A stretch of 64,000 bases of DNA, taken from positions 1 to 64,000 of the forward strand of contig SCSE01000079.1 of the NCBI GenBank assembly GCA_004298015.1, written 5' to 3'. Positions 1-64,000 of the stretch are shown one piece after another. A model generated the notes under the pieces. That model did not search any database. It saw only the letters and a program-made list of their open reading frames with translations, and was not told the DNA's origin. How positions within the stretch are numbered: position 1 is the first letter of the stretch; every line of letters begins with the position of its first letter. This stretch comes from Rhodanobacter sp. GTDB taxonomy: Bacteria; Pseudomonadota; Gammaproteobacteria; Xanthomonadales; Rhodanobacteraceae. A program made the translations under genes and the position numbers.

Positions 1-183
1 GCCGCGGGCCGTCAAACGAAGACCCAAACCACTACCACTGCTCACTCAACCACGTGCCAAGGCGCGCGAAAAAATACGACGGCTTGGACATCCGAAGAGG
101 CTTAAGTAAGTGCCATTCGACACCGAGACCTAACCATTGGCTCTGTTGAACTGCCGAACGGGACGATTCTTCGCAACGTCCAG

Positions 184-1428
184 GTGGATACCCCCGAAGA
201 CGAGCGCCAGCTCAAATCCCTGATGGAAGTCTCAGGCGCAGGGCAGCCAGCGGCAAAGCCACAGGCGAACAAGGATGACGTGTTGTCCAAGCAGATTCGC
301 ATCCACCTGGCAGACCTAGAAAGGGCAGGACGGCAGGGCAAGACGGTGCTTGATAGCCGCCATACGCTTGCACTCTTCCAAGGTATTGTTGGGGATAAGT
401 CCGTTGCTGAAATAACGTCGAACGACTGCCGGTCTTTCCTTGAAGACGTTCAGTACTGGCCGAAGCATGCGACCAAGCGTCCGGAATACATGCATTTGTC
501 CATCCGGCATGCGATTGCCAAGGCCAAGGCAGCCGATGAACCCCGACCGGCGCAGAACACCCTCAACAAGTATCGCCAGCGTCTATCGGTGTTTTTCCAC
601 TTCCTGATGGACAACCAGAAAATTGGCCGGAATCCGCTGACTGGCATTGCCACACCCGCCAAGTTCGATGTGGAGGATGAGACGGGTCGGGCGTTTACCC
701 AAGAGGAACTCGACACCATTTTTGAGCCCTCAGCATTTCAGGAATGGGCCAAAGAGCATCCGCATCGGTGGTGGGCACCCATGGTGGGGCTCTACACCGG
801 AGCCCGTGTCACGGAAGTCTGCCAGCTCTACCTTGACGACATCACGACAGAGCACGGTATTGCGGGCATTCACATCCGAAAATTTCACCCTGACCAGAAG
901 TTGAAAACCCGCGCATCACTGCGTTTCGTGCCGATTGCGAAGGCATTGCTTGATGCGGGTTTCCTTGAGTATGTGGAAGATGTTCGCAAGGCAGGACACA
1001 AGCGGTTGTTTCCGCATCTGCCGAACAATGATGGGACGGGGTTCGGCAAGCAGATGAGCCGGCGCTTTTCGTCATATATCAAGGAGCGTGGCATCAAGGA
1101 AGAAGGCATGGGGTTTCATGCTTTCCGCCACACGATGTCCACCCGGCTTGATAGAGCTGGTGTGCCACACGGCACGTTGGCCAAGATCACGGGGCACCAG
1201 GTGGCAGGTGGCGTGCTGCCGAAGTTTTACATTGACTCGCCAACCCTGCCGGAGCGCGTCGTGGCTCTGGCGAAATTCCAGTCTGGCGTGAGGCTCCCGG
1301 CCTACACAAAAAGTCAGTTCGACGTGGCGTTGAAGGAGGCTCTTGCACTGCCTGCCAAGTGGGAGGCCGACATGAGCAAACGGGTGCGAAAGGCCAAGGG
1401 AAAGAAGGTATCGGTTCGTTCGGGCTAA
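184..1428 (+). CDS. Tyrosine-type site-specific recombinase/integrase (island)
   Basis: ORF with box I 'YTGARVTEV', box II 'HAFRHTMSTRL', 'ITGHQ' and 'KFYID' motifs of phage-type integrases; true start could lie slightly upstream. Confidence 0.93.
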   Translation: MDTPEDERQLKSLMEVSGAGQPAAKPQANKDDVLSKQIRIHLADLERAGRQGKTVLDSRHTLALFQGIVGDKSVAEITSNDCRSFLEDVQYWPKHATKRPEYMHLSIRHAIAKAKAADEPRPAQNTLNKYRQRLSVFFHFLMDNQKIGRNPLTGIATPAKFDVEDETGRAFTQEELDTIFEPSAFQEWAKEHPHRWWAPMVGLYTGARVTEVCQLYLDDITTEHGIAGIHIRKFHPDQKLKTRASLRFVPIAKALLDAGFLEYVEDVRKAGHKRLFPHLPNNDGTGFGKQMSRRFSSYIKERGIKEEGMGFHAFRHTMSTRLDRAGVPHGTLAKITGHQVAGGVLPKFYIDSPTLPERVVALAKFQSGVRLPAYTKSQFDVALKEALALPAKWEADMSKRVRKAKGKKVSVRSG

Positions 1429-1517
1429 GAAGATGGCGCGATGCTCATGGGTGGCCTCGAACCCCCAGATAGTCCCGCAGGCACACCGGTCATTTACGGC
1501 GAAAGGAAGGACGTCCA

Positions 1518-1745
1518 ATGGCGAAAATTACGTGGAATCCGAAAGCTTCGGTCAAGGGTAAGAATCCGTCTCCGATTGCATGGGGCTGCAACGTCTTCAT
1601 GCGGCAGGACGGGACGCTTGAGATGGAAGTCATCGGAGAGACGGGGCAACAGATGATGAAGGCGGCTATGGATGCACTCCATGCCATTCACCGGTTGAGG
1701 CAAGAGCCTGCCTATGATTTTGGGGCAGCAAGCTCCCCTGGGTGA
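1518..1745 (+). CDS. Small hypothetical protein
   Basis: 75-aa ORF downstream of the integrase, preceded by GAAAGGAAGG. Confidence 0.5.
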   Translation: MAKITWNPKASVKGKNPSPIAWGCNVFMRQDGTLEMEVIGETGQQMMKAAMDALHAIHRLRQEPAYDFGAASSPG

Positions 1746-1828
1746 ACCTTGGCATCAAGAGCTTTTGTTTCGGGGAGAAGGGGCAAAATATATCGAACCC
1801 CTTCTCCCAGCTTCTCAGCTTCAACATT

Positions 1829-2197
1829 TTAACGGTGGTTGAGGTCGTTCGATATTGTCTTCTGAGATACGCCCAAGATTTCAGCAATCTCGTGTTGCGT
1901 ATGATTCTCGCGGTGAAGCCGTTTGGCTTCAAAACGCCGGTTCTCGATGCTAAGCGGCTCACAAGCTGATAGCGTTCGCTGTTTCAAGCCATTCTTGTTG
2001 TAGTGCTTCACCTGCACGGCCCCATTCGGGGTCTTGCCGGTCAGTGTAAGGCAGCCATTTTTTTGTTTAGCCGTCCACTCTCCCTCCCCAAATTCTGCGC
2101 AAACTGCATTGTCCAATTCACCAAGTATCCGCATTAGTGGATTCACCCGAGGCGGCGCGTTCTGAGGAACTAGCGCTCTGTTATTTTTAGCCATCAT
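1829..2197 (-). CDS. Small HTH-domain protein
   Basis: C-terminus 'HTQHEIAEILGVSQKTISNDLNHR' is a helix-turn-helix; start placed at the ATGATG following AGGAGAG. Confidence 0.65.
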   Translation of the reverse strand: MMAKNNRALVPQNAPPRVNPLMRILGELDNAVCAEFGEGEWTAKQKNGCLTLTGKTPNGAVQVKHYNKNGLKQRTLSACEPLSIENRRFEAKRLHRENHTQHEIAEILGVSQKTISNDLNHR

Positions 2198-2574
2198 CTC
2201 TCCTGTTGCTAACGAATTGCTAGCAATTGCAGACAATACTAGTATTGCTAGTGATTGTCAAAATGTTTGCGGCTCTGACTGCGCCTGAGCAGTTGAGAAC
2301 GTGTCTAACCTCGAAAATTAGTGCGCAATAGGTTGTGCAACCACGGGAATGCCCAATCCTGCCATAACTCTTCGAGCGTCCATCTACCCCCCAGCGCCCG
2401 TCTGCACCTCATGTGGGTCAGGATCGTTTCACGGTCGCCACGCGCAAGGGTGAACCTCGTCCACTTTGTTCCCGCCCTCCATCCCTGCATGGCAGGGCCT
2501 CCGGGTGCTGCATGTCTTTTCCCGTTTCACTTTCTCCGAACCCACGGCGCAATCGGGCGCTGGGGAGAAAGAAG

Positions 2575-3060
2575 ATGGGCATCACCCGCGATAGCAAAGG
2601 CAGCTACAAGCTCACAGGCAAGACCACTGAACAAGACGTTCTCGCAGCAGCCGAAGGCATCCTAAAAGCCAAAGTCGAACGGCTCGGAAACGTCAGCAAC
2701 CCGAGAGACGCAACTGACTTCCTCCGCATGAGGCTGGGCGCACTGCTCCACGAAGAATTCCACATCCTCTGGCTGGACAATCGCCACCGAATTCTCAGTT
2801 GCCAGAAGCTCTTTACCGGCACCATTGACGGCGCAAGTGTCCATCTTCGAGAGACCGTCAGGGCAGCGCTGACCGTCAACGCCGCAGCCTGCATCTTGAG
2901 CCACAATCATCCGAGCGGTGTTGCAGAACCTTCAGCAGCAGACCGAGCCATCACCAAGGAGCTGGTGGAAGCCCTGAAGCTGGTCGGCGTGCGGGTCTTG
3001 GACCACATCGTTGTCAGCGCTGGTGAATGCGTGAGCATGGCCGGGAGGGGGCTGATGTGA
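2575..3060 (+). CDS. RadC family JAB-domain protein
   Basis: 'ACILSHNHPSGVAEPSAADRAITKEL...VLDHIVV' JAMM/RadC signature. Confidence 0.93.
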   Translation: MGITRDSKGSYKLTGKTTEQDVLAAAEGILKAKVERLGNVSNPRDATDFLRMRLGALLHEEFHILWLDNRHRILSCQKLFTGTIDGASVHLRETVRAALTVNAAACILSHNHPSGVAEPSAADRAITKELVEALKLVGVRVLDHIVVSAGECVSMAGRGLM

Positions 3061-3222
3061 GCCTTCGGGCTTCAATCTTAGTGCTCCGAGCTTGTCGCGC
3101 CCGCGTCAAGCTCGCAACCTGCACTGTTCGACGGGTGCATCAGCGTCAGCCGAAGGGTATTCTTCGAGGCTGCGAGCGTGCCATTGGCCGAGGAATTTAG
3201 TCCACTACAGGGGAGTACGACA

Positions 3223-4560
3223 ATGAGCAGCCAAGAACTGAACATCGATGAGTTGGAGCTTGACCTCAAAAATCCCAGATTTGACGATCTGACCAGTCAA
3301 CGGGATGCGCTTGAGAAGATTGTACTTTCTCAAGGAAGCAAGCTAGTCAATCTCGCCGAAGACATTGTGGCCAACGGCATGAGCCCCGCTCACCGCATGT
3401 TGGTCATGAAGGCGCCGGGTCGAGGGAACAAAGGCTTCACCGTCATGGATGGCAACAGGCGTCTGACTGCACTTCGTGTCTTGGCCAATCCATCAGTCCT
3501 TGATGGCATGTCCGGGGTTGGCGACATCACTGCGCAAAAATTGCGCAAGCTCGCGAAAGATTTTGACCTGAACCTCATCCAGCCCTTGGATGTGTTCGTC
3601 TGCAAGAACGAGGCTGAGGCTCGCCATTGGATTGAGGCTATCCATACCGGTGAGAACGACGGTCGTGGTGTTGTGGGTTGGGATGGTATTGCCACTGCCC
3701 GCTACCGTGGGAAGAACACCTCACTGAAGGTGCTCGAATTCGTCAAAGCGGCAGGAAAGTTGGATGCCTCAGAGCTGGCGGCACTGGAGCGGTTCCCCAT
3801 CACGAACCTTGACCGCCTCCTGGGCACACCTGAGATTCGTGAAAAATTGGGTCTGACTTTTGAAGATGGCGACATTCTGTCTGACCTTCCTCAAGCCGAA
3901 CTGCTGCGGCCTTTGAAGAAGGTGGTCTCTGACCTTGCGTCAAAAAAGATCACGGTCGCCAAGCTCAAGAGCAAAGACGAAAGGCTTGCTTACATCGATT
4001 CGCTCGGGTCGGCGTTGCCAGACTTGGGGAAACGGACGGGGGCGCCAGAGGCGCTGGACCGCCTCGCTGCGAATGCTCAAGCAAAGAGTCACGCAAAAGC
4101 TTTCAGTGACGGTAAGAGCCGTTCACTGCTTGATAGAAAGGCACTCATTCCAGGTCAGGCTCAGGCGACGCTGAACATCAACGACCACAAGTTGCAGCAG
4201 ATATGCAAAGAGCTGAGGAAGTTGCCGCTGGATACCTACCCTGTGGCCGTGGCAGCATCCTTTCGAGTTTTTCTTGAGCTCTCGCTCGACCACTACGCGA
4301 CTGAAAAGAAGGTTCCGCAATACAACGCTGACTTGCACTTGAAGAAGAAGGTTGAGGCCGTGGCTGCACACTTGCAAGCCAACGGAGTAGCCAAGCGGGA
4401 TCTTCAAGCGTTCCGTGCGTTGGCAAGCAACCCGAATGCGGCCCTTTGTATTGACCGCCTCCATGGCGTTATCCACAGCAAGTACACCTTGCCAACCGCA
4501 AACGAACTCCGAACAGGATGGTCCGAAGTGCAGGTGGCCTTTACTAAGATTTGGTCTTAA
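3223..4560 (+). CDS. ParB/Srx N-terminal-domain protein with long C-terminal region
   Basis: 'FTVMDGNRRLTALRVL' ParB-like box in N-terminus; stop 3 nt before the next gene. Confidence 0.8.
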   Translation: MSSQELNIDELELDLKNPRFDDLTSQRDALEKIVLSQGSKLVNLAEDIVANGMSPAHRMLVMKAPGRGNKGFTVMDGNRRLTALRVLANPSVLDGMSGVGDITAQKLRKLAKDFDLNLIQPLDVFVCKNEAEARHWIEAIHTGENDGRGVVGWDGIATARYRGKNTSLKVLEFVKAAGKLDASELAALERFPITNLDRLLGTPEIREKLGLTFEDGDILSDLPQAELLRPLKKVVSDLASKKITVAKLKSKDERLAYIDSLGSALPDLGKRTGAPEALDRLAANAQAKSHAKAFSDGKSRSLLDRKALIPGQAQATLNINDHKLQQICKELRKLPLDTYPVAVAASFRVFLELSLDHYATEKKVPQYNADLHLKKKVEAVAAHLQANGVAKRDLQAFRALASNPNAALCIDRLHGVIHSKYTLPTANELRTGWSEVQVAFTKIWS

Positions 4561-4563
4561 AAC

Positions 4564-5445
4564 ATGAAGAAAGAGCCTCGACCGCCAACCTTCTACACGC
4601 CACTTAGATACCCAGGTGGCAAGGGAAAGTTGGTTCCTTACGTCAAGAAAATATTTGAACAGAACAACTTGGTGGATGGGGTCTATGTCGAACCCTACGC
4701 GGGAGGAGCCGCCGTGGCGATGGAGCTCCTTCTTCACGAGTACGTGAGGAAGGTCTACATCAACGATATCAGTGATGGAGTGGCGGCATTCTGGCGTTCG
4801 GTGTTGGACGATACGGATGCACTGTGCGCCAAGATTTCCGGCGCAAAGCTAAATATGAAGGAATGGCATAAGCAGAAGGCCATCCAACGTGAGCCAGAAG
4901 AACACGATGATCTGACGCTCGGGTTCTCGACCTTCTTTCTCAACCGAACCAACCGCTCAGGAATTTTGGGTGCTGGCGTCATCGGGGGGAAAGAGCAGTT
5001 GGGCAAGTGGAAGCTTGATGCGCGGTTCAACAAGCCTGACCTGATTCAACGCATCCAAGTGATCGCCAGAATTCGCGACAGGATTGAGTTCTCTCAACTT
5101 GACGCTGTTGCCTTCATCGACTCGGTGGCGCCGCGTCTTCCTGCAAAGAGCCTGATCTATCTTGATCCGCCATATTACGTTAAAGGCAGCGACCTCTATC
5201 TGCATCATTATCAGCACGATGACCATGTAAAAATTGCCAAGCGGGTTGCGCGGCTGAAGAGTAAAAATTGGATAGTTTCTTACGACAATGCTGACGAAAT
5301 TCATGGCATGTATAGCCAGTTTCGAAGCATCGTCTACGGTTTAAGTTACAGCGCCCAGGACCGATACAAGGGCGCTGAGGTGATGTTTTTCTCGGATGTT
5401 TTGGGCATCCCCGAGATTGCAGCGCCAATGCATTTAGTAGCGTAG
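4564..5445 (+). CDS. D12-class N6-adenine DNA methyltransferase
   Basis: 'TPLRYPGGKGKL', 'YVEPYAGGAAVAMELL' (SAM motif) and 'LIYLDPPYYVKGSDLY' (DPPY catalytic motif). Confidence 0.94.
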   Translation: MKKEPRPPTFYTPLRYPGGKGKLVPYVKKIFEQNNLVDGVYVEPYAGGAAVAMELLLHEYVRKVYINDISDGVAAFWRSVLDDTDALCAKISGAKLNMKEWHKQKAIQREPEEHDDLTLGFSTFFLNRTNRSGILGAGVIGGKEQLGKWKLDARFNKPDLIQRIQVIARIRDRIEFSQLDAVAFIDSVAPRLPAKSLIYLDPPYYVKGSDLYLHHYQHDDHVKIAKRVARLKSKNWIVSYDNADEIHGMYSQFRSIVYGLSYSAQDRYKGAEVMFFSDVLGIPEIAAPMHLVA

Positions 5446-5520
5446 TTGGCTGATGGGAGTGGGCGAAGTGGTGTATATCGTAATTATTAGTCAAGGACAT
5501 GTAATCAGTAGAGTGTGGCA

Positions 5521-6252
5521 ATGAGTGCCATTTTTGTGATTATTGTCGTACTATTTGGTTGTGCACTATTTGCTTTTTTGATTTTTGATTGGGTTAAGTG
5601 TAAAAATAGCTTTTTAGAAAAAGAAATAGAAGGGCTTAGAGAGCGTCTGCATGTTCTTGAGACGACATCAGCCGCGCCGGAAAATGCATCGCGTCAAGCC
5701 GAGATAGCTAAGCGGTCCGGGCTTGCCCTATGGCTAGTCCTGGTAATAGTTGCTTCGATGATTGGAGCAATTTATGTCTATAGTCAATTCAGCACTGATA
5801 AGGCAGGAGCTATATCGGACTTCCTTGCTTATATCTTTCCATGTGTGGCAGGGGTTGCTGCGGGTCTTGGACTTTACCGACGTAACAGTAGTCCAGAGTT
5901 ATGGTTTTGGGCTTCTGGTATATTAATTATTGCAGGTATTGTGAGCTATTTTATTTCAAGGTCAGATACCATAATGGTCTGGTGGGCATCGTACGGTTTT
6001 ATCGGTGTGCTGATGGGAAGCACCCTGCTTTTTATTGATATCAGAAAGAGGGGTTGGCTTGGATTGAGATTTTTCATCTCCATTAATCGCATGTTTCGAT
6101 TCACATTGTTTTTGGGTTCGATCGCGGTATTGATTCTCGCGCTTGTCTACATCCAGCTTAATAAGCCAGGGGCTACTTGGAGAACTCTTGGACCACACAC
6201 CAGGCAAGCAGCAGAAGCAGTCCTGTGGATAGGCAAAGAATTGAAATGGTGA
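5521..6252 (+). CDS. Multi-pass membrane protein of unknown function
   Basis: N-terminal TM, short coiled-coil-like segment, then about five further hydrophobic segments; visibly AT-richer than neighbours. Confidence 0.75.
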   Translation: MSAIFVIIVVLFGCALFAFLIFDWVKCKNSFLEKEIEGLRERLHVLETTSAAPENASRQAEIAKRSGLALWLVLVIVASMIGAIYVYSQFSTDKAGAISDFLAYIFPCVAGVAAGLGLYRRNSSPELWFWASGILIIAGIVSYFISRSDTIMVWWASYGFIGVLMGSTLLFIDIRKRGWLGLRFFISINRMFRFTLFLGSIAVLILALVYIQLNKPGATWRTLGPHTRQAAEAVLWIGKELKW

Positions 6253-6461
6253 AGCTGATTGGGACGCCTTGATTATGTAGCCATTTTTTTATTTTGGTAG
6301 TCATAAAATCCTCTTTTATTTATTACACTATCGATTACCCTGCCTTTGTCAAGTTAAAATAGAAAATATTTTTAAAGTACGGACCAGAGCGCGTCTTAGC
6401 GTTCTTCGAACGCCACGCTCAAAGCAGAGCTTGAATTCCACAACGCTAAAGCGTCATAAGT

Positions 6462-6494
6462 AATGCCGCCATTTCTCATGGCGGCATTTTTCTT
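6462..6494 (+). terminator. Intrinsic terminator
   Basis: AATGCCGCCAT-TTCTC-ATGGCGGCATT perfect 11-bp stem followed by TTTCTTG. Confidence 0.75.
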
Positions 6495-6659
6495 GTGCGA
6501 GACCCATTGACAGCTCTGCAATTTCTGATTGGATGGGTTAAGACGCGACGCTATAGTCACTGGCAGATTGTCGTGATATGCCACACACCACGAACACTAA
6601 AGCATCGAGTCTCGGGTCACGGAATGACCTGTCACATACGCCTGTCATGGAGGACTCGC

Positions 6660-8450
6660 ATGAATACACCCAGCAATATCACGTCTGCCTCTGCAACCGA
6701 AGCCAAGCACGCCCGACCCCATCTTGAAACTCATACACGCGGCCAGAATCATTCGGCCGTTGCCGGTGCCGCTTACCGGCTCGGCATAAAGTTGTATGAC
6801 GAGCGCGCAGGGGTCTGGCACGACTTTCGAAAACGCGCTCTTGGGGAGGAGATTGTTTTGGCCCTCACGGTCGCGCCCCAAGGTGCACCAAGTTGGGCAA
6901 CTGACCCGGCCCAACTTTGGAACCGAGTTGAGCTTGCCGAAAAACGAAAAGACGCTCAGCTAGCACGCGACTATCGCATCCCCATCCCCTTCGGCCTCAG
7001 TGACCAGCATGCAAGCGCGATGGCTGAGGAGATGGCCAGGTACATCTCCCGTGAGCTGCACACCCCTGTTTCCATCGGTCTCCACCGTGATGCCGACCGG
7101 GATGCCCTGGGAGTGGTCAAGCCCAACGAAAAGCAGGGGTTCCACGCGCATCTCTATTTCCCAACCAGGCGCCTTTCTGACCTCAAAGGTGGCGATGGAG
7201 AAGATGACGGCGGGGAAGGCGGCTCGGGGTTTGGTGCTAAGTTGTCGATGCTTTCCAATAAAAGGACCAGCATCATTTTTGTTGAGGCCCTGAATGCCAA
7301 ATGGGCGGCCCTAGCCAACCAGTACACATCAAGTGAGGGGTTGCCTGCTGACTACGACCACCGCAGCTACAAGCGGCTGGGATTGGGCATCCAGCCACAA
7401 CCCACGGTGGGTCGACACGTGTCAGCCATGGAGCGGAAAGGGATTGTGACCAGGAAGGGGGACAATCTTCGGGAAGCTCTGGTCATGGCCAAGGTTTTCG
7501 AGAAGGCCCACCAAAGCGCCATAGAAGCCCAGAGGATGCAGGCGAAGGCCGATGTCATCCGAGAGGCAGGGATGACGGCTAGGACTCAAACTCAAAGAAA
7601 ATCAAAAAAGCCCGGTGAGACGCGTGGCTTGAGAATGACCCCCATGCATCGGGGTGGGAACTCGCGACCAACCATCTCGCGACCAACCTTCGCGAGCCTG
7701 CCGTTTCAACGGTCCATAGTCTCAATGGTCGTGGCCTCAACACCTGCACCCACCAACTTTGAAGAACGACGCAATTTCGACCGGGCGTTGGCTCTGATTT
7801 CCATCATCGAGCGGGCCATTGCAACGTGTAACAGCTTGCTGCGACTCATGGAAAAGTACCTCCGAGAAATCGAGCTTGCCAAGGCAAGTAGGCAGGAAGC
7901 CGCGTTCCAGGTTGATCAGTCACGCAGGTTGCGTGAGGGTGCAAAGCTCAAAGCAAAAAAATGGGTCGCCGAGCACCCTTGGCAAATTAAACTGGCAACG
8001 GTGCCGGGGTTGGGTGGCGCACGTGACACCCATCAAGGGCTAATCGCGGCCATCCAGTTTCACGACCGCCACGTTCAGGAACTCAAACAAACGGTCGGTG
8101 TGCATCAAGCCTCAGTCGTTGAGATGGGTCGCACCGTTGCCGAACTCAACGCCAAGAGAACCGCAGCCTTGGGTGAGCTTCGGCATGCAGCCACAAACCT
8201 CAAAAAGCACCCGGTGGTTTTCGAGAAATTTTTAGCCGCGTTGCAGCCTGACGAACGGATTTTGGTCAAGCAACAACTTGAAAAATTCACCATGCAGCAC
8301 CAACCGAGTGGCAGCTTGTCCCCGGTTGATGCTCCCACTTCTTCACCTTCGGAATCCTCGGATTCATCGACGTGGACCGATACCTCAAGTTCAGCGGAGG
8401 AAAATGTTCTGAAGCCCAGTCCGTTCAGTCCCCGAGGTCAATCGAGGTAA
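6660..8450 (+). CDS. MobA/MobL family relaxase
   Basis: 'HSAVAGAAYRLGIKLYDE..', 'NRVELAEKRKDAQLARDYRIPIP', 'GFHAHLYFPTRRL' motifs of MobA/MobL relaxases. Confidence 0.9.
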   Translation: MNTPSNITSASATEAKHARPHLETHTRGQNHSAVAGAAYRLGIKLYDERAGVWHDFRKRALGEEIVLALTVAPQGAPSWATDPAQLWNRVELAEKRKDAQLARDYRIPIPFGLSDQHASAMAEEMARYISRELHTPVSIGLHRDADRDALGVVKPNEKQGFHAHLYFPTRRLSDLKGGDGEDDGGEGGSGFGAKLSMLSNKRTSIIFVEALNAKWAALANQYTSSEGLPADYDHRSYKRLGLGIQPQPTVGRHVSAMERKGIVTRKGDNLREALVMAKVFEKAHQSAIEAQRMQAKADVIREAGMTARTQTQRKSKKPGETRGLRMTPMHRGGNSRPTISRPTFASLPFQRSIVSMVVASTPAPTNFEERRNFDRALALISIIERAIATCNSLLRLMEKYLREIELAKASRQEAAFQVDQSRRLREGAKLKAKKWVAEHPWQIKLATVPGLGGARDTHQGLIAAIQFHDRHVQELKQTVGVHQASVVEMGRTVAELNAKRTAALGELRHAATNLKKHPVVFEKFLAALQPDERILVKQQLEKFTMQHQPSGSLSPVDAPTSSPSESSDSSTWTDTSSSAEENVLKPSPFSPRGQSR

Positions 8451-9180
8451 TGGATGGACCGCTGCCGCTTGAATAGTTTGAGAGATCCATTTGCATATGG
8501 GTAACCGTTGCATTCAATTGCTTTGAATTCTTATCAATGCCGTCGATGCGGAAATAGATTTTCCGCTTCAGGCCAAGACTCGTTTTGCTCCTGAGTGACT
8601 CAATTTGTTGAGCCATCGCAGAATCTGTGATTTTAATCGAGCAAAATTCAGGCGTTTGATAAATAACGCTTTGGACACCCGGCTGTCCATCAATGGCCCC
8701 TTGGTTGCCACCATTGAAGGGCTTGCAGTTGTTGGTTGTAAATTGACTCGTTTGAAAATCATAAGGACCAAAGTCACCAAGCGAAACAGGCGTGCCGGCC
8801 ACAAAAAATTTGAGGCTGGCAAAGTCCTTCAATTTGGCATTGATTTTGGGTAGCTCAGTCTTGGCCAGTTCCCGCTTTTTGAAAACGTCCTGTTCTGCGT
8901 CATAGCCAGGAACAAAGATTTTCAATTTTTGCTCATCAGTCAAGGAATTGCCGGCCCGTGCATAATAGGCATAAGCCACCCATAGGGGCTCATCTTCAAC
9001 GGGTTTATAAGCATTCAAGGGTGCAGTTGGTCCCGATTGTGGGCCGTCAGATGCAACCGCACTCGATGGGTCAGACTGGGAAGCACTTGAATTTCCATCG
9101 GAGGTTTGACCACCAGGGGAATGCCCACAACCGGCCAAGGCAAGCGTCATGACTGAAACCAACAAAATATTATATTTCAC
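8425..9180 (-). CDS. Hypothetical lipoprotein
   Basis: Signal peptide with lipobox 'LALAGC'. Confidence 0.75.
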   Translation of the reverse strand: MKYNILLVSVMTLALAGCGHSPGGQTSDGNSSASQSDPSSAVASDGPQSGPTAPLNAYKPVEDEPLWVAYAYYARAGNSLTDEQKLKIFVPGYDAEQDVFKKRELAKTELPKINAKLKDFASLKFFVAGTPVSLGDFGPYDFQTSQFTTNNCKPFNGGNQGAIDGQPGVQSVIYQTPEFCSIKITDSAMAQQIESLRSKTSLGLKRKIYFRIDGIDKNSKQLNATVTHMQMDLSNYSSGSGPSITSIDLGD

Positions 9181-9196
9181 ATTTTTCCCCTTGAAA

Positions 9197-9973
9197 TTAA
9201 TTGCCGAATCCCGTTTTCTGACAGACCGCCTTCATGAGTGAATAAGAAGTGGTTTCATCCATGCCACCGGCCATAACATGGGCACGACCTCCTTCTTCTA
9301 CCTGCAAAACAAACGAGTTATCTGACAGCCAATCTTCACGCTTTTGCCTGACCTTATAACCATGATGTTCAAACGCATTACCCAAAATGCTTGCTGCATC
9401 ACTCGCATAAGAAATCACCTGTGTAGCACTCCCGGCATAGGTTTGGCAGGCCCGAATGCGGTCAATTTGATCTACGTTAATGGTGGTCAATTGGCCTTGG
9501 TCGGTGCGATAATTAATATTGGACTCGGAGACATAAAACCGACCATCCCGAACACATGGACGAGGGTCATGGTTGAGTTTTTTAACTCCAAGATAACCCA
9601 CTAGTAACCCGAGGGCAGGAGACCACAGGAGATAGGCCACGTTGTTGGTTGTATAGGTGACGAGCATCATCACGAAGCCCACCACCAAGGCCACGACACA
9701 CCCCAAGAGAACAGGCAAAGCAACCGCCCGATTTCGGGTGGCTGGGATCACGGAAACAATCAACTGGTCCTGGGTGTCGTGGTCGATGGAGTAGGAGCTT
9801 TTTGGCTGACTGGGTGCAGGTGTGGGCAGCAAGCTTTCCTTCGGGGCCGACCGACCTTTGGCCAGGACCAAGGCGCCGGCAACCATGAGGAGAACTGACA
9901 ACGGCCACATTCCGACCATGTAGAACACGATTCCAGCAAGAAGCAGTGCGACGGCGACGAACTTGCGATTCAT
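9197..9973 (-). CDS. Hypothetical membrane protein
   Basis: Start at MNRKFVAVALLLAGIVFYMVG; two pairs of TM helices and a soluble C-terminus; follows next to the lipoprotein. Confidence 0.7.
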   Translation of the reverse strand: MNRKFVAVALLLAGIVFYMVGMWPLSVLLMVAGALVLAKGRSAPKESLLPTPAPSQPKSSYSIDHDTQDQLIVSVIPATRNRAVALPVLLGCVVALVVGFVMMLVTYTTNNVAYLLWSPALGLLVGYLGVKKLNHDPRPCVRDGRFYVSESNINYRTDQGQLTTINVDQIDRIRACQTYAGSATQVISYASDAASILGNAFEHHGYKVRQKREDWLSDNSFVLQVEEGGRAHVMAGGMDETTSYSLMKAVCQKTGFGN

Positions 9974-10084
9974 TCCTGTTTCCCCTGTGGATAGTCGATG
10001 CCAGACATTTGATGATCGCATATGTGAAGCTAGCATAAATAGGGCTCGCATATAGCGTTCTCGCCACCTAGCGGGTGGTGAGCA

Positions 10085-10384
10085 GTGGCGCGAAAAAGTA
10101 TCTACAGGCCTGAACACAGAATTTTTGCGGAATTGCTCCGCGATGTTCGGTTAGGTGCAGAACTGACCCAAGAGCAACTGGCCGCTGCGCTCGATGTGGA
10201 TCAAGCGTTTGTGAGTGAATCCGAACGTGGCCGACGACGTTTGGATACCGTCCAAGTCCGGGATTGGTGCGTGGCTTGCAAGACGGATTTGGTGACGGTC
10301 AGCAAGACTTTTGAGACCCGGCTCAAAGACCCTAGATACCAGGTTCCCAGAGAGCCTGATGGACGCAAGCGCGAAGCCCGTTAA
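10085..10384 (+). CDS. XRE family HTH regulator
   Basis: 'LLRDVRLGAELTQEQLAAALDVDQAFVSESERGRRRLDTVQ' canonical Xre HTH. Confidence 0.88.
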   Translation: MARKSIYRPEHRIFAELLRDVRLGAELTQEQLAAALDVDQAFVSESERGRRRLDTVQVRDWCVACKTDLVTVSKTFETRLKDPRYQVPREPDGRKREAR

Positions 10385-10485
10385 AGAGGTAACGCCACCG
10401 TACCTTGGCAGGCTTCATGGCCGCGAACAGCCGTGTGCAACGGTGCCGTGATCCCGACACAAAACGGACGGCCCACTGGGGGGCC

Positions 10486-11913
10486 TCATCCTGAGTTGGA
10501 TGACGCCCTCACTGCTTCGATGTCTGCCTTGGCTTTCGTGACCATCCGCTGACGCTTGCCATCAGTGACTTTGGTGCGCTCCCCACGCTTGGCTTTGCTG
10601 TGGGTCGTCAAGTAGTGCTTGTCGAACCGTCCTGGGACATGTGGCCGAATGGGGAGGGCAGGGAAGACAATCGTCTCAATCCATTCCTTGCACTCGGGAA
10701 CATCAGCCGGATCCACATAGTGCTTGTTGAGCACCGTCTTTTCATCAGAGTGGCCCATCATCCGTGTGATGACGCGGGTCAGCACACCAGACTTGGATGC
10801 CAGCGTCGAAAAGGTGTGGCGAAGACACCCAATGGACTTTTGCTTGTCCGTGATGCCGCAGCGATCCCGAAGGTGCGTTTTATTCAGTGCGATGCTCAGG
10901 TTCCCAGCCGGGCCATTGGGACCCCACGTTTGCCCTGGAAAGAGATGGTCAAAGCCTTGGCTCCGGACCTCTTTCACGTAGTCGAGGAAACCCAGTTCAA
11001 TGAGCTTGCTGTGGATAGGAATATAGCGGGCTGAGCTTGGCGTTTTGACATTCTGCCCCAGGCGGTCGCCTGAAATATTGAAGCACCAGATGCCTTGGAC
11101 TTGAACAATGTCGTCCACGTACAGCTGTGCTCCCTCATTTAAGCGCATGCCGGAATACAGGTCGATGATGGGAATCCAGTGCTTGGCCGGTGTGTCCATC
11201 TTGGTTTCGAACTTCGGGTCAAAAATTTTCGTGAGGTCCTCGTCCGTGAGGGACACCTTGGTCTTTCGCTTCGGGGTGTAGTCGGCGATGTTGACCATGC
11301 AGGTCGGGTCTTCCGTGATGAAGCGGGAATCCATCGCCCAATGCACGAAACTGCGCAGATTCTTGATGTGCTTGCCTTGTGTGGTCCGGGCAATCGTCGG
11401 CATTCCTTCGCGTTTGGATTTTTCGATGAGGGCGCGGTAACTCATGCCCGGCCCGAGCTTTGACGGCGCACGCGGTGGGAGATGCGCCAAGGCGTCGAGG
11501 AAGGTGTCGATATCGTCGGGTTCAAGCTGCTTGAGGGGCTTGTCGTTGAGGATGTTCGCAAGAAGGTTCAGGGTGAAGCAGTTGTCCGAGTGTGTCGAGT
11601 CAATCACGTTGCTCCGCCTGCTCTTATTGAGGTAGAGCTCAACGTGGTAGTGGAGCGGCTTGTCCAGGATGGTAGAAAGGGGCTCTATTTCTCCGGCCGG
11701 TACTAAAGGGCTGCTTGGAATTGGTGGAGGTTCACTTGACGCATAGGCATGGATGGGCGACTGGGGAAAATGAATCCCGCTGTCCTTCAAGGCCATCAGG
11801 GCATCTTGAAGATGTGCCTTACTGTGGCCGTGAACGCGATAGCCGCCCGGCAGGTCAATGATGCAAGGATGGAAAAAGTTCTGGGGTGAGTTGAGTGGGT
11901 GTTGCGAATACAT
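10486..11913 (-). CDS. Second tyrosine-type site-specific recombinase
   Basis: 'LYSGMRLNEGAQLYVDDI', 'CLRHTFSTLA', 'MMGHSDEKTVLNKHYVD'; same family as 184-1428. Confidence 0.9.
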   Translation of the reverse strand: MYSQHPLNSPQNFFHPCIIDLPGGYRVHGHSKAHLQDALMALKDSGIHFPQSPIHAYASSEPPPIPSSPLVPAGEIEPLSTILDKPLHYHVELYLNKSRRSNVIDSTHSDNCFTLNLLANILNDKPLKQLEPDDIDTFLDALAHLPPRAPSKLGPGMSYRALIEKSKREGMPTIARTTQGKHIKNLRSFVHWAMDSRFITEDPTCMVNIADYTPKRKTKVSLTDEDLTKIFDPKFETKMDTPAKHWIPIIDLYSGMRLNEGAQLYVDDIVQVQGIWCFNISGDRLGQNVKTPSSARYIPIHSKLIELGFLDYVKEVRSQGFDHLFPGQTWGPNGPAGNLSIALNKTHLRDRCGITDKQKSIGCLRHTFSTLASKSGVLTRVITRMMGHSDEKTVLNKHYVDPADVPECKEWIETIVFPALPIRPHVPGRFDKHYLTTHSKAKRGERTKVTDGKRQRMVTKAKADIEAVRASSNSG

Positions 11914-12437
11914 GACGTCTCCTTAGGTAATGCGCTCCCTAGCTAAAGCTAATGAACGCTCGGTTTACCATCAGACGGAGTTTCGTCAAATCAAATTAGT
12001 TGTCCTAAATCACATTATAGATTATCGATGTGCTATTTATTTAAAGCGAAATATTTTCACCGCCTGAATCATTGACAAGCGGCCATTATCTGGCATATTG
12101 ATTGTAGTTTCTTTAGGATATTATCGAAATGAATGACCTCCTCAAAATTAAAAAATTTGCGATTATACAATTTTGAGGGGGTCTGCGTTTCCCTTTAGTC
12201 TAATGGATATATAATTACATCTTATATAACTATTTGATTTTGTAAAGCTTTATGGAAACAAAAACCAGAACGGTACGAAATGCTAATGGATTGAATCACG
12301 GTCATGGATGACCTTTTTAAAAGATGCTTCTCATTACTGGTTAGATCAAGTGAATCTTGTCTTAAGTATGGACGGAGAGACAGTTGCGGCGGAATTTCTC
12401 AAAGTGTCGCTGGCTCGCTCCGCTCTTGATGTTTCTT

Positions 12438-12527
12438 CTATCGGGCACGGACGACCATTTGCCTAGATGTACCTGGTCCCTGCATCGGGGTGTTTGCGCC
12501 TGCGATGAGAGCCTGGAGCTCGATACT
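12438..12527 (-). pseudogene. Degenerate fragment of an H-NS-family gene
   Basis: Minus-strand reading SIELQALIAGANTPMQGPGTSRQMVVRAR* aligns to the N-terminus of the intact H-NS at 13246-13641 (SPKELQALIAGANAQMQEAHTTQVRTVRD). Confidence 0.7.
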
Positions 12528-12642
12528 TCAGCTGGAAGCCGTCAGAGCGACTTGGCAGAGGCGGCGTTGTTGTTCATGATGTAGGTCTAGGTGTGAGGCC
12601 ATAGCTTCCCCTTCGACTGACTCATAGGGATAGATCGCTGCC

Positions 12643-12966
12643 ATGAAATTTGTGCTGGAAATTGATTCTGAAAACGCGGCCCTCTCCGACGCGGACTATC
12701 CAGTTGGCGATGAGCTTGCAAGAATGCTTCATGCCCTCGCCAACCAAATTAACGGATCAGATCTCGGCTCGCTGGATGGATTTCAGCAACGTCTTCGAGA
12801 CACCAACGGAAATGTGGTGGGCAAGGCAACCGTCCTGCCTCAAGCCGTCCACGTCCCGACTGAGGCACTGAGTATCGTGCAGGAGATAGCCGAGAAGGCT
12901 CCGAGCGATGCGCTCAGGCAGCTCGCTGACCTCGCCTTTGAGGCACGAAAACCTTATCAATATTGA
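12643..12966 (+). CDS. Hypothetical protein
   Basis: 107-aa ORF with coding-like composition. Confidence 0.55.
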   Translation: MKFVLEIDSENAALSDADYPVGDELARMLHALANQINGSDLGSLDGFQQRLRDTNGNVVGKATVLPQAVHVPTEALSIVQEIAEKAPSDALRQLADLAFEARKPYQY

Positions 12967-13180
12967 GCTTTACCGAATTGAGAGCCGTCTGCACGTGGAG
13001 CGCTCCTATGCGCTGACACGGACTGTCGGGATTCCCTGACAGCCCATCCAATGAAGGCGTGGCATCCTATCTCTGCTTCGTAAGTCTGGGCCGAACCGAC
13101 AGGACGTCTGGCTTTGCCGATATCAGGATGTCAGGTGGAACCGACGAGCGGGGCTTTGGTTAGCTCATCCCCCCTGAGCG

Positions 13181-13207
13181 AAAAGGCACCCGAAAGAGTG
13201 CCTTTTT
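13181..13207. terminator. Bidirectional intrinsic terminator downstream of the H-NS gene
   Basis: AAAAGGCAC-CCGAAAGAG-GTGCCTTTT with flanking A and T tracts. Confidence 0.7.
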
Positions 13208-13245
13208 TTAATGGTCTGCTTTGTGCGGACCGCAGTGGCGTGGCC

Positions 13246-13641
13246 TTAGCCCTTGGCTGCTTTTTTCGCAGGCTTCTGGACGGCCTTTTCTGTTTTCGAT
13301 GCGCCACCAATCAAAAAGCTCTCGGCAGTGACGCCCCGCCTCTTGAGTGCATCGGCAAACCACAACGGCTGGCGACCACGGCCGGACCAGGTCTGCTCGG
13401 CATTGGCCGGGTTGCGGTACTTCGGTGCAACCGAGCCCGTGCCCTTTTTGACAGTGGCTTTCTTGCCGCCACGCGTCGGATAGACGTCGTTGATGGTCAG
13501 GTCAGCAGATTTGAGCAGGGCTTCAATCTTGTCGCGGACGGTGCGGACCTGCGTTGTGTGGGCCTCCTGCATCTGGGCGTTTGCGCCTGCGATGAGCGCT
13601 TGAAGCTCTTTAGGGGAGAGTACTTTTAAGTCGATTGCCAT
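13246..13641 (-). CDS. H-NS family nucleoid-associated protein
   Basis: C-terminal DNA-binding signature 'KYRNPANAEQTWSGRGRQPLWFADALKRRG'. Confidence 0.92.
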   Translation of the reverse strand: MAIDLKVLSPKELQALIAGANAQMQEAHTTQVRTVRDKIEALLKSADLTINDVYPTRGGKKATVKKGTGSVAPKYRNPANAEQTWSGRGRQPLWFADALKRRGVTAESFLIGGASKTEKAVQKPAKKAAKG

Positions 13642-14201
13642 GAATTGTCCTCTCGGGGCTTAAGTAGAGAATGCGGGACTCCAGTCTACAGGCCATCGAC
13701 ACACTGGTACGCATGGGGACATGGAGGAACTCAACAGAGCGACGGGTCTGTGTTGGACGCTGTCAACACCACTATTTGGATACCATGCTTCTTTACGATG
13801 ATTTCGTTGATTCGAGTGGAACTAGAGTCTTGGTTCATCGGCGCAGGCAGATCAAACGAGTTATGGCTATCGGTGGGTGATACGGACGCTGACTAATCCT
13901 TCGCGTTCAGAGCAAGCGCCACAATTTAGTGGTCGCCATAGTTGGCACAAGTGATCGAAGCTCTTAGGGAGTAGATACCATGCAACGTCAATCCAGAGTG
14001 GTCACTGGCGTCCTCTCCCCCTATGTCCTCTTAGTGGTCCTACTATGGTGTGCATGGGTACTCCTTAGAGGACATTTTCGCCTCCTCCTGGAACAGGACA
14101 TTTATGTCTCGTCAGAGGCGACATAAACGTCTAGTCGCAACCTCTTGCTTACCACCCTTTTACGGCCTAGATTGAGGTCGTCGAACAGGTGAGTATGCCT
14201 C

Positions 14202-14690
14202 ATGAAAAAGACGGAAAAGAAGCAGGGCAGCGCCAAAACCGAAGTCCCGCTCAAGTCTGCCACGAGTGCGCGAACGGCCGATGCCAAGTGGGGTAAGGCG
14301 GTCATGTCACGAGGGTTTGTCATTGTTCCGTCCATCTTACTGAGAGCACAGGGGCGGTTGGGCCTTTCAGGTACCCAACTGGCGATTCTCTTGCAGCTTA
14401 TCGACTGGTGGATGGATGCGGGACGTCACCCTTGGTCGAGCAAAGAAACCCTTGCGCAGAGGATCGGCATCTCCGAACGGCAGCTGCAAAGGCAGGTGGC
14501 TGCGCTTGAAATAGCTGGTCTGGTAAAGCGGGTGGAAAAAATCACCAATCACGGAAAAAGACCTAACAGTTACGACCTGTCCGGTTTGGTACTTCGGCTA
14601 AAGGCGCTAGCCCCTGAATTCAAAGCGGCAGCCAAGGCCAATACGGACGTTGAGAAGAAGGGCGGCCTTGGCGCCAAGAAGGCTGCCTAG
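14202..14690 (+). CDS. HTH protein resembling replication-initiator/phage O-type winged helix
   Basis: 'PWSSKETLAQRIGISERQLQRQVAALEIAGLVKRVEKITNHGKRPNSYDLSGL' winged-helix pattern. Confidence 0.7.
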   Translation: MKKTEKKQGSAKTEVPLKSATSARTADAKWGKAVMSRGFVIVPSILLRAQGRLGLSGTQLAILLQLIDWWMDAGRHPWSSKETLAQRIGISERQLQRQVAALEIAGLVKRVEKITNHGKRPNSYDLSGLVLRLKALAPEFKAAAKANTDVEKKGGLGAKKAA

Positions 14691-14994
14691 TTTGGGCTGC
14701 GGATGAGGTTTTTCGCATAAAAATCAACGCTTCACAGCATCTTGCCAGGAACGCGCCTGGGCATAGGGTTCTTGCCAAGGGAATGGGCCGCCTTTAAGGG
14801 GCAAAAAAAAGGAGGGCGAGCGTAGGAACTCGACCCTCCGGTGCGCACCCGGAGGCGCGCGGCGCAGCCAGTCTTGTGGACAGGTGCACCTACAAAGCTA
14901 GCTCTATTGGTTACCGATAGGCAAGCGACAGGGCATTTGACTGGTTGTTGCCTCATGGATTCCGGACATCCATCCATTAAAAGAGGTAACACCG

Positions 14995-15330
14995 ATGATT
15001 AGCTTGACGACCAGCAACCCCCAAGGACTTCTTGCTGCGATGAAGAAGGCCATTGACGATGGCCACGTCACCACATGGAAGTACGATACTGACGGGGACT
15101 TCACTCATTGGCCCGAGCAGTGGCGCCAAAAGGCATGGTTGCGCCCCAAGGTGGTGGCGGGCGAACTTCAGTTCGGCATTCTCTTTCCAAAGAATCAGCA
15201 GGCAACGAAAGAGGTCTATGCGGTCTACCACGGACGGTTTATCGAAATGGCTATGGCGCACTTCGATGCGTCGTTCGCTCGTGCGGTTGCGACCGCTTTG
15301 ATGACACTACCCGACGTCATTACTGCCTAA
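14995..15330 (+). CDS. Hypothetical protein
   Basis: 111-aa ORF after an AAGAGGTAAC leader and followed by a strong terminator. Confidence 0.65.
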   Translation: MISLTTSNPQGLLAAMKKAIDDGHVTTWKYDTDGDFTHWPEQWRQKAWLRPKVVAGELQFGILFPKNQQATKEVYAVYHGRFIEMAMAHFDASFARAVATALMTLPDVITA

Positions 15331-15336
15331 AGTCTG

Positions 15337-15360
15337 GCCGCCCCGTACGGGGCGGCTTTT
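15337..15360 (+). terminator. Intrinsic terminator
   Basis: GCCGCCCC-GTAC-GGGGCGGC-TTTT. Confidence 0.8.
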
Positions 15361-15553
15361 CCTCTAGCTGCATCCAGAATGCCGCATTGTGCGCGGCTGC
15401 CCATGCAGCAGCAACTTGAAGATGCCATGCCGGTTGGGATGGCATTTTTCTTGGGTCGACTGCTAAGCTAGCGAGGTATCGTTTTAGGTATCGTTTTTTG
15501 CACCCCTGTTTTGCCAAAAATGAGGCTAGACAAGGGTTTCGAGGGTGAGGAAG

Positions 15554-15575
15554 TCGATTCCCTTCACCCGCTCCA
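15554..15575 (+). repeat. Putative attR: 22-nt tRNA-Gly 3'-end remnant
   Basis: TCGATTCCCTTCACCCGCTCCA matches the T-loop/acceptor/CCA end of a bacterial tRNA-Gly (acceptor GCGGGTG); no complete tRNA precedes it. Confidence 0.75.
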
Positions 15576-15602
15576 CTCCCGGATCTCCACCGAGCAAGTC
15601 CA

Positions 15603-16075
15603 TGGCAGACCTGATCATGTTGGGCTGGCGGGAACGCGTGGAGCTGCCGCAGTTGGGGCTCGGGATGCTCAAGGCCAAGCTCGATACCGGCGCCCGCAGC
15701 AGTTCATTGCACGTGGATACACTTGAGTCCTTCCAGCGTGATGCGGAGACCTGGTTGCGCTTCACCCTGCACGCACGGCGGCGGCAACCGACGCCGTTGT
15801 GTTGCGAGGCGCTGGCGCAGGATCGTCGGGTGGTGATCGATACCGGTGGTCGTCGAACCGAGCGCTGGTTCATCCGCACCGAAGTGCAGCTGGCGGGGCA
15901 ATGCTTCGACATCGACGTCAATCTCACGGATCGTCGGCATATGCTGTTTCCCCTGTTGCTCGGGCGCAGTGCTCTGCTCGGTCGTTTTGCGATCAACCCC
16001 GCGACTTCTTATACGCGGCCCCCGTCGTCAAAGACCGCAATATCCCTCATATTCATATCGCCGGACAGTGTATGA
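15603..16075 (+). CDS. ATP-dependent zinc protease family protein (RimK partner)
   Basis: '[31 protein letters not shown]...[16 protein letters not shown]'; overlaps the rimK start. Confidence 0.85.
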
Positions 16076-16986
16076 AAATTGCCATCCTCTCGCGCAACAG
16101 CCGTCTGTATTCGACCCGGCGGCTGGTCGAGGCGGGCCGCGAGCGTGGCCACGTGGTGCGTGTGCTCGACCCCTTGCGCTGCTATGTGCGCATTGCCCCG
16201 GGGGAGGTCGCTGTGCGCTATCAGGGCAAGGCGGTACGTGACATCGATTGTGTGATCCCGCGGATTGGTGCCAGCAGCACGTTTTACGGCACCGCAGTGT
16301 TGCGTCAGCTGGAGATGATGGGTGTCTACACGCCCAATTCGTCCGATGCGGTGTTGCGCGCGCGCGACAAGCTGCGTTGTCTGCAGATGCTCGCGGCACA
16401 GGGCATCGACATGCCGGTGACGGTGTTCGGTGACAACCCGGATGATACCGCCGACGTGCTCGCCCTGCTCGGCGAGCCGCCGCACGTGATCAAGCTCAAT
16501 GAAGGAAGCCAGGGCACCGGCGTGGTGCTGGCGGAAAAGCGTACCGCCTCGCAGAGTGTGATCGAGGCGTTCCGTGGCCTGTACGCCAATTTCCTGGTGC
16601 AGGAATTCATCGCCGAAGCCAATGGCAGCGACCTGCGTTGTTTCGTGGTGGGCGGAAAGGTAGTGGCGGCAATGCAGCGCGATGCCAGTCCCGGTGAGTT
16701 TCGCGCCAACCTGCATCGCGGTGGCAGCGCCAAGGGTGTGACATTGAGTGCGCAGGAAAAGCGCATTGCGATAAGGGCTTCGGGGGTGCTGGGACTGGGC
16801 ATCGCCGGTGTCGATCTGCTGCGCTCCAGGCGCGGGCCGTTGCTGCTCGAAGTGAACGCGTCACCGGGTCTCGAAGGCATCGAGCAGGCCACCGGCGTTG
16901 ATGTGGCCGGCAGCATCATCGATTTGTTGCAAAAGCGGCCACGCCAGGGGCCCGGTGTAAAGCCGAGTTCCCCCAAGCTGCCATGA
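16072..16986 (+). CDS. rimK: RimK family ATP-grasp ligase (S6-glutamate ligase)
   Basis: MKIAILSRN.., '[15 protein letters not shown]', '[19 protein letters not shown]', '[15 protein letters not shown]'. Confidence 0.93.
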
Positions 16987-17897
16987 AATCCCGCCCTGGC
17001 ATCCGTGACTGACCTTAATTTTCTGGGCCGGCGCAAGATCGCGAAACGGAAAATCGGGCTTTGGAGGCTCCATCGACGGAACCGACCGGATTCGGGACCA
17101 CGATGAATTTGTCGATAAGCATGAGCGTGCGAAAGTCGGTGCGGGCTTGAACGACAGGCAGTCGCTGTTCGCCAAGTACGACCCCGTTGCAAAGATGAAC
17201 CGGAACGCCAAGGTGCAGCTGTAGACGATCCGGAGGCGGTCGACGTCATCCTGCGGACCCGTCGCGACGACAAGCTTCTGCTATGCGAGTCGGTGGCAGC
17301 GGTGGGCTTGCATATGCCCCGGACTACCTGGCGAGCGTATCGCGACGTTCAGAGGGAGCAGTGGGGCACAGGCAGCGTGTCGGGCTTTGGGTGGCCGGTC
17401 TGCGAATCCGTCCGTACAGTCCACTACAGCAGATTCCACAGTACAAAAGTGGCGACTGGCTACTGACCGTTCCTGCACTTACCCGACGGCGCATGTCTTG
17501 CAAGCCCGGTCTCAAACTGCCGTTTCAGCCCCGGCGTGTCGATCCAGCCGGAAATCTCTCCAGGCTGCATTCACGTACATCACCGCGAAATGAACGCCGC
17601 AATCGAAGCTGGCGCCATCGTGCCCCGGGTTAACCGGGGCATAACCCGGGGGTGTCTATAAATGACCTCACTGGTTGTCTGCTTGAGCAGCTGCAAGCCC
17701 GGGCGGAAGGCAGATGGCGGTATCGGGGCAGTAATTTGGGTCCAGGTGAGGCGGCGGCGAGCCGCGCATCTGGGCCTTTTTCTTGCCCGCATGAGGCCTT
17801 GTTCAGAATTGCCCGTCGAGCGGCGGGATTCCCCCGATCAAGCTTGTTAAGCTAGTGACCTGAGCCGCTCTGTGCAGCGGCTGCGCAGGAGTGACAC

Positions 17898-18584
17898 ATG
17901 CGTGTTCTGGTGATTGAAGACAACAGCGATATCGCGACCAACATCGGCGATTATCTGGAAGACCGCGAACATGTGGTCGATTTCGCCGGCGACGGCGTGA
18001 CCGGGCTGCATCTGGCGGTAGTGCACGATTTCGACGTGATCGTGCTCGATTTGACGCTACCCGGGATGGATGGTCTGGAGGTGGCGCGCAAATTGCGCCA
18101 TGAGGCGCACAAGCAGACCCCGATCCTGATGTTGACGGCGCGCGACGCGCTGGAGCAGAAGCTGACCGGCTTCGAATCCGGTGCCGACGACTACATGACC
18201 AAGCCATTCGCGCTGCAGGAACTCTCGGCGCGGCTGGAGGTGCTGGCGCGTCGTGGCAAGGGGCCGCAGAGTCGCGTGCTCAAGGTCGCCGACCTCACCT
18301 TCAATCTCGATACGTTGACGGTGAATCGCGAAGGCAAGTCGATCCAGCTGAACCCGATCGGCCTGAAGCTGTTGCAGGCCTTGATGGAGGCCAGTCCGTC
18401 GGTGGTCACGCGCCAGGATCTGGAACAAAAGGTCTGGGGCGAGGAATTGCCGGACAGCGACTCCCTGCGGGTGCATATCCATGGTCTGCGGGCGGCCATC
18501 GACAAGCCGTTTGACAAGCCGTTGATCCATACGCGGCACGGCATTGGCTACCGGATGGTCGAGCCGGATGCGGTCCAGGCGTAA
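17898..18584 (+). CDS. OmpR-family response regulator
   Basis: Receiver 'RVLVIEDNSDIATNIGDYLE...VIVLDLTLPGMDG' plus winged-helix output domain. Confidence 0.94.
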   Translation: MRVLVIEDNSDIATNIGDYLEDREHVVDFAGDGVTGLHLAVVHDFDVIVLDLTLPGMDGLEVARKLRHEAHKQTPILMLTARDALEQKLTGFESGADDYMTKPFALQELSARLEVLARRGKGPQSRVLKVADLTFNLDTLTVNREGKSIQLNPIGLKLLQALMEASPSVVTRQDLEQKVWGEELPDSDSLRVHIHGLRAAIDKPFDKPLIHTRHGIGYRMVEPDAVQA

Positions 18585-19851
18585 GCTCCGGTTTCGATTG
18601 GTGGTTTCGTTCGCGCTGTTCGGCTTCGGTCTCAGCGCGCTGTTCGCCGTGGCGGCGCTGTATGTGCGCGCCAAGGTGGAAAATCAGCTGATCGATGCCA
18701 GTTTGCAAAACGATGTCGATCAGGCGGTCGATCACGTCATTGCGCATCCCAACCAGCAGGCACACTCCGAGCTGCTCGAGGCATGGATCAAGAGCGATCG
18801 CACGCTCTACAAGATGCCGCTGGCCTGGCAAAATCTCAGTACCGGCATCCATGACATCCACGATGTGGATGGCGCCGGAAGGATCAAACATTACAAGCTC
18901 GCCGTGCAGCGCAAGGACGGCATCATTGGGTTCATTCGCTATGACGCGAGCCGTGAGGATCTTGGCAAGCGACAGCTGGTGACTTCACTGGTTGGTGCAG
19001 TGGTGTTGTTCAGCCTGCTTTCGCTGGCGATCGGGCTGTGGTTGTCGCGCAAGGTACTCAAACCGGTAAGCGAACTGGCGCAGCGGCTGCGCGACTTTCG
19101 CAAGGCTGGCAAGGCCGAGCCGCTGGCGTCGCATTTTGCCGACGACGAAGTGGGCGAGCTGGCGTATGCCCTGGACGAATATTCGTCGCGGCTCACCGCG
19201 ATGGTCGAGCGCGACCGCGAGTTCAACTCCGACGTCAGTCACGAGTTACGCACGCCGCTGGCGGTGATCGCCAGTACCACCGAGTTGCTGCAGGGCTCAC
19301 CGGACCTCAGCGACAAGATCAGCGAACGGCTGAAGCGGATCGAGCGTGCGTCGCGCCAGGCCACCGAATTGATCGAGGCTCTGCTGTTGCTGTCCCGCGC
19401 CGAGCGACGCGGGCCGACGCGCGGCGAAACCACCGAGATCGGCAGGGTTGCTACCGACGTGATCGAAAGCCAGCGCCCGCAGATGCGCGGCAAGCCGTTG
19501 ACCATCGCGCTGGCGGTCAGCGAGCCGGTCACGGTCAACGCACCGGCGTCGGTGGTGGCCGTGGCGCTGACCAACCTGATCGGCAACGCGATCAAGTACA
19601 CCCTCGAGGGCCACGTCCAGGTCGAGGTGGGGCAGGGCATGATCGAAGTCATCGATACCGGCCCCGGGATCAAGCCGGAGGATGCCGAGCGGCTGTTTCA
19701 GCGCGGCGTGCGTGGCGAAGGTGCCGGTGGCAGCGGTGCGGGCCTGGGACTGGCGATCGTGCGTCGGCTCTGCGAGCTGTACGGCTGGGATGTGTCGATG
19801 CGCCCGCGCAGCGACACCAACGGGGCGATTGCCAGTATCCGGTTCAGATAG
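18568..19851 (+). CDS. Sensor histidine kinase
   Basis: HAMP region, H-box 'FNSDVSHELRTPLAVI', N-box 'LIGNAIKYT', G-box; overlaps the response-regulator gene. Confidence 0.94.
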   Translation: MRSRRKLRFRLVVSFALFGFGLSALFAVAALYVRAKVENQLIDASLQNDVDQAVDHVIAHPNQQAHSELLEAWIKSDRTLYKMPLAWQNLSTGIHDIHDVDGAGRIKHYKLAVQRKDGIIGFIRYDASREDLGKRQLVTSLVGAVVLFSLLSLAIGLWLSRKVLKPVSELAQRLRDFRKAGKAEPLASHFADDEVGELAYALDEYSSRLTAMVERDREFNSDVSHELRTPLAVIASTTELLQGSPDLSDKISERLKRIERASRQATELIEALLLLSRAERRGPTRGETTEIGRVATDVIESQRPQMRGKPLTIALAVSEPVTVNAPASVVAVALTNLIGNAIKYTLEGHVQVEVGQGMIEVIDTGPGIKPEDAERLFQRGVRGEGAGGSGAGLGLAIVRRLCELYGWDVSMRPRSDTNGAIASIRFR

Positions 19852-19853
19852 CT

Positions 19854-19934
19854 ACCGGTAGGAGCGCACCCTGTGCGCGATGCTCTTTGCCGACGTTGCA
19901 GAAAAGCATCGCGCACAGGGTGCGCTCCTACCGG
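19854..19934. repeat. REP/BIME-like inverted repeat (copy 1)
   Basis: ACCGGTAGGAGCGCACCCTGTGCGCGATGCTCTT ... AAAAGCATCGCGCACAGGGTGCGCTCCTACCGGT; same core as 60445-60515. Confidence 0.85.
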
Positions 19935-19943
19935 TTCATTAGG

Positions 19944-20861
19944 TCAGACCGATTCCAACCAGCCCCAGCGATCATTGGTGCGGCCATCGAACAACCCGAA
20001 GTACAGCTCTTGCAGTCGACGGGTGACGCGCCCGGCTTTGCCCGCACCGACCTGCTTGCCATCGACCGAGCGAATCGGGGTGATTTCAGCCGCGGTGCCG
20101 CACATCAGCACTTCGTCGGCCAGGTACAGGTATTCGCGCGGGATATCGCGTTCGACCACTTCGATACCTTCTTCGCGCGCCAGTGTCTTCAAGGTATCGC
20201 GGGTAATGCCAGCGAGTATCGATGCGCTGGCCGGCGTGGTGTGAAGGACGCCGTCGAACACCAGGAACAGGTTTTCACCAGCACCCTCGCTGAGCAGTCC
20301 GCTGGACGCCAGGGCGATGCCTTCGCCGAAACCCAGTCGGCGCGCTTCGCGGGCGATCAACTGCCCGGACAGGTAGTTGCCGCCGGCCTTGGCACCGGCC
20401 GGGATGGTGTTGGGCGCAAAGCGCTGCCAGCTCGACACGCACGCGTCGATGCCGTTTTCCAGAGCTTCGGCGCCGAGGTACGGGCCCATCGGCCAGGCGG
20501 CGACGGCGACGTCGATCGGGGTTTCGGCAGACAACCCGAACCCGCCCAGTCCGCGATAGGCGACCGGGCGCAGATACGCGGCCCCGAGGCTGTTCTTCTT
20601 GATCACCGCACGGCAGGCGCCAGCCAGATCGTCGAACGAGTAAGGCAACACCATGTCGTAGATGCGGGCCGACTGATAGAGCCGGTTCAGGTGATCGGTA
20701 AGGCGGAAGATCGCCGCGCCGTCCGGTGTGGCATAACTGCGGATGCCCTCGAAAACCGAGGAGCCGTAGTGCAGCGCATGCGACATGACGTGGGTGGTCG
20801 CTTCCTGCCAGGGTTTGATGCTGCCGTTTTGCCAGATCCACTCGGGGTATTGCTGCGCCAT
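19944..20861 (-). CDS. ilvE: Branched-chain amino acid aminotransferase
   Basis: 'ALHYGSSVFEGIRSYATPDGAAIFRLTDHLNRLYQSARIYDM', 'GAGENLFLVFDG'. Confidence 0.93.
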   Translation of the reverse strand: MAQQYPEWIWQNGSIKPWQEATTHVMSHALHYGSSVFEGIRSYATPDGAAIFRLTDHLNRLYQSARIYDMVLPYSFDDLAGACRAVIKKNSLGAAYLRPVAYRGLGGFGLSAETPIDVAVAAWPMGPYLGAEALENGIDACVSSWQRFAPNTIPAGAKAGGNYLSGQLIAREARRLGFGEGIALASSGLLSEGAGENLFLVFDGVLHTTPASASILAGITRDTLKTLAREEGIEVVERDIPREYLYLADEVLMCGTAAEITPIRSVDGKQVGAGKAGRVTRRLQELYFGLFDGRTNDRWGWLESV

Positions 20862-20945
20862 GTCGGTTCTCCAATGGGGACTGCCCATAATAACTGGTGC
20901 GGCTCCTTCCGGCGCAGGCTCCCTCGCGCTCCGCGCCGCGCCCGT

Positions 20946-21530
20946 TCAATCGGCGCGGCGCAGCCACAGGCAGCCGGCTTGTTGCACGATATTGAAGTAA
21001 ATCGCCGGCGCGGTTTCGTCATCATGCCCGGCGGTACGCACGATCAGTTGCTTCACGGGCGGCGGGGGGCCGGCCGGGGCAGGTGGCGCAGGGTCTGCTG
21101 TGCCGCCCGGTAGTGAGCTGGAGGGGCTGGCTACCTCTTGATCCGTTGCGGGCCCGAAGCCGAGCAGGGGCTGCTGCATCAGTGTGGCCAGCGACCTGAC
21201 ATCCGCCACCGCGGCGTCGCGACCGACGCCATTCCACAGCATCAGTCCTGCCAGGCGGTTGGCGTCGTGATCGGCGAAGGCGACTATCACGCCTTGCTGC
21301 AATGCCTGTCGATTGGCGGGGCACAGGATCGGCGTGGGTCTCGCCGGTGAAGCGGCCTGCCGCCTGGCACCCACCGGTCTGACAGGTGTGGCGTCGAGCG
21401 AGGCGCAGGGCTGGTCGGTAAACACCGGGTCGCCATCGGCGCCAAGGCAATGGTGGATGGTCGTCTGCGCGGCGGCGGATCCGCTCCCGGCAATCAGGGT
21501 CAGGCAGAGCAAGGTGGTCAAACGGCGCAT
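20946..21530 (-). CDS. Exported DUF4124-like protein
   Basis: Signal peptide; 'TIHHCLGADGDPVFTDQPC' resembles DUF4124. Confidence 0.65.
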   Translation of the reverse strand: MRRLTTLLCLTLIAGSGSAAAQTTIHHCLGADGDPVFTDQPCASLDATPVRPVGARRQAASPARPTPILCPANRQALQQGVIVAFADHDANRLAGLMLWNGVGRDAAVADVRSLATLMQQPLLGFGPATDQEVASPSSSLPGGTADPAPPAPAGPPPPVKQLIVRTAGHDDETAPAIYFNIVQQAGCLWLRRAD

Positions 21531-21551
21531 CGCCGCAGCATACGCCGCGAC

Positions 21552-22376
21552 TCAAACCAGTTGTTGCAACACCGCCTGAGTGGCCCGCGCACGGTTCAGG
21601 GTGTAGAAGTGCAGACCGGGCGCACCCCCGGCGAGCAGGCGCCGGCACAGCTGTGCCACGACCTCGGCGCCCAGCGCGCGCACGGCGGCAGCATCGTCAC
21701 CGTGAGCCAGCATCCGCTTGGCGATCCAGCGTGGAATTTCGGCGCCGCACATGTCGGAGAAGCGCTTGAGCTGGCTGTAATTGGCGATCGGCATGATGCC
21801 TGGCACGATCGGCACGTTGACGCCGAGCTTGTGCGCATCGTCGACAAAACGGAAATAGGCGTCGGGGTTGAAAAAGTACTGGGTAATCGCGCCATTGGCA
21901 CCGGCATCGACCTTGGCCTTGAAGTGCTGCAGGTCACGCAGCGCGTCGTCGGCTTGTGGATGGGTCTCCGGATAGGCGGCCACTTCGATGTGAAAGTGGT
22001 CGCCGCTGTGTTGACGAATGAAACGGACCAGTTCGGCGGCGTAGCGGAAATCACCGGGGCTGGCCATGCCCGAAGGCAGGTCGCCGCGCAAGGCGACGAT
22101 GCGGCGATAGCCGGCGTTGCGATAGGTATCCAGCAATTCGGCGAGTTCTGCTCGGGTGCCACCGACGCAGGACAGGTGCGGCGCCACATGAAACCCATGC
22201 TGCTGATGCAGTCGCGCCACGGTATCGCCGGTGTAGCTGAGCGTCGAGCCGCCGGCGCCGAAGGTGACCGACGCATAGTCGGGCTGATATGCCTTCAGCA
22301 ACTGCGCGGCGCGATCCAGTTGTACGCGTTGCTCGTCGGTCTTGGGCGGAAAAAATTCAAAGCTGATCGGCGGCAT
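21552..22376 (-). CDS. metF: Methylenetetrahydrofolate reductase
   Basis: 'MPPISFEFFPPKTDEQ...YASVTFGAGGSTL', 'PHLSCVGGTRAELAELL', 'GANGAITQYFFNPDAYFRF'. Confidence 0.95.
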   Translation of the reverse strand: MPPISFEFFPPKTDEQRVQLDRAAQLLKAYQPDYASVTFGAGGSTLSYTGDTVARLHQQHGFHVAPHLSCVGGTRAELAELLDTYRNAGYRRIVALRGDLPSGMASPGDFRYAAELVRFIRQHSGDHFHIEVAAYPETHPQADDALRDLQHFKAKVDAGANGAITQYFFNPDAYFRFVDDAHKLGVNVPIVPGIMPIANYSQLKRFSDMCGAEIPRWIAKRMLAHGDDAAAVRALGAEVVAQLCRRLLAGGAPGLHFYTLNRARATQAVLQQLV

Positions 22377-22412
22377 CGCGAAGGTTCCCGGTGGACTATG
22401 CCGACAAGTATA

Positions 22413-22438
22413 TATCTCTAATTCGCGATGAAGCGATA
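22413..22438. promoter_or_regulatory. 26-bp dyad upstream of metF (met-operator candidate)
   Basis: TATCTCTAATTCGCGATGAAGCGATA aligns with motifs upstream of metE and metK. Confidence 0.6.
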
Positions 22439-22758
22439 TATGAATACTCAGGAAGAACCCAAGAGTGCCTGGGAGCATCGCCAGCCTGACCCGTCCGGAC
22501 GACTCAGGGACGCACCGCACCGGCACGAGAGCGTTGGCTGGTAGTTGTACGTCAAGGCCTGGACGCAATCTTGGCATGCCGGAGAGGCTGGCCAACCGCC
22601 GCCTCATCCCGGTTGCGTAAGCGGCCTGAGCCCGACACCGGAAGGCAGGCCGGCTGTGGCTTGGGTCCCGGCGGGGCGTTGCGGTGTCGCGAGAAAGTGG
22701 TATCGCGATGCCAACGAACCGCTCCCATGTGCCTGCAGGGCAGATGGGAGCGTGTGAC

Positions 22759-24033
22759 TCAGAACTTCCATCCGTAGGCGATGCCGAGCGAATTCTGGTA
22801 CATGGAGATCCGCTCCGTGCCGGCCGGCGCACCACCCATGAACACCGGGAGTATCGAGGCACCCTGTACGCTTTTGCTGAAGGCATGCATATAGGACACC
22901 GTCAACTCGCCGCCCGAGGACATCGTGTGGGTGAATCCGAGGGTCAGGTGATCGGTGACGACGCCGGGAGCCAGAATGTTGAAGGTGACGTCATTGCCCC
23001 GAATTGGGTTGTCGCCGTGATTGACGCCGGCGCGCCAGGTCCAGCGATCGGAGCTTGCATATTCAACGCCAAATTTCCAGAAGTTGATGTCGTGCCAGCC
23101 GAATCCCGGCCCGCCATCGGAGCCCAGCTGAGTCGGGACCAGACTTGGGTTGCTGACCGACTGCACGCCGGTGTAATTGATGCGCTGATAATCGAGCGCC
23201 AGTGTCAGTGGCGCGGTTGGCTTCCAGGCAATACCGAGCGAATAGGTTTCCGGGATATCGAACTTTCCACCCTGAGCAAACAGACCGGCATAGCGCGAAA
23301 ACCGACTCATGCCGATCTTGCTGGCGTAGGCTGCGCCGATGGAAAAGCGGGAGTTGATGCGGGCGAAGTAGCCTACGCGAATTCCCATGCCGTGCGAGTT
23401 GTCGGGCCCGTTATTGGTGACGCTCGCCGGCTGGGACGACAGTCCCGGTGTGCCGGCGAAGGCTTGCAATCCCTTGGCCGAGAAACGTTGGAAGGCAATC
23501 TGCGGCGCAATACCGATCGATTGGTTGGGCGTGAAGGCATACGACACCGTGGGTGCAATGATCAGCTGGGTCAGGTCGACGCCAAGAGAGCCCGACCCAC
23601 ACAGTATATTCGCCGCTCCCCGGCCGCAGTTGAACTGGCCACCGCGGTAGTCGGTATTCATGCCGCCATTGCCAAAGACGCTGACGCCGAGCGCCAGGTC
23701 GGGCCGAACCATGCGGTTGTAGCCGAACTCCGGGATGGCGAACAGGGTTCGACCGCTCTTGGTCGCCCCATCCAGGCCTGGGCCCAGTCCGCTGCGTTTT
23801 GCCTTGCGTTCTGGCGAAAACAGGTCGAGTCCTGCATCGAGGCGGTTACCGGCCATCACCATGGTGGCGGGGTTATTGGCGCCACCGAAGCTGTCGCCGG
23901 TCAACGCCATGGAGGTGCCGCCACGACCTTTGGCCTTCATCCCATAGCCATGGGAGAAATAACCGTTTGTTGCAGACGCCGTACCATAACCAAGCATGAG
24001 AACGCCGGCTGCCATCAGAGTTCGCTGTCGCAT
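22759..24033 (-). CDS. FadL/OmpP1-like outer membrane protein
   Basis: 'TNGYFSHGYGMKAKGRGGTSMALTGDSFGGANNPATMV' typical N-terminus; beta-barrel-like alternation. Confidence 0.85.
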   Translation of the reverse strand: MRQRTLMAAGVLMLGYGTASATNGYFSHGYGMKAKGRGGTSMALTGDSFGGANNPATMVMAGNRLDAGLDLFSPERKAKRSGLGPGLDGATKSGRTLFAIPEFGYNRMVRPDLALGVSVFGNGGMNTDYRGGQFNCGRGAANILCGSGSLGVDLTQLIIAPTVSYAFTPNQSIGIAPQIAFQRFSAKGLQAFAGTPGLSSQPASVTNNGPDNSHGMGIRVGYFARINSRFSIGAAYASKIGMSRFSRYAGLFAQGGKFDIPETYSLGIAWKPTAPLTLALDYQRINYTGVQSVSNPSLVPTQLGSDGGPGFGWHDINFWKFGVEYASSDRWTWRAGVNHGDNPIRGNDVTFNILAPGVVTDHLTLGFTHTMSSGGELTVSYMHAFSKSVQGASILPVFMGGAPAGTERISMYQNSLGIAYGWKF

Positions 24034-24090
24034 GAGCCATCCCCTCCGCAATATATTTCCAAAATGCGAAACCACCCCTTGGTTTCGACC

Positions 24091-24124
24091 TCGCATATAC
24101 CAATACGGGTATTGGTATATGCGA
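24091..24124. promoter_or_regulatory. 34-bp near-perfect palindrome (operator candidate)
   Basis: TCGCATATACCAATAC-GG-GTATTGGTATATGCGA; perfect 16-bp arms between the divergent fadL-like and cstR-like genes. Confidence 0.75.
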
Positions 24125-24404
24125 GATTAGCACGAGAAATTGCGTATTACAGCGACGTTATGACAGCAAATCGAAAGTTCATCGGATGGCGATTAAATAA
24201 TGCGTCGCAACATATTGGGCGATAGGTTTTTCGATGCAAAGTTTGTGCAAATCACGATGGTTCGTATGCGTAAACGCCGCTCCATGCTAATCTGCCGCCA
24301 GGACCTTCCAGAAGTTTGACGTCGCGTGGTTTGGGTGGCAGCGGAAGCGTTGAAAAAATCATGCGACGCAACATCCACATAATGCCATTCGCGGGCACGT
24401 CAAA

Positions 24405-24704
24405 ATGACCAAAAACATTCCATTGGATGCGGTTCAGGAGAGCGAGGAAGCACATCGGCGCAAAGTGGTGACCCGGCTGGCCCGTATCGAGGGACAGGTG
24501 CGCGGGATCCAGGGCATGATTACCGACAACTGTTCTTGCGAGCAGGTTGCGTTGCAGCTCACTGCGGCCAGGCGCGCTCTGGACAGGGCTTTCTACGAAA
24601 TGATCGCTTGCAGCCTCAACAGTCACGTGGAGGCTGCCGGCGACATGGATGAGATACGTGCATCGACCAAGGACCTGGCGCGGCTGCTGGCGAAATTCGG
24701 CTGA
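24405..24704 (+). CDS. CsoR/CstR/FrmR-family metal- or persulfide-sensing repressor
   Basis: 'RRKVVTRLARIEGQVRGIQGMI..NCSCEQVALQLTAARRALDRAFYEMIACSL'. Confidence 0.9.
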   Translation: MTKNIPLDAVQESEEAHRRKVVTRLARIEGQVRGIQGMITDNCSCEQVALQLTAARRALDRAFYEMIACSLNSHVEAAGDMDEIRASTKDLARLLAKFG

Positions 24705-24835
24705 CGTTCGCCGGAATTGCGGATGATCCCCCCGCGAGCGTCATTCCGGCGCAAGTCCCGGTATGCGTACCTCGGCGCTTCACAAAGCCAGATGGCTGCA
24801 GGGTAGCGGACGCTACCGTGGGTTGATCGAGACCT

Positions 24836-25807
24836 CTATTGCGACAACGACTCCTGTTCCATCTGCAGGTAGACGTTGTAGGCGTTGCGGCGATTGGCGG
24901 CGTTGAAGGTCGGTTCGGCCTCGAATCGACTCCAGTCGACATGTTTGTAGGCGTCGTCGAACGGCACGAAGTTCTGTACCGCCAAGCCCATTTGCTGGCG
25001 CAGAAAAACAAGGTAATCGCGGGTCATGCGGGCGTCACGACGCGGGTTGAATGATGCGTCGCCATGTCCCGGAACCATGACCCGGGCCGGAATGACGAGC
25101 AGGCGATCGATCGCCTTTAGCCACAGCCTGGTATTGGCATTGCCTACAAACGGCACACGCCCGGCGTATACGACATCGCCGGAATACAACACGCCGTCCG
25201 GCTCGACCAGCATGGCGAGATCTTCCGGCGAGTGCGCCGGACCGATGTGACGCAGTGAAAAATGCACGCCGCCCATCTCGAAATCGACCGGCTTGTCGAG
25301 CCAGCGGTCCGGAAGTGGCAGGCCGAAGTCCGGCCCAAGCCAACGGCCGATGATCTGCTTGCGCTCGGCCAGCCGCTCCGCAGCGGCATGCGAGTTCAGG
25401 TAGGCGTGGGCTCGCGTATCAGCCCAGATTTCTGCACCGATGCGGCGAAATGCCGGTATGCCGTAGAAATGGTCGGCATGGTAGTGGCTGATGATCACGC
25501 GTTTGATCGGCAGCTGGGTACGCTTTCGAATCTCTTCGATCAAGCGGTCGCCCAGTGCAGGCGATCCCAGCGTATCGAATACCACGACGCCGGCACGGGT
25601 AATCACGAATCCCGCGTTGGCGATGAAGCCTTCATTGGCCCGACTCGCTTCTTCAAGTCGACCTTCCACGTAGTAGCTGTGGGGGCCGACTTGATGCACG
25701 GTCATCGGAATGTCGCTACGCGCCCATGCGCGCGCGCCAGGCGTCTTGGCCACCGAGGTGCATGACCAGCTCAACACAAGCAGCGCGCAGAGCGTATACC
25801 TGAGCAT
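24836..25807 (-). CDS. MBL-fold hydrolase, SoxH-like
   Basis: 'VIISHYHADHFYG' metallo-beta-lactamase motif, 'GHGD'; signal peptide; next to soxB. Confidence 0.85.
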   Translation of the reverse strand: MLRYTLCALLVLSWSCTSVAKTPGARAWARSDIPMTVHQVGPHSYYVEGRLEEASRANEGFIANAGFVITRAGVVVFDTLGSPALGDRLIEEIRKRTQLPIKRVIISHYHADHFYGIPAFRRIGAEIWADTRAHAYLNSHAAAERLAERKQIIGRWLGPDFGLPLPDRWLDKPVDFEMGGVHFSLRHIGPAHSPEDLAMLVEPDGVLYSGDVVYAGRVPFVGNANTRLWLKAIDRLLVIPARVMVPGHGDASFNPRRDARMTRDYLVFLRQQMGLAVQNFVPFDDAYKHVDWSRFEAEPTFNAANRRNAYNVYLQMEQESLSQ

Positions 25808-25809
25808 GA

Positions 25810-27525
25810 TCAGGCAAGCCCCGGGTTGTTCTTTTCACCCACGAGTTTGGGCGTGTTGAGCTTGGGCGGCGCCACGGTCTGATGCGAGCTGAGGTAGTCG
25901 GCAACCACATCCCAGACGGGCTCTCCGGTGGCGTTGGGGGCGACCGGCGCCCAGCCTGCCACCTTGTATTTTTTCTCGGCATCGATCGGTTTGCCACCGA
26001 GCTGCATATCGGTAATACGTTTGCCGATACGTGCGTCCGGATTGCAGGTATAGGCGAGGCCCCCGACGCGAACCATGTCGCCGCCTTGCTGATAATAGGG
26101 GTCGGGATTGAACAGGTTGTCGCCGACATCCTCCAGAATGGCCTTGATCTGGGTACCGGTAAGCTCACTGACCGTAACTGCGGGGTAGGTGATAGCCGTC
26201 TGATCCATCAAGCGCTCGTGGGTAATCGTTTCGCCGGGCAGCAGTGTCGTGCCCCAGCGGAATCCGGGGGAGAACGCGATTTCCGCGTCTTTCACCTGCA
26301 TCAATGCGTCGAGTATCACCTGATCGAAGCTACCGTTGAAGTTGCCCCGCCGGTACAGCAGACCTTCGCTTACGGCATGCTGTTTGGCCAGTCTGGCTTC
26401 ATAGGGTTGACGGTGTCGCGTGATCAAGGCCTGCATCGCCGGATCCGGGGCCAGCAAGTTGGAGAAGACGGGAAGCAGGCGGTAGCGGGCGTCGCGAAGT
26501 TTGCCGTTGCGCACGTCGAGATCGAGCACGCCGACGAACTTGCCGTTGCTGCCGGCATTGGTGACCAGCGTATGTCCACCGCTGTTTTTGACCGACACGG
26601 GATGCGGTACGCCATCGTGGGTATGACCGCCGAGAATGGCGTCGAGCCCGGTGACCTGGGAGGCAAGCTTCAGGTCGCAGTCCATGCCATTGTGGGACAG
26701 CAGCACAACCACCGCAGCGCCGGCCTTGCGCACCTTGTCGATGACCTGCTGCAGGTGATCCTGCTGGATACCGAACGACCAGCCTGCGACGAAATGGGCC
26801 GGGTGCGCGATCGGGGTGTAGGGAAACGCCTGACCTATCACCGCCACATCGACGCCGTTGACGTGGCGCATCGAGTAGTCGGGGAACACCGGATCACCGA
26901 AGTCGGCCGTACGGATGTTCTGCGCCACAAAGTCGATCTTGCCCTTGAACGGACCGTCGACGACTTCCTTGACCCGATCCGCACCGTAGGTGAATTCCCA
27001 GTGCCCTGTCATCACGTCGACGCCCAGCTCCAATTGGGCATCGATCATGTCCTGGCCCTTGGTCCACAGAGACGTGGCGGACCCCTGCCAGGTGTCGCCG
27101 CCATCGAGCAGCAACGCTCCCGGGCGACTGGAACGAAGGCGCTTTATCAAGGTGGCCACATGGGCGTACCCGCCGACCTTGCCATAACGCTGGGAGGCTT
27201 CGACATAATCCAGACAGGTCAATGCGTGTGCTTCGCGGGTTCCAGGCTTGATGCCGTAGAACTTGAGCAAGTGCTCGCCAACCAGGTGCGGCGGCCGGCC
27301 GAATGCCGGTCCGACGCCGATGTTGGACGAGGGCTCACGGAAATGGATGGGCATCAACTGCGCATGACTGTCGGTCATGTGCAGCAGGCTGACATTGCCG
27401 AATGCCGGCAGATCGTAAAGTGCCTCGCCGTTGCTGGCAGCAAGCGCCCTGGAAGAAGCCAGCGGCAGGCCTGCCACAGCTGCAGCTGCCATCAGCTGCA
27501 TGAATTCGCGGCGACTCATGCTCAT
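25810..27525 (-). CDS. soxB: Thiosulfohydrolase SoxB
   Basis: Tat-like 'SRREFMQL', 'LLHMTDSHAQLMPIHFREPS', 'LLLDGGDTWQGSATSLWTKGQDM', 'NGMDCDLKLASQVTGLDAILGGHTHD'. Confidence 0.96.
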   Translation of the reverse strand: MSMSRREFMQLMAAAAVAGLPLASSRALAASNGEALYDLPAFGNVSLLHMTDSHAQLMPIHFREPSSNIGVGPAFGRPPHLVGEHLLKFYGIKPGTREAHALTCLDYVEASQRYGKVGGYAHVATLIKRLRSSRPGALLLDGGDTWQGSATSLWTKGQDMIDAQLELGVDVMTGHWEFTYGADRVKEVVDGPFKGKIDFVAQNIRTADFGDPVFPDYSMRHVNGVDVAVIGQAFPYTPIAHPAHFVAGWSFGIQQDHLQQVIDKVRKAGAAVVVLLSHNGMDCDLKLASQVTGLDAILGGHTHDGVPHPVSVKNSGGHTLVTNAGSNGKFVGVLDLDVRNGKLRDARYRLLPVFSNLLAPDPAMQALITRHRQPYEARLAKQHAVSEGLLYRRGNFNGSFDQVILDALMQVKDAEIAFSPGFRWGTTLLPGETITHERLMDQTAITYPAVTVSELTGTQIKAILEDVGDNLFNPDPYYQQGGDMVRVGGLAYTCNPDARIGKRITDMQLGGKPIDAEKKYKVAGWAPVAPNATGEPVWDVVADYLSSHQTVAPPKLNTPKLVGEKNNPGLA

Positions 27526-27544
27526 GAAAATACTCCGAAAAAGG

Positions 27545-28168
27545 TTACTTGTTGACCGGGGAATCGGGGTCGAAAAGCAGGGCCATGACATCCTTGAGCT
27601 GCTGCTCGGTGAGGATGCCCTTGCTGCCGAAGCGCGGCATGGCGGAGCACAACGAGTACCCCTTCATGTCGTAGACCCGACTCCAGGTAAGCTTCAGCAT
27701 GGCTTCGGACCGGCCACGGTCCTTGCCGTAGTGATAAAGCGAGGGCCCGATCGTGCCGTAGGCAATTTGTTGCTTGTCGAGTTGATGGCAGGCGTAGCAA
27801 TTGCCGCCGGAAGGTTTGCTCGGATCGTCCGAATATTGTTTTCCGGTGCCTTCTTCGGCGATCGCCTGTCCACGCTTCCAGTCGCCCAGGTACTTGCCGT
27901 CGGCGGGGTACTTGACCGAGTCGCGATTGGCCGTCAGCAATTTGGCGGCGAGCCTGGCCGGTGGAGCATGAGGGGCATAGGCCGAGCACAGCGCCTGCGT
28001 CTTGTCCTGGTCGAGTCGATCCATGCCGGCCTGGCCGTGTGGCTCGAACGATGCCTTCATGGCCGCGAGTGCTTCGGCATTGCGGTTGGCGTTGTGGGTT
28101 TGTGCGACAGCGGCCGAAGCCAGTGGCATGGCGGCGAGCAGAATCACGAGGCGGGTCAGGGTATGCAT
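27545..28168 (-). CDS. soxX: Sulfur oxidation c-type cytochrome SoxX
   Basis: Signal peptide, single heme site 'GGNCYACHQL', 'IGPSLYHYG', between soxB and soxA. Confidence 0.9.
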   Translation of the reverse strand: MHTLTRLVILLAAMPLASAAVAQTHNANRNAEALAAMKASFEPHGQAGMDRLDQDKTQALCSAYAPHAPPARLAAKLLTANRDSVKYPADGKYLGDWKRGQAIAEEGTGKQYSDDPSKPSGGNCYACHQLDKQQIAYGTIGPSLYHYGKDRGRSEAMLKLTWSRVYDMKGYSLCSAMPRFGSKGILTEQQLKDVMALLFDPDSPVNK

Positions 28169-28178
28169 GGTCCACTCC

Positions 28179-29015
28179 TTAACGTTTGAGGCCGGGGGCC
28201 GCCATTTTTCCACCCTCGGCGTTCTTGGCGAGGAACATGGTCAGATCGATGGCGACCTCCGAGCCGTATTTCAGCTTCGGAAAACGCATCTGGCGGAAGC
28301 AGCTGCCGAGACGCCATTCCATTGTTCGAACCTCTCCCTGGGACACCCGGTACGCTGGCCAGGTGGTATAGGTTTTTTGTGCTTCGGGGTTCGCAGTGGC
28401 CAGGTCGGGCAACTGCTGCAGGCGGATGCGCTTGCCCGACTGTCCATGGCAGGAGGCACAGGAGAAATCGTGGGTACCCGCCCGGTAGTAGAAAAGGGCC
28501 TTACCCATGGCATAGGCGCGCTTTTCTTGCGGGTGACTCATGGGCAGACTGATCGGCACGCCCTTCGACGCGCCGACGACGTAGGCAGACAGCGCTTCGA
28601 GATCCGATTTGCGGTCACCGTCGCCGAAACGGTTCTTCAGAATGGCGGCCTTGTCCAGACCTTGATCCCTGACCATGCAGGTGAGCAGGCGGGTTTCGAG
28701 GTCCTGTACCTTATTGGTGTCGGCGAAGTAGCGCGGCATATGCGCATAGGCGCCCTTGATCACGCCTGTGCCCATGCCGAGATCGCAGGTCTTGGCCAAG
28801 GCGACATTTTTCGGGCCGCGTGGTTTCTGCCAGAGGTCCTTCCCTCGCATTACCCACAAGTCGGCGGGATTGTCGTCGCCAAACATGGCCCGGTATTGCG
28901 ACACCGGATCCGATGAGGTAGCAGATTGTGCCCACACCAGCGAGGCGGTGAAGCTGCTGGCGGCCCCCACCACAATCGCCAGCCAGAACATGTGCTGTTT
29001 GGTTTTTGCTCTCAT
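28179..29015 (-). CDS. soxA: Sulfur oxidation c-type cytochrome SoxA
   Basis: 'CDLGMGTGVIKGAYAHMPRYFADT', 'DFSCASCHGQSG', 'GSCFRQMRFPKLKYGS'. Confidence 0.93.
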   Translation of the reverse strand: MRAKTKQHMFWLAIVVGAASSFTASLVWAQSATSSDPVSQYRAMFGDDNPADLWVMRGKDLWQKPRGPKNVALAKTCDLGMGTGVIKGAYAHMPRYFADTNKVQDLETRLLTCMVRDQGLDKAAILKNRFGDGDRKSDLEALSAYVVGASKGVPISLPMSHPQEKRAYAMGKALFYYRAGTHDFSCASCHGQSGKRIRLQQLPDLATANPEAQKTYTTWPAYRVSQGEVRTMEWRLGSCFRQMRFPKLKYGSEVAIDLTMFLAKNAEGGKMAAPGLKR

Positions 29016-29043
29016 GTCGCCATCTCCGTGATGCTGTGGGCGT

Positions 29044-29496
29044 TCAGGGCCTGATGTAGACATAACCCTCCCGCGCTTGCAGCCGCGCGAGTTCGGCCAT
29101 GCCGGAAGGAACAACCACGATACCGTCGTCCAATTGCTCGGGTTTTATTTTCAGGGTGGCCATGGTGTTGCCACACGCCTCGATGCGGACGCCCTTGTCT
29201 TCCAGGTCCTGGACCATCAACGCGAACGGGTAGCCGCCAGCGGTGTTGCTGCCTTTGACCATGAAACGCACGCTCGGGCCGATCGCCACGATCACGATCT
29301 TGGTGGTCGGGTCGGCAGCAAGCTGATTTCCGGCCTGGTGCAGAGCGGTCGTCGTGCCCTTGAGGTCGGTATCAAGGTGATAGACGACCCGGATCGGGGC
29401 GGCTTTTGCATGCGCGGTTTCGGCGCCAAGCGCGGCGCTGCACGGAACGAACGACGCGGCCATGGCGACGAGCAAGGCGATTGCTAGATTGCGCAT
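29044..29496 (-). CDS. Exported DsrE-family protein
   Basis: 'VVYHLDTDLKGTTTALHQAGNQLAADPTTKIVIVAIGPSVRFM...CGNTMATLKI'. Confidence 0.8.
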   Translation of the reverse strand: MRNLAIALLVAMAASFVPCSAALGAETAHAKAAPIRVVYHLDTDLKGTTTALHQAGNQLAADPTTKIVIVAIGPSVRFMVKGSNTAGGYPFALMVQDLEDKGVRIEACGNTMATLKIKPEQLDDGIVVVPSGMAELARLQAREGYVYIRP

Positions 29497-29572
29497 GAGT
29501 GCTACCCCTCTTTGACGGTGTGCGCGCATCGGGTCCCGGCTGCGCGCACGATTGACCAATGTGGCCAGAAAC

Positions 29573-29884
29573 TCAGCTGACTACGGCGTCATCCGTGCGA
29601 CTCTCACCGGCGGTATCTTTCCAGGTGATGGTTACCTTGTCGCCCTTGGCTGCGCCCTTGAAGCGGAAGGCAAGAAACGGATTCTTGGACACTGCGGGCC
29701 CCCAGTCGGCGGTCAACACGTCCTTGCCTTTGCAGGTGGCGTTCACGGTTTCAATGTAGTGGGCGGGAATCAGCTTGCCGCTGGAGTCCTTGCGCAAGCC
29801 GGTCTCCATCGGGTGTGCCATCAGCACCTTGACCTCAACGGTGTCACCCGTGAGCCTTGCGCGGATTCGCATCGGATCTGCCAT
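29573..29884 (-). CDS. soxZ: Thiosulfate oxidation carrier complex protein SoxZ
   Basis: 'MRIRARLTGDTVEVKVLMAHPMETGLRKDSSGKLIPAHYIE'. Confidence 0.95.
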   Translation of the reverse strand: MADPMRIRARLTGDTVEVKVLMAHPMETGLRKDSSGKLIPAHYIETVNATCKGKDVLTADWGPAVSKNPFLAFRFKGAAKGDKVTITWKDTAGESRTDDAVVS

Positions 29885-29910
29885 GTCTTTCTCCTCAATC
29901 GAAATGTGGT

Positions 29911-30396
29911 TCAGCCGCCGCAGCCGCCAAGGGTGACCTTGACCAGCTTGTCGGTATAAAAGAAGCCCTTGTCGGTTTGTACCAGGGCACGCAGATTGGA
30001 GGTTTCAGCAATCTTTACCCGGGTCATCACGTAAGCCTCCGTGCCCTCGGGAAAGTGGAACGCTGCCGAGAGCGCGTGCGGGTTCTTTTCCGACACGATC
30101 GCAATCATGCGCGTACCCGGCAGTTTGCTTTGGATCACTACCGGGACCACCGCGCCGTTCTCGGCAATCGAGGGCGCCTGAAGCATGATGTCGGAGGACT
30201 TCACGGCCTTGTCGCCGCCCATGGCCTTGACGACAGATTCCAGCGTGTGGCCCTGGAATTCCTTGCGGTGGTCTGTGGGTGCGAGTGGGCTGGTTGCGGC
30301 CGCTGCGATGCGGGGCAACAGCCCAGTCGTCGCGACGAACAAGACGGTAGTGCCGCTGGCACTTGCCTGCAGAAATGCCCTTCTAGACATCTTCAT
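29911..30396 (-). CDS. soxY: Thiosulfate oxidation carrier protein SoxY
   Basis: Signal sequence 'SRRAFLQ' and C-terminal swinging-arm motif 'VTLGGCGG'. Confidence 0.95.
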   Translation of the reverse strand: MKMSRRAFLQASASGTTVLFVATTGLLPRIAAAATSPLAPTDHRKEFQGHTLESVVKAMGGDKAVKSSDIMLQAPSIAENGAVVPVVIQSKLPGTRMIAIVSEKNPHALSAAFHFPEGTEAYVMTRVKIAETSNLRALVQTDKGFFYTDKLVKVTLGGCGG

Positions 30397-30471
30397 GGAT
30401 AACTCCTCGACTGTATGGCGTTTACTGTTGGATGAATTAGTGGGAGAGCGTGTTGCGGGTTACGGGCCTGT

Positions 30472-31440
30472 CTACTTGGTGGTTTTTTGCGCCAGGATCC
30501 ATCGAACCATGGTCGACAGATCGGCATCCGTCAGGTCGGGGTGCGGCGGCATCGGAATCGATCCCCATACGCCTGCACCGCCAGCACGGATCTTGTGTGT
30601 CAGATGTTTCGCCGCTCCGGCGTTGCCCTGGTACTTTGCCGCGACGTTGCGGAAGGAAGGTCCGAGGATCTTGTAGTCGAGCGCATGGCAGGCGGTGCAG
30701 CCGGAGGTGGTGATCAGCTTGGGCATTTTTCCGCCCGCAGAGGCGTTGCCGACCTTGGCACCGCCAGGCATATCGGCCTTCGGTGGTGCCTGTTCGTTCA
30801 TGGTCTCCAGGCCGCGAAAATTATCCCGTATGTCGCCGTAGAGGTTCTTGGTGAAACCTGCGGGGAGGCTGCCGGTGATCTTCACCACCTTCTCGCAGTT
30901 CTTCATGCAGGCGGTGTTGTGAACGTCCGGTTTGCCATCCACGCTCATCATCCCCGGATAGGGTTTGAGTGCGTTGCCGTTGGGCATCTTGACCTTGGGC
31001 AGGGTCTGTCTGTTGGCCACGAAGTCGGACGGCACGATGTCGTTGAGATTGAGCACATAGGCCGCGACTGCATAGACCTGATCAGCGGTCAACGACTTCG
31101 AGTGCGGAAACGGCATCGCACGGTTGATGTAGTCGAACAACGTGGTCGCGTGGTTGAGCTTGGCCTTGATGCCGGTGAGAGCCAGATATTCGTTGCTCTC
31201 TCCGAACGAGCCGTGGCAACTTGCGCAGTTGGCGTCATAGATATCCCCGCCCTGCGACACTGAACCCTGACCCTTGGGCAGGCCCTTGCCATCGGGGCGC
31301 ACATCGATATTCCAGCCTGCAATTTCGCTTGCAGTCGCCTTGCGACCCAGGTGGTAGTTTTCCCTCGCTTGTGACGGCAGTGCCATGACAAGCAGCAAAA
31401 CAGCAGCCAGTGCGCCGATCCATCGATCAGACTTCGACAT
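30472..31440 (-). CDS. soxD: Diheme cytochrome c SoxD
   Basis: Two heme motifs 'CASCH' and 'CTACH'; 'PFPHSKSLTADQVYAVAAYVLNLNDIVP'; adjacent to soxC. Confidence 0.92.
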   Translation of the reverse strand: MSKSDRWIGALAAVLLLVMALPSQARENYHLGRKATASEIAGWNIDVRPDGKGLPKGQGSVSQGGDIYDANCASCHGSFGESNEYLALTGIKAKLNHATTLFDYINRAMPFPHSKSLTADQVYAVAAYVLNLNDIVPSDFVANRQTLPKVKMPNGNALKPYPGMMSVDGKPDVHNTACMKNCEKVVKITGSLPAGFTKNLYGDIRDNFRGLETMNEQAPPKADMPGGAKVGNASAGGKMPKLITTSGCTACHALDYKILGPSFRNVAAKYQGNAGAAKHLTHKIRAGGAGVWGSIPMPPHPDLTDADLSTMVRWILAQKTTK

Positions 31441-32761
31441 TGTGCACCTTCCCTTCAGTATCGACGAGCCAGGTCTGGATACCGTTGTTGTGATAGATCG
31501 ACCGTGTGCCACGAACCTCACGCAACTGGCGCATCTTCGGCTGTACATAGCCCGTCGAATCGATGCAACGGCTCTGCAGCATCGCCGGGTTGCCATCCCA
31601 GTTCCAGTCGATCCGAAAGCGCGTAAGCGCCTTGTCGAGCACGGGTGTCTGAAGTTTTGCCGTACGCCAGTTCTTGCCGCCGTCGGTGGAAACATCCACG
31701 CGTTTGATGTGTCCGCGACCGGACCAGGCAAAACCGGTGATCTGGTAGTAGCCGCCCTTGTCCAGCAGATGCTGGCCACCGGACGGTGAGGTGATAACCG
31801 ATTTCGCCTCCTGGATCCAGGTGTACTGGCGAATGCTGCCATCAGGCATAAGGTCGCTGTATTGCAGCGATTCTTCGCGGGTGTCCCAGGGTTGATCGCC
31901 GACCTTGATCCGGCGCAGCCATTTGACGTTCGATACACCCTGGACGCCAGGTACGACAAGACGCAGGGGATAGCCCTGCTCGGGCCGCAGCATCTCGCCG
32001 TTCTGGCCATAGGCGACGATGACGTCATCCAGGGCGAAGGAGATCGGAATGGTGCGGGTCAGGCCCGCAGCATCGGCACCTTCGGCGAGGAGATATTTCG
32101 CTTTCTTTGTATCGAAGCCGACATCCTCGAGCAGGGTCGACAGTGGCACACCGGTCCACTCGGCACAGCTGAGCATGCCGTGCGTGTACTGCACCGTGGG
32201 CACCGATGGGTTGGCCCATTCCATGGCCGAGTTGGCGCCGCACTCGATGAAGTGGATACGTGAAACCGAGGGGAATCGCAGTATGTCCTCCATGGTGTAG
32301 ATCTTGGGTTCGCGCACCAGTCCGTGCAGCATCAGGCGATGCTCGTACGGATTGATGTCCGGCCGTCCATTGTGATCGCGTTCGAAGTGCAGCCCGTTCG
32401 GGGTGATGATGCCAAACAGGTTCTGCAGCGGGGCAAAGGCCACTGAAGACTGGGTCGTGGTGGTCAGCCCCGGGCTGCTCCTGCGGATGATGTTTTTTTC
32501 GTAAGGCGAAGGGATGCCATACGGATTGGCACCGACTGGCTTGCCGAGGAATTGCGACCAGGGCGGCACGTTCGGTGGCAGATATGCCGGATTGGCCGGC
32601 GCGCCTTTCGCTTCAGTTGCCTGCAGCGAACCACCTGCAAGTACAGCGGCGCCCCCGGCCAGCAGACCGCCCAAGGCGCGACGCCGCGATTGGCCTGCGG
32701 TGCTCAGAAAATTCTCGGGCGCCGGAATAATACGGCCTGGCTTTGGGTCGTTCTGGTCCAT
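31427..32761 (-). CDS. soxC: Sulfite dehydrogenase molybdopterin subunit SoxC
   Basis: 'NPYEHRLMLHGLV', 'IHFIECGANSAMEW', 'GVSNVKWLRRIKVGDQPW'. Confidence 0.94.
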   Translation of the reverse strand: MDQNDPKPGRIIPAPENFLSTAGQSRRRALGGLLAGGAAVLAGGSLQATEAKGAPANPAYLPPNVPPWSQFLGKPVGANPYGIPSPYEKNIIRRSSPGLTTTTQSSVAFAPLQNLFGIITPNGLHFERDHNGRPDINPYEHRLMLHGLVREPKIYTMEDILRFPSVSRIHFIECGANSAMEWANPSVPTVQYTHGMLSCAEWTGVPLSTLLEDVGFDTKKAKYLLAEGADAAGLTRTIPISFALDDVIVAYGQNGEMLRPEQGYPLRLVVPGVQGVSNVKWLRRIKVGDQPWDTREESLQYSDLMPDGSIRQYTWIQEAKSVITSPSGGQHLLDKGGYYQITGFAWSGRGHIKRVDVSTDGGKNWRTAKLQTPVLDKALTRFRIDWNWDGNPAMLQSRCIDSTGYVQPKMRQLREVRGTRSIYHNNGIQTWLVDTEGKVHNVEV

Positions 32762-32849
32762 CCAGTACTCCGTTCAATGGGTCAAGGGTGCGTGTCTGCC
32801 TGAAGATCGGGCACCGTTGCGGTTCGTCGTGCAGAAACCTGGCGAGCGC

Positions 32850-33815
32850 TCAGTGAAGTCCGACGACCGGGCGTTTTTCGGCGGTCCACTCATACATCGA
32901 GCCGTCGTACAGGCGTGTATTCGGGTTCTTCATGACTTCGCTCAGCACGAACCAGGCGCCGGACGCAAGATGTCCGGTGTTGCAATAGGTGATGCTGGGC
33001 TTGCTGGCGTTGATGTCCAGATGACGGAAGATCGAGGTGTATTCGGCCGGCGTGAGGTAGTGCGTGCCACCTTGGGCCGATGTGCGGACATCCGGCGGTA
33101 GATTGACGGCACCCTTGATATGACCGGCGCTGCCCACGATCGGTTTTCTTGCCAGTCCGACGTAGAAGGGCATGGGCCGGGCATCAACGATTTGCACCCC
33201 GGTGCCGATGGCCTTGGCCACGTCACGACTGCTGGCGACATACTTCATGCGCGGAGCGCTCGCAACCCAGGTGCCCTTGCTGTCTGGCGCTGCCGCGGTG
33301 TCGTAGGCCAGCCCCTGTTCGAGCCAGCCGGTCGTGCCGCCGTTGAGGATAGCCAGATGGTTGTCGCCGTAGACCTTCATCGACCAGTACACCCGCGCGG
33401 CCATATCCAGGTCTGCCCCGCTGGCTCCCTCGGGGACGATAACGGTCGGTCGTCCAGCTTCGACGCCGATGCTGCGCATCAGGCTCTGGAATGCCGTCCG
33501 GTCGGGAAGCATCCATTTGACCTCGTGACCGTCGACCATGCGCGGTACACGTACCTTGCCGAAATCGAGCAGCAAGGCTCCCGGAATGTGACCCCCGAAG
33601 CCGGTCAGTGACTTCACTCCCTTTTCAGTGGTGAATGCAGGCGCCTTGGTAAAGGACGCCGGATCGTGACGAACGTCCACGATGTTGACTTCCGCACGAT
33701 GTTGCGCAAGCCATTGCGGGCTGACCAGCGGGCCAGGCAGCGTGACCGCCTGGGCGGCGGCGGAACCCAGCAGGAGCAGTGCAGCTACCACGGTATTCCC
33801 GATGTGCTTTTTCAT
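32850..33815 (-). CDS. Exported rhodanese-domain sulfurtransferase
   Basis: Two rhodanese domains; active-site 'YCNTGHLAS' and 'GHIPGALLLDFG', 'GHIKGAVNLP'; signal peptide. Confidence 0.9.
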   Translation of the reverse strand: MKKHIGNTVVAALLLLGSAAAQAVTLPGPLVSPQWLAQHRAEVNIVDVRHDPASFTKAPAFTTEKGVKSLTGFGGHIPGALLLDFGKVRVPRMVDGHEVKWMLPDRTAFQSLMRSIGVEAGRPTVIVPEGASGADLDMAARVYWSMKVYGDNHLAILNGGTTGWLEQGLAYDTAAAPDSKGTWVASAPRMKYVASSRDVAKAIGTGVQIVDARPMPFYVGLARKPIVGSAGHIKGAVNLPPDVRTSAQGGTHYLTPAEYTSIFRHLDINASKPSITYCNTGHLASGAWFVLSEVMKNPNTRLYDGSMYEWTAEKRPVVGLH

Positions 33816-33849
33816 GTCGTTCCCCTCCAACCCCGTCCTCGCGGACAAA

Positions 33850-34587
33850 TTAGTGGACCAAATGTTCAAGTGCTGTGAGCTGCTGTTCGACCGAAATGCG
33901 GCATTGGCTGATGACATGCATGCGTCGATCCTCAAGCAATCCCGGACGATGCCCCCCCGCCAGCCGGGCCTCCATGCGACAGTCGCGATGCCCGATCAAC
34001 TCCGCTATCTGGGGCGCAAATACACCCAGTTGCGCGCGCAACCAGCGCTCTACAGGTGGGTCGTCAGTACACCCTGCATTGGCCATCTCCTCGCAGATTG
34101 GAATCAATTCGGCGCCCGGCCACCAAGTTTCATCGGTAACCCAGCGGTTGGTGGTGAATAGCCGTTGTGGCATGCCACGGGCATCGACGCCGATGGCGAC
34201 CAGATGGGTGTAGCGTGGTTCGCCCCCCGCGTCGTTGCCGAGCTGGGCGAACAAGTGAAAGTGCCCGTGCTCCACCGCCGGCGCGCCAGGCGTGTCATGT
34301 GAATGGTAGTAATAATGCAAGTCGCCACGCGTACCGTTGAGTGCGGTCGCATCCTCAGCTTGGTAGGCATGCCAGGCGCGTGGCGCGCGATCACGACCGA
34401 CGACGGCCGCCAGCGGGGAATCACCCGCATCGAGGAACTCGCACAGGCACTCGACCAGTGCACTGGCGGCAGCCCGCGTACGGGTAAGTTTTGACCTGTC
34501 GAGCTGCCGAAGGCATGCAGCTATTCGCACCGGCGGAAAACGCAGGCGCGAATTATCGAAGGGAGTGTGCAGAGGCTGTGCCGACAC
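33850..34587 (-). CDS. Conserved hypothetical protein in sox locus (possibly DUF6969-like)
   Basis: ORF collinear with sox genes; His-rich 'HYYYHSHDTPGAPAVEHGHFHLFAQ'. Confidence 0.65.
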   Translation of the reverse strand: MSAQPLHTPFDNSRLRFPPVRIAACLRQLDRSKLTRTRAAASALVECLCEFLDAGDSPLAAVVGRDRAPRAWHAYQAEDATALNGTRGDLHYYYHSHDTPGAPAVEHGHFHLFAQLGNDAGGEPRYTHLVAIGVDARGMPQRLFTTNRWVTDETWWPGAELIPICEEMANAGCTDDPPVERWLRAQLGVFAPQIAELIGHRDCRMEARLAGGHRPGLLEDRRMHVISQCRISVEQQLTALEHLVH

Positions 34588-34598
34588 GCTTCACTATC

Positions 34599-34907
34599 TC
34601 AGGAGCACTTGCGAGCCGGAGCGCAGGGGTTCTTCGGGCCGCGGCAATTCTTGTCCGCCTTCTTCGGTTTTGCCGCCTGTCTGGGCGCGCAAGGGTTGCT
34701 TGGGCGGGCTTTTTTCGGTGCGCAGGGGTTGTTGGACTTGGTCGCCGGCCTGGAAGGCGCGCAGGGATTGCTCTGGGCGTGCGCGATGGTAACGCCACTG
34801 AGCGGTGCCAGCGCGGCCGGCAGCGGTGCCATTGCCGCCAGCGCCAGGGTCACCGCCGACAGCTTGGCGGCCAGCGGTGCAGCACGTTTTTTACCGATAC
34901 GGTTCAT
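34599..34907 (-). CDS. Small exported Cys-rich protein with NPCAP repeats
   Basis: Signal-peptide-like N-terminus then 'SNPCAPSRPATKSNNPCAPKKARPSNPCAPRQAAKPKKADKNCRGPKNPCAPARKCS'. Confidence 0.75.
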   Translation of the reverse strand: MNRIGKKRAAPLAAKLSAVTLALAAMAPLPAALAPLSGVTIAHAQSNPCAPSRPATKSNNPCAPKKARPSNPCAPRQAAKPKKADKNCRGPKNPCAPARKCS

Positions 34908-34938
34908 GGTCGATCTCCTCGTGCATGTTGTCGTTGTG

Positions 34939-35517
34939 TCAATCGGCGCAGGTGATTGCTTCAGACGTGCCACTGCGCCGCGTCAGCCACCAGACCGAGA
35001 CCGCCACGCCGACCAGCAAAATCAGTACCGCCCACGGGGGGAGGCCCAGCAATTGGCCAAGGGTCTGCGCCTGCGGTCCCTCCGCAGCATTCATCAGGGG
35101 CGTGATCGGGGTGTAGATGCCGGCAAAGGCGACGACGCCGACAATCAAGCCGACGAAAAAGACCATGCCGTCGATGCGTCCGGCCGCGGCGCCGACCACG
35201 GATGTGCCGGGACAGTAGCCCCCGAGGCCCATGCCCACGCCGATCAGGGCGCCGCCGAGCAGGGTTGCCCACAGATACGTCGTAGGTATGAAAATGTCGG
35301 ACGTATGCATATAGCCGGCGAGTTCGAGTACATACAGACCACCGGCCGCAACCAGGATCGCAGTGAACATGACGTTGAAGACGGTCCAGTCCTGCAACCT
35401 CAGTTGCGCCGTGAGGCGGCAACCATTGCCAAGGCCTCCGCGCTGCAACACGTAGCCGAAGAGCACGCCGCACACCAGGCCGGAGACCGGGCCGGTCCAT
35501 TCGATCGGGAAGGTCAT
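34939..35517 (-). CDS. YeeE/YedE family (thiosulfate uptake-like) membrane protein
   Basis: 'GFVLQRGGLGNGCRLTAQL'-type motif and 'GLGGYCPGTSVVGAAAGRIDG'. Confidence 0.87.
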   Translation of the reverse strand: MTFPIEWTGPVSGLVCGVLFGYVLQRGGLGNGCRLTAQLRLQDWTVFNVMFTAILVAAGGLYVLELAGYMHTSDIFIPTTYLWATLLGGALIGVGMGLGGYCPGTSVVGAAAGRIDGMVFFVGLIVGVVAFAGIYTPITPLMNAAEGPQAQTLGQLLGLPPWAVLILLVGVAVSVWWLTRRSGTSEAITCAD

Positions 35518-36026
35518 TTCCACATCCTCCGAGTCAGTAGCCCGGTGATCAGTCCGGCGCCAAAGAAACCGATCAGAAAGACAAAACCTGCCGTAGCAAG
35601 CGTGGCGGAGCCGGAAAGCCCGAGACCGCTGGTGCATCCTGCTGAAACGCGAGCGCCGAAGCCGGAGAGGACGCCCGCGATCAAGGCCAGCGACAGGCGC
35701 CCCATGTTCTTGATGCGTGGTGGTCCTTCGACGCGAACGCGCAGGTGACCAGACCACCAGGCAGCGGCCAGTGCACCCAGTGCCACCCCAAGAACCTCCC
35801 AGATGATCCAAGAGTCGAGTGGGTTGCGGCCATTTTCGACCATCCACCCCAGATAGCCGTTGGCTTGCGTTGCTGCCGGTGCTACGACGTTCGACGTAGC
35901 TGCGGCAATGGCGGTCGGCGCACCGGAGGCACCCAGTCCGTGTCCAGTCATCACAAAGGTCAACAGCAGTACCAGACCGAGCACAGCTCCAGCCAGGTGC
36001 GCATTCCAGATCGGGCGCTGCTTCAT
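35514..36026 (-). CDS. YeeE/YedE family membrane protein (partner half)
   Basis: 'GVLSGFGARVSAGCTSGLGLSGSATLATAGFVFLIGFFGAGL'; overlaps the downstream partner. Confidence 0.87.
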   Translation of the reverse strand: MKQRPIWNAHLAGAVLGLVLLLTFVMTGHGLGASGAPTAIAAATSNVVAPAATQANGYLGWMVENGRNPLDSWIIWEVLGVALGALAAAWWSGHLRVRVEGPPRIKNMGRLSLALIAGVLSGFGARVSAGCTSGLGLSGSATLATAGFVFLIGFFGAGLITGLLTRRMWK

Positions 36027-36079
36027 GTGTGGAGACTCCCAGGCGACCGTCGACGGGTCGACGGTGGACGTGATTGAAC

Positions 36080-36095
36080 ATACCCCTATAGGTAT
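36080..36095. promoter_or_regulatory. CsoR/CstR-type operator candidate upstream of the sox/YeeE operon
   Basis: ATACCCCTATAGGTAT imperfect palindrome about 54 bp upstream of the first gene. Confidence 0.5.
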
Positions 36096-36705
36096 ACGGT
36101 ATAGCGGCATTTTCGCCGCTTGTCATGCTGCGGCGCGCCAAGCGCGGCGCAGCATGGGGTTGAGAAACCAAGGTGCCTATCTTGTCGGCGCGTACTTTTA
36201 GGTGAGGCTGGAGGACTGCGTCCGTCTCCGGCCGTGCTGTTCGCCGGAGCCGCTGGTGCCAGCTGGTTATCGGGAAAGTGCTGTTCGGGGTTTGATACCC
36301 GGGATGACGGCCTGCTTGGTGAACAGGCGGGCCAAGGTCATGCGATCTGGAGTGCAACCACGATGCGTTGTTGCCGATGCGATTCGCGTAATCGTTCCAT
36401 GTCGTCCAATACGCAGGGTCGTGCTTCCAGACTTGGTGGACTGTGGCCATGAGGGATGCGAGCGCCCGAACCTCATTCTTTCGCCGCGGTGTTGTTGCCG
36501 AGGGCGGATTTCTCACTTCTATCGCATGGGCTGCCGTAGCTCAGGGCTGCGGGTGACGTACGGGACCAGCCAAGGGTGTCGGAGGTGGCGGCGAGAGCGG
36601 GCGGCCGCCTGAATGCAGTGGGGCAATTTCACCCGCGCACAAAGTTCCATCGCGCCCAAGGCAAGCCGCCGGCAGGTCGGTTTAGGCGGTTTGCCCAAGA
36701 CGGTC

Positions 36706-36870
36706 TAGGAGCGTGGGCCGTAGAAATCTTCGGGCTGCGATTGTGCTCTCATCCATAGGCTGAGTCTCTCGTCAGGCTTGCATAGAACCACTATGCGCTC
36801 CTTTCGATAGACCCAGCCTATGGCGATAGCGCAATCTTGCTATCCAAAAGTTCTACGGCCCAAGCTCCTA
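36706..36870. repeat. 165-bp fold-back (MITE/REP-like) element
   Basis: Terminal TAGGAGCGTGGGCCGTAGAA / TTCTACGGCCCAAGCTCCTA (1 mismatch) with further inner complementarity, centred on CATAGAACCACTATG. Confidence 0.8.
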
Positions 36871-36937
36871 GGTGCCGGATATGGACGCAGCGACCGCAGC
36901 GTGGCCGTAGGCACTGGGCCGGCTCGACCATTAGAAA

Positions 36938-36957
36938 AGGGCGCATTGCTGCGCCCT
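36938..36957 (-). terminator. Intrinsic terminator for ahcY
   Basis: Minus strand AGGGCGCA-GCAA-TGCGCCCT followed by TTTCT. Confidence 0.7.
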
Positions 36958-37045
36958 GGATAGCTGCCTTGAACCGTGGCCAACCCTCGCCCTCTTTGGG
37001 AGAGGACGAGCGCAGGAAACACGGCCATTTCCCTGAAGCTGCCAA

Positions 37046-38488
37046 TCAGTAACGGTAGTGCTCCGGCTTGTATGGACCTTCCACCGGGACGCCAAGATAG
37101 GCGGCCTGCTCGCCGCTGAGGGTGGTCAGCTTCACACCGATCTTCTCCAGATGCAGGCGTGCGACTTCCTCGTCGAGTTTCTTCGGCAGGATGTAGACCT
37201 TGTTCTCGTACTGGTCCTTGTTCGCCCATAGCTCGATCTGCGCCAGGGTCTGGTTGGCGAACGAGTTGGACATCACGAAGCTGGGGTGGCCGGTGGCGCA
37301 ACCGAGGTTGACCAGGCGTCCTTCGGCCAGCAGGAACATGGCATGGCCGTCTGGGAACACGTATTTGTCCACCTGCGGCTTGATGTTGATTTTCTCCACA
37401 CCGGCCATGGTGTTCAGCGCATCGACCTGGATCTCGTTGTCGAAGTGACCGATGTTGCAGACGATGGCCTGGTCCTTCATCGCCTTCAGATGCTCCAGCG
37501 TCAGCACATCCTTGTTGCCGGTGGTAGTGACGTAGATGTCACCGCGACCCAGGGTGCTTTCGACGGTGTTGACTTCGAAGCCTTCCATCGCCGCCTGCAG
37601 CGCATTGATCGGGTCGATTTCGGTGACTACCACGCGCGATCCATAGGCGCGCAGGCTGTGGGCGCAGCCCTTGCCGACGTCACCGTAACCGCAGACCACG
37701 GCGACCTTGCCGGCCAGCATCACGTCCATCGCTCGCTTCAGGCCATCGGCCAGCGACTCGCGGCAGCCGTACAGGTTGTCGAACTTGCTCTTGGTGACCG
37801 AATCGTTGACGTTGATCGCGGGAACCAGCAGCTTGCCGGTTTCCGCCAGCTGGTACAGGCGATGCACGCCGGTGGTGGTCTCCTCGGAGACACCCTTCCA
37901 GTCCTTGACCACGGTATGCCAGAAGCCTGGACGCTCTTTGTGCACGCGCTTGAGCAGGTTCTTGATCACCTGCTCCTCGTGCGAGGACGCCTTCTGGTTG
38001 ACCCAGTCCGAACCGTTTTCCAGCTCGTAACCGTTGTGGATCAACAAGGTGACGTCGCCCCCGTCGTCGACCACCATCTGCGGGCCGAGGAAGCCGCCCT
38101 TGCCGTCGGGGAAGCTCAGCGCCTGCAGCGTGCAGTCCCAGTATTCCTCCAGCGTCTCACCCTTCCAGGCAAATACCGGGGTGCCGGTGACGGCGATCGC
38201 GGCGGCGGCATGATCCTGCGTGGAGAAGATGTTGCACGAGGCCCAGCGCACGTCGGCACCGATGTCCTTCAGCGTCTCGATCAGCACGGCGGTCTGGATC
38301 GTCATGTGCAGCGAGCCGGTCACGCGCACACCCTTCAGCGGCTGCGTGGCGGCGTACTTGCGCCGGATCGACATCAGGCCCGGCATTTCCGGCTCGGCGA
38401 TATCCAGCTCTTTACGGCCCCAGTCGGCAAGCGACAAGTCGGCGACCTTGTAATCGTGGGTAACAGTTTCTTTGCTGACAGCGTTCAT
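37046..38488 (-). CDS. ahcY: Adenosylhomocysteinase
   Basis: '[16 protein letters not shown]', '[13 protein letters not shown]', '[14 protein letters not shown]', C-terminal 'YKPEHYRY'. Confidence 0.97.
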
Positions 38489-38575
38489 GCGTATCTCCGG
38501 TTAGTGCGAGGGCCTTTCGAGAAGTCCGGCCTATGGAAGGCGGGGTGTTGTTCGAAGTGACTCGCGTACAGACAA

Positions 38576-38699
38576 CCGGGCGCCGTTGTGGGACGTGCGC
38601 GCCGAGCCTGGCCGTTTGAGTGAAGGTCGACGCAGCTCCAGGCTGGCGGCTGGTGCGGATAGTTCCGCGTTCACGAACGGTCGCAGCGCCCCTCGGCGG
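38576..38699 (-). ncRNA. S-adenosylhomocysteine (SAH) riboswitch
   Basis: Minus strand CCGCCGAGGGGCGCTGCGACC ... CCAGGCTCGGCG ... CAACGGCGCCCGG matches the conserved SAH riboswitch core; immediately upstream of ahcY. Confidence 0.87.
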
Positions 38700-38801
38700 G
38701 CAGTACAAGACGCTTATTGTAGCGTCAGATTCCCATGGCCGCGACGAGCTGTATATTGTCGGGTTCAGCTGACCTGAATTCCCTCACCCTGGAGCCCCTG
38801 T

Positions 38802-41552
38802 ATGGAAGCCAACCGCGAACCCGAGTTCTTGCCGCACGATGGGCCATTGCGCGAGGACGAGGGAAGACTCGGAACCATGGTCGGGAAAATGCTTGCCGAG
38901 CAGGGCGGGCGCGGGTTTTTCGAGCGCGTCGAGCAAGTGCGCACTGCCGCGATCCGGCGTCGACGTGAAGGCGAGTCGGTGACCGATCTGGCCGACTCGC
39001 TGGCGGGTCTCGATGCGGCGCATGCCGAGGCCATGGCGCGTGCCTTTGCCACCTATTTTCAGGCCGTGAATACTGCCGAACGCGTACACCGCATTCGTCG
39101 TCGTCGGGACTACCAGCGAGCTGGCGGCAAGCCGCAGCCGGAGTCGTTGCTGGATGTGCTCGGTCAGCTCAAGACGCAGGGTGTTGGCGCAGATGAACTG
39201 ATCGGCTGGCTCGACAAGCTGTGGATCGAGCCGGTGTTTACCGCGCATCCTACCGAGGCGGTGCGCCGCTCGTTGCTGGAGAAAGAGCAGGCCATCGTGC
39301 GATCGCTGGTGGACAACTTCGATTCGCAGCGCACCCCGCAGGAGCGCAAGGAGGATGACGATCGCATCTTCATGGCGCTGTCATCGGGTTGGCAGACCGC
39401 CGAGGCCTCGCCGGTGCGACCGACCGTGCAGGATGAGCACCACCACGTCGGCTTCTATCTGGCGAACCCGCTCTACCGCATCGTGCCGGCGTTGTACGAA
39501 TCGATGGCCGAGGCGCTGCAGACGGTTTACGGCGTGTCCGTTGCGTTGCCGAAGCTGCTCGGCTTCGCTACCTGGGTCGGTGGCGACATGGACGGCAACC
39601 CGAACGTCGGTGCGGACACGATCGCCGCCAGCCTGGCCAGTCAGCGCGCCCATGTGATCGAACACTATCTGGATGACGTGGCTGTGCTGGCGCGACTGCT
39701 AAGCCAGACCGAAAATCGCGTCGCGGTGGCGTCGCCACTGCTGCAGCGTCTGGCCGAGTACCGTGAGCGCTTTCCGCTGGCCGCCGGCAAAATCCGTCCG
39801 CGCCATGCCGACATGCCTTACCGCAGCTTGCTGACCTTGATCGGCGCGCGTCTGGAGGCGAGCCTGGACGACGCCCATGTGGAAGGCTATACCTCGGTCG
39901 ACGAACTGGTGGACGACTTGCAACTGATCGCGGACAGCCTGATCGGTCACCATGGTCTCCACGCCGGCGCCTATGCAGTGCAGCGTCTGATACGTCGGGT
40001 GACTACATTTGGCCTGCATCTGGCAAGGCTGGACGTGCGCCAGGATTCGCGTGTGCACGACGACGCACTGGCCGCCTTGCAGAGCGACCAGGATTGGCAT
40101 GAACGTGTGCCCGAGCAGCGCGCGCAACAGCTGGCCTCGTATGCCAGCGGCAGCCAGACATTCGAGGTCAGCGACGACGAGAACGCGGCCACCATGCGCG
40201 CGGTGTTCAGCCAGCTGCGTGATGCGCGCGCACGCTACGGCGCGGGAGCGATCGGCTTGTACATCATCAGCATGGCGCGCAGCGCCGCCGATGTGCTGGC
40301 GGTGCTGGCACTGGCGCGCTACGGCGAGTTGCTCGAATCGCTTCCTCCCACCGCCGGGGAGAAGGTGGCAAGTCATCCTGCGTTGCAGCAGGTGCCGCTG
40401 GACATTGCGCCGCTGTTCGAAACTGTCGATGACCTCAAGAACGCGCCGGCTACCTTGCGCGCCCTGCTGGCCGACCCGGTATATCGCCAGCACCTGGCCT
40501 CGCGGGGCGATCAACAATGGGTCATGCTGGGCTATTCCGACAGCGGCAAGGACGGCGGCACGCTGGCCTCGCGTTGGGGTCTGCAGCGGGCCCAGGTCGA
40601 GTTGCTCGAAGTGGCGCGCGAGGCCAGCATCAAGCTGGCGTTCTTCCATGGTCGCGGCGGGTCGGCCAGTCGTGGCGGCGCGCGCATCGCACCGGCACTG
40701 ATGTCCTCGCCCCGCGGCTCGGTCGCCGGGGTCATGCGGGTGACCGAGCAGGGCGAGGTGATCCACCGCAAATACGGCATTCGCACGCTGGCCCTGCGCA
40801 ATCTGGAGCAGACGGTGGGCGCCGTGTTGCGAGCCTCGATGCGTCCACGTGAGGTCGAGCCGCGCGAGGAGCGCTGGCGCGAGCAGATGGGCCAGCTGTC
40901 GGCGAGCAGTCGGCGCACCTACCGTGGGTTTGTCGATCACCCCCATTTTGTCGATTATTTCCGCACCGCCACGCCGATCGACGTGATCGAACGCATGACG
41001 CTCGGCTCGCGACCCTCCAGTCGGCGCAGCATGCGCGGGGTCCAGGACCTGCGGGCGATTCCGTGGGTGTTCGCCTGGACCCAGTGTCGCTCGATCCTGC
41101 CGGGCTGGTACGGACTGGGCAGTGCGCTGGAACACGGGGTGCAGACGTTCGGCGAAGCGGCGATGAAGGAAATGGCCAATGACTGGTCGTTCTTCAGCAA
41201 CATGCTCGACGACGTCGAGATGGTGCTGGCCAAGTGCGACCTGGACATTGCCGAGGCATTCTCGATGCTGTCCGGTCCGCTGCACGACGAGATGTTCGGC
41301 CTGGTGCGCGATGAATTCGCCCGCACCCGGCACTGGCTGCTGCGGCTGAAGGGCCACCAGGCGCTGTTGCAGGATGCGCCGCGGCTGGCAGCGTCGATCC
41401 GCCTGCGCAACCCCTACATCGATCCGATGAGCCTGCTGCAAGTCGACCTGCTGCAACGCTGGCGGGCCGGCGATCGCGCCGACGATGACTTGCTGCAGGC
41501 ACTCGTCGCCTGCGTCAACGGTGTCTCGCAGGGGCTGCAGAACACCGGCTGA
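38802..41552 (+). CDS. ppc: Phosphoenolpyruvate carboxylase
   Basis: '[15 protein letters not shown]', '[23 protein letters not shown]', '[14 protein letters not shown]', C-terminal 'NTG'. Confidence 0.97.
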
Positions 41553-41711
41553 GCGGCATAGCCGGCGATTTTCCTGCCAGGACAGTTGTTTGCGAAATGC
41601 GGCAGGATCAGCGCGAACGGCAGCGCCGGTCCTGCGGGTTTGAGGTCATCGGCCCCCTATCTGGCCAGTGATCACACGCGGGACTTCAGCCGAGATTCCC
41701 ACAGGCGCGCA

Positions 41712-41782
41712 GCGGCGGACGATGTCCGCCCCACAGATCTGTGCGGCGCTCCACGGGGCGTAGGGCGGACGCCGTCCGCCGC
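41712..41782. repeat. Pair of inverted REP-like units
   Basis: GCGGCGGACGATGTCCGCCCCAC (41712-41734) and GTAGGGCGGACGCCGTCCGCCGC (41760-41782) are reverse-complement-related copies. Confidence 0.7.
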
Positions 41783-41790
41783 CTGCTTCT

Positions 41791-43680
41791 TCAGCCGTCC
41801 AGCTCAGCCCAGCGCGCGTAGGCGGCTTCCAGTTCCGTCTGCAGCTTCGCCGCGGCTTCGTTGGCTTTCGTGATTGCTGCGCTGTCCTGCTTGAAGAAGT
41901 CCTCGCTGGACATCGCTTCCCCGTGGGCGGCAATGCCGGCTTCGAGTTGTTCGATACGCAATGGCAATTGCTCCAGCTCGCGTTGCTCCTTGAAGCTGAG
42001 CTTGCGCTTCGGTGGGGTGCTGGTCGGCGCCACCGGTGTGTCGTTGCGGGTCAGCCCCGGACGTGCGGCGGCGGCTGATTGTGCCGCAGCGGCGGCCGGC
42101 CTTTGCCGCAACCAGTCGCTGTAGCCGCCGACGTATTCACCGATGCGGCCTTCGCCCTCCAGCACCAGGGTGCTGGAGACCACGTTGTCGAGGAAGGCAC
42201 GATCGTGTGAGACCAGCAGCAGAGTGCCCTGGTAGTCGGTCAGCAGTTCTTCCAGCAGCTCCAGGGTTTCGACATCGAGATCGTTGGTCGGCTCATCCAT
42301 CACCAGCAGGTTGGACGGCTGGGCGAACAGCTTGGCCAGCAGCAGGCGGTTGCGTTCGCCGCCGGACAGCCGGGTGATCGGCGCGCGTGCGCGTTCGGGC
42401 GAGAACAGGAAATCCTGCAGGTAGCCGATGATGTGCTTGCGCTGGCCGTTGAGTTCAATGAATTCGCGGCCTTCGGCGACATTGTCCAGCGCGTTGAGCT
42501 TGTCGTTGAGCTGCACCCGGTGCTGGTCGAAGTAGGCAATCTGCAGACTGGTACCCCGCTCGGCACTGCCGCCCAGCGGCTGCAGTTCGCCCAGCATGAT
42601 CTTCAACAGGGTGCTCTTGCCGGCGCCGTTGGGACCGATGATCCCGATGCGGTCGCCGCGCATGATGGTGGTGGAGAGGTCGTCGATCAGTACGCGGCCG
42701 TCGTAGGCCTGGTGCACGTGCTGCAGGTCGATCACCTTCTTGCCGGAGGACTGTCCTGTCGCCACCGCCATCCGCGCGTTGCCGGTGAGATTGCGCCGCT
42801 CGGCACGCTCATTGCGCAGCGCCTTCAGCGCACGCACACGCCCCTCGTTGCGGGTGCGTCGGGCCTTGATGCCCTGGCGAATCCAGACCTCTTCCTGCGC
42901 CAGCTTCTTGTCGAACAGCGCATTGGCCTGCGACTCCGCATGCAGGCGCTCCTCGCGCCGGCGCAGGTAATTGTCGTAGTCCCCGGGCCAGTCGGTCAGC
43001 GCGCCGCGGTCGATCTCGACGATGCGCGTCGCCAGCGCGCGCAGGAAGCTGCGGTCGTGGGTGACAAAGATGATCGAGCCGCCGAACTGTTTGAGGAAGC
43101 CTTCCAGCCAGCCGATTGCCTCGATATCCAGATGGTTGGTGGGCTCGTCCAGCAGCAGTACGTCGGGCTTGCGTACCAGGGCCTGCGCCAGCAACACGCG
43201 GCGCTTCATGCCGCCGGACAAGGCGGCGAAGTCGGTTTCGCCGGGCAGCTCCAACTGGGTCAGCACCTCGGTCACCCGGCGATCGAGGTCCCAGCCGTGC
43301 TGTGCCTCGATCTGCGATTGCACGTCGCCCAGCGCGTCGAAGTCGGCCTGGGTGTTGAGGTCGTGCAGCAGGTGGTGATAGCGCGCCAGCAGATGGCCGA
43401 GATCGCCGAGGCCCTCGGAAACCACGTCGAACACGTTGCCGGCGGTGTTCTGCGGCACCTCCTGCGCCATCCGCGCCACCACCACGCCGTTCTGGATCCG
43501 CACTTCGCCGTCGTCGGCATGTAGCTCGCCGGCGATCAGCTTCATCAGGGTGGATTTGCCTTCGCCGTTGCGACCGACGATGCACACCCGCTCGTTCGCC
43601 TCGATCGACAGATCGACGTGTTCGAGCAGGAGCGGGCCGCCGATACTGAAGTCGACGCGTTGCAGCTGGATAAGAGACAT
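41791..43680 (-). CDS. uup: ABC-F family ATPase Uup
   Basis: Two ABC domains 'GRNGEGKSTLMK' / 'GPNGAGKSTLLK', 'LSGGMKRR', 'LSGGERNR', C-terminal coiled coil. Confidence 0.93.
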   Translation of the reverse strand: MSLIQLQRVDFSIGGPLLLEHVDLSIEANERVCIVGRNGEGKSTLMKLIAGELHADDGEVRIQNGVVVARMAQEVPQNTAGNVFDVVSEGLGDLGHLLARYHHLLHDLNTQADFDALGDVQSQIEAQHGWDLDRRVTEVLTQLELPGETDFAALSGGMKRRVLLAQALVRKPDVLLLDEPTNHLDIEAIGWLEGFLKQFGGSIIFVTHDRSFLRALATRIVEIDRGALTDWPGDYDNYLRRREERLHAESQANALFDKKLAQEEVWIRQGIKARRTRNEGRVRALKALRNERAERRNLTGNARMAVATGQSSGKKVIDLQHVHQAYDGRVLIDDLSTTIMRGDRIGIIGPNGAGKSTLLKIMLGELQPLGGSAERGTSLQIAYFDQHRVQLNDKLNALDNVAEGREFIELNGQRKHIIGYLQDFLFSPERARAPITRLSGGERNRLLLAKLFAQPSNLLVMDEPTNDLDVETLELLEELLTDYQGTLLLVSHDRAFLDNVVSSTLVLEGEGRIGEYVGGYSDWLRQRPAAAAAQSAAAARPGLTRNDTPVAPTSTPPKRKLSFKEQRELEQLPLRIEQLEAGIAAHGEAMSSEDFFKQDSAAITKANEAAAKLQTELEAAYARWAELDG

Positions 43681-43785
43681 GCCCTATTGTAGCTGCCTCG
43701 GTGCCGGTCTGACGGCTCCTGTTGACGAAAGCCCGCACGTGGATGCCCTACAATCGGTGCCTTGTCTTTCGCAGTGAGGCTGGCC

Positions 43786-44391
43786 ATGAATCGTTGGGAT
43801 GAGCGTTACACCGGTGAGGCATTCCTGTTCGGCACGACGCCGAACGCATTTCTGGTGGCGCAGAAGGAACGTCTCCCGGCCACCGGAAGCGCCTTGGCGG
43901 TGGCCGACGGCGAAGGTCGTAACGGGGTATGGTTGGCCGAGCAGGGTCTGCACGTACTGGCGGTGGATGCCTCGCAGGTAGGGCTGGCCAAGAGTCGGCA
44001 ACTGGCCGCCGAACGCGGTGTCTCCATGCAGCAGGAGCTGGCCGATCTGGCGCAGTGGGACTTCGGCCACGAACGCTTCGACGTGATTGCCGCGATCTTC
44101 ATCCAGTTTGCCGACCCCGCCTTGCGAGAGCGACTGTTCGCTGGCATGCAGGCGGCGCTGAAACCCGGCGGCCTGCTGCTGCTGGAAGGCTATCGTCCCG
44201 AGCAGCTCGATTATGCGACCGGTGGTCCACCGGAGATCGAGAACCTGTATACCGAGGCGCTGCTGCGTGATGGCTTTCCGACATTGGAGATCGAGCATCT
44301 GGCCGTCTACGACACCGAAATCCACGAAGGCGCAGGGCACCACGGCATGTCCGCGTTGATCGACCTGGTGGTACGCAAGCCAAAGGGCTGA
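43786..44391 (+). CDS. Class I SAM-dependent methyltransferase
   Basis: 'WDERYTGEAFLFGTTPN', 'VADGEGRNGVWLAEQGLHVLAVDAS'. Confidence 0.88.
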   Translation: MNRWDERYTGEAFLFGTTPNAFLVAQKERLPATGSALAVADGEGRNGVWLAEQGLHVLAVDASQVGLAKSRQLAAERGVSMQQELADLAQWDFGHERFDVIAAIFIQFADPALRERLFAGMQAALKPGGLLLLEGYRPEQLDYATGGPPEIENLYTEALLRDGFPTLEIEHLAVYDTEIHEGAGHHGMSALIDLVVRKPKG

Positions 44392-44553
44392 AAGCCCGCG
44401 CTCCAGCATGGTATTTCGCGCGGAGCTTGGCGTCAGGGGCCAGCGTGTTGCGTATTTTCATTCAGCACGACCTCAACCACCACCTGGCTCGCTTGCGTCC
44501 GGCCCGCTCAAGGGCGCGGCTGTACTGATTCAGAACTCGTGCGAGATCATGCG

Positions 44554-45102
44554 ATGACCGCTTTCCGTTGTACCGCCAAACTGCTCAAGGTAATGAAGGC
44601 AACGCCCGTTGCGAACCCAGCACCAGCCAGCAACAAGCTCGGCGAATGGACGGCAACCCTGGTTCGTGTCTCGCGTATCCAGCTGGTGTTGGCGGTGAGT
44701 GAGCCGACCCGGTTTGCAGTGGCAATCAACGCGGCACCCTACGCGACGATAGCGGAACGTTTCAGTCAGGCGATTTTCAAGGCCTTGCTCGATCTGGGTA
44801 TCACCGCTGACATGGCCGCGATGGAGGCGGAGGCGATCAAGCCGGTACAGGTGGCGAAGAGCAATTCGCGCTCCGTGCTTGGCACGCTCAATCAGTTCGC
44901 CTGGCAGGCGGAATGCGCGATCTACAGCCGGGACGCGTGCTCGGCGGTGGAGTTGACCCGCGATCTGGCGAGGATGATCGTGCTGAAGCCGAAAGGCATC
45001 GACTTTCCCGCTGACCGCGTGCGCGAGGCATTTGGATTGCCACCGATCGATCGTCGAGATCGGCGGTGGGACGACTTGCCGCCCGGAACTACCCTGCATT
45101 GA
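44554..45102 (+). CDS. Hypothetical protein, DUF6933-like
   Basis: N-terminus 'FRCTAKLLKVM' and overall length consistent with this family; family assignment tentative. Confidence 0.65.
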   Translation: MTAFRCTAKLLKVMKATPVANPAPASNKLGEWTATLVRVSRIQLVLAVSEPTRFAVAINAAPYATIAERFSQAIFKALLDLGITADMAAMEAEAIKPVQVAKSNSRSVLGTLNQFAWQAECAIYSRDACSAVELTRDLARMIVLKPKGIDFPADRVREAFGLPPIDRRDRRWDDLPPGTTLH

Positions 45103-45104
45103 AA

Positions 45105-45126
45105 AAAAGGCCGCCCAAGGGCGGCC
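45105..45126 (-). terminator. Intrinsic terminator for metK
   Basis: Minus strand GGCCGCCC-TT-GGGCGGCC-TTTTTTT. Confidence 0.85.
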
Positions 45127-45154
45127 TCTCTGAGCGGCTTTGACGGGCGGCCGC

Positions 45155-46354
45155 TTACTTCAGCTTGGCATCGGCGCGCAGCGCTTCGGCCTTGTCGGTC
45201 TGTTCCCACGAAAACGCGGTGAAGACGTTGCCGTGGGCGTCCTTCATCTTGTGCGGGGTGCGGCCGAAGTGGCCATAGCTGGCGGTCTGCTGGTAGATCG
45301 GATGGATCAGGTCGAGCATCTGCAGGATGCCGTACGGGCGCAGGTCGAAATGTTTTCGGATCAGTTTTTCGATCTTCTCGTCGCTGATCTTGCCGGTGCC
45401 GAAGGTGGTGACCGAGATCGAGGTCGGGTGGGCCACGCCGATGGCGTAGCTGACCTGCACTTCACAGCGGTCGGCGATGCCGGCGGCGACGATGTTCTTG
45501 GCCACGTAACGGGCGGCGTAGGCAGCTGAACGGTCGACCTTGGACGGGTCCTTGCCGGAGAACGCGCCGCCGCCGTGGCGCGCCCAGCCGCCGTAGGTGT
45601 CGACGATGATCTTGCGCCCGGTGAGGCCGCAGTCACCGACCGGTCCGCCAATCACGAACTTGCCGGTCGGGTTGATGTGGAACTTGGTGGCCTTGTGCAG
45701 CAGCTTGGCTGGCAGCACCGGCTTGAGGATGTATTCGCGCACGGCCTCGATCAGATCCTTTTGCTTCACATCGGGATCGTGCTGGGTCGACAGCACTACC
45801 GCGTCGATCGCCACCGCCTTGTCGTTCTCGTAGCGCAGGGTGACCTGGCTCTTGGCATCCGGGCGCAGCCACGGCAGTGGCGAGTTCTTCTTCTTGCGGA
45901 CCTTGGCCTGTTGCTCGACGAGGCGGTGCGCGTAGTGGATCGCCGCCGGCATCATGTCCCTGGTTTCATGGGTGGCGTAGCCGAACATCAGGCCCTGGTC
46001 GCCGGCACCCTGGTCTTCGGGTTTCTTGCGGTCGACGCCCTGGTTGATATCCGGCGACTGCTTGCCGATCAGATTGAGTACGCCACAGGTCTCGCCGTCG
46101 AAACCGACTTCGCTGGAGTTGTAGCCGATGTCGAGGATTACCTTGCGGGTCAAGGCCTCGAGATCGATCCATGCGCTGGTGGTGACTTCGCCGGCGACGA
46201 TCGCCACGCCGGTCTTCACCATCGTTTCGCAGGCGACGCGGGCGCGCGGATCCTGGGCCAGGATGGCGTCGAGCACGGCATCGGAAATCTGGTCGGCAAT
46301 CTTGTCCGGATGGCCTTCGGAGACCGATTCGGAGGTAAAGAGATGGCTGCTCAT
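45155..46354 (-). CDS. metK: S-adenosylmethionine synthetase
   Basis: '[24 protein letters not shown]', '[12 protein letters not shown]', '[18 protein letters not shown]'. Confidence 0.97.
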
Positions 46355-46363
46355 CGCTTGATA

Positions 46364-46389
46364 TATCCTTCCTTGCGGATAAAGAGATA
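46364..46389. promoter_or_regulatory. 26-bp dyad upstream of metK (met-operator candidate)
   Basis: TATCCTTCCTTGCGGATAAAGAGATA, reverse complement TATCTCTTTATCCGCAAGGAAGGATA. Confidence 0.6.
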
Positions 46390-46497
46390 AAGTGTGGCCC
46401 GGCATGATACAACGGCTCGGGCCGGTTTGCAGCTGAGCTCGAATTTGGCGATGCAGATTCGGTTCAGACGTCCGGAAGGCTGCGCTTCGCGCCCTTT

Positions 46498-47829
46498 TCA
46501 GAGCAGCTCACAACGGTTGCGACCGCCATGCTTGGCCAGGTACAGCGCCTGATCGGCCCGTTCAAAGGCACTGTCGGGCGTGTCGCCAGCCTGCAGCGTG
46601 GTCACTCCGCACGAAAGGGTGATGCGTACCGGTTGCTGCTGGACGCAGAAGCCGATGTTTTCGATGCCGAGGCGCAGCGTTTCAGCGCTTCGCAAGCCTG
46701 CCTCGGCGCTGGTAGCCGTGAGGATGACGGCGAATTCCTCGCCGCCATAGCGTGCCAGCAGGTCTTCGGCACGCAATCTGGCCTTGAGCTGTTCGGCAAC
46801 AATACGCAGCGCTCGGTCGCCGGCGCTATGCCCGAAGCTGTCGTTGATGTGCTTGAAGCGGTCAATATCGAGCACAAGCAGGCACATCGCAGCGCCTGGC
46901 TGCATGGCTTGCAGGCAGGCTCGGGCCATATGCTGCTCGAACACCATCCGGTTTGCGATCCCGGTCAGCGGGTCGGTGGCGGCAAGTTGCTGCTCCTGGC
47001 GCAGACTGGCCTCCATGAATTGCGCTGATCTTTCCAGTTCACGAATGCGCTGGTTCATCTTTTCGGCGCGGAGCTGCCAGCCCCTGGCACGCGCATCCTC
47101 GCGTTCGCGGAAGGTTTTCAGGTGGGTGGTTATCGTCACCAGCCGTGATTGGACCTCCTCCTGCAACGAGTCGAGGTCCCGGGTCAGCTGAATATGGGTT
47201 CCCAGCGCGTCGAGCTCGCTGCTCAGTCGGCGGTCGAAGTCCTGACGTACGCCGCAACCTTTACGCTGATCGACATTCTCGTCGTCGAGGTATCGGGCCA
47301 ATTCGTCCAGTTGCCCGGTCACCTCGGTCAGCAGGCGTTCTGCAGCGTCTTTCTGTTCGCGGATCTGTCGGACGCGACGATTGACCAGGCCGGCCAGTGT
47401 CTCGACATGGCGTGCAAGTATCGACGCGTCGGCGGCAGCGCCGAGGGCCGCGCGCAAAGTGGACAGCTGTGCCGCGGACGCGTCGCCGAGGCGAAGCCGG
47501 TCGATCAGCTCCAGCAGTATTCCACGGGCCGAGGAGATCGACGTCGCTACCTCGTTCGGAGTCGGCAGCGGTGGCTCGTCGAGAGACTTTACGGCGTCGG
47601 TAAGGGTCGCGATCAGGGACTCATACGTTTCCTCGGCAGCTGACTCACGCACCTGGCGGCGAATGTCGTGCAGCGAGGTATCCAACGCGGTCGTGCGCCC
47701 TTCGGCAGCATAGGTCAGACGTGTGGCGAGGCGGCGCAAAAGCTCGTCGACACGAGCCCAATGGATCTCTAAGCGGTCAAGCCGCAGGATGGCCTCCTGG
47801 GTTGCGAATGGAGTCTGAATGGGGTCCAT
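46498..47829 (-). CDS. GGDEF-domain diguanylate cyclase
   Basis: '[18 protein letters not shown]', '[12 protein letters not shown]'. Confidence 0.94.
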
Positions 47830-48083
47830 GAGGCTACGCTGTTTACCGAGCTTTCATGGTACGCGGGGAAAGCGCCGAAAGCACCCTGCCGTGGCTGGTG
47901 AACGGTGGGTACAGCCGCCGCCGCTGCCGGCAGCAGCGGACATCGCTTGTCACCGGTAGACGTTGCGCCTGGCGTGGTCGATGTTGCTGAATGATGGGAG
48001 GCGGTCTACGCAGGAAGCTTCGGCGGAAGCTCGGGCGCGGCTCACCGTCGAGGTTGGACTGACGTTTGAAACGGTTGAATCCA

Positions 48084-48117
48084 GGGCCTCTCCCGTCCCG
48101 GTGGGCGGGAGAGGCCC
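48084..48117. terminator. Strong hairpin downstream of metE
   Basis: GGGCCTCTCCCG-N10-CGGGAGAGGCCC perfect 12-bp stem. Confidence 0.6.
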
Positions 48118-48121
48118 TCAT

Positions 48122-50413
48122 TTATGCTGCCAGCTGGAGTTCGTCCCGCAGTTGCCGGGCACTGTCGACCATGCGGCGCAGCGCCAGTTCTACCTCGGGC
48201 CAGCCACGGGTTTTCAGGCCGCAGTCGGGGTTGATCCACAGTTGCGCGGGTTGCAGCACGTCCAGGGCCTTGTGCAGCAAATCGAGCATCTCCTCCACTG
48301 CGGGTACGCGGGGGGAGTGAATGTCATACACGCCCGGGCCGATGCCATTGGGGTAATGAAAACGCACAAACGCATCCAGCAGCTCCATCCGCGAACGACT
48401 GGTTTCGATCGAGATGACGTCGGCATCCATGGCGGCTACCGCCTCGATGATGTCGTTGAATTCGGAATAACACATGTGGGTATGGATCTGTGTCGTGTCG
48501 CGGACGCCACCGGCAGTGATGCGAAAGCACTCCACCGCCCAGTCCAGATAGCGTGGCCAGTCGATGTGGCGCAGAGGCAGACCTTCGCGTAGGGCCGGTT
48601 CGTCGATCTGGATGATCTCGATGCCTGCAGCTTCCAGGTCGTGCACTTCGTCGCGCAGCGCGAGTGCCATTTGTCGACAGACCGTTTCCCTGGGCAAGTC
48701 GTCGCGCACGAAGGACCATTGCAGCATGGTCACCGGCCCGGTGAGCATGCCTTTCATCGGCTTGGTGGTGAGCGATTGTGCATAGCTCGACCAGCGTACG
48801 GTCATCGGTGCGCGACGTGCGACGTCACCGTAGATCACCGGTGGTTTGACGCAACGTGAGCCGTAGCTCTGCACCCAACCGAGTTTTGTGAACAGGTAGC
48901 CGTCCAATTGCTCCCCGAAATACTCGACCATGTCGTTGCGCTCAGGTTCCCCGTGCACCAGTACATCCAGGCCGATAGCTTCCTGGAAACGCACCACGCG
49001 CTCGATCTCCGCTTGCAGCATGGCCTCGTAGGCGTCTTCATCCAGCCTGCCACTGCGGTAGGCGGCGCGAGCCTTGCGCAGCGTGTCGGTCTGCGGAAAG
49101 GAGCCGATCGTGGTGGTCGGTAACGGTGGCAGTGGGCGGATTTCGGACTGTGTCATCCGACGCATCGCGTAGGCCGACCGACGCAACGAGGCTTGTGGTC
49201 CGAGCGTGTTCAGACGGCTGCGGACTTCCGTGTTGATCACGCCCGGGGTATGAACCTGCGCATTCAACAAGGCCTGTTGTGCGGCGAGTGCGGCCATGGC
49301 CTCGGGCTGGTCTGCCAGCGCATCGGCGTACACCCGGAGCTCCTCGATTTTCTGCCGTGCGAAGGCCATCGGCGCGCGCTGCTTCGGATCGAGCGTGGTT
49401 TCCGCTTCGAGGTCGATCGGGACGTGCAGCAGCGAGCAGGATGGAGCAAGCCACAGGTGGTCGCCGCCCAGGCGCTCCCGGGCTTTGCGCAGGGCAGGTA
49501 GCACGCGGTCCGGTGAGCTGCGCCATACGTTGCGGCCATCGACCACGCCGACACTGAGGATGTGTCCGGATGGCAGCGCGTCGAGCACGGCATCGAGCTG
49601 TTCCGGTGCGCGCGCCAGATCGATGTGCAGGCCATCCACGGGCAGCGTGCTGGCCAGCGTCAGGTTATCGCCCAGGGCGCCAAAGTAGCTGGCCAGCAAC
49701 AGCCGTGGGCGGTGCGCCTCGGCAAGGCTGGCATAGGCCTGACGATAGGCTGCGTGGTCATCGCCGTCCAGATCCAGCACCAGACAGGGCTCGTCCAGTT
49801 GGACCCAGTCGGCGCCGGCATCGGCCAGTTGCCCGAGCAGTTCGATGTAGGCTGGCAGCAGCGCCTCGAGCAGGGCCAGGCGGTCACTGCCGTCCACGGT
49901 CTTGGACAGCAGCAGGAACGACACCGGCCCCAGCAGCACCGGGCGTGCCTGATGGCCTTGCTCGCGAGCTTCGCGAAATTCCGCCAGCGGCTTGTCACCG
50001 GTCAGCGCAAAGTGTTGATTGGCCTCGAGCTCCGGTACCAGGTAGTGGTAGTTGGTATCGAACCACTTGGTCATTTCCAGCGCCGCGAGGTCATGGCCGT
50101 CGCGTTTGTGGCCGCGCGCCATGGCGAAATAGCCGTCCAGTGCATTTTCGGCAAATATCGGGCGGTAACGTGACGGGATGGCGTCGAACAGCACCGCCGT
50201 ATCCAGTACATGGTCGTACAGGCTGAAGTCGTTGCATGGCACCACGTGGGCGCCGGCATCCACGGCCAGGCGCCAATGTCGCCGACGCAGGCCGCGTGCG
50301 GTGTCGAGCAGGGCTTGCGCGGGGGCCTCACCGCGCCAGTGTGATTCGAGTGATCGCTTGAGTTCGCGCTTGAGGCCGATGCGCGGAAAGCCTGAGTGGG
50401 TAACGAGTGACAT
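48122..50413 (-). CDS. metE: Cobalamin-independent methionine synthase
   Basis: 'THSGFPRIGLKRELKRSLESHWRG', 'TTTIGSFPQTDTLRKAR', 'THMCYSEFNDII'. Confidence 0.97.
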   Translation of the reverse strand: MSLVTHSGFPRIGLKRELKRSLESHWRGEAPAQALLDTARGLRRRHWRLAVDAGAHVVPCNDFSLYDHVLDTAVLFDAIPSRYRPIFAENALDGYFAMARGHKRDGHDLAALEMTKWFDTNYHYLVPELEANQHFALTGDKPLAEFREAREQGHQARPVLLGPVSFLLLSKTVDGSDRLALLEALLPAYIELLGQLADAGADWVQLDEPCLVLDLDGDDHAAYRQAYASLAEAHRPRLLLASYFGALGDNLTLASTLPVDGLHIDLARAPEQLDAVLDALPSGHILSVGVVDGRNVWRSSPDRVLPALRKARERLGGDHLWLAPSCSLLHVPIDLEAETTLDPKQRAPMAFARQKIEELRVYADALADQPEAMAALAAQQALLNAQVHTPGVINTEVRSRLNTLGPQASLRRSAYAMRRMTQSEIRPLPPLPTTTIGSFPQTDTLRKARAAYRSGRLDEDAYEAMLQAEIERVVRFQEAIGLDVLVHGEPERNDMVEYFGEQLDGYLFTKLGWVQSYGSRCVKPPVIYGDVARRAPMTVRWSSYAQSLTTKPMKGMLTGPVTMLQWSFVRDDLPRETVCRQMALALRDEVHDLEAAGIEIIQIDEPALREGLPLRHIDWPRYLDWAVECFRITAGGVRDTTQIHTHMCYSEFNDIIEAVAAMDADVISIETSRSRMELLDAFVRFHYPNGIGPGVYDIHSPRVPAVEEMLDLLHKALDVLQPAQLWINPDCGLKTRGWPEVELALRRMVDSARQLRDELQLAA

Positions 50414-50619
50414 GGAAATTCCTCTTGCAGGATGGGCAAAGAGGAACGAAGGGTGGCTGGCAGAGTTTGCCAGCCGTTGACCTTCGCCCCCGCGGGCGAA
50501 CCGGCATGGCCACGGGGCAGACGGAGTACGCGTGCCTTTCGCACGTCGAGGCGGCAGGCACACGCGCTCCGGTGTTTCCCCGCGGAAACGCCAGGTCGGA
50601 CGGACGCGCGAACGCACGC

Positions 50620-50770
50620 TTCCGGCTGAGGCAGGTATTCGGGCTCGTGGACAGACTGTCAGGCCTACTGTCCGTCGCTTCCCGGACGCATCGCGTCCAG
50701 TGCTTGTGACGGGGTTCGTTTCCACATACCGCTGCGGGGCAGCGCCGGATTTGCACCGGCTTCCCTTGAG
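50620..50770 (-). ncRNA. Cobalamin riboswitch
   Basis: Minus strand GGGAAGCCGGTGCAAATCCGGCGCTGCCCCGCAGCGGTATGTGG...GTCACAAGCACTGG...CGGGAAG...GAGCCCGAATACCTGCCT; boundaries approximate. Confidence 0.9.
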
Positions 50771-50772
50771 AT

Positions 50773-50798
50773 TATCTCTTTATGCGAATAAAGAGATA
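50773..50798. promoter_or_regulatory. 26-bp near-perfect dyad upstream of the metE riboswitch
   Basis: TATCTCTTTAT-GCGA-ATAAAGAGATA. Confidence 0.75.
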
Positions 50799-50940
50799 GT
50801 TACCATCAGCGGCGCTGAAAATAGTCGTATGGACGCCTGAAGTCAAAGGCCACGTCGTCGTGGTGGGCGGCAGCGAAACAGTGGCGGTCGGGGATTCCGC
50901 TTGCCTGGATGAGCCGGGGACGGTGCGGGATGGCTGTTTC

Positions 50941-51927
<987 letters not shown>

Positions 51928-52033
51928 CGGCGTAGTATAGCGATCAGCGCCGTGTTGGCTGCGGTGCAGGTCTTGCCGATCTGGTGACTGCGCATTGCTG
52001 AGGGGTCCGGATGCACGGAGGAAGTTGACGTTG

Positions 52034-53821
52034 ATGCGCAGGAAGCTCGCGGCGATTGCCCTGCTATTGCCAGTACTGGCGTGGGCCGGTGGACCGGTGG
52101 CAAGCTCGATGAATGCGTGGCGCAGTCGTTCGGTCGCCGATCCGCATGGCCTGATCGCCCAGCTCCGCGACCAGCTTGACACGGCGGGTCCCGGGCTTGC
52201 GCCGACCCGTGAGCGGAGCGTGCTGTGGGGCATGGGTACGGCCGCGATCAACGCCAACGACGATGCCGCCCTGGCCGAGGCCACCCTGCGGCTGCACAGT
52301 CTCGGCAACGCCGACCACGATCCGGTGGCCCTGGCCGCCGCCGGTTACCTGCGCGCGCGGCACGACATCGCCAATGGCATCGGCGAGGGGTTGACCCTGG
52401 CCTTACAGGCGGCCGCCCGGGTGCAAGAGGTCACCGATCCGCAGATCGTCGCCTGGTCACGCTTCCAGCTGTGCGACGCCTATGCGCTGGACGAGCAGGC
52501 GAAAAAGGCGTTGCCGCTGTGCCGGCAGTCACTGGCCAGTTACACCGCGCTGGCCGATCGCTGGGGTATCGCGGACGCCGAGAACGACCTGGGGATCGTG
52601 TTGGCCACATTGAATCGGGTTCGCGATGCGGCAGCGATGTACCAGCGTTCACGCCGCGATTTTGCCACCATTGGCGCGGACGAACTGGTGGTGATGGTGG
52701 GTGACAACCTATCGCCGATGTACCTGAAGATGGGTCGGGCCCGCGAGGCGCTGGCATTGTCGAAGGCATCGCTGGCGCAGGAGCTCGCTGACGGTCGGAT
52801 CAGCGATTCGTTGGGGTCAAGCACCGACATCGCACGCGCCGAAGCGGCGCTCGGACATCCTCACAAGGCCTACGCCATGATCCAGCAGGCGGTGGCCCGG
52901 GCGCGTGCCGCGGGGATGGACGGTGAATTGTCCGATGTGCTGCGGGTGGCGAGTGGGATGGCCGAGAGGATCGGTCTGCTGAAGGTGGCTCTCGGCGATG
53001 TGCGTGAGGTGCTCAAGCTCAACGCAAAGACCAGCACCCCAGCGCTGCGCGCGATCGAGGCCGAGCTGGAACAGCACTATGCCACCCGCGAAAAGGAGCT
53101 GCGGATCCACGATCTGGAGCGCGAAAACCGGATCAACAGCCTGGCCCTGAAAGCGGCGCATGCCGACGCGGCCCGGCGCATCGCCGAGCAGCGTCGAGCG
53201 GATCTGCTCGGCCGCGTCAGCGTGCTGGCGGTAGCGGGGCTTTTGCTGCTGGCCAGCTTGCTGTTCCTGCTGCTGCGCAACCAGCGTCGGTATGCTGAGG
53301 AACTGCGGCTGCAGGCACTGCGCGACCCGTTGACCGGGGTTGAAAACCGGCGTGCCTTCATGCAGCGGGCCAATCTCTTGTTGAGTGAGCCCCGTAATGC
53401 GCAGCGGGTGCCGCATGTGCTGATGTTGATCGATTTCGATCATTTCAAGCGGATCAACGACAGTGCCGGTCACCAGGCGGGCGACCGCGTGCTCGCGATG
53501 GTGGCCGAGTTTCTTCAGGCCGGCATGGGCAAGCAAGCGCATCTGGCGCGGATTGGCGGCGAGGAGTTCGCCGTCCTGTGTCCCGGCTGTGACGCCGAGG
53601 CCGGCATGCGTCTGGCTGAAACGCTGCGGGCCGGTGTCGCCACCTTGTCACTGCCGGCCACTCTTCCGGGTGCCCGGGTTACGGTGAGTATCGGTGTGGC
53701 GGTGTTCGATGGCCATCATTGCCACGACCTGTCGAGCTGGATGCGTGCGACCGACGAGGCGTTGTATTCGGCCAAGGCACACGGCCGCGACCGGGTGGTG
53801 GCAAGCGCCCTGGTCTCATGA
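52034..53821 (+). CDS. Diguanylate cyclase with N-terminal helical/TPR-like sensor and TM
   Basis: Signal peptide, TPR-like repeats, 'VLAVAGLLLLASLLFLLL' TM, 'RDPLTGVENRRAF', 'ARIGGEEFAVLCPG'. Confidence 0.92.
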   Translation: MRRKLAAIALLLPVLAWAGGPVASSMNAWRSRSVADPHGLIAQLRDQLDTAGPGLAPTRERSVLWGMGTAAINANDDAALAEATLRLHSLGNADHDPVALAAAGYLRARHDIANGIGEGLTLALQAAARVQEVTDPQIVAWSRFQLCDAYALDEQAKKALPLCRQSLASYTALADRWGIADAENDLGIVLATLNRVRDAAAMYQRSRRDFATIGADELVVMVGDNLSPMYLKMGRAREALALSKASLAQELADGRISDSLGSSTDIARAEAALGHPHKAYAMIQQAVARARAAGMDGELSDVLRVASGMAERIGLLKVALGDVREVLKLNAKTSTPALRAIEAELEQHYATREKELRIHDLERENRINSLALKAAHADAARRIAEQRRADLLGRVSVLAVAGLLLLASLLFLLLRNQRRYAEELRLQALRDPLTGVENRRAFMQRANLLLSEPRNAQRVPHVLMLIDFDHFKRINDSAGHQAGDRVLAMVAEFLQAGMGKQAHLARIGGEEFAVLCPGCDAEAGMRLAETLRAGVATLSLPATLPGARVTVSIGVAVFDGHHCHDLSSWMRATDEALYSAKAHGRDRVVASALVS

Positions 53822-53842
53822 TACCGGGTGACGTGCAGGGTG

Positions 53843-55141
53843 CTATGGCAAGGCTGCGCCGTCGGGTTGTGGCTGCGCGCTGACAAGTTCGCCGTGAACA
53901 TGTCTGTGCCGGAACAATGGTACGAAAAGGATCGCCATCAGCAGCGCGTAAGCGGCAAAAGCCAGCCAGATGTCGTGCCAGTCCTTGCAGATCGCAACGG
54001 TATCGTTGCAACTGTGATCGGTGAAGAAGTGATCGATGGCGAAGCCGGCGACCAGGCTGCCGAGTACGGCGCCGACGCCGTTGGTCATCAGCATGAACAA
54101 GCCTTGTGCGCTGGCGCGGATCTTCGGGTCGGCCTGGCTTTCCACGAACAGCGAGCCGGAGATGTTGAAGAAATCGAACGCCATGCCGTAGATGATGCAT
54201 GACAGCACGATCATCCACAGGCCACCGGCCGGGTCGCCGAAGCCGAACAGGCCAAAGCGCAGCACCCAGGCCAGCATGCTCATGGTCATCACCGCCTTGA
54301 TGCCGAAGCGCTTGAGGAAGAACGGGATGGTGAGGATGAACGCGGTCTCGGAGAATTGCGAAATCGAAATGATGATGGCCGAATAGCGAACCGTGAGCAG
54401 ATCCTTGTAGGCGGGGATCTTGGCGAAGTCCCTGAGGAAGGTGTCGCCGTAGGCGTTGGTCAGCTGCAGCGCGGCGCCCAGCAGCATCGCGAAGATGAAG
54501 AACACGGCCATATTGCGGTTCTTGAGCAACACGAACGAGGTCAGCCCCAGTCGATCGGCCAGTCCACGGCTGTGCGTGGCATCCAGTTGCGGCGGGCATC
54601 GAGGCAGGGTGAATGCATACAGGCCCAGCAACAGGGAAGCACCGGCGGCAACGCGGAACTGGGTTGCGGAAGCCTCGAAGCCGAGCAGACTCACGGTCCA
54701 GGTGGCGGCGATGAAACCGATCGTGCCCCAGACACGGATCGGCGGGTAGTGGCTGACCACGTCGTAGCCATCCCGCTTCAGTGCGTTGTAAGCCACCGCG
54801 ATCGACAGCGAGATGGTCGGCATATAAAAGGCCATGTTGAGCAACATGACCCAGAACATCATCTGTGGACTGCTGACCCACGGTATGGAGAACAGAACGA
54901 CGGCACCGGCTATCTGAAACAGGCCATAAAGGCGTTCGGCGTTGATCCACTTGTCGGCAACGATGCCGGCCAGCGAGGGCATGAACAGCGACGCGATGCC
55001 CATGGTCGAGAAGATCGCGCCGAAGTTGGTGCCCGACCAATGCTGGGTGTGGAACCACCAGGTGCCGATGGTCAGCAGCCACGCTCCCCAGATGTAGAAC
55101 TGCAGGAAGTTCATCGCAATCAGGCGAAGCTTCAGATTCAC
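53843..55141 (-). CDS. Nucleoside permease-like MFS transporter (NupG family)
   Basis: 'MNFLQFYIWGAWLLTIGTWWF', 'IFSTMGIASLFMPSLAGIVADKW'. Confidence 0.87.
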   Translation of the reverse strand: MNLKLRLIAMNFLQFYIWGAWLLTIGTWWFHTQHWSGTNFGAIFSTMGIASLFMPSLAGIVADKWINAERLYGLFQIAGAVVLFSIPWVSSPQMMFWVMLLNMAFYMPTISLSIAVAYNALKRDGYDVVSHYPPIRVWGTIGFIAATWTVSLLGFEASATQFRVAAGASLLLGLYAFTLPRCPPQLDATHSRGLADRLGLTSFVLLKNRNMAVFFIFAMLLGAALQLTNAYGDTFLRDFAKIPAYKDLLTVRYSAIIISISQFSETAFILTIPFFLKRFGIKAVMTMSMLAWVLRFGLFGFGDPAGGLWMIVLSCIIYGMAFDFFNISGSLFVESQADPKIRASAQGLFMLMTNGVGAVLGSLVAGFAIDHFFTDHSCNDTVAICKDWHDIWLAFAAYALLMAILFVPLFRHRHVHGELVSAQPQPDGAALP

Positions 55142-55258
55142 GGGCAGGCATCCGGCATGTTGTGTCCCCTGACGCAGCCGAGGGAACTGCCCCGTGGCTA
55201 CCAGCCGAGGCAGGTTAGAGGAAGCCGCGTGCCAGCGGCAAGGCGTGGGCGTCGTCGC

Positions 55259-55858
55259 TCAACGGTCGCTGGCCAGTGCGTCGGCCACCTGTGCGCGCAG
55301 CACTGGCAACAGTGCTGTCTCGAACCACGGGTTGCGCTTGAGCCACACCCGGTTGCGTGGGCTTGGGTGCGGCAGCGGCAGGCAGCCCCGGGACAGGTGA
55401 TCGCGCCACGCCTGCACGGTATCGGTGAGGCGGGTGCCACGAGGGACGCCCAGCATGCCAGCCTGCGCATACTGGCCAATCACCAGCGTCAGTCGCAACT
55501 GTGTGAGCAGCGGCAATAACCGGGGGTGCCAGCTGGGCGCACATTCGGCTCGTGGCGGCAGGTCGCCGCCGCGACCGGTACCCGGAAAGCAGAAGCCCAT
55601 GGGTACGATGGCGACCCGGCTCGCGTCGTAAAATGTGGCCTTGTCGAGGCCCAGCCATTGCCGCAAACGCTGTCCACTGACATCGTCGAAAGGAATGCCG
55701 CTTTCATGCACCTTGCGTCCTGGCGCCTGGCTCACGATCAGCAATCGCGAACTTCCCGAGGCCTGCACGACCGGTCGCGGACCGAGCGGAAGGTCCGCCG
55801 CACAGATCCGGCAGGCGCGAAGGTCCGTGAGCACTTTGTCCAGGCGGTCGGATGTCAC
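55259..55858 (-). CDS. Uracil-DNA glycosylase family protein
   Basis: 'LLIVSQAPGRKVHESGIPFDDVSGQRLRQWLGL', 'PHPSPRN'. Confidence 0.88.
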   Translation of the reverse strand: MTSDRLDKVLTDLRACRICAADLPLGPRPVVQASGSSRLLIVSQAPGRKVHESGIPFDDVSGQRLRQWLGLDKATFYDASRVAIVPMGFCFPGTGRGGDLPPRAECAPSWHPRLLPLLTQLRLTLVIGQYAQAGMLGVPRGTRLTDTVQAWRDHLSRGCLPLPHPSPRNRVWLKRNPWFETALLPVLRAQVADALASDR

Positions 55859-55874
55859 GATGCCGGTCTCCCGC

Positions 55875-57245
55875 TCAAGGCAGCAGTTTGCCGGGATTGA
55901 GGATACCCTCGGGATCGAACGCCGTCTTGATGTTGCGCATCAGGCCCAGGGCGTTCGGCGACACCGCCAGCGGCATGAACTCGCGCTTGACCAGGCCGAT
56001 GCCGTGTTCACCGGAGAGCGTGCCGTCGAGTGCGATCACCAGCGCGAAAAGCTCGGCCAGGCAAGCATGCGCGCGGGTACGCTCGGCTTCGTCACGTGGC
56101 AGCAGGTTGACGTGCAGGTTGCCGTTGCCGGCATGGCCGAAACTGACGATCAACACCCCATGTTTCGCCGACAGTTGCTTGATCCCGCCGACCAGCTCGG
56201 GCAGGCGGCTGACCGGGACCACCACGTCTTCGTTGATCTTGTTCGGCGAGATGGTGCGCTGGGCTGGCGACAGCGCCTTGCGCGCCGCCCACAAGGACTG
56301 GGTCTCCGCGCCGGTTTCGGCCACGCGCAGCTGCTCCAGTCCGTCACCGCGGGCCGCTCTCGACACCGCCTCAACCGCCGAAGGCAGGGTTTCCGACTCC
56401 CCATCCACCTCGATCATCAGCATCGCGCCAGCCAGCGGCACATGGTCGCCCCCGTGATCGTGCGCCAGCCTGAGGGCGACGTCGTCGATGAATTCCAGCG
56501 CGCAGGGTGTCACCGGCTGCGCCATGATCCGCGACACCGCGCGGGCGGCACTCTCGACGTCGCGGTAGGTCGCCCGCAAGGTGCGTATCGCCGAAGGCTT
56601 CGGGGTGAGCTTGAGGGTAGCTTCGGTGATCAGCGCCAGTGTGCCCTCGGAGCCGATCAGCAAGCGGGTCAGGTCATAACCGGTCGCCCCCTTGCTGGTG
56701 TAGGTGCCGCAGCGGAAGCCTTCGCCATGGCCGGCAACGGCGCGCAGGCCGAGTGTGTTCTCGCGTGGGCTGCCATATTTCACCGTGCGCGGTCCCGCCG
56801 AATTGCAGGCCAGGTTGCCGCCGATCGTGCACCAGGGCGCCGAGCTGGGATCGGGTGGCCAGAAGAAGCCGTGCGGTGCGAGCGCTTTTTGCAGATCGCC
56901 GTTCAGCACCCCCGGCTCGACGATCGCGAGGCGGTTGTCCGGGTCGATCCGCACGATCCGGTTCATCCGCTCGAAGCTCACCACCACGCCGCCATGGACC
57001 GGCACCGTCGCGCCGGTCGTATTGCTGCCGCGGCCCCGTGCGATCACCGGGACATGGTGTTTCCGGCACGCCTGCAGCAACGATTCGACCTGGGCGTGCT
57101 CGCGAGGGAACACCACGGCATCGGGCAGCGCGTGACGCCGCGAATTGTCGTAGGAGTAGGCAATCCGTTCGGCTTCGCCGGTCGCGAGTGCGGCGTCGGG
57201 GAAGATCTCGCGCAGGCAGGTGAACAACTCATTGGGCATGTGCAT
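55875..57245 (-). CDS. FAD-binding oxidoreductase (D-lactate dehydrogenase/glycolate oxidase type)
   Basis: 'VIARGRGSNTTGATVPVHGGVVVSFERMNRI', 'SGEHGIGLVKREFM'. Confidence 0.9.
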   Translation of the reverse strand: MHMPNELFTCLREIFPDAALATGEAERIAYSYDNSRRHALPDAVVFPREHAQVESLLQACRKHHVPVIARGRGSNTTGATVPVHGGVVVSFERMNRIVRIDPDNRLAIVEPGVLNGDLQKALAPHGFFWPPDPSSAPWCTIGGNLACNSAGPRTVKYGSPRENTLGLRAVAGHGEGFRCGTYTSKGATGYDLTRLLIGSEGTLALITEATLKLTPKPSAIRTLRATYRDVESAARAVSRIMAQPVTPCALEFIDDVALRLAHDHGGDHVPLAGAMLMIEVDGESETLPSAVEAVSRAARGDGLEQLRVAETGAETQSLWAARKALSPAQRTISPNKINEDVVVPVSRLPELVGGIKQLSAKHGVLIVSFGHAGNGNLHVNLLPRDEAERTRAHACLAELFALVIALDGTLSGEHGIGLVKREFMPLAVSPNALGLMRNIKTAFDPEGILNPGKLLP

Positions 57246-57302
57246 TGGCAAAGCCTAGTACCACGGTGGGGAATGTTGCGTTCCGGCAAGGGTTGTACCT
57301 GC

Positions 57303-57659
57303 TCACCCAGCGTCGAAGGCAGCGCGCAGCCAGTGCATCTGCGCCTGCGCCGCTGGGCCGTCGTAGCTGACCACGTCGAACCGGCACGGCGACCGCGCGT
57401 AGCGGGGATGGGCAGCCAGCCAATGCTGCGCAGCGAGGATCAGCCTGGTCTGCTTGGTGGCCGTGACCGACGCGGCCGCGTTGCCGTAACCGGCATGCTT
57501 GCGATAGCGCACCTCCACGAAAACCACGGTTTCGCCGTGGTACATCACCAGATCCAGTTCGCCGTGCCGGGTGGTGTAGTTGCGGGCGAGCAGGCGTAAT
57601 CCGACCGCTTCGAGCTCGACGCAGGCGCGTTGCTCGAAGGCGTCGCCCGCGGCCCGCAT
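57303..57659 (-). CDS. yraN: YraN family (UPF0102) nuclease-like protein
   Basis: 'GDAFEQRACVELEAVGLRLLARNYTTRHGELDLVMYHGETVVFVEVRYR'. Confidence 0.93.
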   Translation of the reverse strand: MRAAGDAFEQRACVELEAVGLRLLARNYTTRHGELDLVMYHGETVVFVEVRYRKHAGYGNAAASVTATKQTRLILAAQHWLAAHPRYARSPCRFDVVSYDGPAAQAQMHWLRAAFDAG

Positions 57660-59536
57660 CAGTGCGCGCTGGCCGCGTTGCCGGGGGTGGCGGTCGAGCT
57701 TGCCGGTGCTGGCTGCGCGTCGGGAGCCGGCGCTGCGCCCGGGACATCGTTGATCTGCAGGCTGCCGCCCAGTGGACGCGCCAGGCCGTTGTGGAATTTC
57801 GCCCAGATCAGCACATTGCGCACCCTGCCAAATGGATTGGCGGTGAGTTGGCCGGTGGCACCGGGCAGGTAGCTGCCGGGATGGGCCCGCATCCAGTCGA
57901 TATAGGGAACCAGGTTCCAGGCATCCATGCCGAACGCGAACAACCGTCCCGCACCGCCACGGGCAGCCGGCAGCAGCGCCGCGATGGTGTCATGGTCAGG
58001 CAGACCCGGTTGCGCATTGAACAGCCAGGGTATGTCACAGAACTCGACGCCGTCCAGATCGCGGTTGGCGGCGGCGTCGTCGCTGCCGGCATACACGTGC
58101 GAAGTGGCGAATACCGGCAACTGCACGTTGCCGACCCGCAACTGCGGCAGCAGCAGGCGTGCATCGGTGGGACGCATGCTGATGAAGATGCCGGTGTCAG
58201 GGCTGGCGGGTACGGACGAACCGGGTTTGCTGGTGTAGTTGCCCAGATTCATACCCTGCAGTGCGGAGGTGAAATCGGCTACCACGTGGATGCCATCGAC
58301 TTGGCCGCCCCGAGCGATAAATTCCGCCTTGAATGCGCTGGCTGCCCGTTGGGCAAAGTCATCGCGGGCAATGATCACATAGGCATGCTGCAGGCCGCGT
58401 TCGATCATGTGATCGGCAGCCTGGGCGCCCTCGTTTTCCGGCAGCAGGCCGAACTCGCTGCTGTCTCCTGCAGGCAGCTGGCGGTCATCGGGATGGTTCA
58501 GGGCCAACACTGGCACCGGCAGCGCGGTCTGGCTGAAGACCGCGGCAACGTCGTCGCGGGTCAACGGACCGACCACGAATTGCGCGCCATCGGCGACGGC
58601 CTGCTGGTATCCGGCAATGCTGCCGGCCGTGGTGCCGTGGCTGTTGTAGACGCGCACGGCAGGGCGCGGTGCATGGTTGTGGCCGGCGTGCATGTAGGCC
58701 GCGAAGAACCCCTCGCGGATCGATCGGCCGGCGGCGGCAAAATTGCCGTCCCCCGGCAGCAGCAAAGCGACTTTGGCCGGGACCTTGTAACCCTCCCGTA
58801 CGTCCGCGGCAGGGCCGGGTACCAAGGTACCTACCGGCTGGTTCAGTGCGGCCTGCGATTGCGCCACCACCACGCCGAGCTGGCTCAAGGCTTCGTTGAC
58901 CCATGACAGCATGCGGTCGCCGGGTTTCATCGCGGCCGCACGCTGCTGCAGTGACGGAATACCCAGCTTGCGCAGCAGCGCGAGCGCCTGCTGGCGATTC
59001 TGCGCCCGGTCGAAGCCGGTGAGCTGGCTGTCCATCTGGATGCGCGAGCGGGCGGCGCCCCAGTTGTCGCCGGTGGCCGCCATCGCCCGGGCACGCAATT
59101 CGAGCAACCGGGGTTGTAGCGCGGTCGGTACCACCAGGTGCGGCTGGGTCGTCAGGCGCAGGGCGGTCGCGTCATCATGCCGACTCAATGCCAATTCGGC
59201 ACGCAGCAGGTCGAGGCGGACCGGTTCGTCGCCGCTCAGTTGCTGGCGATCGATTTGCGCAAGGGTATTGGCGGCCAGATCGATGCGCCCTTCCTGTCGC
59301 CAGGCCTCGGCCGCCAGCAGTCGGTAGTGGTCCTGACGGCTGGATGACTGCGCGGCCAACGCCAGGTAGGCCTGTGCCGCCTGCTCGAACTGCCCTTGCT
59401 GCGCCAGCGAGGCAGCACTTTGCGCCGCCTCGATTTCGGCGGGGGTACGCTGCACATTGGCGGGCATGCAACCTGCCAGTGCGAAGGAAAGCAGCAGTCC
59501 GAACACGATGGCACGGCTGAAGCGCATGAGGCGCAT
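57659..59536 (-). CDS. lpoA: Penicillin-binding protein activator LpoA
   Basis: Lipobox 'FALAGC', TPR-like N-terminus, periplasmic-binding-like C-domain; adjacent to yraN and divergent from rsmI. Confidence 0.88.
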   Translation of the reverse strand: MRLMRFSRAIVFGLLLSFALAGCMPANVQRTPAEIEAAQSAASLAQQGQFEQAAQAYLALAAQSSSRQDHYRLLAAEAWRQEGRIDLAANTLAQIDRQQLSGDEPVRLDLLRAELALSRHDDATALRLTTQPHLVVPTALQPRLLELRARAMAATGDNWGAARSRIQMDSQLTGFDRAQNRQQALALLRKLGIPSLQQRAAAMKPGDRMLSWVNEALSQLGVVVAQSQAALNQPVGTLVPGPAADVREGYKVPAKVALLLPGDGNFAAAGRSIREGFFAAYMHAGHNHAPRPAVRVYNSHGTTAGSIAGYQQAVADGAQFVVGPLTRDDVAAVFSQTALPVPVLALNHPDDRQLPAGDSSEFGLLPENEGAQAADHMIERGLQHAYVIIARDDFAQRAASAFKAEFIARGGQVDGIHVVADFTSALQGMNLGNYTSKPGSSVPASPDTGIFISMRPTDARLLLPQLRVGNVQLPVFATSHVYAGSDDAAANRDLDGVEFCDIPWLFNAQPGLPDHDTIAALLPAARGGAGRLFAFGMDAWNLVPYIDWMRAHPGSYLPGATGQLTANPFGRVRNVLIWAKFHNGLARPLGGSLQINDVPGAAPAPDAQPAPASSTATPGNAASAH

Positions 59537-59616
59537 GGGAAGTCCCTTGATCGTCATGGTCGGCAATGCGCGATGATAGCCGATCATATTGTCCAGCCGT
59601 GGCGCAGGAGTTCACG

Positions 59617-60444
59617 ATGTCATCCGTTCAGCCAGGCTGCCTGTGGGTGGTCGCCACCCCGATCGGTCATCGCGACGATTTGTCCGTGCGCGCGATCGAG
59701 ACCTTGCGTGCCGTCGATGTCGTGGCGGCCGAGGACACCCGGCACAGTCGTCCCTTGCTGGTGCACCACGGTATCGACACGCCGCTGATGGCATTGCACG
59801 AGCACAATGAGCGCGACGCGGTGGACGCGATCGTGCGACGGCTGGTGGCGGGGGACTCGGTGGCGCTGGTTTCCGATGCCGGGACACCGCTGATCAGCGA
59901 CCCGGGTTTCCGACTGGTGCGTGCCGCCCGTGCCGCGGGTATCCGCTGTGTGCCGGTGCCCGGCCCGTGTGCGGCGATTGCCGCGTTGTCGGTGGCAGGC
60001 TTGCCCAGCGACCGTTTTGTCTTCGAGGGTTTTTTGCCGCCGAAGGCCGCGGCCCGGCGCAACCGGCTGCAGCAGCTGGCCGATGAGCCCCGGACGGTGA
60101 TTTTCTATGAATCCTCGCACCGTGTGGTCGAGAGCCTCGCCGATATGCGGGATATTTTCGGGGCCCAGCGCGAAGCCGTGTTGGCGCGGGAACTGACCAA
60201 GCTGTTCGAGACCGTGCTGGGCGAGCCTCTGGAGGCATTGGCCGCACGGGTCGTGGCCGACCCCGACCAGCAGCGTGGGGAGTGCGTGCTGCTGGTGGCC
60301 GGTCGCGGCGAGGAGGCTGATGCGAAACTGGCCGAGGGACGCCGCGTCTTTACCATCTTGCGTGACGCGTTGCCACCAGCGAAGGCCGCAAAGCTGGCCG
60401 CGGCGATCAGCGGCGCGCCGCGCAAACTCCTCTATGAAGGGTAA
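59617..60444 (+). CDS. rsmI: 16S rRNA (cytidine(1402)-2'-O)-methyltransferase
   Basis: 'LWVVATPIGHRDDLSVRAIETLRAVDVVAAEDTRHS', 'SDAGTPLISDPG'. Confidence 0.95.
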   Translation: MSSVQPGCLWVVATPIGHRDDLSVRAIETLRAVDVVAAEDTRHSRPLLVHHGIDTPLMALHEHNERDAVDAIVRRLVAGDSVALVSDAGTPLISDPGFRLVRAARAAGIRCVPVPGPCAAIAALSVAGLPSDRFVFEGFLPPKAAARRNRLQQLADEPRTVIFYESSHRVVESLADMRDIFGAQREAVLARELTKLFETVLGEPLEALAARVVADPDQQRGECVLLVAGRGEEADAKLAEGRRVFTILRDALPPAKAAKLAAAISGAPRKLLYEG

Positions 60445-60515
60445 GCGCACCCTGTGCGCGATGCTCTTCGTTGAGGAGTCAAGAACAAAAGCATCGCGCA
60501 CAGGGTGCGCTCCTA
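60445..60515. repeat. REP/BIME-like inverted repeat (copy 2)
   Basis: AGCGCACCCTGTGCGCGATGCTCTT ... AAAAGCATCGCGCACAGGGTGCGCTCCTAC; same core as 19854-19934. Confidence 0.85.
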
Positions 60516-60526
60516 CTAGACTTGCA

Positions 60527-60893
<367 letters not shown>

Positions 60894-61103
60894 CTTAGCA
60901 TGTCGTGGCACCCCGGTATCGATGCATGCCGGGGTGCCCCGATGAACGCCGATTCATCTCCGACAGCATGAAAAGCCGTCGCATGGAAGGTTGCTGAAAG
61001 CAAAAAATCCCCAGCTTTCATAGACCTTCGTCAGCTTCCTAGAAAGAGCTGGATATTTCGTCACGCGACGCTGCTTTCTCCTTGATTCACAAAAGAAAAT
61101 CCC

Positions 61104-61166
61104 TTGACAGTCTCATGGGGCGAGACTATCGTGGGTTCCAGTGTGAAATTGTGGGATTAAGTGGAG
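61104..61166 (+). promoter_or_regulatory. dcw promoter with MraZ-box repeats
   Basis: TTGACA (61104) / TATCGT (61127) and 10-bp-spaced TGGGT, TGTGA, TGGGA, TGGAG from 61132. Confidence 0.7.
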
Positions 61167-61176
61167 TTAGCGCATC

Positions 61177-61623
61177 GTGTTCCAGGGCGAAACCGCCATC
61201 ACCGTTGACGACAAAGGCCGCCTGGCCATCCCCACGACGTATCGGGATCAGGTCGCGGGCGAGTGTGCGAACCGTCTGGTGGTGACCTATAACCCGTTCG
61301 AGTCCGGCTGCCTGTGGTTGTTTCCGCATGCCGAGTGGGAGCAGGTGCGTGACCAGGTCAATGCGCTGCCCAAGGTCAAGGCCGCCCATCGCGACATGCA
61401 GATGAAGCTGGTGGGTGCTGCCGCGGTAGTCGAGCCTGATGGCTCGGCGCGGATTCTGCTTCCGGCCAGTCAGCGTGCCGCTGCAGGCATCGAAAAAAAG
61501 GCGGTCCTGCTGGGTATGGGCAACAAGTTCGAGCTGTGGAGCGAGCAGGCGCATCTGGCGAAGATCCGCCAGAGCATCGGCGAAGACGAAATAACCAACG
61601 AAATGGCGGATCTGCGCCTGTAA
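61177..61623 (+). CDS. mraZ: Transcriptional regulator MraZ
   Basis: '[24 protein letters not shown]', second AbrB-like repeat; upstream of rsmH. Confidence 0.96.
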
Positions 61624-61675
61624 CTGACTGCCGGATTGGCGCAGTGGCGGGGTGGGACGGGAGCGGGAGTGCGGC

Positions 61676-62626
61676 ATGGCCGAGAGCCGGAATACAAATT
61701 CAGGCTCTGAACCGTTGCGGCATATCCCGGTGATGCTGGGTGAGGCGGTGGAGGGCTTGTCGGTGCAGCCTGACGGGCGATATCTCGATGGCACGTTTGG
61801 ACGCGGTGGTCATGCACGCGCCGTATTGTCGCGGCTCGGGCCTGCGGGACGACTGTTGCTGATGGATCGCGATCCGCAGGCGATTGCCGCGGCGCAAGCT
61901 GAATTTGCCGCCGATTCGCGGGTGGCGATCCGGCACGCCAATTTCTCCAGCCTGGCCGAGTGGGACGAGACCGCGGCGGGTCTGGACGGCGTATTGCTGG
62001 ATCTGGGTGTTTCCTCGCCGCAACTCGATGAGGCAGCACGGGGCTTCAGCTTCATGGCCGATGCGCCGCTGGACATGCGCATGGATACCACGCGCGGCGA
62101 GAGCGCGGCGGACTTCCTGGCACACGCTGACGAACACGAGATCGCCGAGGTGCTGTGGCATTACGGCGAAGAACGCCACAGTCGACGGATTGCCCGCGCC
62201 ATCGTGCAGGATCGTGATGAGCGGCCGTTCACCGGAACCGGTCAGCTGGCCGCATTGATCGAGCGCGTGGTGGGACGACACGAGCCGGGCAAGCATCCGG
62301 CCACACGCAGCTTTCAGGCGCTGCGAATTCGCGTCAACGACGAGCTGGATGCATTGCGTCAGGGCCTGGACGCCGCGCTGGAACGGCTCAAGGTGGGAGG
62401 CCGACTGTCGGTGATCAGTTTTCACTCGCTCGAAGATCGTGCCGTCAAATGGTTTATCCGTGACCATTCGGGTCGAATCCAGAACCGTCGCAGCGGGCCA
62501 CCGGTACAGGCAGCGCCGGCGCGATTGGCGGCGATCGGCAAGGCGCAGTTTCCCGCGGACGTCGAGCTGGCAGCGAACCCGCGTTCGCGTTCGGCGGTGC
62601 TGCGCGTGGCGGAGAAACTGTCGTGA
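61676..62626 (+). CDS. rsmH: 16S rRNA (cytosine(1402)-N4)-methyltransferase
   Basis: '[13 protein letters not shown]', '[17 protein letters not shown]', '[11 protein letters not shown]', '[14 protein letters not shown]'. Confidence 0.97.
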
Positions 62627-62895
62627 AGCTGATCGGCACCATGACCATGCTGGCCCTGCTCGCGGCGGTGCTGATCAGCGCGCTTGGGGTGGTGTGGACG
62701 CGCAACCAGAGCCGCGTGCTGTTTGTCCGCCTCACAGCCCTGCAGAACCAGCGTGACGGTTTGAACATTGAATACGGCAAGCTCGAACTGGAGCAGGCGA
62801 CGTATGCCGAGCCACGGCGGGTCGACAGCGAGGCACGGCTGAAGCTGGACATGGTCGATCCGCAGCCCCAGGACATACGGTTGCTGCGTCAATGA
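62623..62895 (+). CDS. ftsL: Cell division protein FtsL
   Basis: Short TM plus coiled-coil protein between rsmH and ftsI. Confidence 0.92.
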
Positions 62896-64000
62896 GCTGG
62901 CGTAATCACACCCTTCCCGCCGCCCAGGGCCGCCATCGCGGCGTTGGCCCGAGTGCCCGCAAGCGCATGGTGCTGGTGGCTGGGCTGCTGGGATTGACGT
63001 CGCTCGGTCTGGTCGCACGCGCGTTCGACCTGCAGGTGGTGCGCAAGCAGTTTTACCAGCGCCAGGGTGACGCGCGATTCCTGCGGGTGGTGCCGATTCC
63101 GGTGTCGCGCGGCAGCATTTTCGATCGCAATGGCGAGCCGCTGGCGGTATCGACGCCGGTGACCTCGATCTGGGCCAATCCGTCCGAAGTGCTGGAAAAT
63201 GGCGACCGCATTCCGCAGCTGGCGAAAGCGCTGGGCGTCGATCCCGCCGAGCTGAAGGACCGCCTGGCACAGCGCTCCGACCGTGAATTTGTCTACTTGC
63301 GGCGACAGATGGCGCCGGAAGCGGCCAAGGCGATACTCGATCTGGGTATTCCCGGCATCAATGGCCAGCGCGAATTCAAGCGTTTCTACCCCTCCGGTGC
63401 AGTGACCGCCCAAGTGATCGGCTTCACCAATATCGACGATCACGGCCAGGAAGGATTGGAGTTGGCCTACGACAGCTGGCTGTCCGGCAAGCCCGGTGCC
63501 AAGCGGGTGATCCGGGATCGCATGGGTCAGGTGGTAGAGGATGTGGAACAGGTGCGCGCGCCCAAGCCGGGCCGCAACCTGACGCTGAGCATTGACCGCC
63601 GGATCCAGTTTCTGGCCTACAACGAGCTGAAAACTGCGGTCGAGAAGTTTCAGGCCGACTCCGGTTCGATGGTGGTGCTCGACGTACAGACCGGCGAAGT
63701 CCTGGCGATGGTCAACATGCCGACCTACAACCCGAATGCGGTGGGCGAGAGCAAACCGTCGCAGCGGCGCAACCGCGCGATGACCGACGTGGTCGAGCCG
63801 GGTTCGACGATGAAGCCGATGATGATGGCGGCAGCGTTGTCCAGCGGCCAGTTCACCCCGACAAGCCCCGCTATCGACACGTCGCCGGGTACCTGGCATT
63901 TCGCGGACCACCTGATTCGCGACGATCACGACTATGGCGTGTTGACGCCGACCGGCGTACTGACCCACTCGAGCAACGTGGGTGCGGCCAAGATTGCCGA
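62892..64000 (+). CDS. ftsI: Peptidoglycan transpeptidase FtsI (PBP3), truncated by window end
   Basis: Reading from ATG 62892: [13 protein letters not shown]...'RGSIFDRNGEPLAVSTP', 'VVEPGSTMKPMMMAAAL'; absent from the supplied ORF track because it runs off the window. Confidence 0.95.
   Translation, partial: MSWRNHTLPAAQGRHRGVGPSARKRMVLVAGLLGLTSLGLVARAFDLQVVRKQFYQRQGDARFLRVVPIPVSRGSIFDRNGEPLAVSTPVTSIWANPSEVLENGDRIPQLAKALGVDPAELKDRLAQRSDREFVYLRRQMAPEAAKAILDLGIPGINGQREFKRFYPSGAVTAQVIGFTNIDDHGQEGLELAYDSWLSGKPGAKRVIRDRMGQVVEDVEQVRAPKPGRNLTLSIDRRIQFLAYNELKTAVEKFQADSGSMVVLDVQTGEVLAMVNMPTYNPNAVGESKPSQRRNRAMTDVVEPGSTMKPMMMAAALSSGQFTPTSPAIDTSPGTWHFADHLIRDDHDYGVLTPTGVLTHSSNVGAAKIA

Follow-up and report, generated by a model that had tools for sequence, protein, structure and literature searches.

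A two-gene PD-lambda-5 defense system is very probably encoded at positions 3223 to 4560 and 4564 to 5445 of the analyzed window (64,000 nucleotides of a Rhodanobacter sp. contig), with the membrane gene that follows lying outside it; judging from sequence, we put the probability of this reading at about 0.9. The ParB-like protein encoded by the first gene corresponded to the PADLOC model PD-Lambda-5_A (PDLC03998, E=1.4e-135), with residues 1 to 444 of 445 aligned to positions 1 to 464 of the 466 of the model, and the methylase encoded by the second gene corresponded to PD-Lambda-5_B (PDLC04018, E=3.4e-123) and also to the PADLOC MTase_II model (E=6e-105). Three features expected of a PD-lambda-5 member, namely a full-length A component, a B methylase, and a B gene adjacent to and downstream of the A gene, were all found. 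Scans of Pfam and NCBIfam gave a family name to the methylase alone of the pair (D12 class). PD-lambda-5 was isolated in E. coli by functional phage selection and shown to confer broad phage protection (Vassallo 2022, PMC9519451), the cloning having been done in a host without the mrr region (PMC9519451). The original prediction had joined the pair and the membrane gene into one candidate defense or island-maintenance module; its anti-phage reading is supported, since the pair is assigned to PD-lambda-5, which was shown experimentally to protect E. coli. By its sequence matches, the window pair is a divergent new member of an already known, experimentally established defense system, so that the ParB-like/methylase pair now belongs to a named and tested system and a false three-gene defense candidate is removed. 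The features concerned are the following.

184 to 1428, + strand: tyrosine integrase 1 (PF00589, E=3.8e-16).
2575 to 3060, + strand: RadC-like JAB-domain protein (PF04002, E=3.2e-40).
3223 to 4560, + strand: putative PD-lambda-5 A component, ParB/Srx fold, 445 aa (PADLOC PDLC03998; alignments of 13 and 56 homologues; AF2).
4174 to 4557, + strand: C-terminal domain of the A component, weakly suggested to be a HEPN-like bundle (conservation, AF2, Foldseek).
4564 to 5445, + strand: putative PD-lambda-5 B component, predicted D12-class N6-adenine DNA methyltransferase, 293 aa (PADLOC PDLC04018; Pfam PF02086; PDB 7m6b).
5521 to 6252, + strand: multi-pass membrane protein, a neighbor only (homologues beside relaxase or integrase elsewhere, none beside other PD-lambda-5 loci).
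6462 to 6488, + strand: terminator-like hairpin with T-run ahead of the relaxase gene (sequence; hairpins at the equivalent site in L184, L186, and L207).
6660 to 8450, + strand: MobA/MobL (MobQ-like) relaxase (PF03389, E=1.1e-32).
10486 to 11913, - strand: tyrosine integrase 2 (PF00589, E=3.6e-9).

All three open reading frames of the original prediction were located where it had placed them, and the spacing of 3 nt that it gave for the first two was confirmed. The ParB-like gene starts with the ATG at 3223 and stops at 4560, and the membrane gene, which begins at the ATG at 5521 or the GTG at 5515, follows the methylase gene after a gap of 75 nt. The reading frames of the pair are not chance ones, because both proteins have full-length families and a pair 73% (A) and 76% (B) identical occurs in a Burkholderiaceae MAG (L002), the nearest relative. 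The genome contains one copy of the window pair. The GC content was 0.54 and 0.51 for the ParB-like and methylase genes, respectively, and 0.436 for the membrane gene, compared with 0.63 in the window's chromosomal portion; the membrane gene, which had been described as AT-richer and multi-pass, indeed had the lowest GC of the set and encoded five hydrophobic segments. The strong terminator said to close the unit was present as a hairpin with an 11-bp stem followed by TTTTT (6462 to 6488), although the closure is not tight: the hairpin lies 210 nt past the membrane gene stop and ends the region ∼170 nt ahead of the relaxase start. An oriT reading of this hairpin was considered and rejected. 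Different hairpins with T-runs stand at the equivalent place in three related loci (L184, L186, and L207), and the element was kept as a terminator because these relatives keep T-run hairpins but not the GTGCG found after the hairpin in the window.

The association of the A and B genes is widely conserved. IMG/VR contains 79 loci for the A component, which form 67 clusters at 90% identity, 65 of which could be evaluated (contig continues); the methylase gene was directly downstream of the A gene in all 65, on the same strand in 44 and tail-to-tail in 21. Translational coupling of the two genes, proposed from their close spacing, is possible in the window, but the system does not depend on it, because about a third of the clusters are tail-to-tail. 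At most of the loci from genomes, plasmids, and phages, too, the methylase adjoins the ParB-like gene, and many homologues of the pair sit on prophages, plasmids, and islands. Searching viral contigs with the window A protein alone returned no match because of the divergence of A, whereas a profile search succeeded. Four A homologues (L018, L087, L092, and L093) had no adjacent PD-Lambda-5_B methylase; given these, A may in some cases work by itself or stay silent. At L093, a 298-aa protein encoded upstream of the A homologue matches HEPN families weakly.

A relative of the pair from viral contigs has copies of >99% identity in 22 of 5,426 complete E. coli genomes, where its two genes stand as a unit flanked by the replication endonuclease and portal genes of a P2-like prophage, a site described as a defense hotspot in PMC9519451. 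This E. coli pair gave the same two top PADLOC models as the window pair, with which it shares 25% identity in A and 53% in B; it is a prophage relative taken from viral contigs and is not equated with the copy tested in PMC9519451. For the window A protein, at ∼25% identity, we infer the same activity as in its E. coli relatives. The window pair resembles PD-lambda-5 (Vassallo 2022, PMC9519451) in having both components at full length with A ahead of B, intact methylase motifs, and carriage on a mobile element. It differs from the E. coli relative in having a shorter linker ahead of the C-terminal domain of A and in residing on a relaxase-bearing integrative island rather than a P2-like prophage.

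The claim of a three-gene module did not hold up, as the pair occurs throughout without the membrane gene at ∼100 other PD-lambda-5 loci, an outcome that the original prediction had itself named as counting against the module. Neither BLAST nor a family profile revealed a homologue of the membrane gene beside any of these loci, and no membrane gene of any kind recurred after the pair in genome, plasmid, or phage loci. At the nearest relative, the gene that comes after the pair instead encodes a DUF1016-domain protein and lies on the other strand (8240 to 8722 of L002, -), tail-to-tail with the pair, and there is no membrane gene. The recurrence of the three-gene set that had been proposed as a check was therefore not seen; relatives of the membrane gene instead track with the island relaxase or integrase. 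A survey of 234 genomes belonging to the same family turned up such relatives in 8, all of which carry a MobA/MobL relaxase, whose homologues occur in 39 of the 234. In six of the eight (the window's own genome, G103, G106, G154, G160, and G167) the membrane gene shares a strand with the relaxase and precedes it by at most ∼2 kb; the G197 copy has an integrase as its neighbor. The relaxase association is partly circular, because the membrane-protein profile included one sequence (G103) drawn from a relaxase locus; G160, G167, G197, G154, G106, and G170 were found via the membrane protein itself. No PD-lambda-5 occurred in the portions of these islands that were examined. Because its relatives adjoin a MobA/MobL relaxase or an integrase in islands without PD-lambda-5, the membrane protein is associated with the island backbone or mobilization and is not part of PD-lambda-5. 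A genuine three-gene defense or exclusion module, with the membrane protein as an effector fired by a ParB/methylase sensor, would accord with the contiguous, same-strand arrangement, the shared downstream hairpin, and the separation of methylase and membrane genes by so few nucleotides; yet it is scarcely credible in view of the lack of a membrane-gene homologue beside other PD-lambda-5 loci, the different gene at the nearest relative, the tracking of the membrane family with relaxase and integrase, and the fall in GC from the methylase to the membrane gene. No family match for the membrane protein was obtained in the scanned family databases, and searches of plasmid, viral, and PDB sequences with it gave no match.

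The D12 class that had been proposed for the methylase is borne out by Pfam (PF02086, E=1.7e-18), and PDB entry 7m6b was matched with E=8.7e-31. The enzyme should methylate adenine, a prediction made because its catalytic motifs PLRYPGGK, EPYAGGA, and DPPYY (DPPY) are intact and show little or no variation across 34 homologues. It shares the character of a stand-alone adenine methylase with type II restriction-modification but differs in that its partner is a ParB/Srx-fold protein and no restriction endonuclease is seen. In agreement with the original prediction, the island showed no gene for a restriction endonuclease, and no endonuclease family was matched among the open reading frames scanned around the methylase.

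The AF2 model of the A protein (pLDDT 91.8) comprises an N-terminal ParB-like NTP-binding fold with a D76-G-N-R-R80 motif, a helical middle, and a C-terminal six-helix domain. The ParB/Srx label given earlier agrees with the fold and with the GNRR motif, which resembles ParB box II and is kept in 56 of 56 A homologues; the Pfam ParB model stayed below threshold. The best PDB fold match in Foldseek was Noc of the ParB family (7ol9, E=5e-3), and a PDB sequence search with the A profile gave a marginal ParB-nuclease match only. ParB-fold proteins bind CTP, ATP, or GTP via the box II arginine (fold survey, PMC12704722). The likeness to ParB/Noc of ParABS lies in this N-terminal fold, whereas the A protein has a different C-terminal domain, Pfam found no helix-turn-helix (HTH) domain in it, and no ParA-type match was present among ten scanned open reading frames (those of the pair, the membrane gene, and seven neighbors); the central HTH domain and neighboring ParA expected of a canonical ParB were not seen. 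These absences also bear on the idea that the pair serves the island as an epigenetic maintenance or partition module and not as a defense system. A ParB-type fold with a methylase on a mobile element would suit such a role, as would the many homologues carried by prophages, plasmids, and islands, but the lack of HTH and ParA matches, the position of the E. coli relative in the P2 defense hotspot, and the protection that the system gives against phage make it very unlikely. For epigenetic control of the element, which the original prediction had weighed equally with defense, the analysis yielded no positive evidence. In comparison with GmrSD/DUF262 type IV restriction, the putative PD-lambda-5 A protein has a similar ParB/Srx-like N-terminal fold, and a few A homologues weakly match GmrSD_N; it differs in having GNRR rather than a DGQQR-type motif and in having a methylase partner. 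No DUF1524 HNH domain (GmrD) was found in the A protein or in the families of the 56 homologues.

The original prediction had singled out the ParB C terminus for a structure check, which by AF2 and Foldseek returned a definite domain of less definite kinship. The last 128 residues of A (∼318 to 445) form a separate domain of six helices (pLDDT 96.8), and HEPN/HepT structures recur among its Foldseek matches at TM scores of 0.5 to 0.57, the top ones including 5yep, 6m6u, 7bxo, 2q00, and 4nqf, although all at E>1. Across 56 divergent A sequences, R348 is invariant and E330, E/D352, and H418 are nearly so. With respect to the Rx4-6H motif, R348 and H418 are kept in A, but no conserved R stands 4 to 6 residues ahead of the H. 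The modeled fold weakly suggests that the domain is a HEPN-like helical bundle.

As a tentative mechanism, for which we would give somewhat less than an even chance, PD-lambda-5 may rely on methylation-based self-recognition with the A protein as both sensor and effector. The methylase would mark host (self) DNA, and A would be an NTP-switch DNA-binding protein held inactive on or by modified DNA. Unmodified phage DNA entering the cell, or modification lost during infection, would release A, which would then stop the infection either through the HEPN-like domain at its C terminus or through nuclease activity residing in the ParB fold. That A is specifically a ParB-type NTP-switch DNA sensor fused to a HEPN-like ribonuclease and licensed by the methylase marks is a speculative proposal, decidedly short of even odds; if true, DNA methylation would here control an RNA-cutting toxin through a ParB-type switch, making this an abortive system. 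Alternatively, still within PD-lambda-5, the ParB/Srx fold might itself be a nuclease or NTP-depleting effector acting by direct restriction, with the C-terminal domain serving oligomerization or DNA contact only. We regard this as a serious contender at slightly under an even chance: nuclease and NTPase activities are reported for the ParB/Srx superfamily in work cited in PMC10853773 and PMC12839542, and the HEPN fold E values are weak, whereas the near-invariance of the four C-terminal residues is what an active site would show. Conserved C-terminal residues behind a ParB-type switch offer a concrete hypothesis for the unexplained mechanism of PD-lambda-5.

In the window, the island reads in the order integrase 1, RadC-like gene, PD-lambda-5, membrane gene, relaxase, lipoprotein, membrane protein, HTH gene, and integrase 2, and the PD-lambda-5 pair is cargo of this mobilizable integrative island. 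PD-lambda-5 thus travels not only on prophages but also on an integrative island that carries a relaxase and two integrases. The two integrases are different tyrosine integrases that face inwards from opposite ends with the MobQ-like relaxase between them; no clear att repeats were found flanking the island. Several genomes of the family have comparable two-integrase/relaxase layouts (L212, L214, L215, and L217). The L215 island runs integrase, cargo, membrane gene, relaxase, membrane protein, and integrase, with L214 and L212 similar, and its cargo gene (9150 to 10124, -) matches the PADLOC candidate defense protein PDC-S64 (E=5e-43), which suggests that defense cargo is accommodated in the slot separating integrase 1 from the relaxase. 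The HTH gene of the window (10085 to 10384) is HipB/control-protein-like, has a close homologue beside integrase 2 in L217 (E=3e-50), and is possibly an island regulator. Beyond the island, soxB-like DNA occurs at about 26047 to 26360, which points to a sulfur-oxidizing bacterium as the apparent source of the chromosomal DNA in the window.
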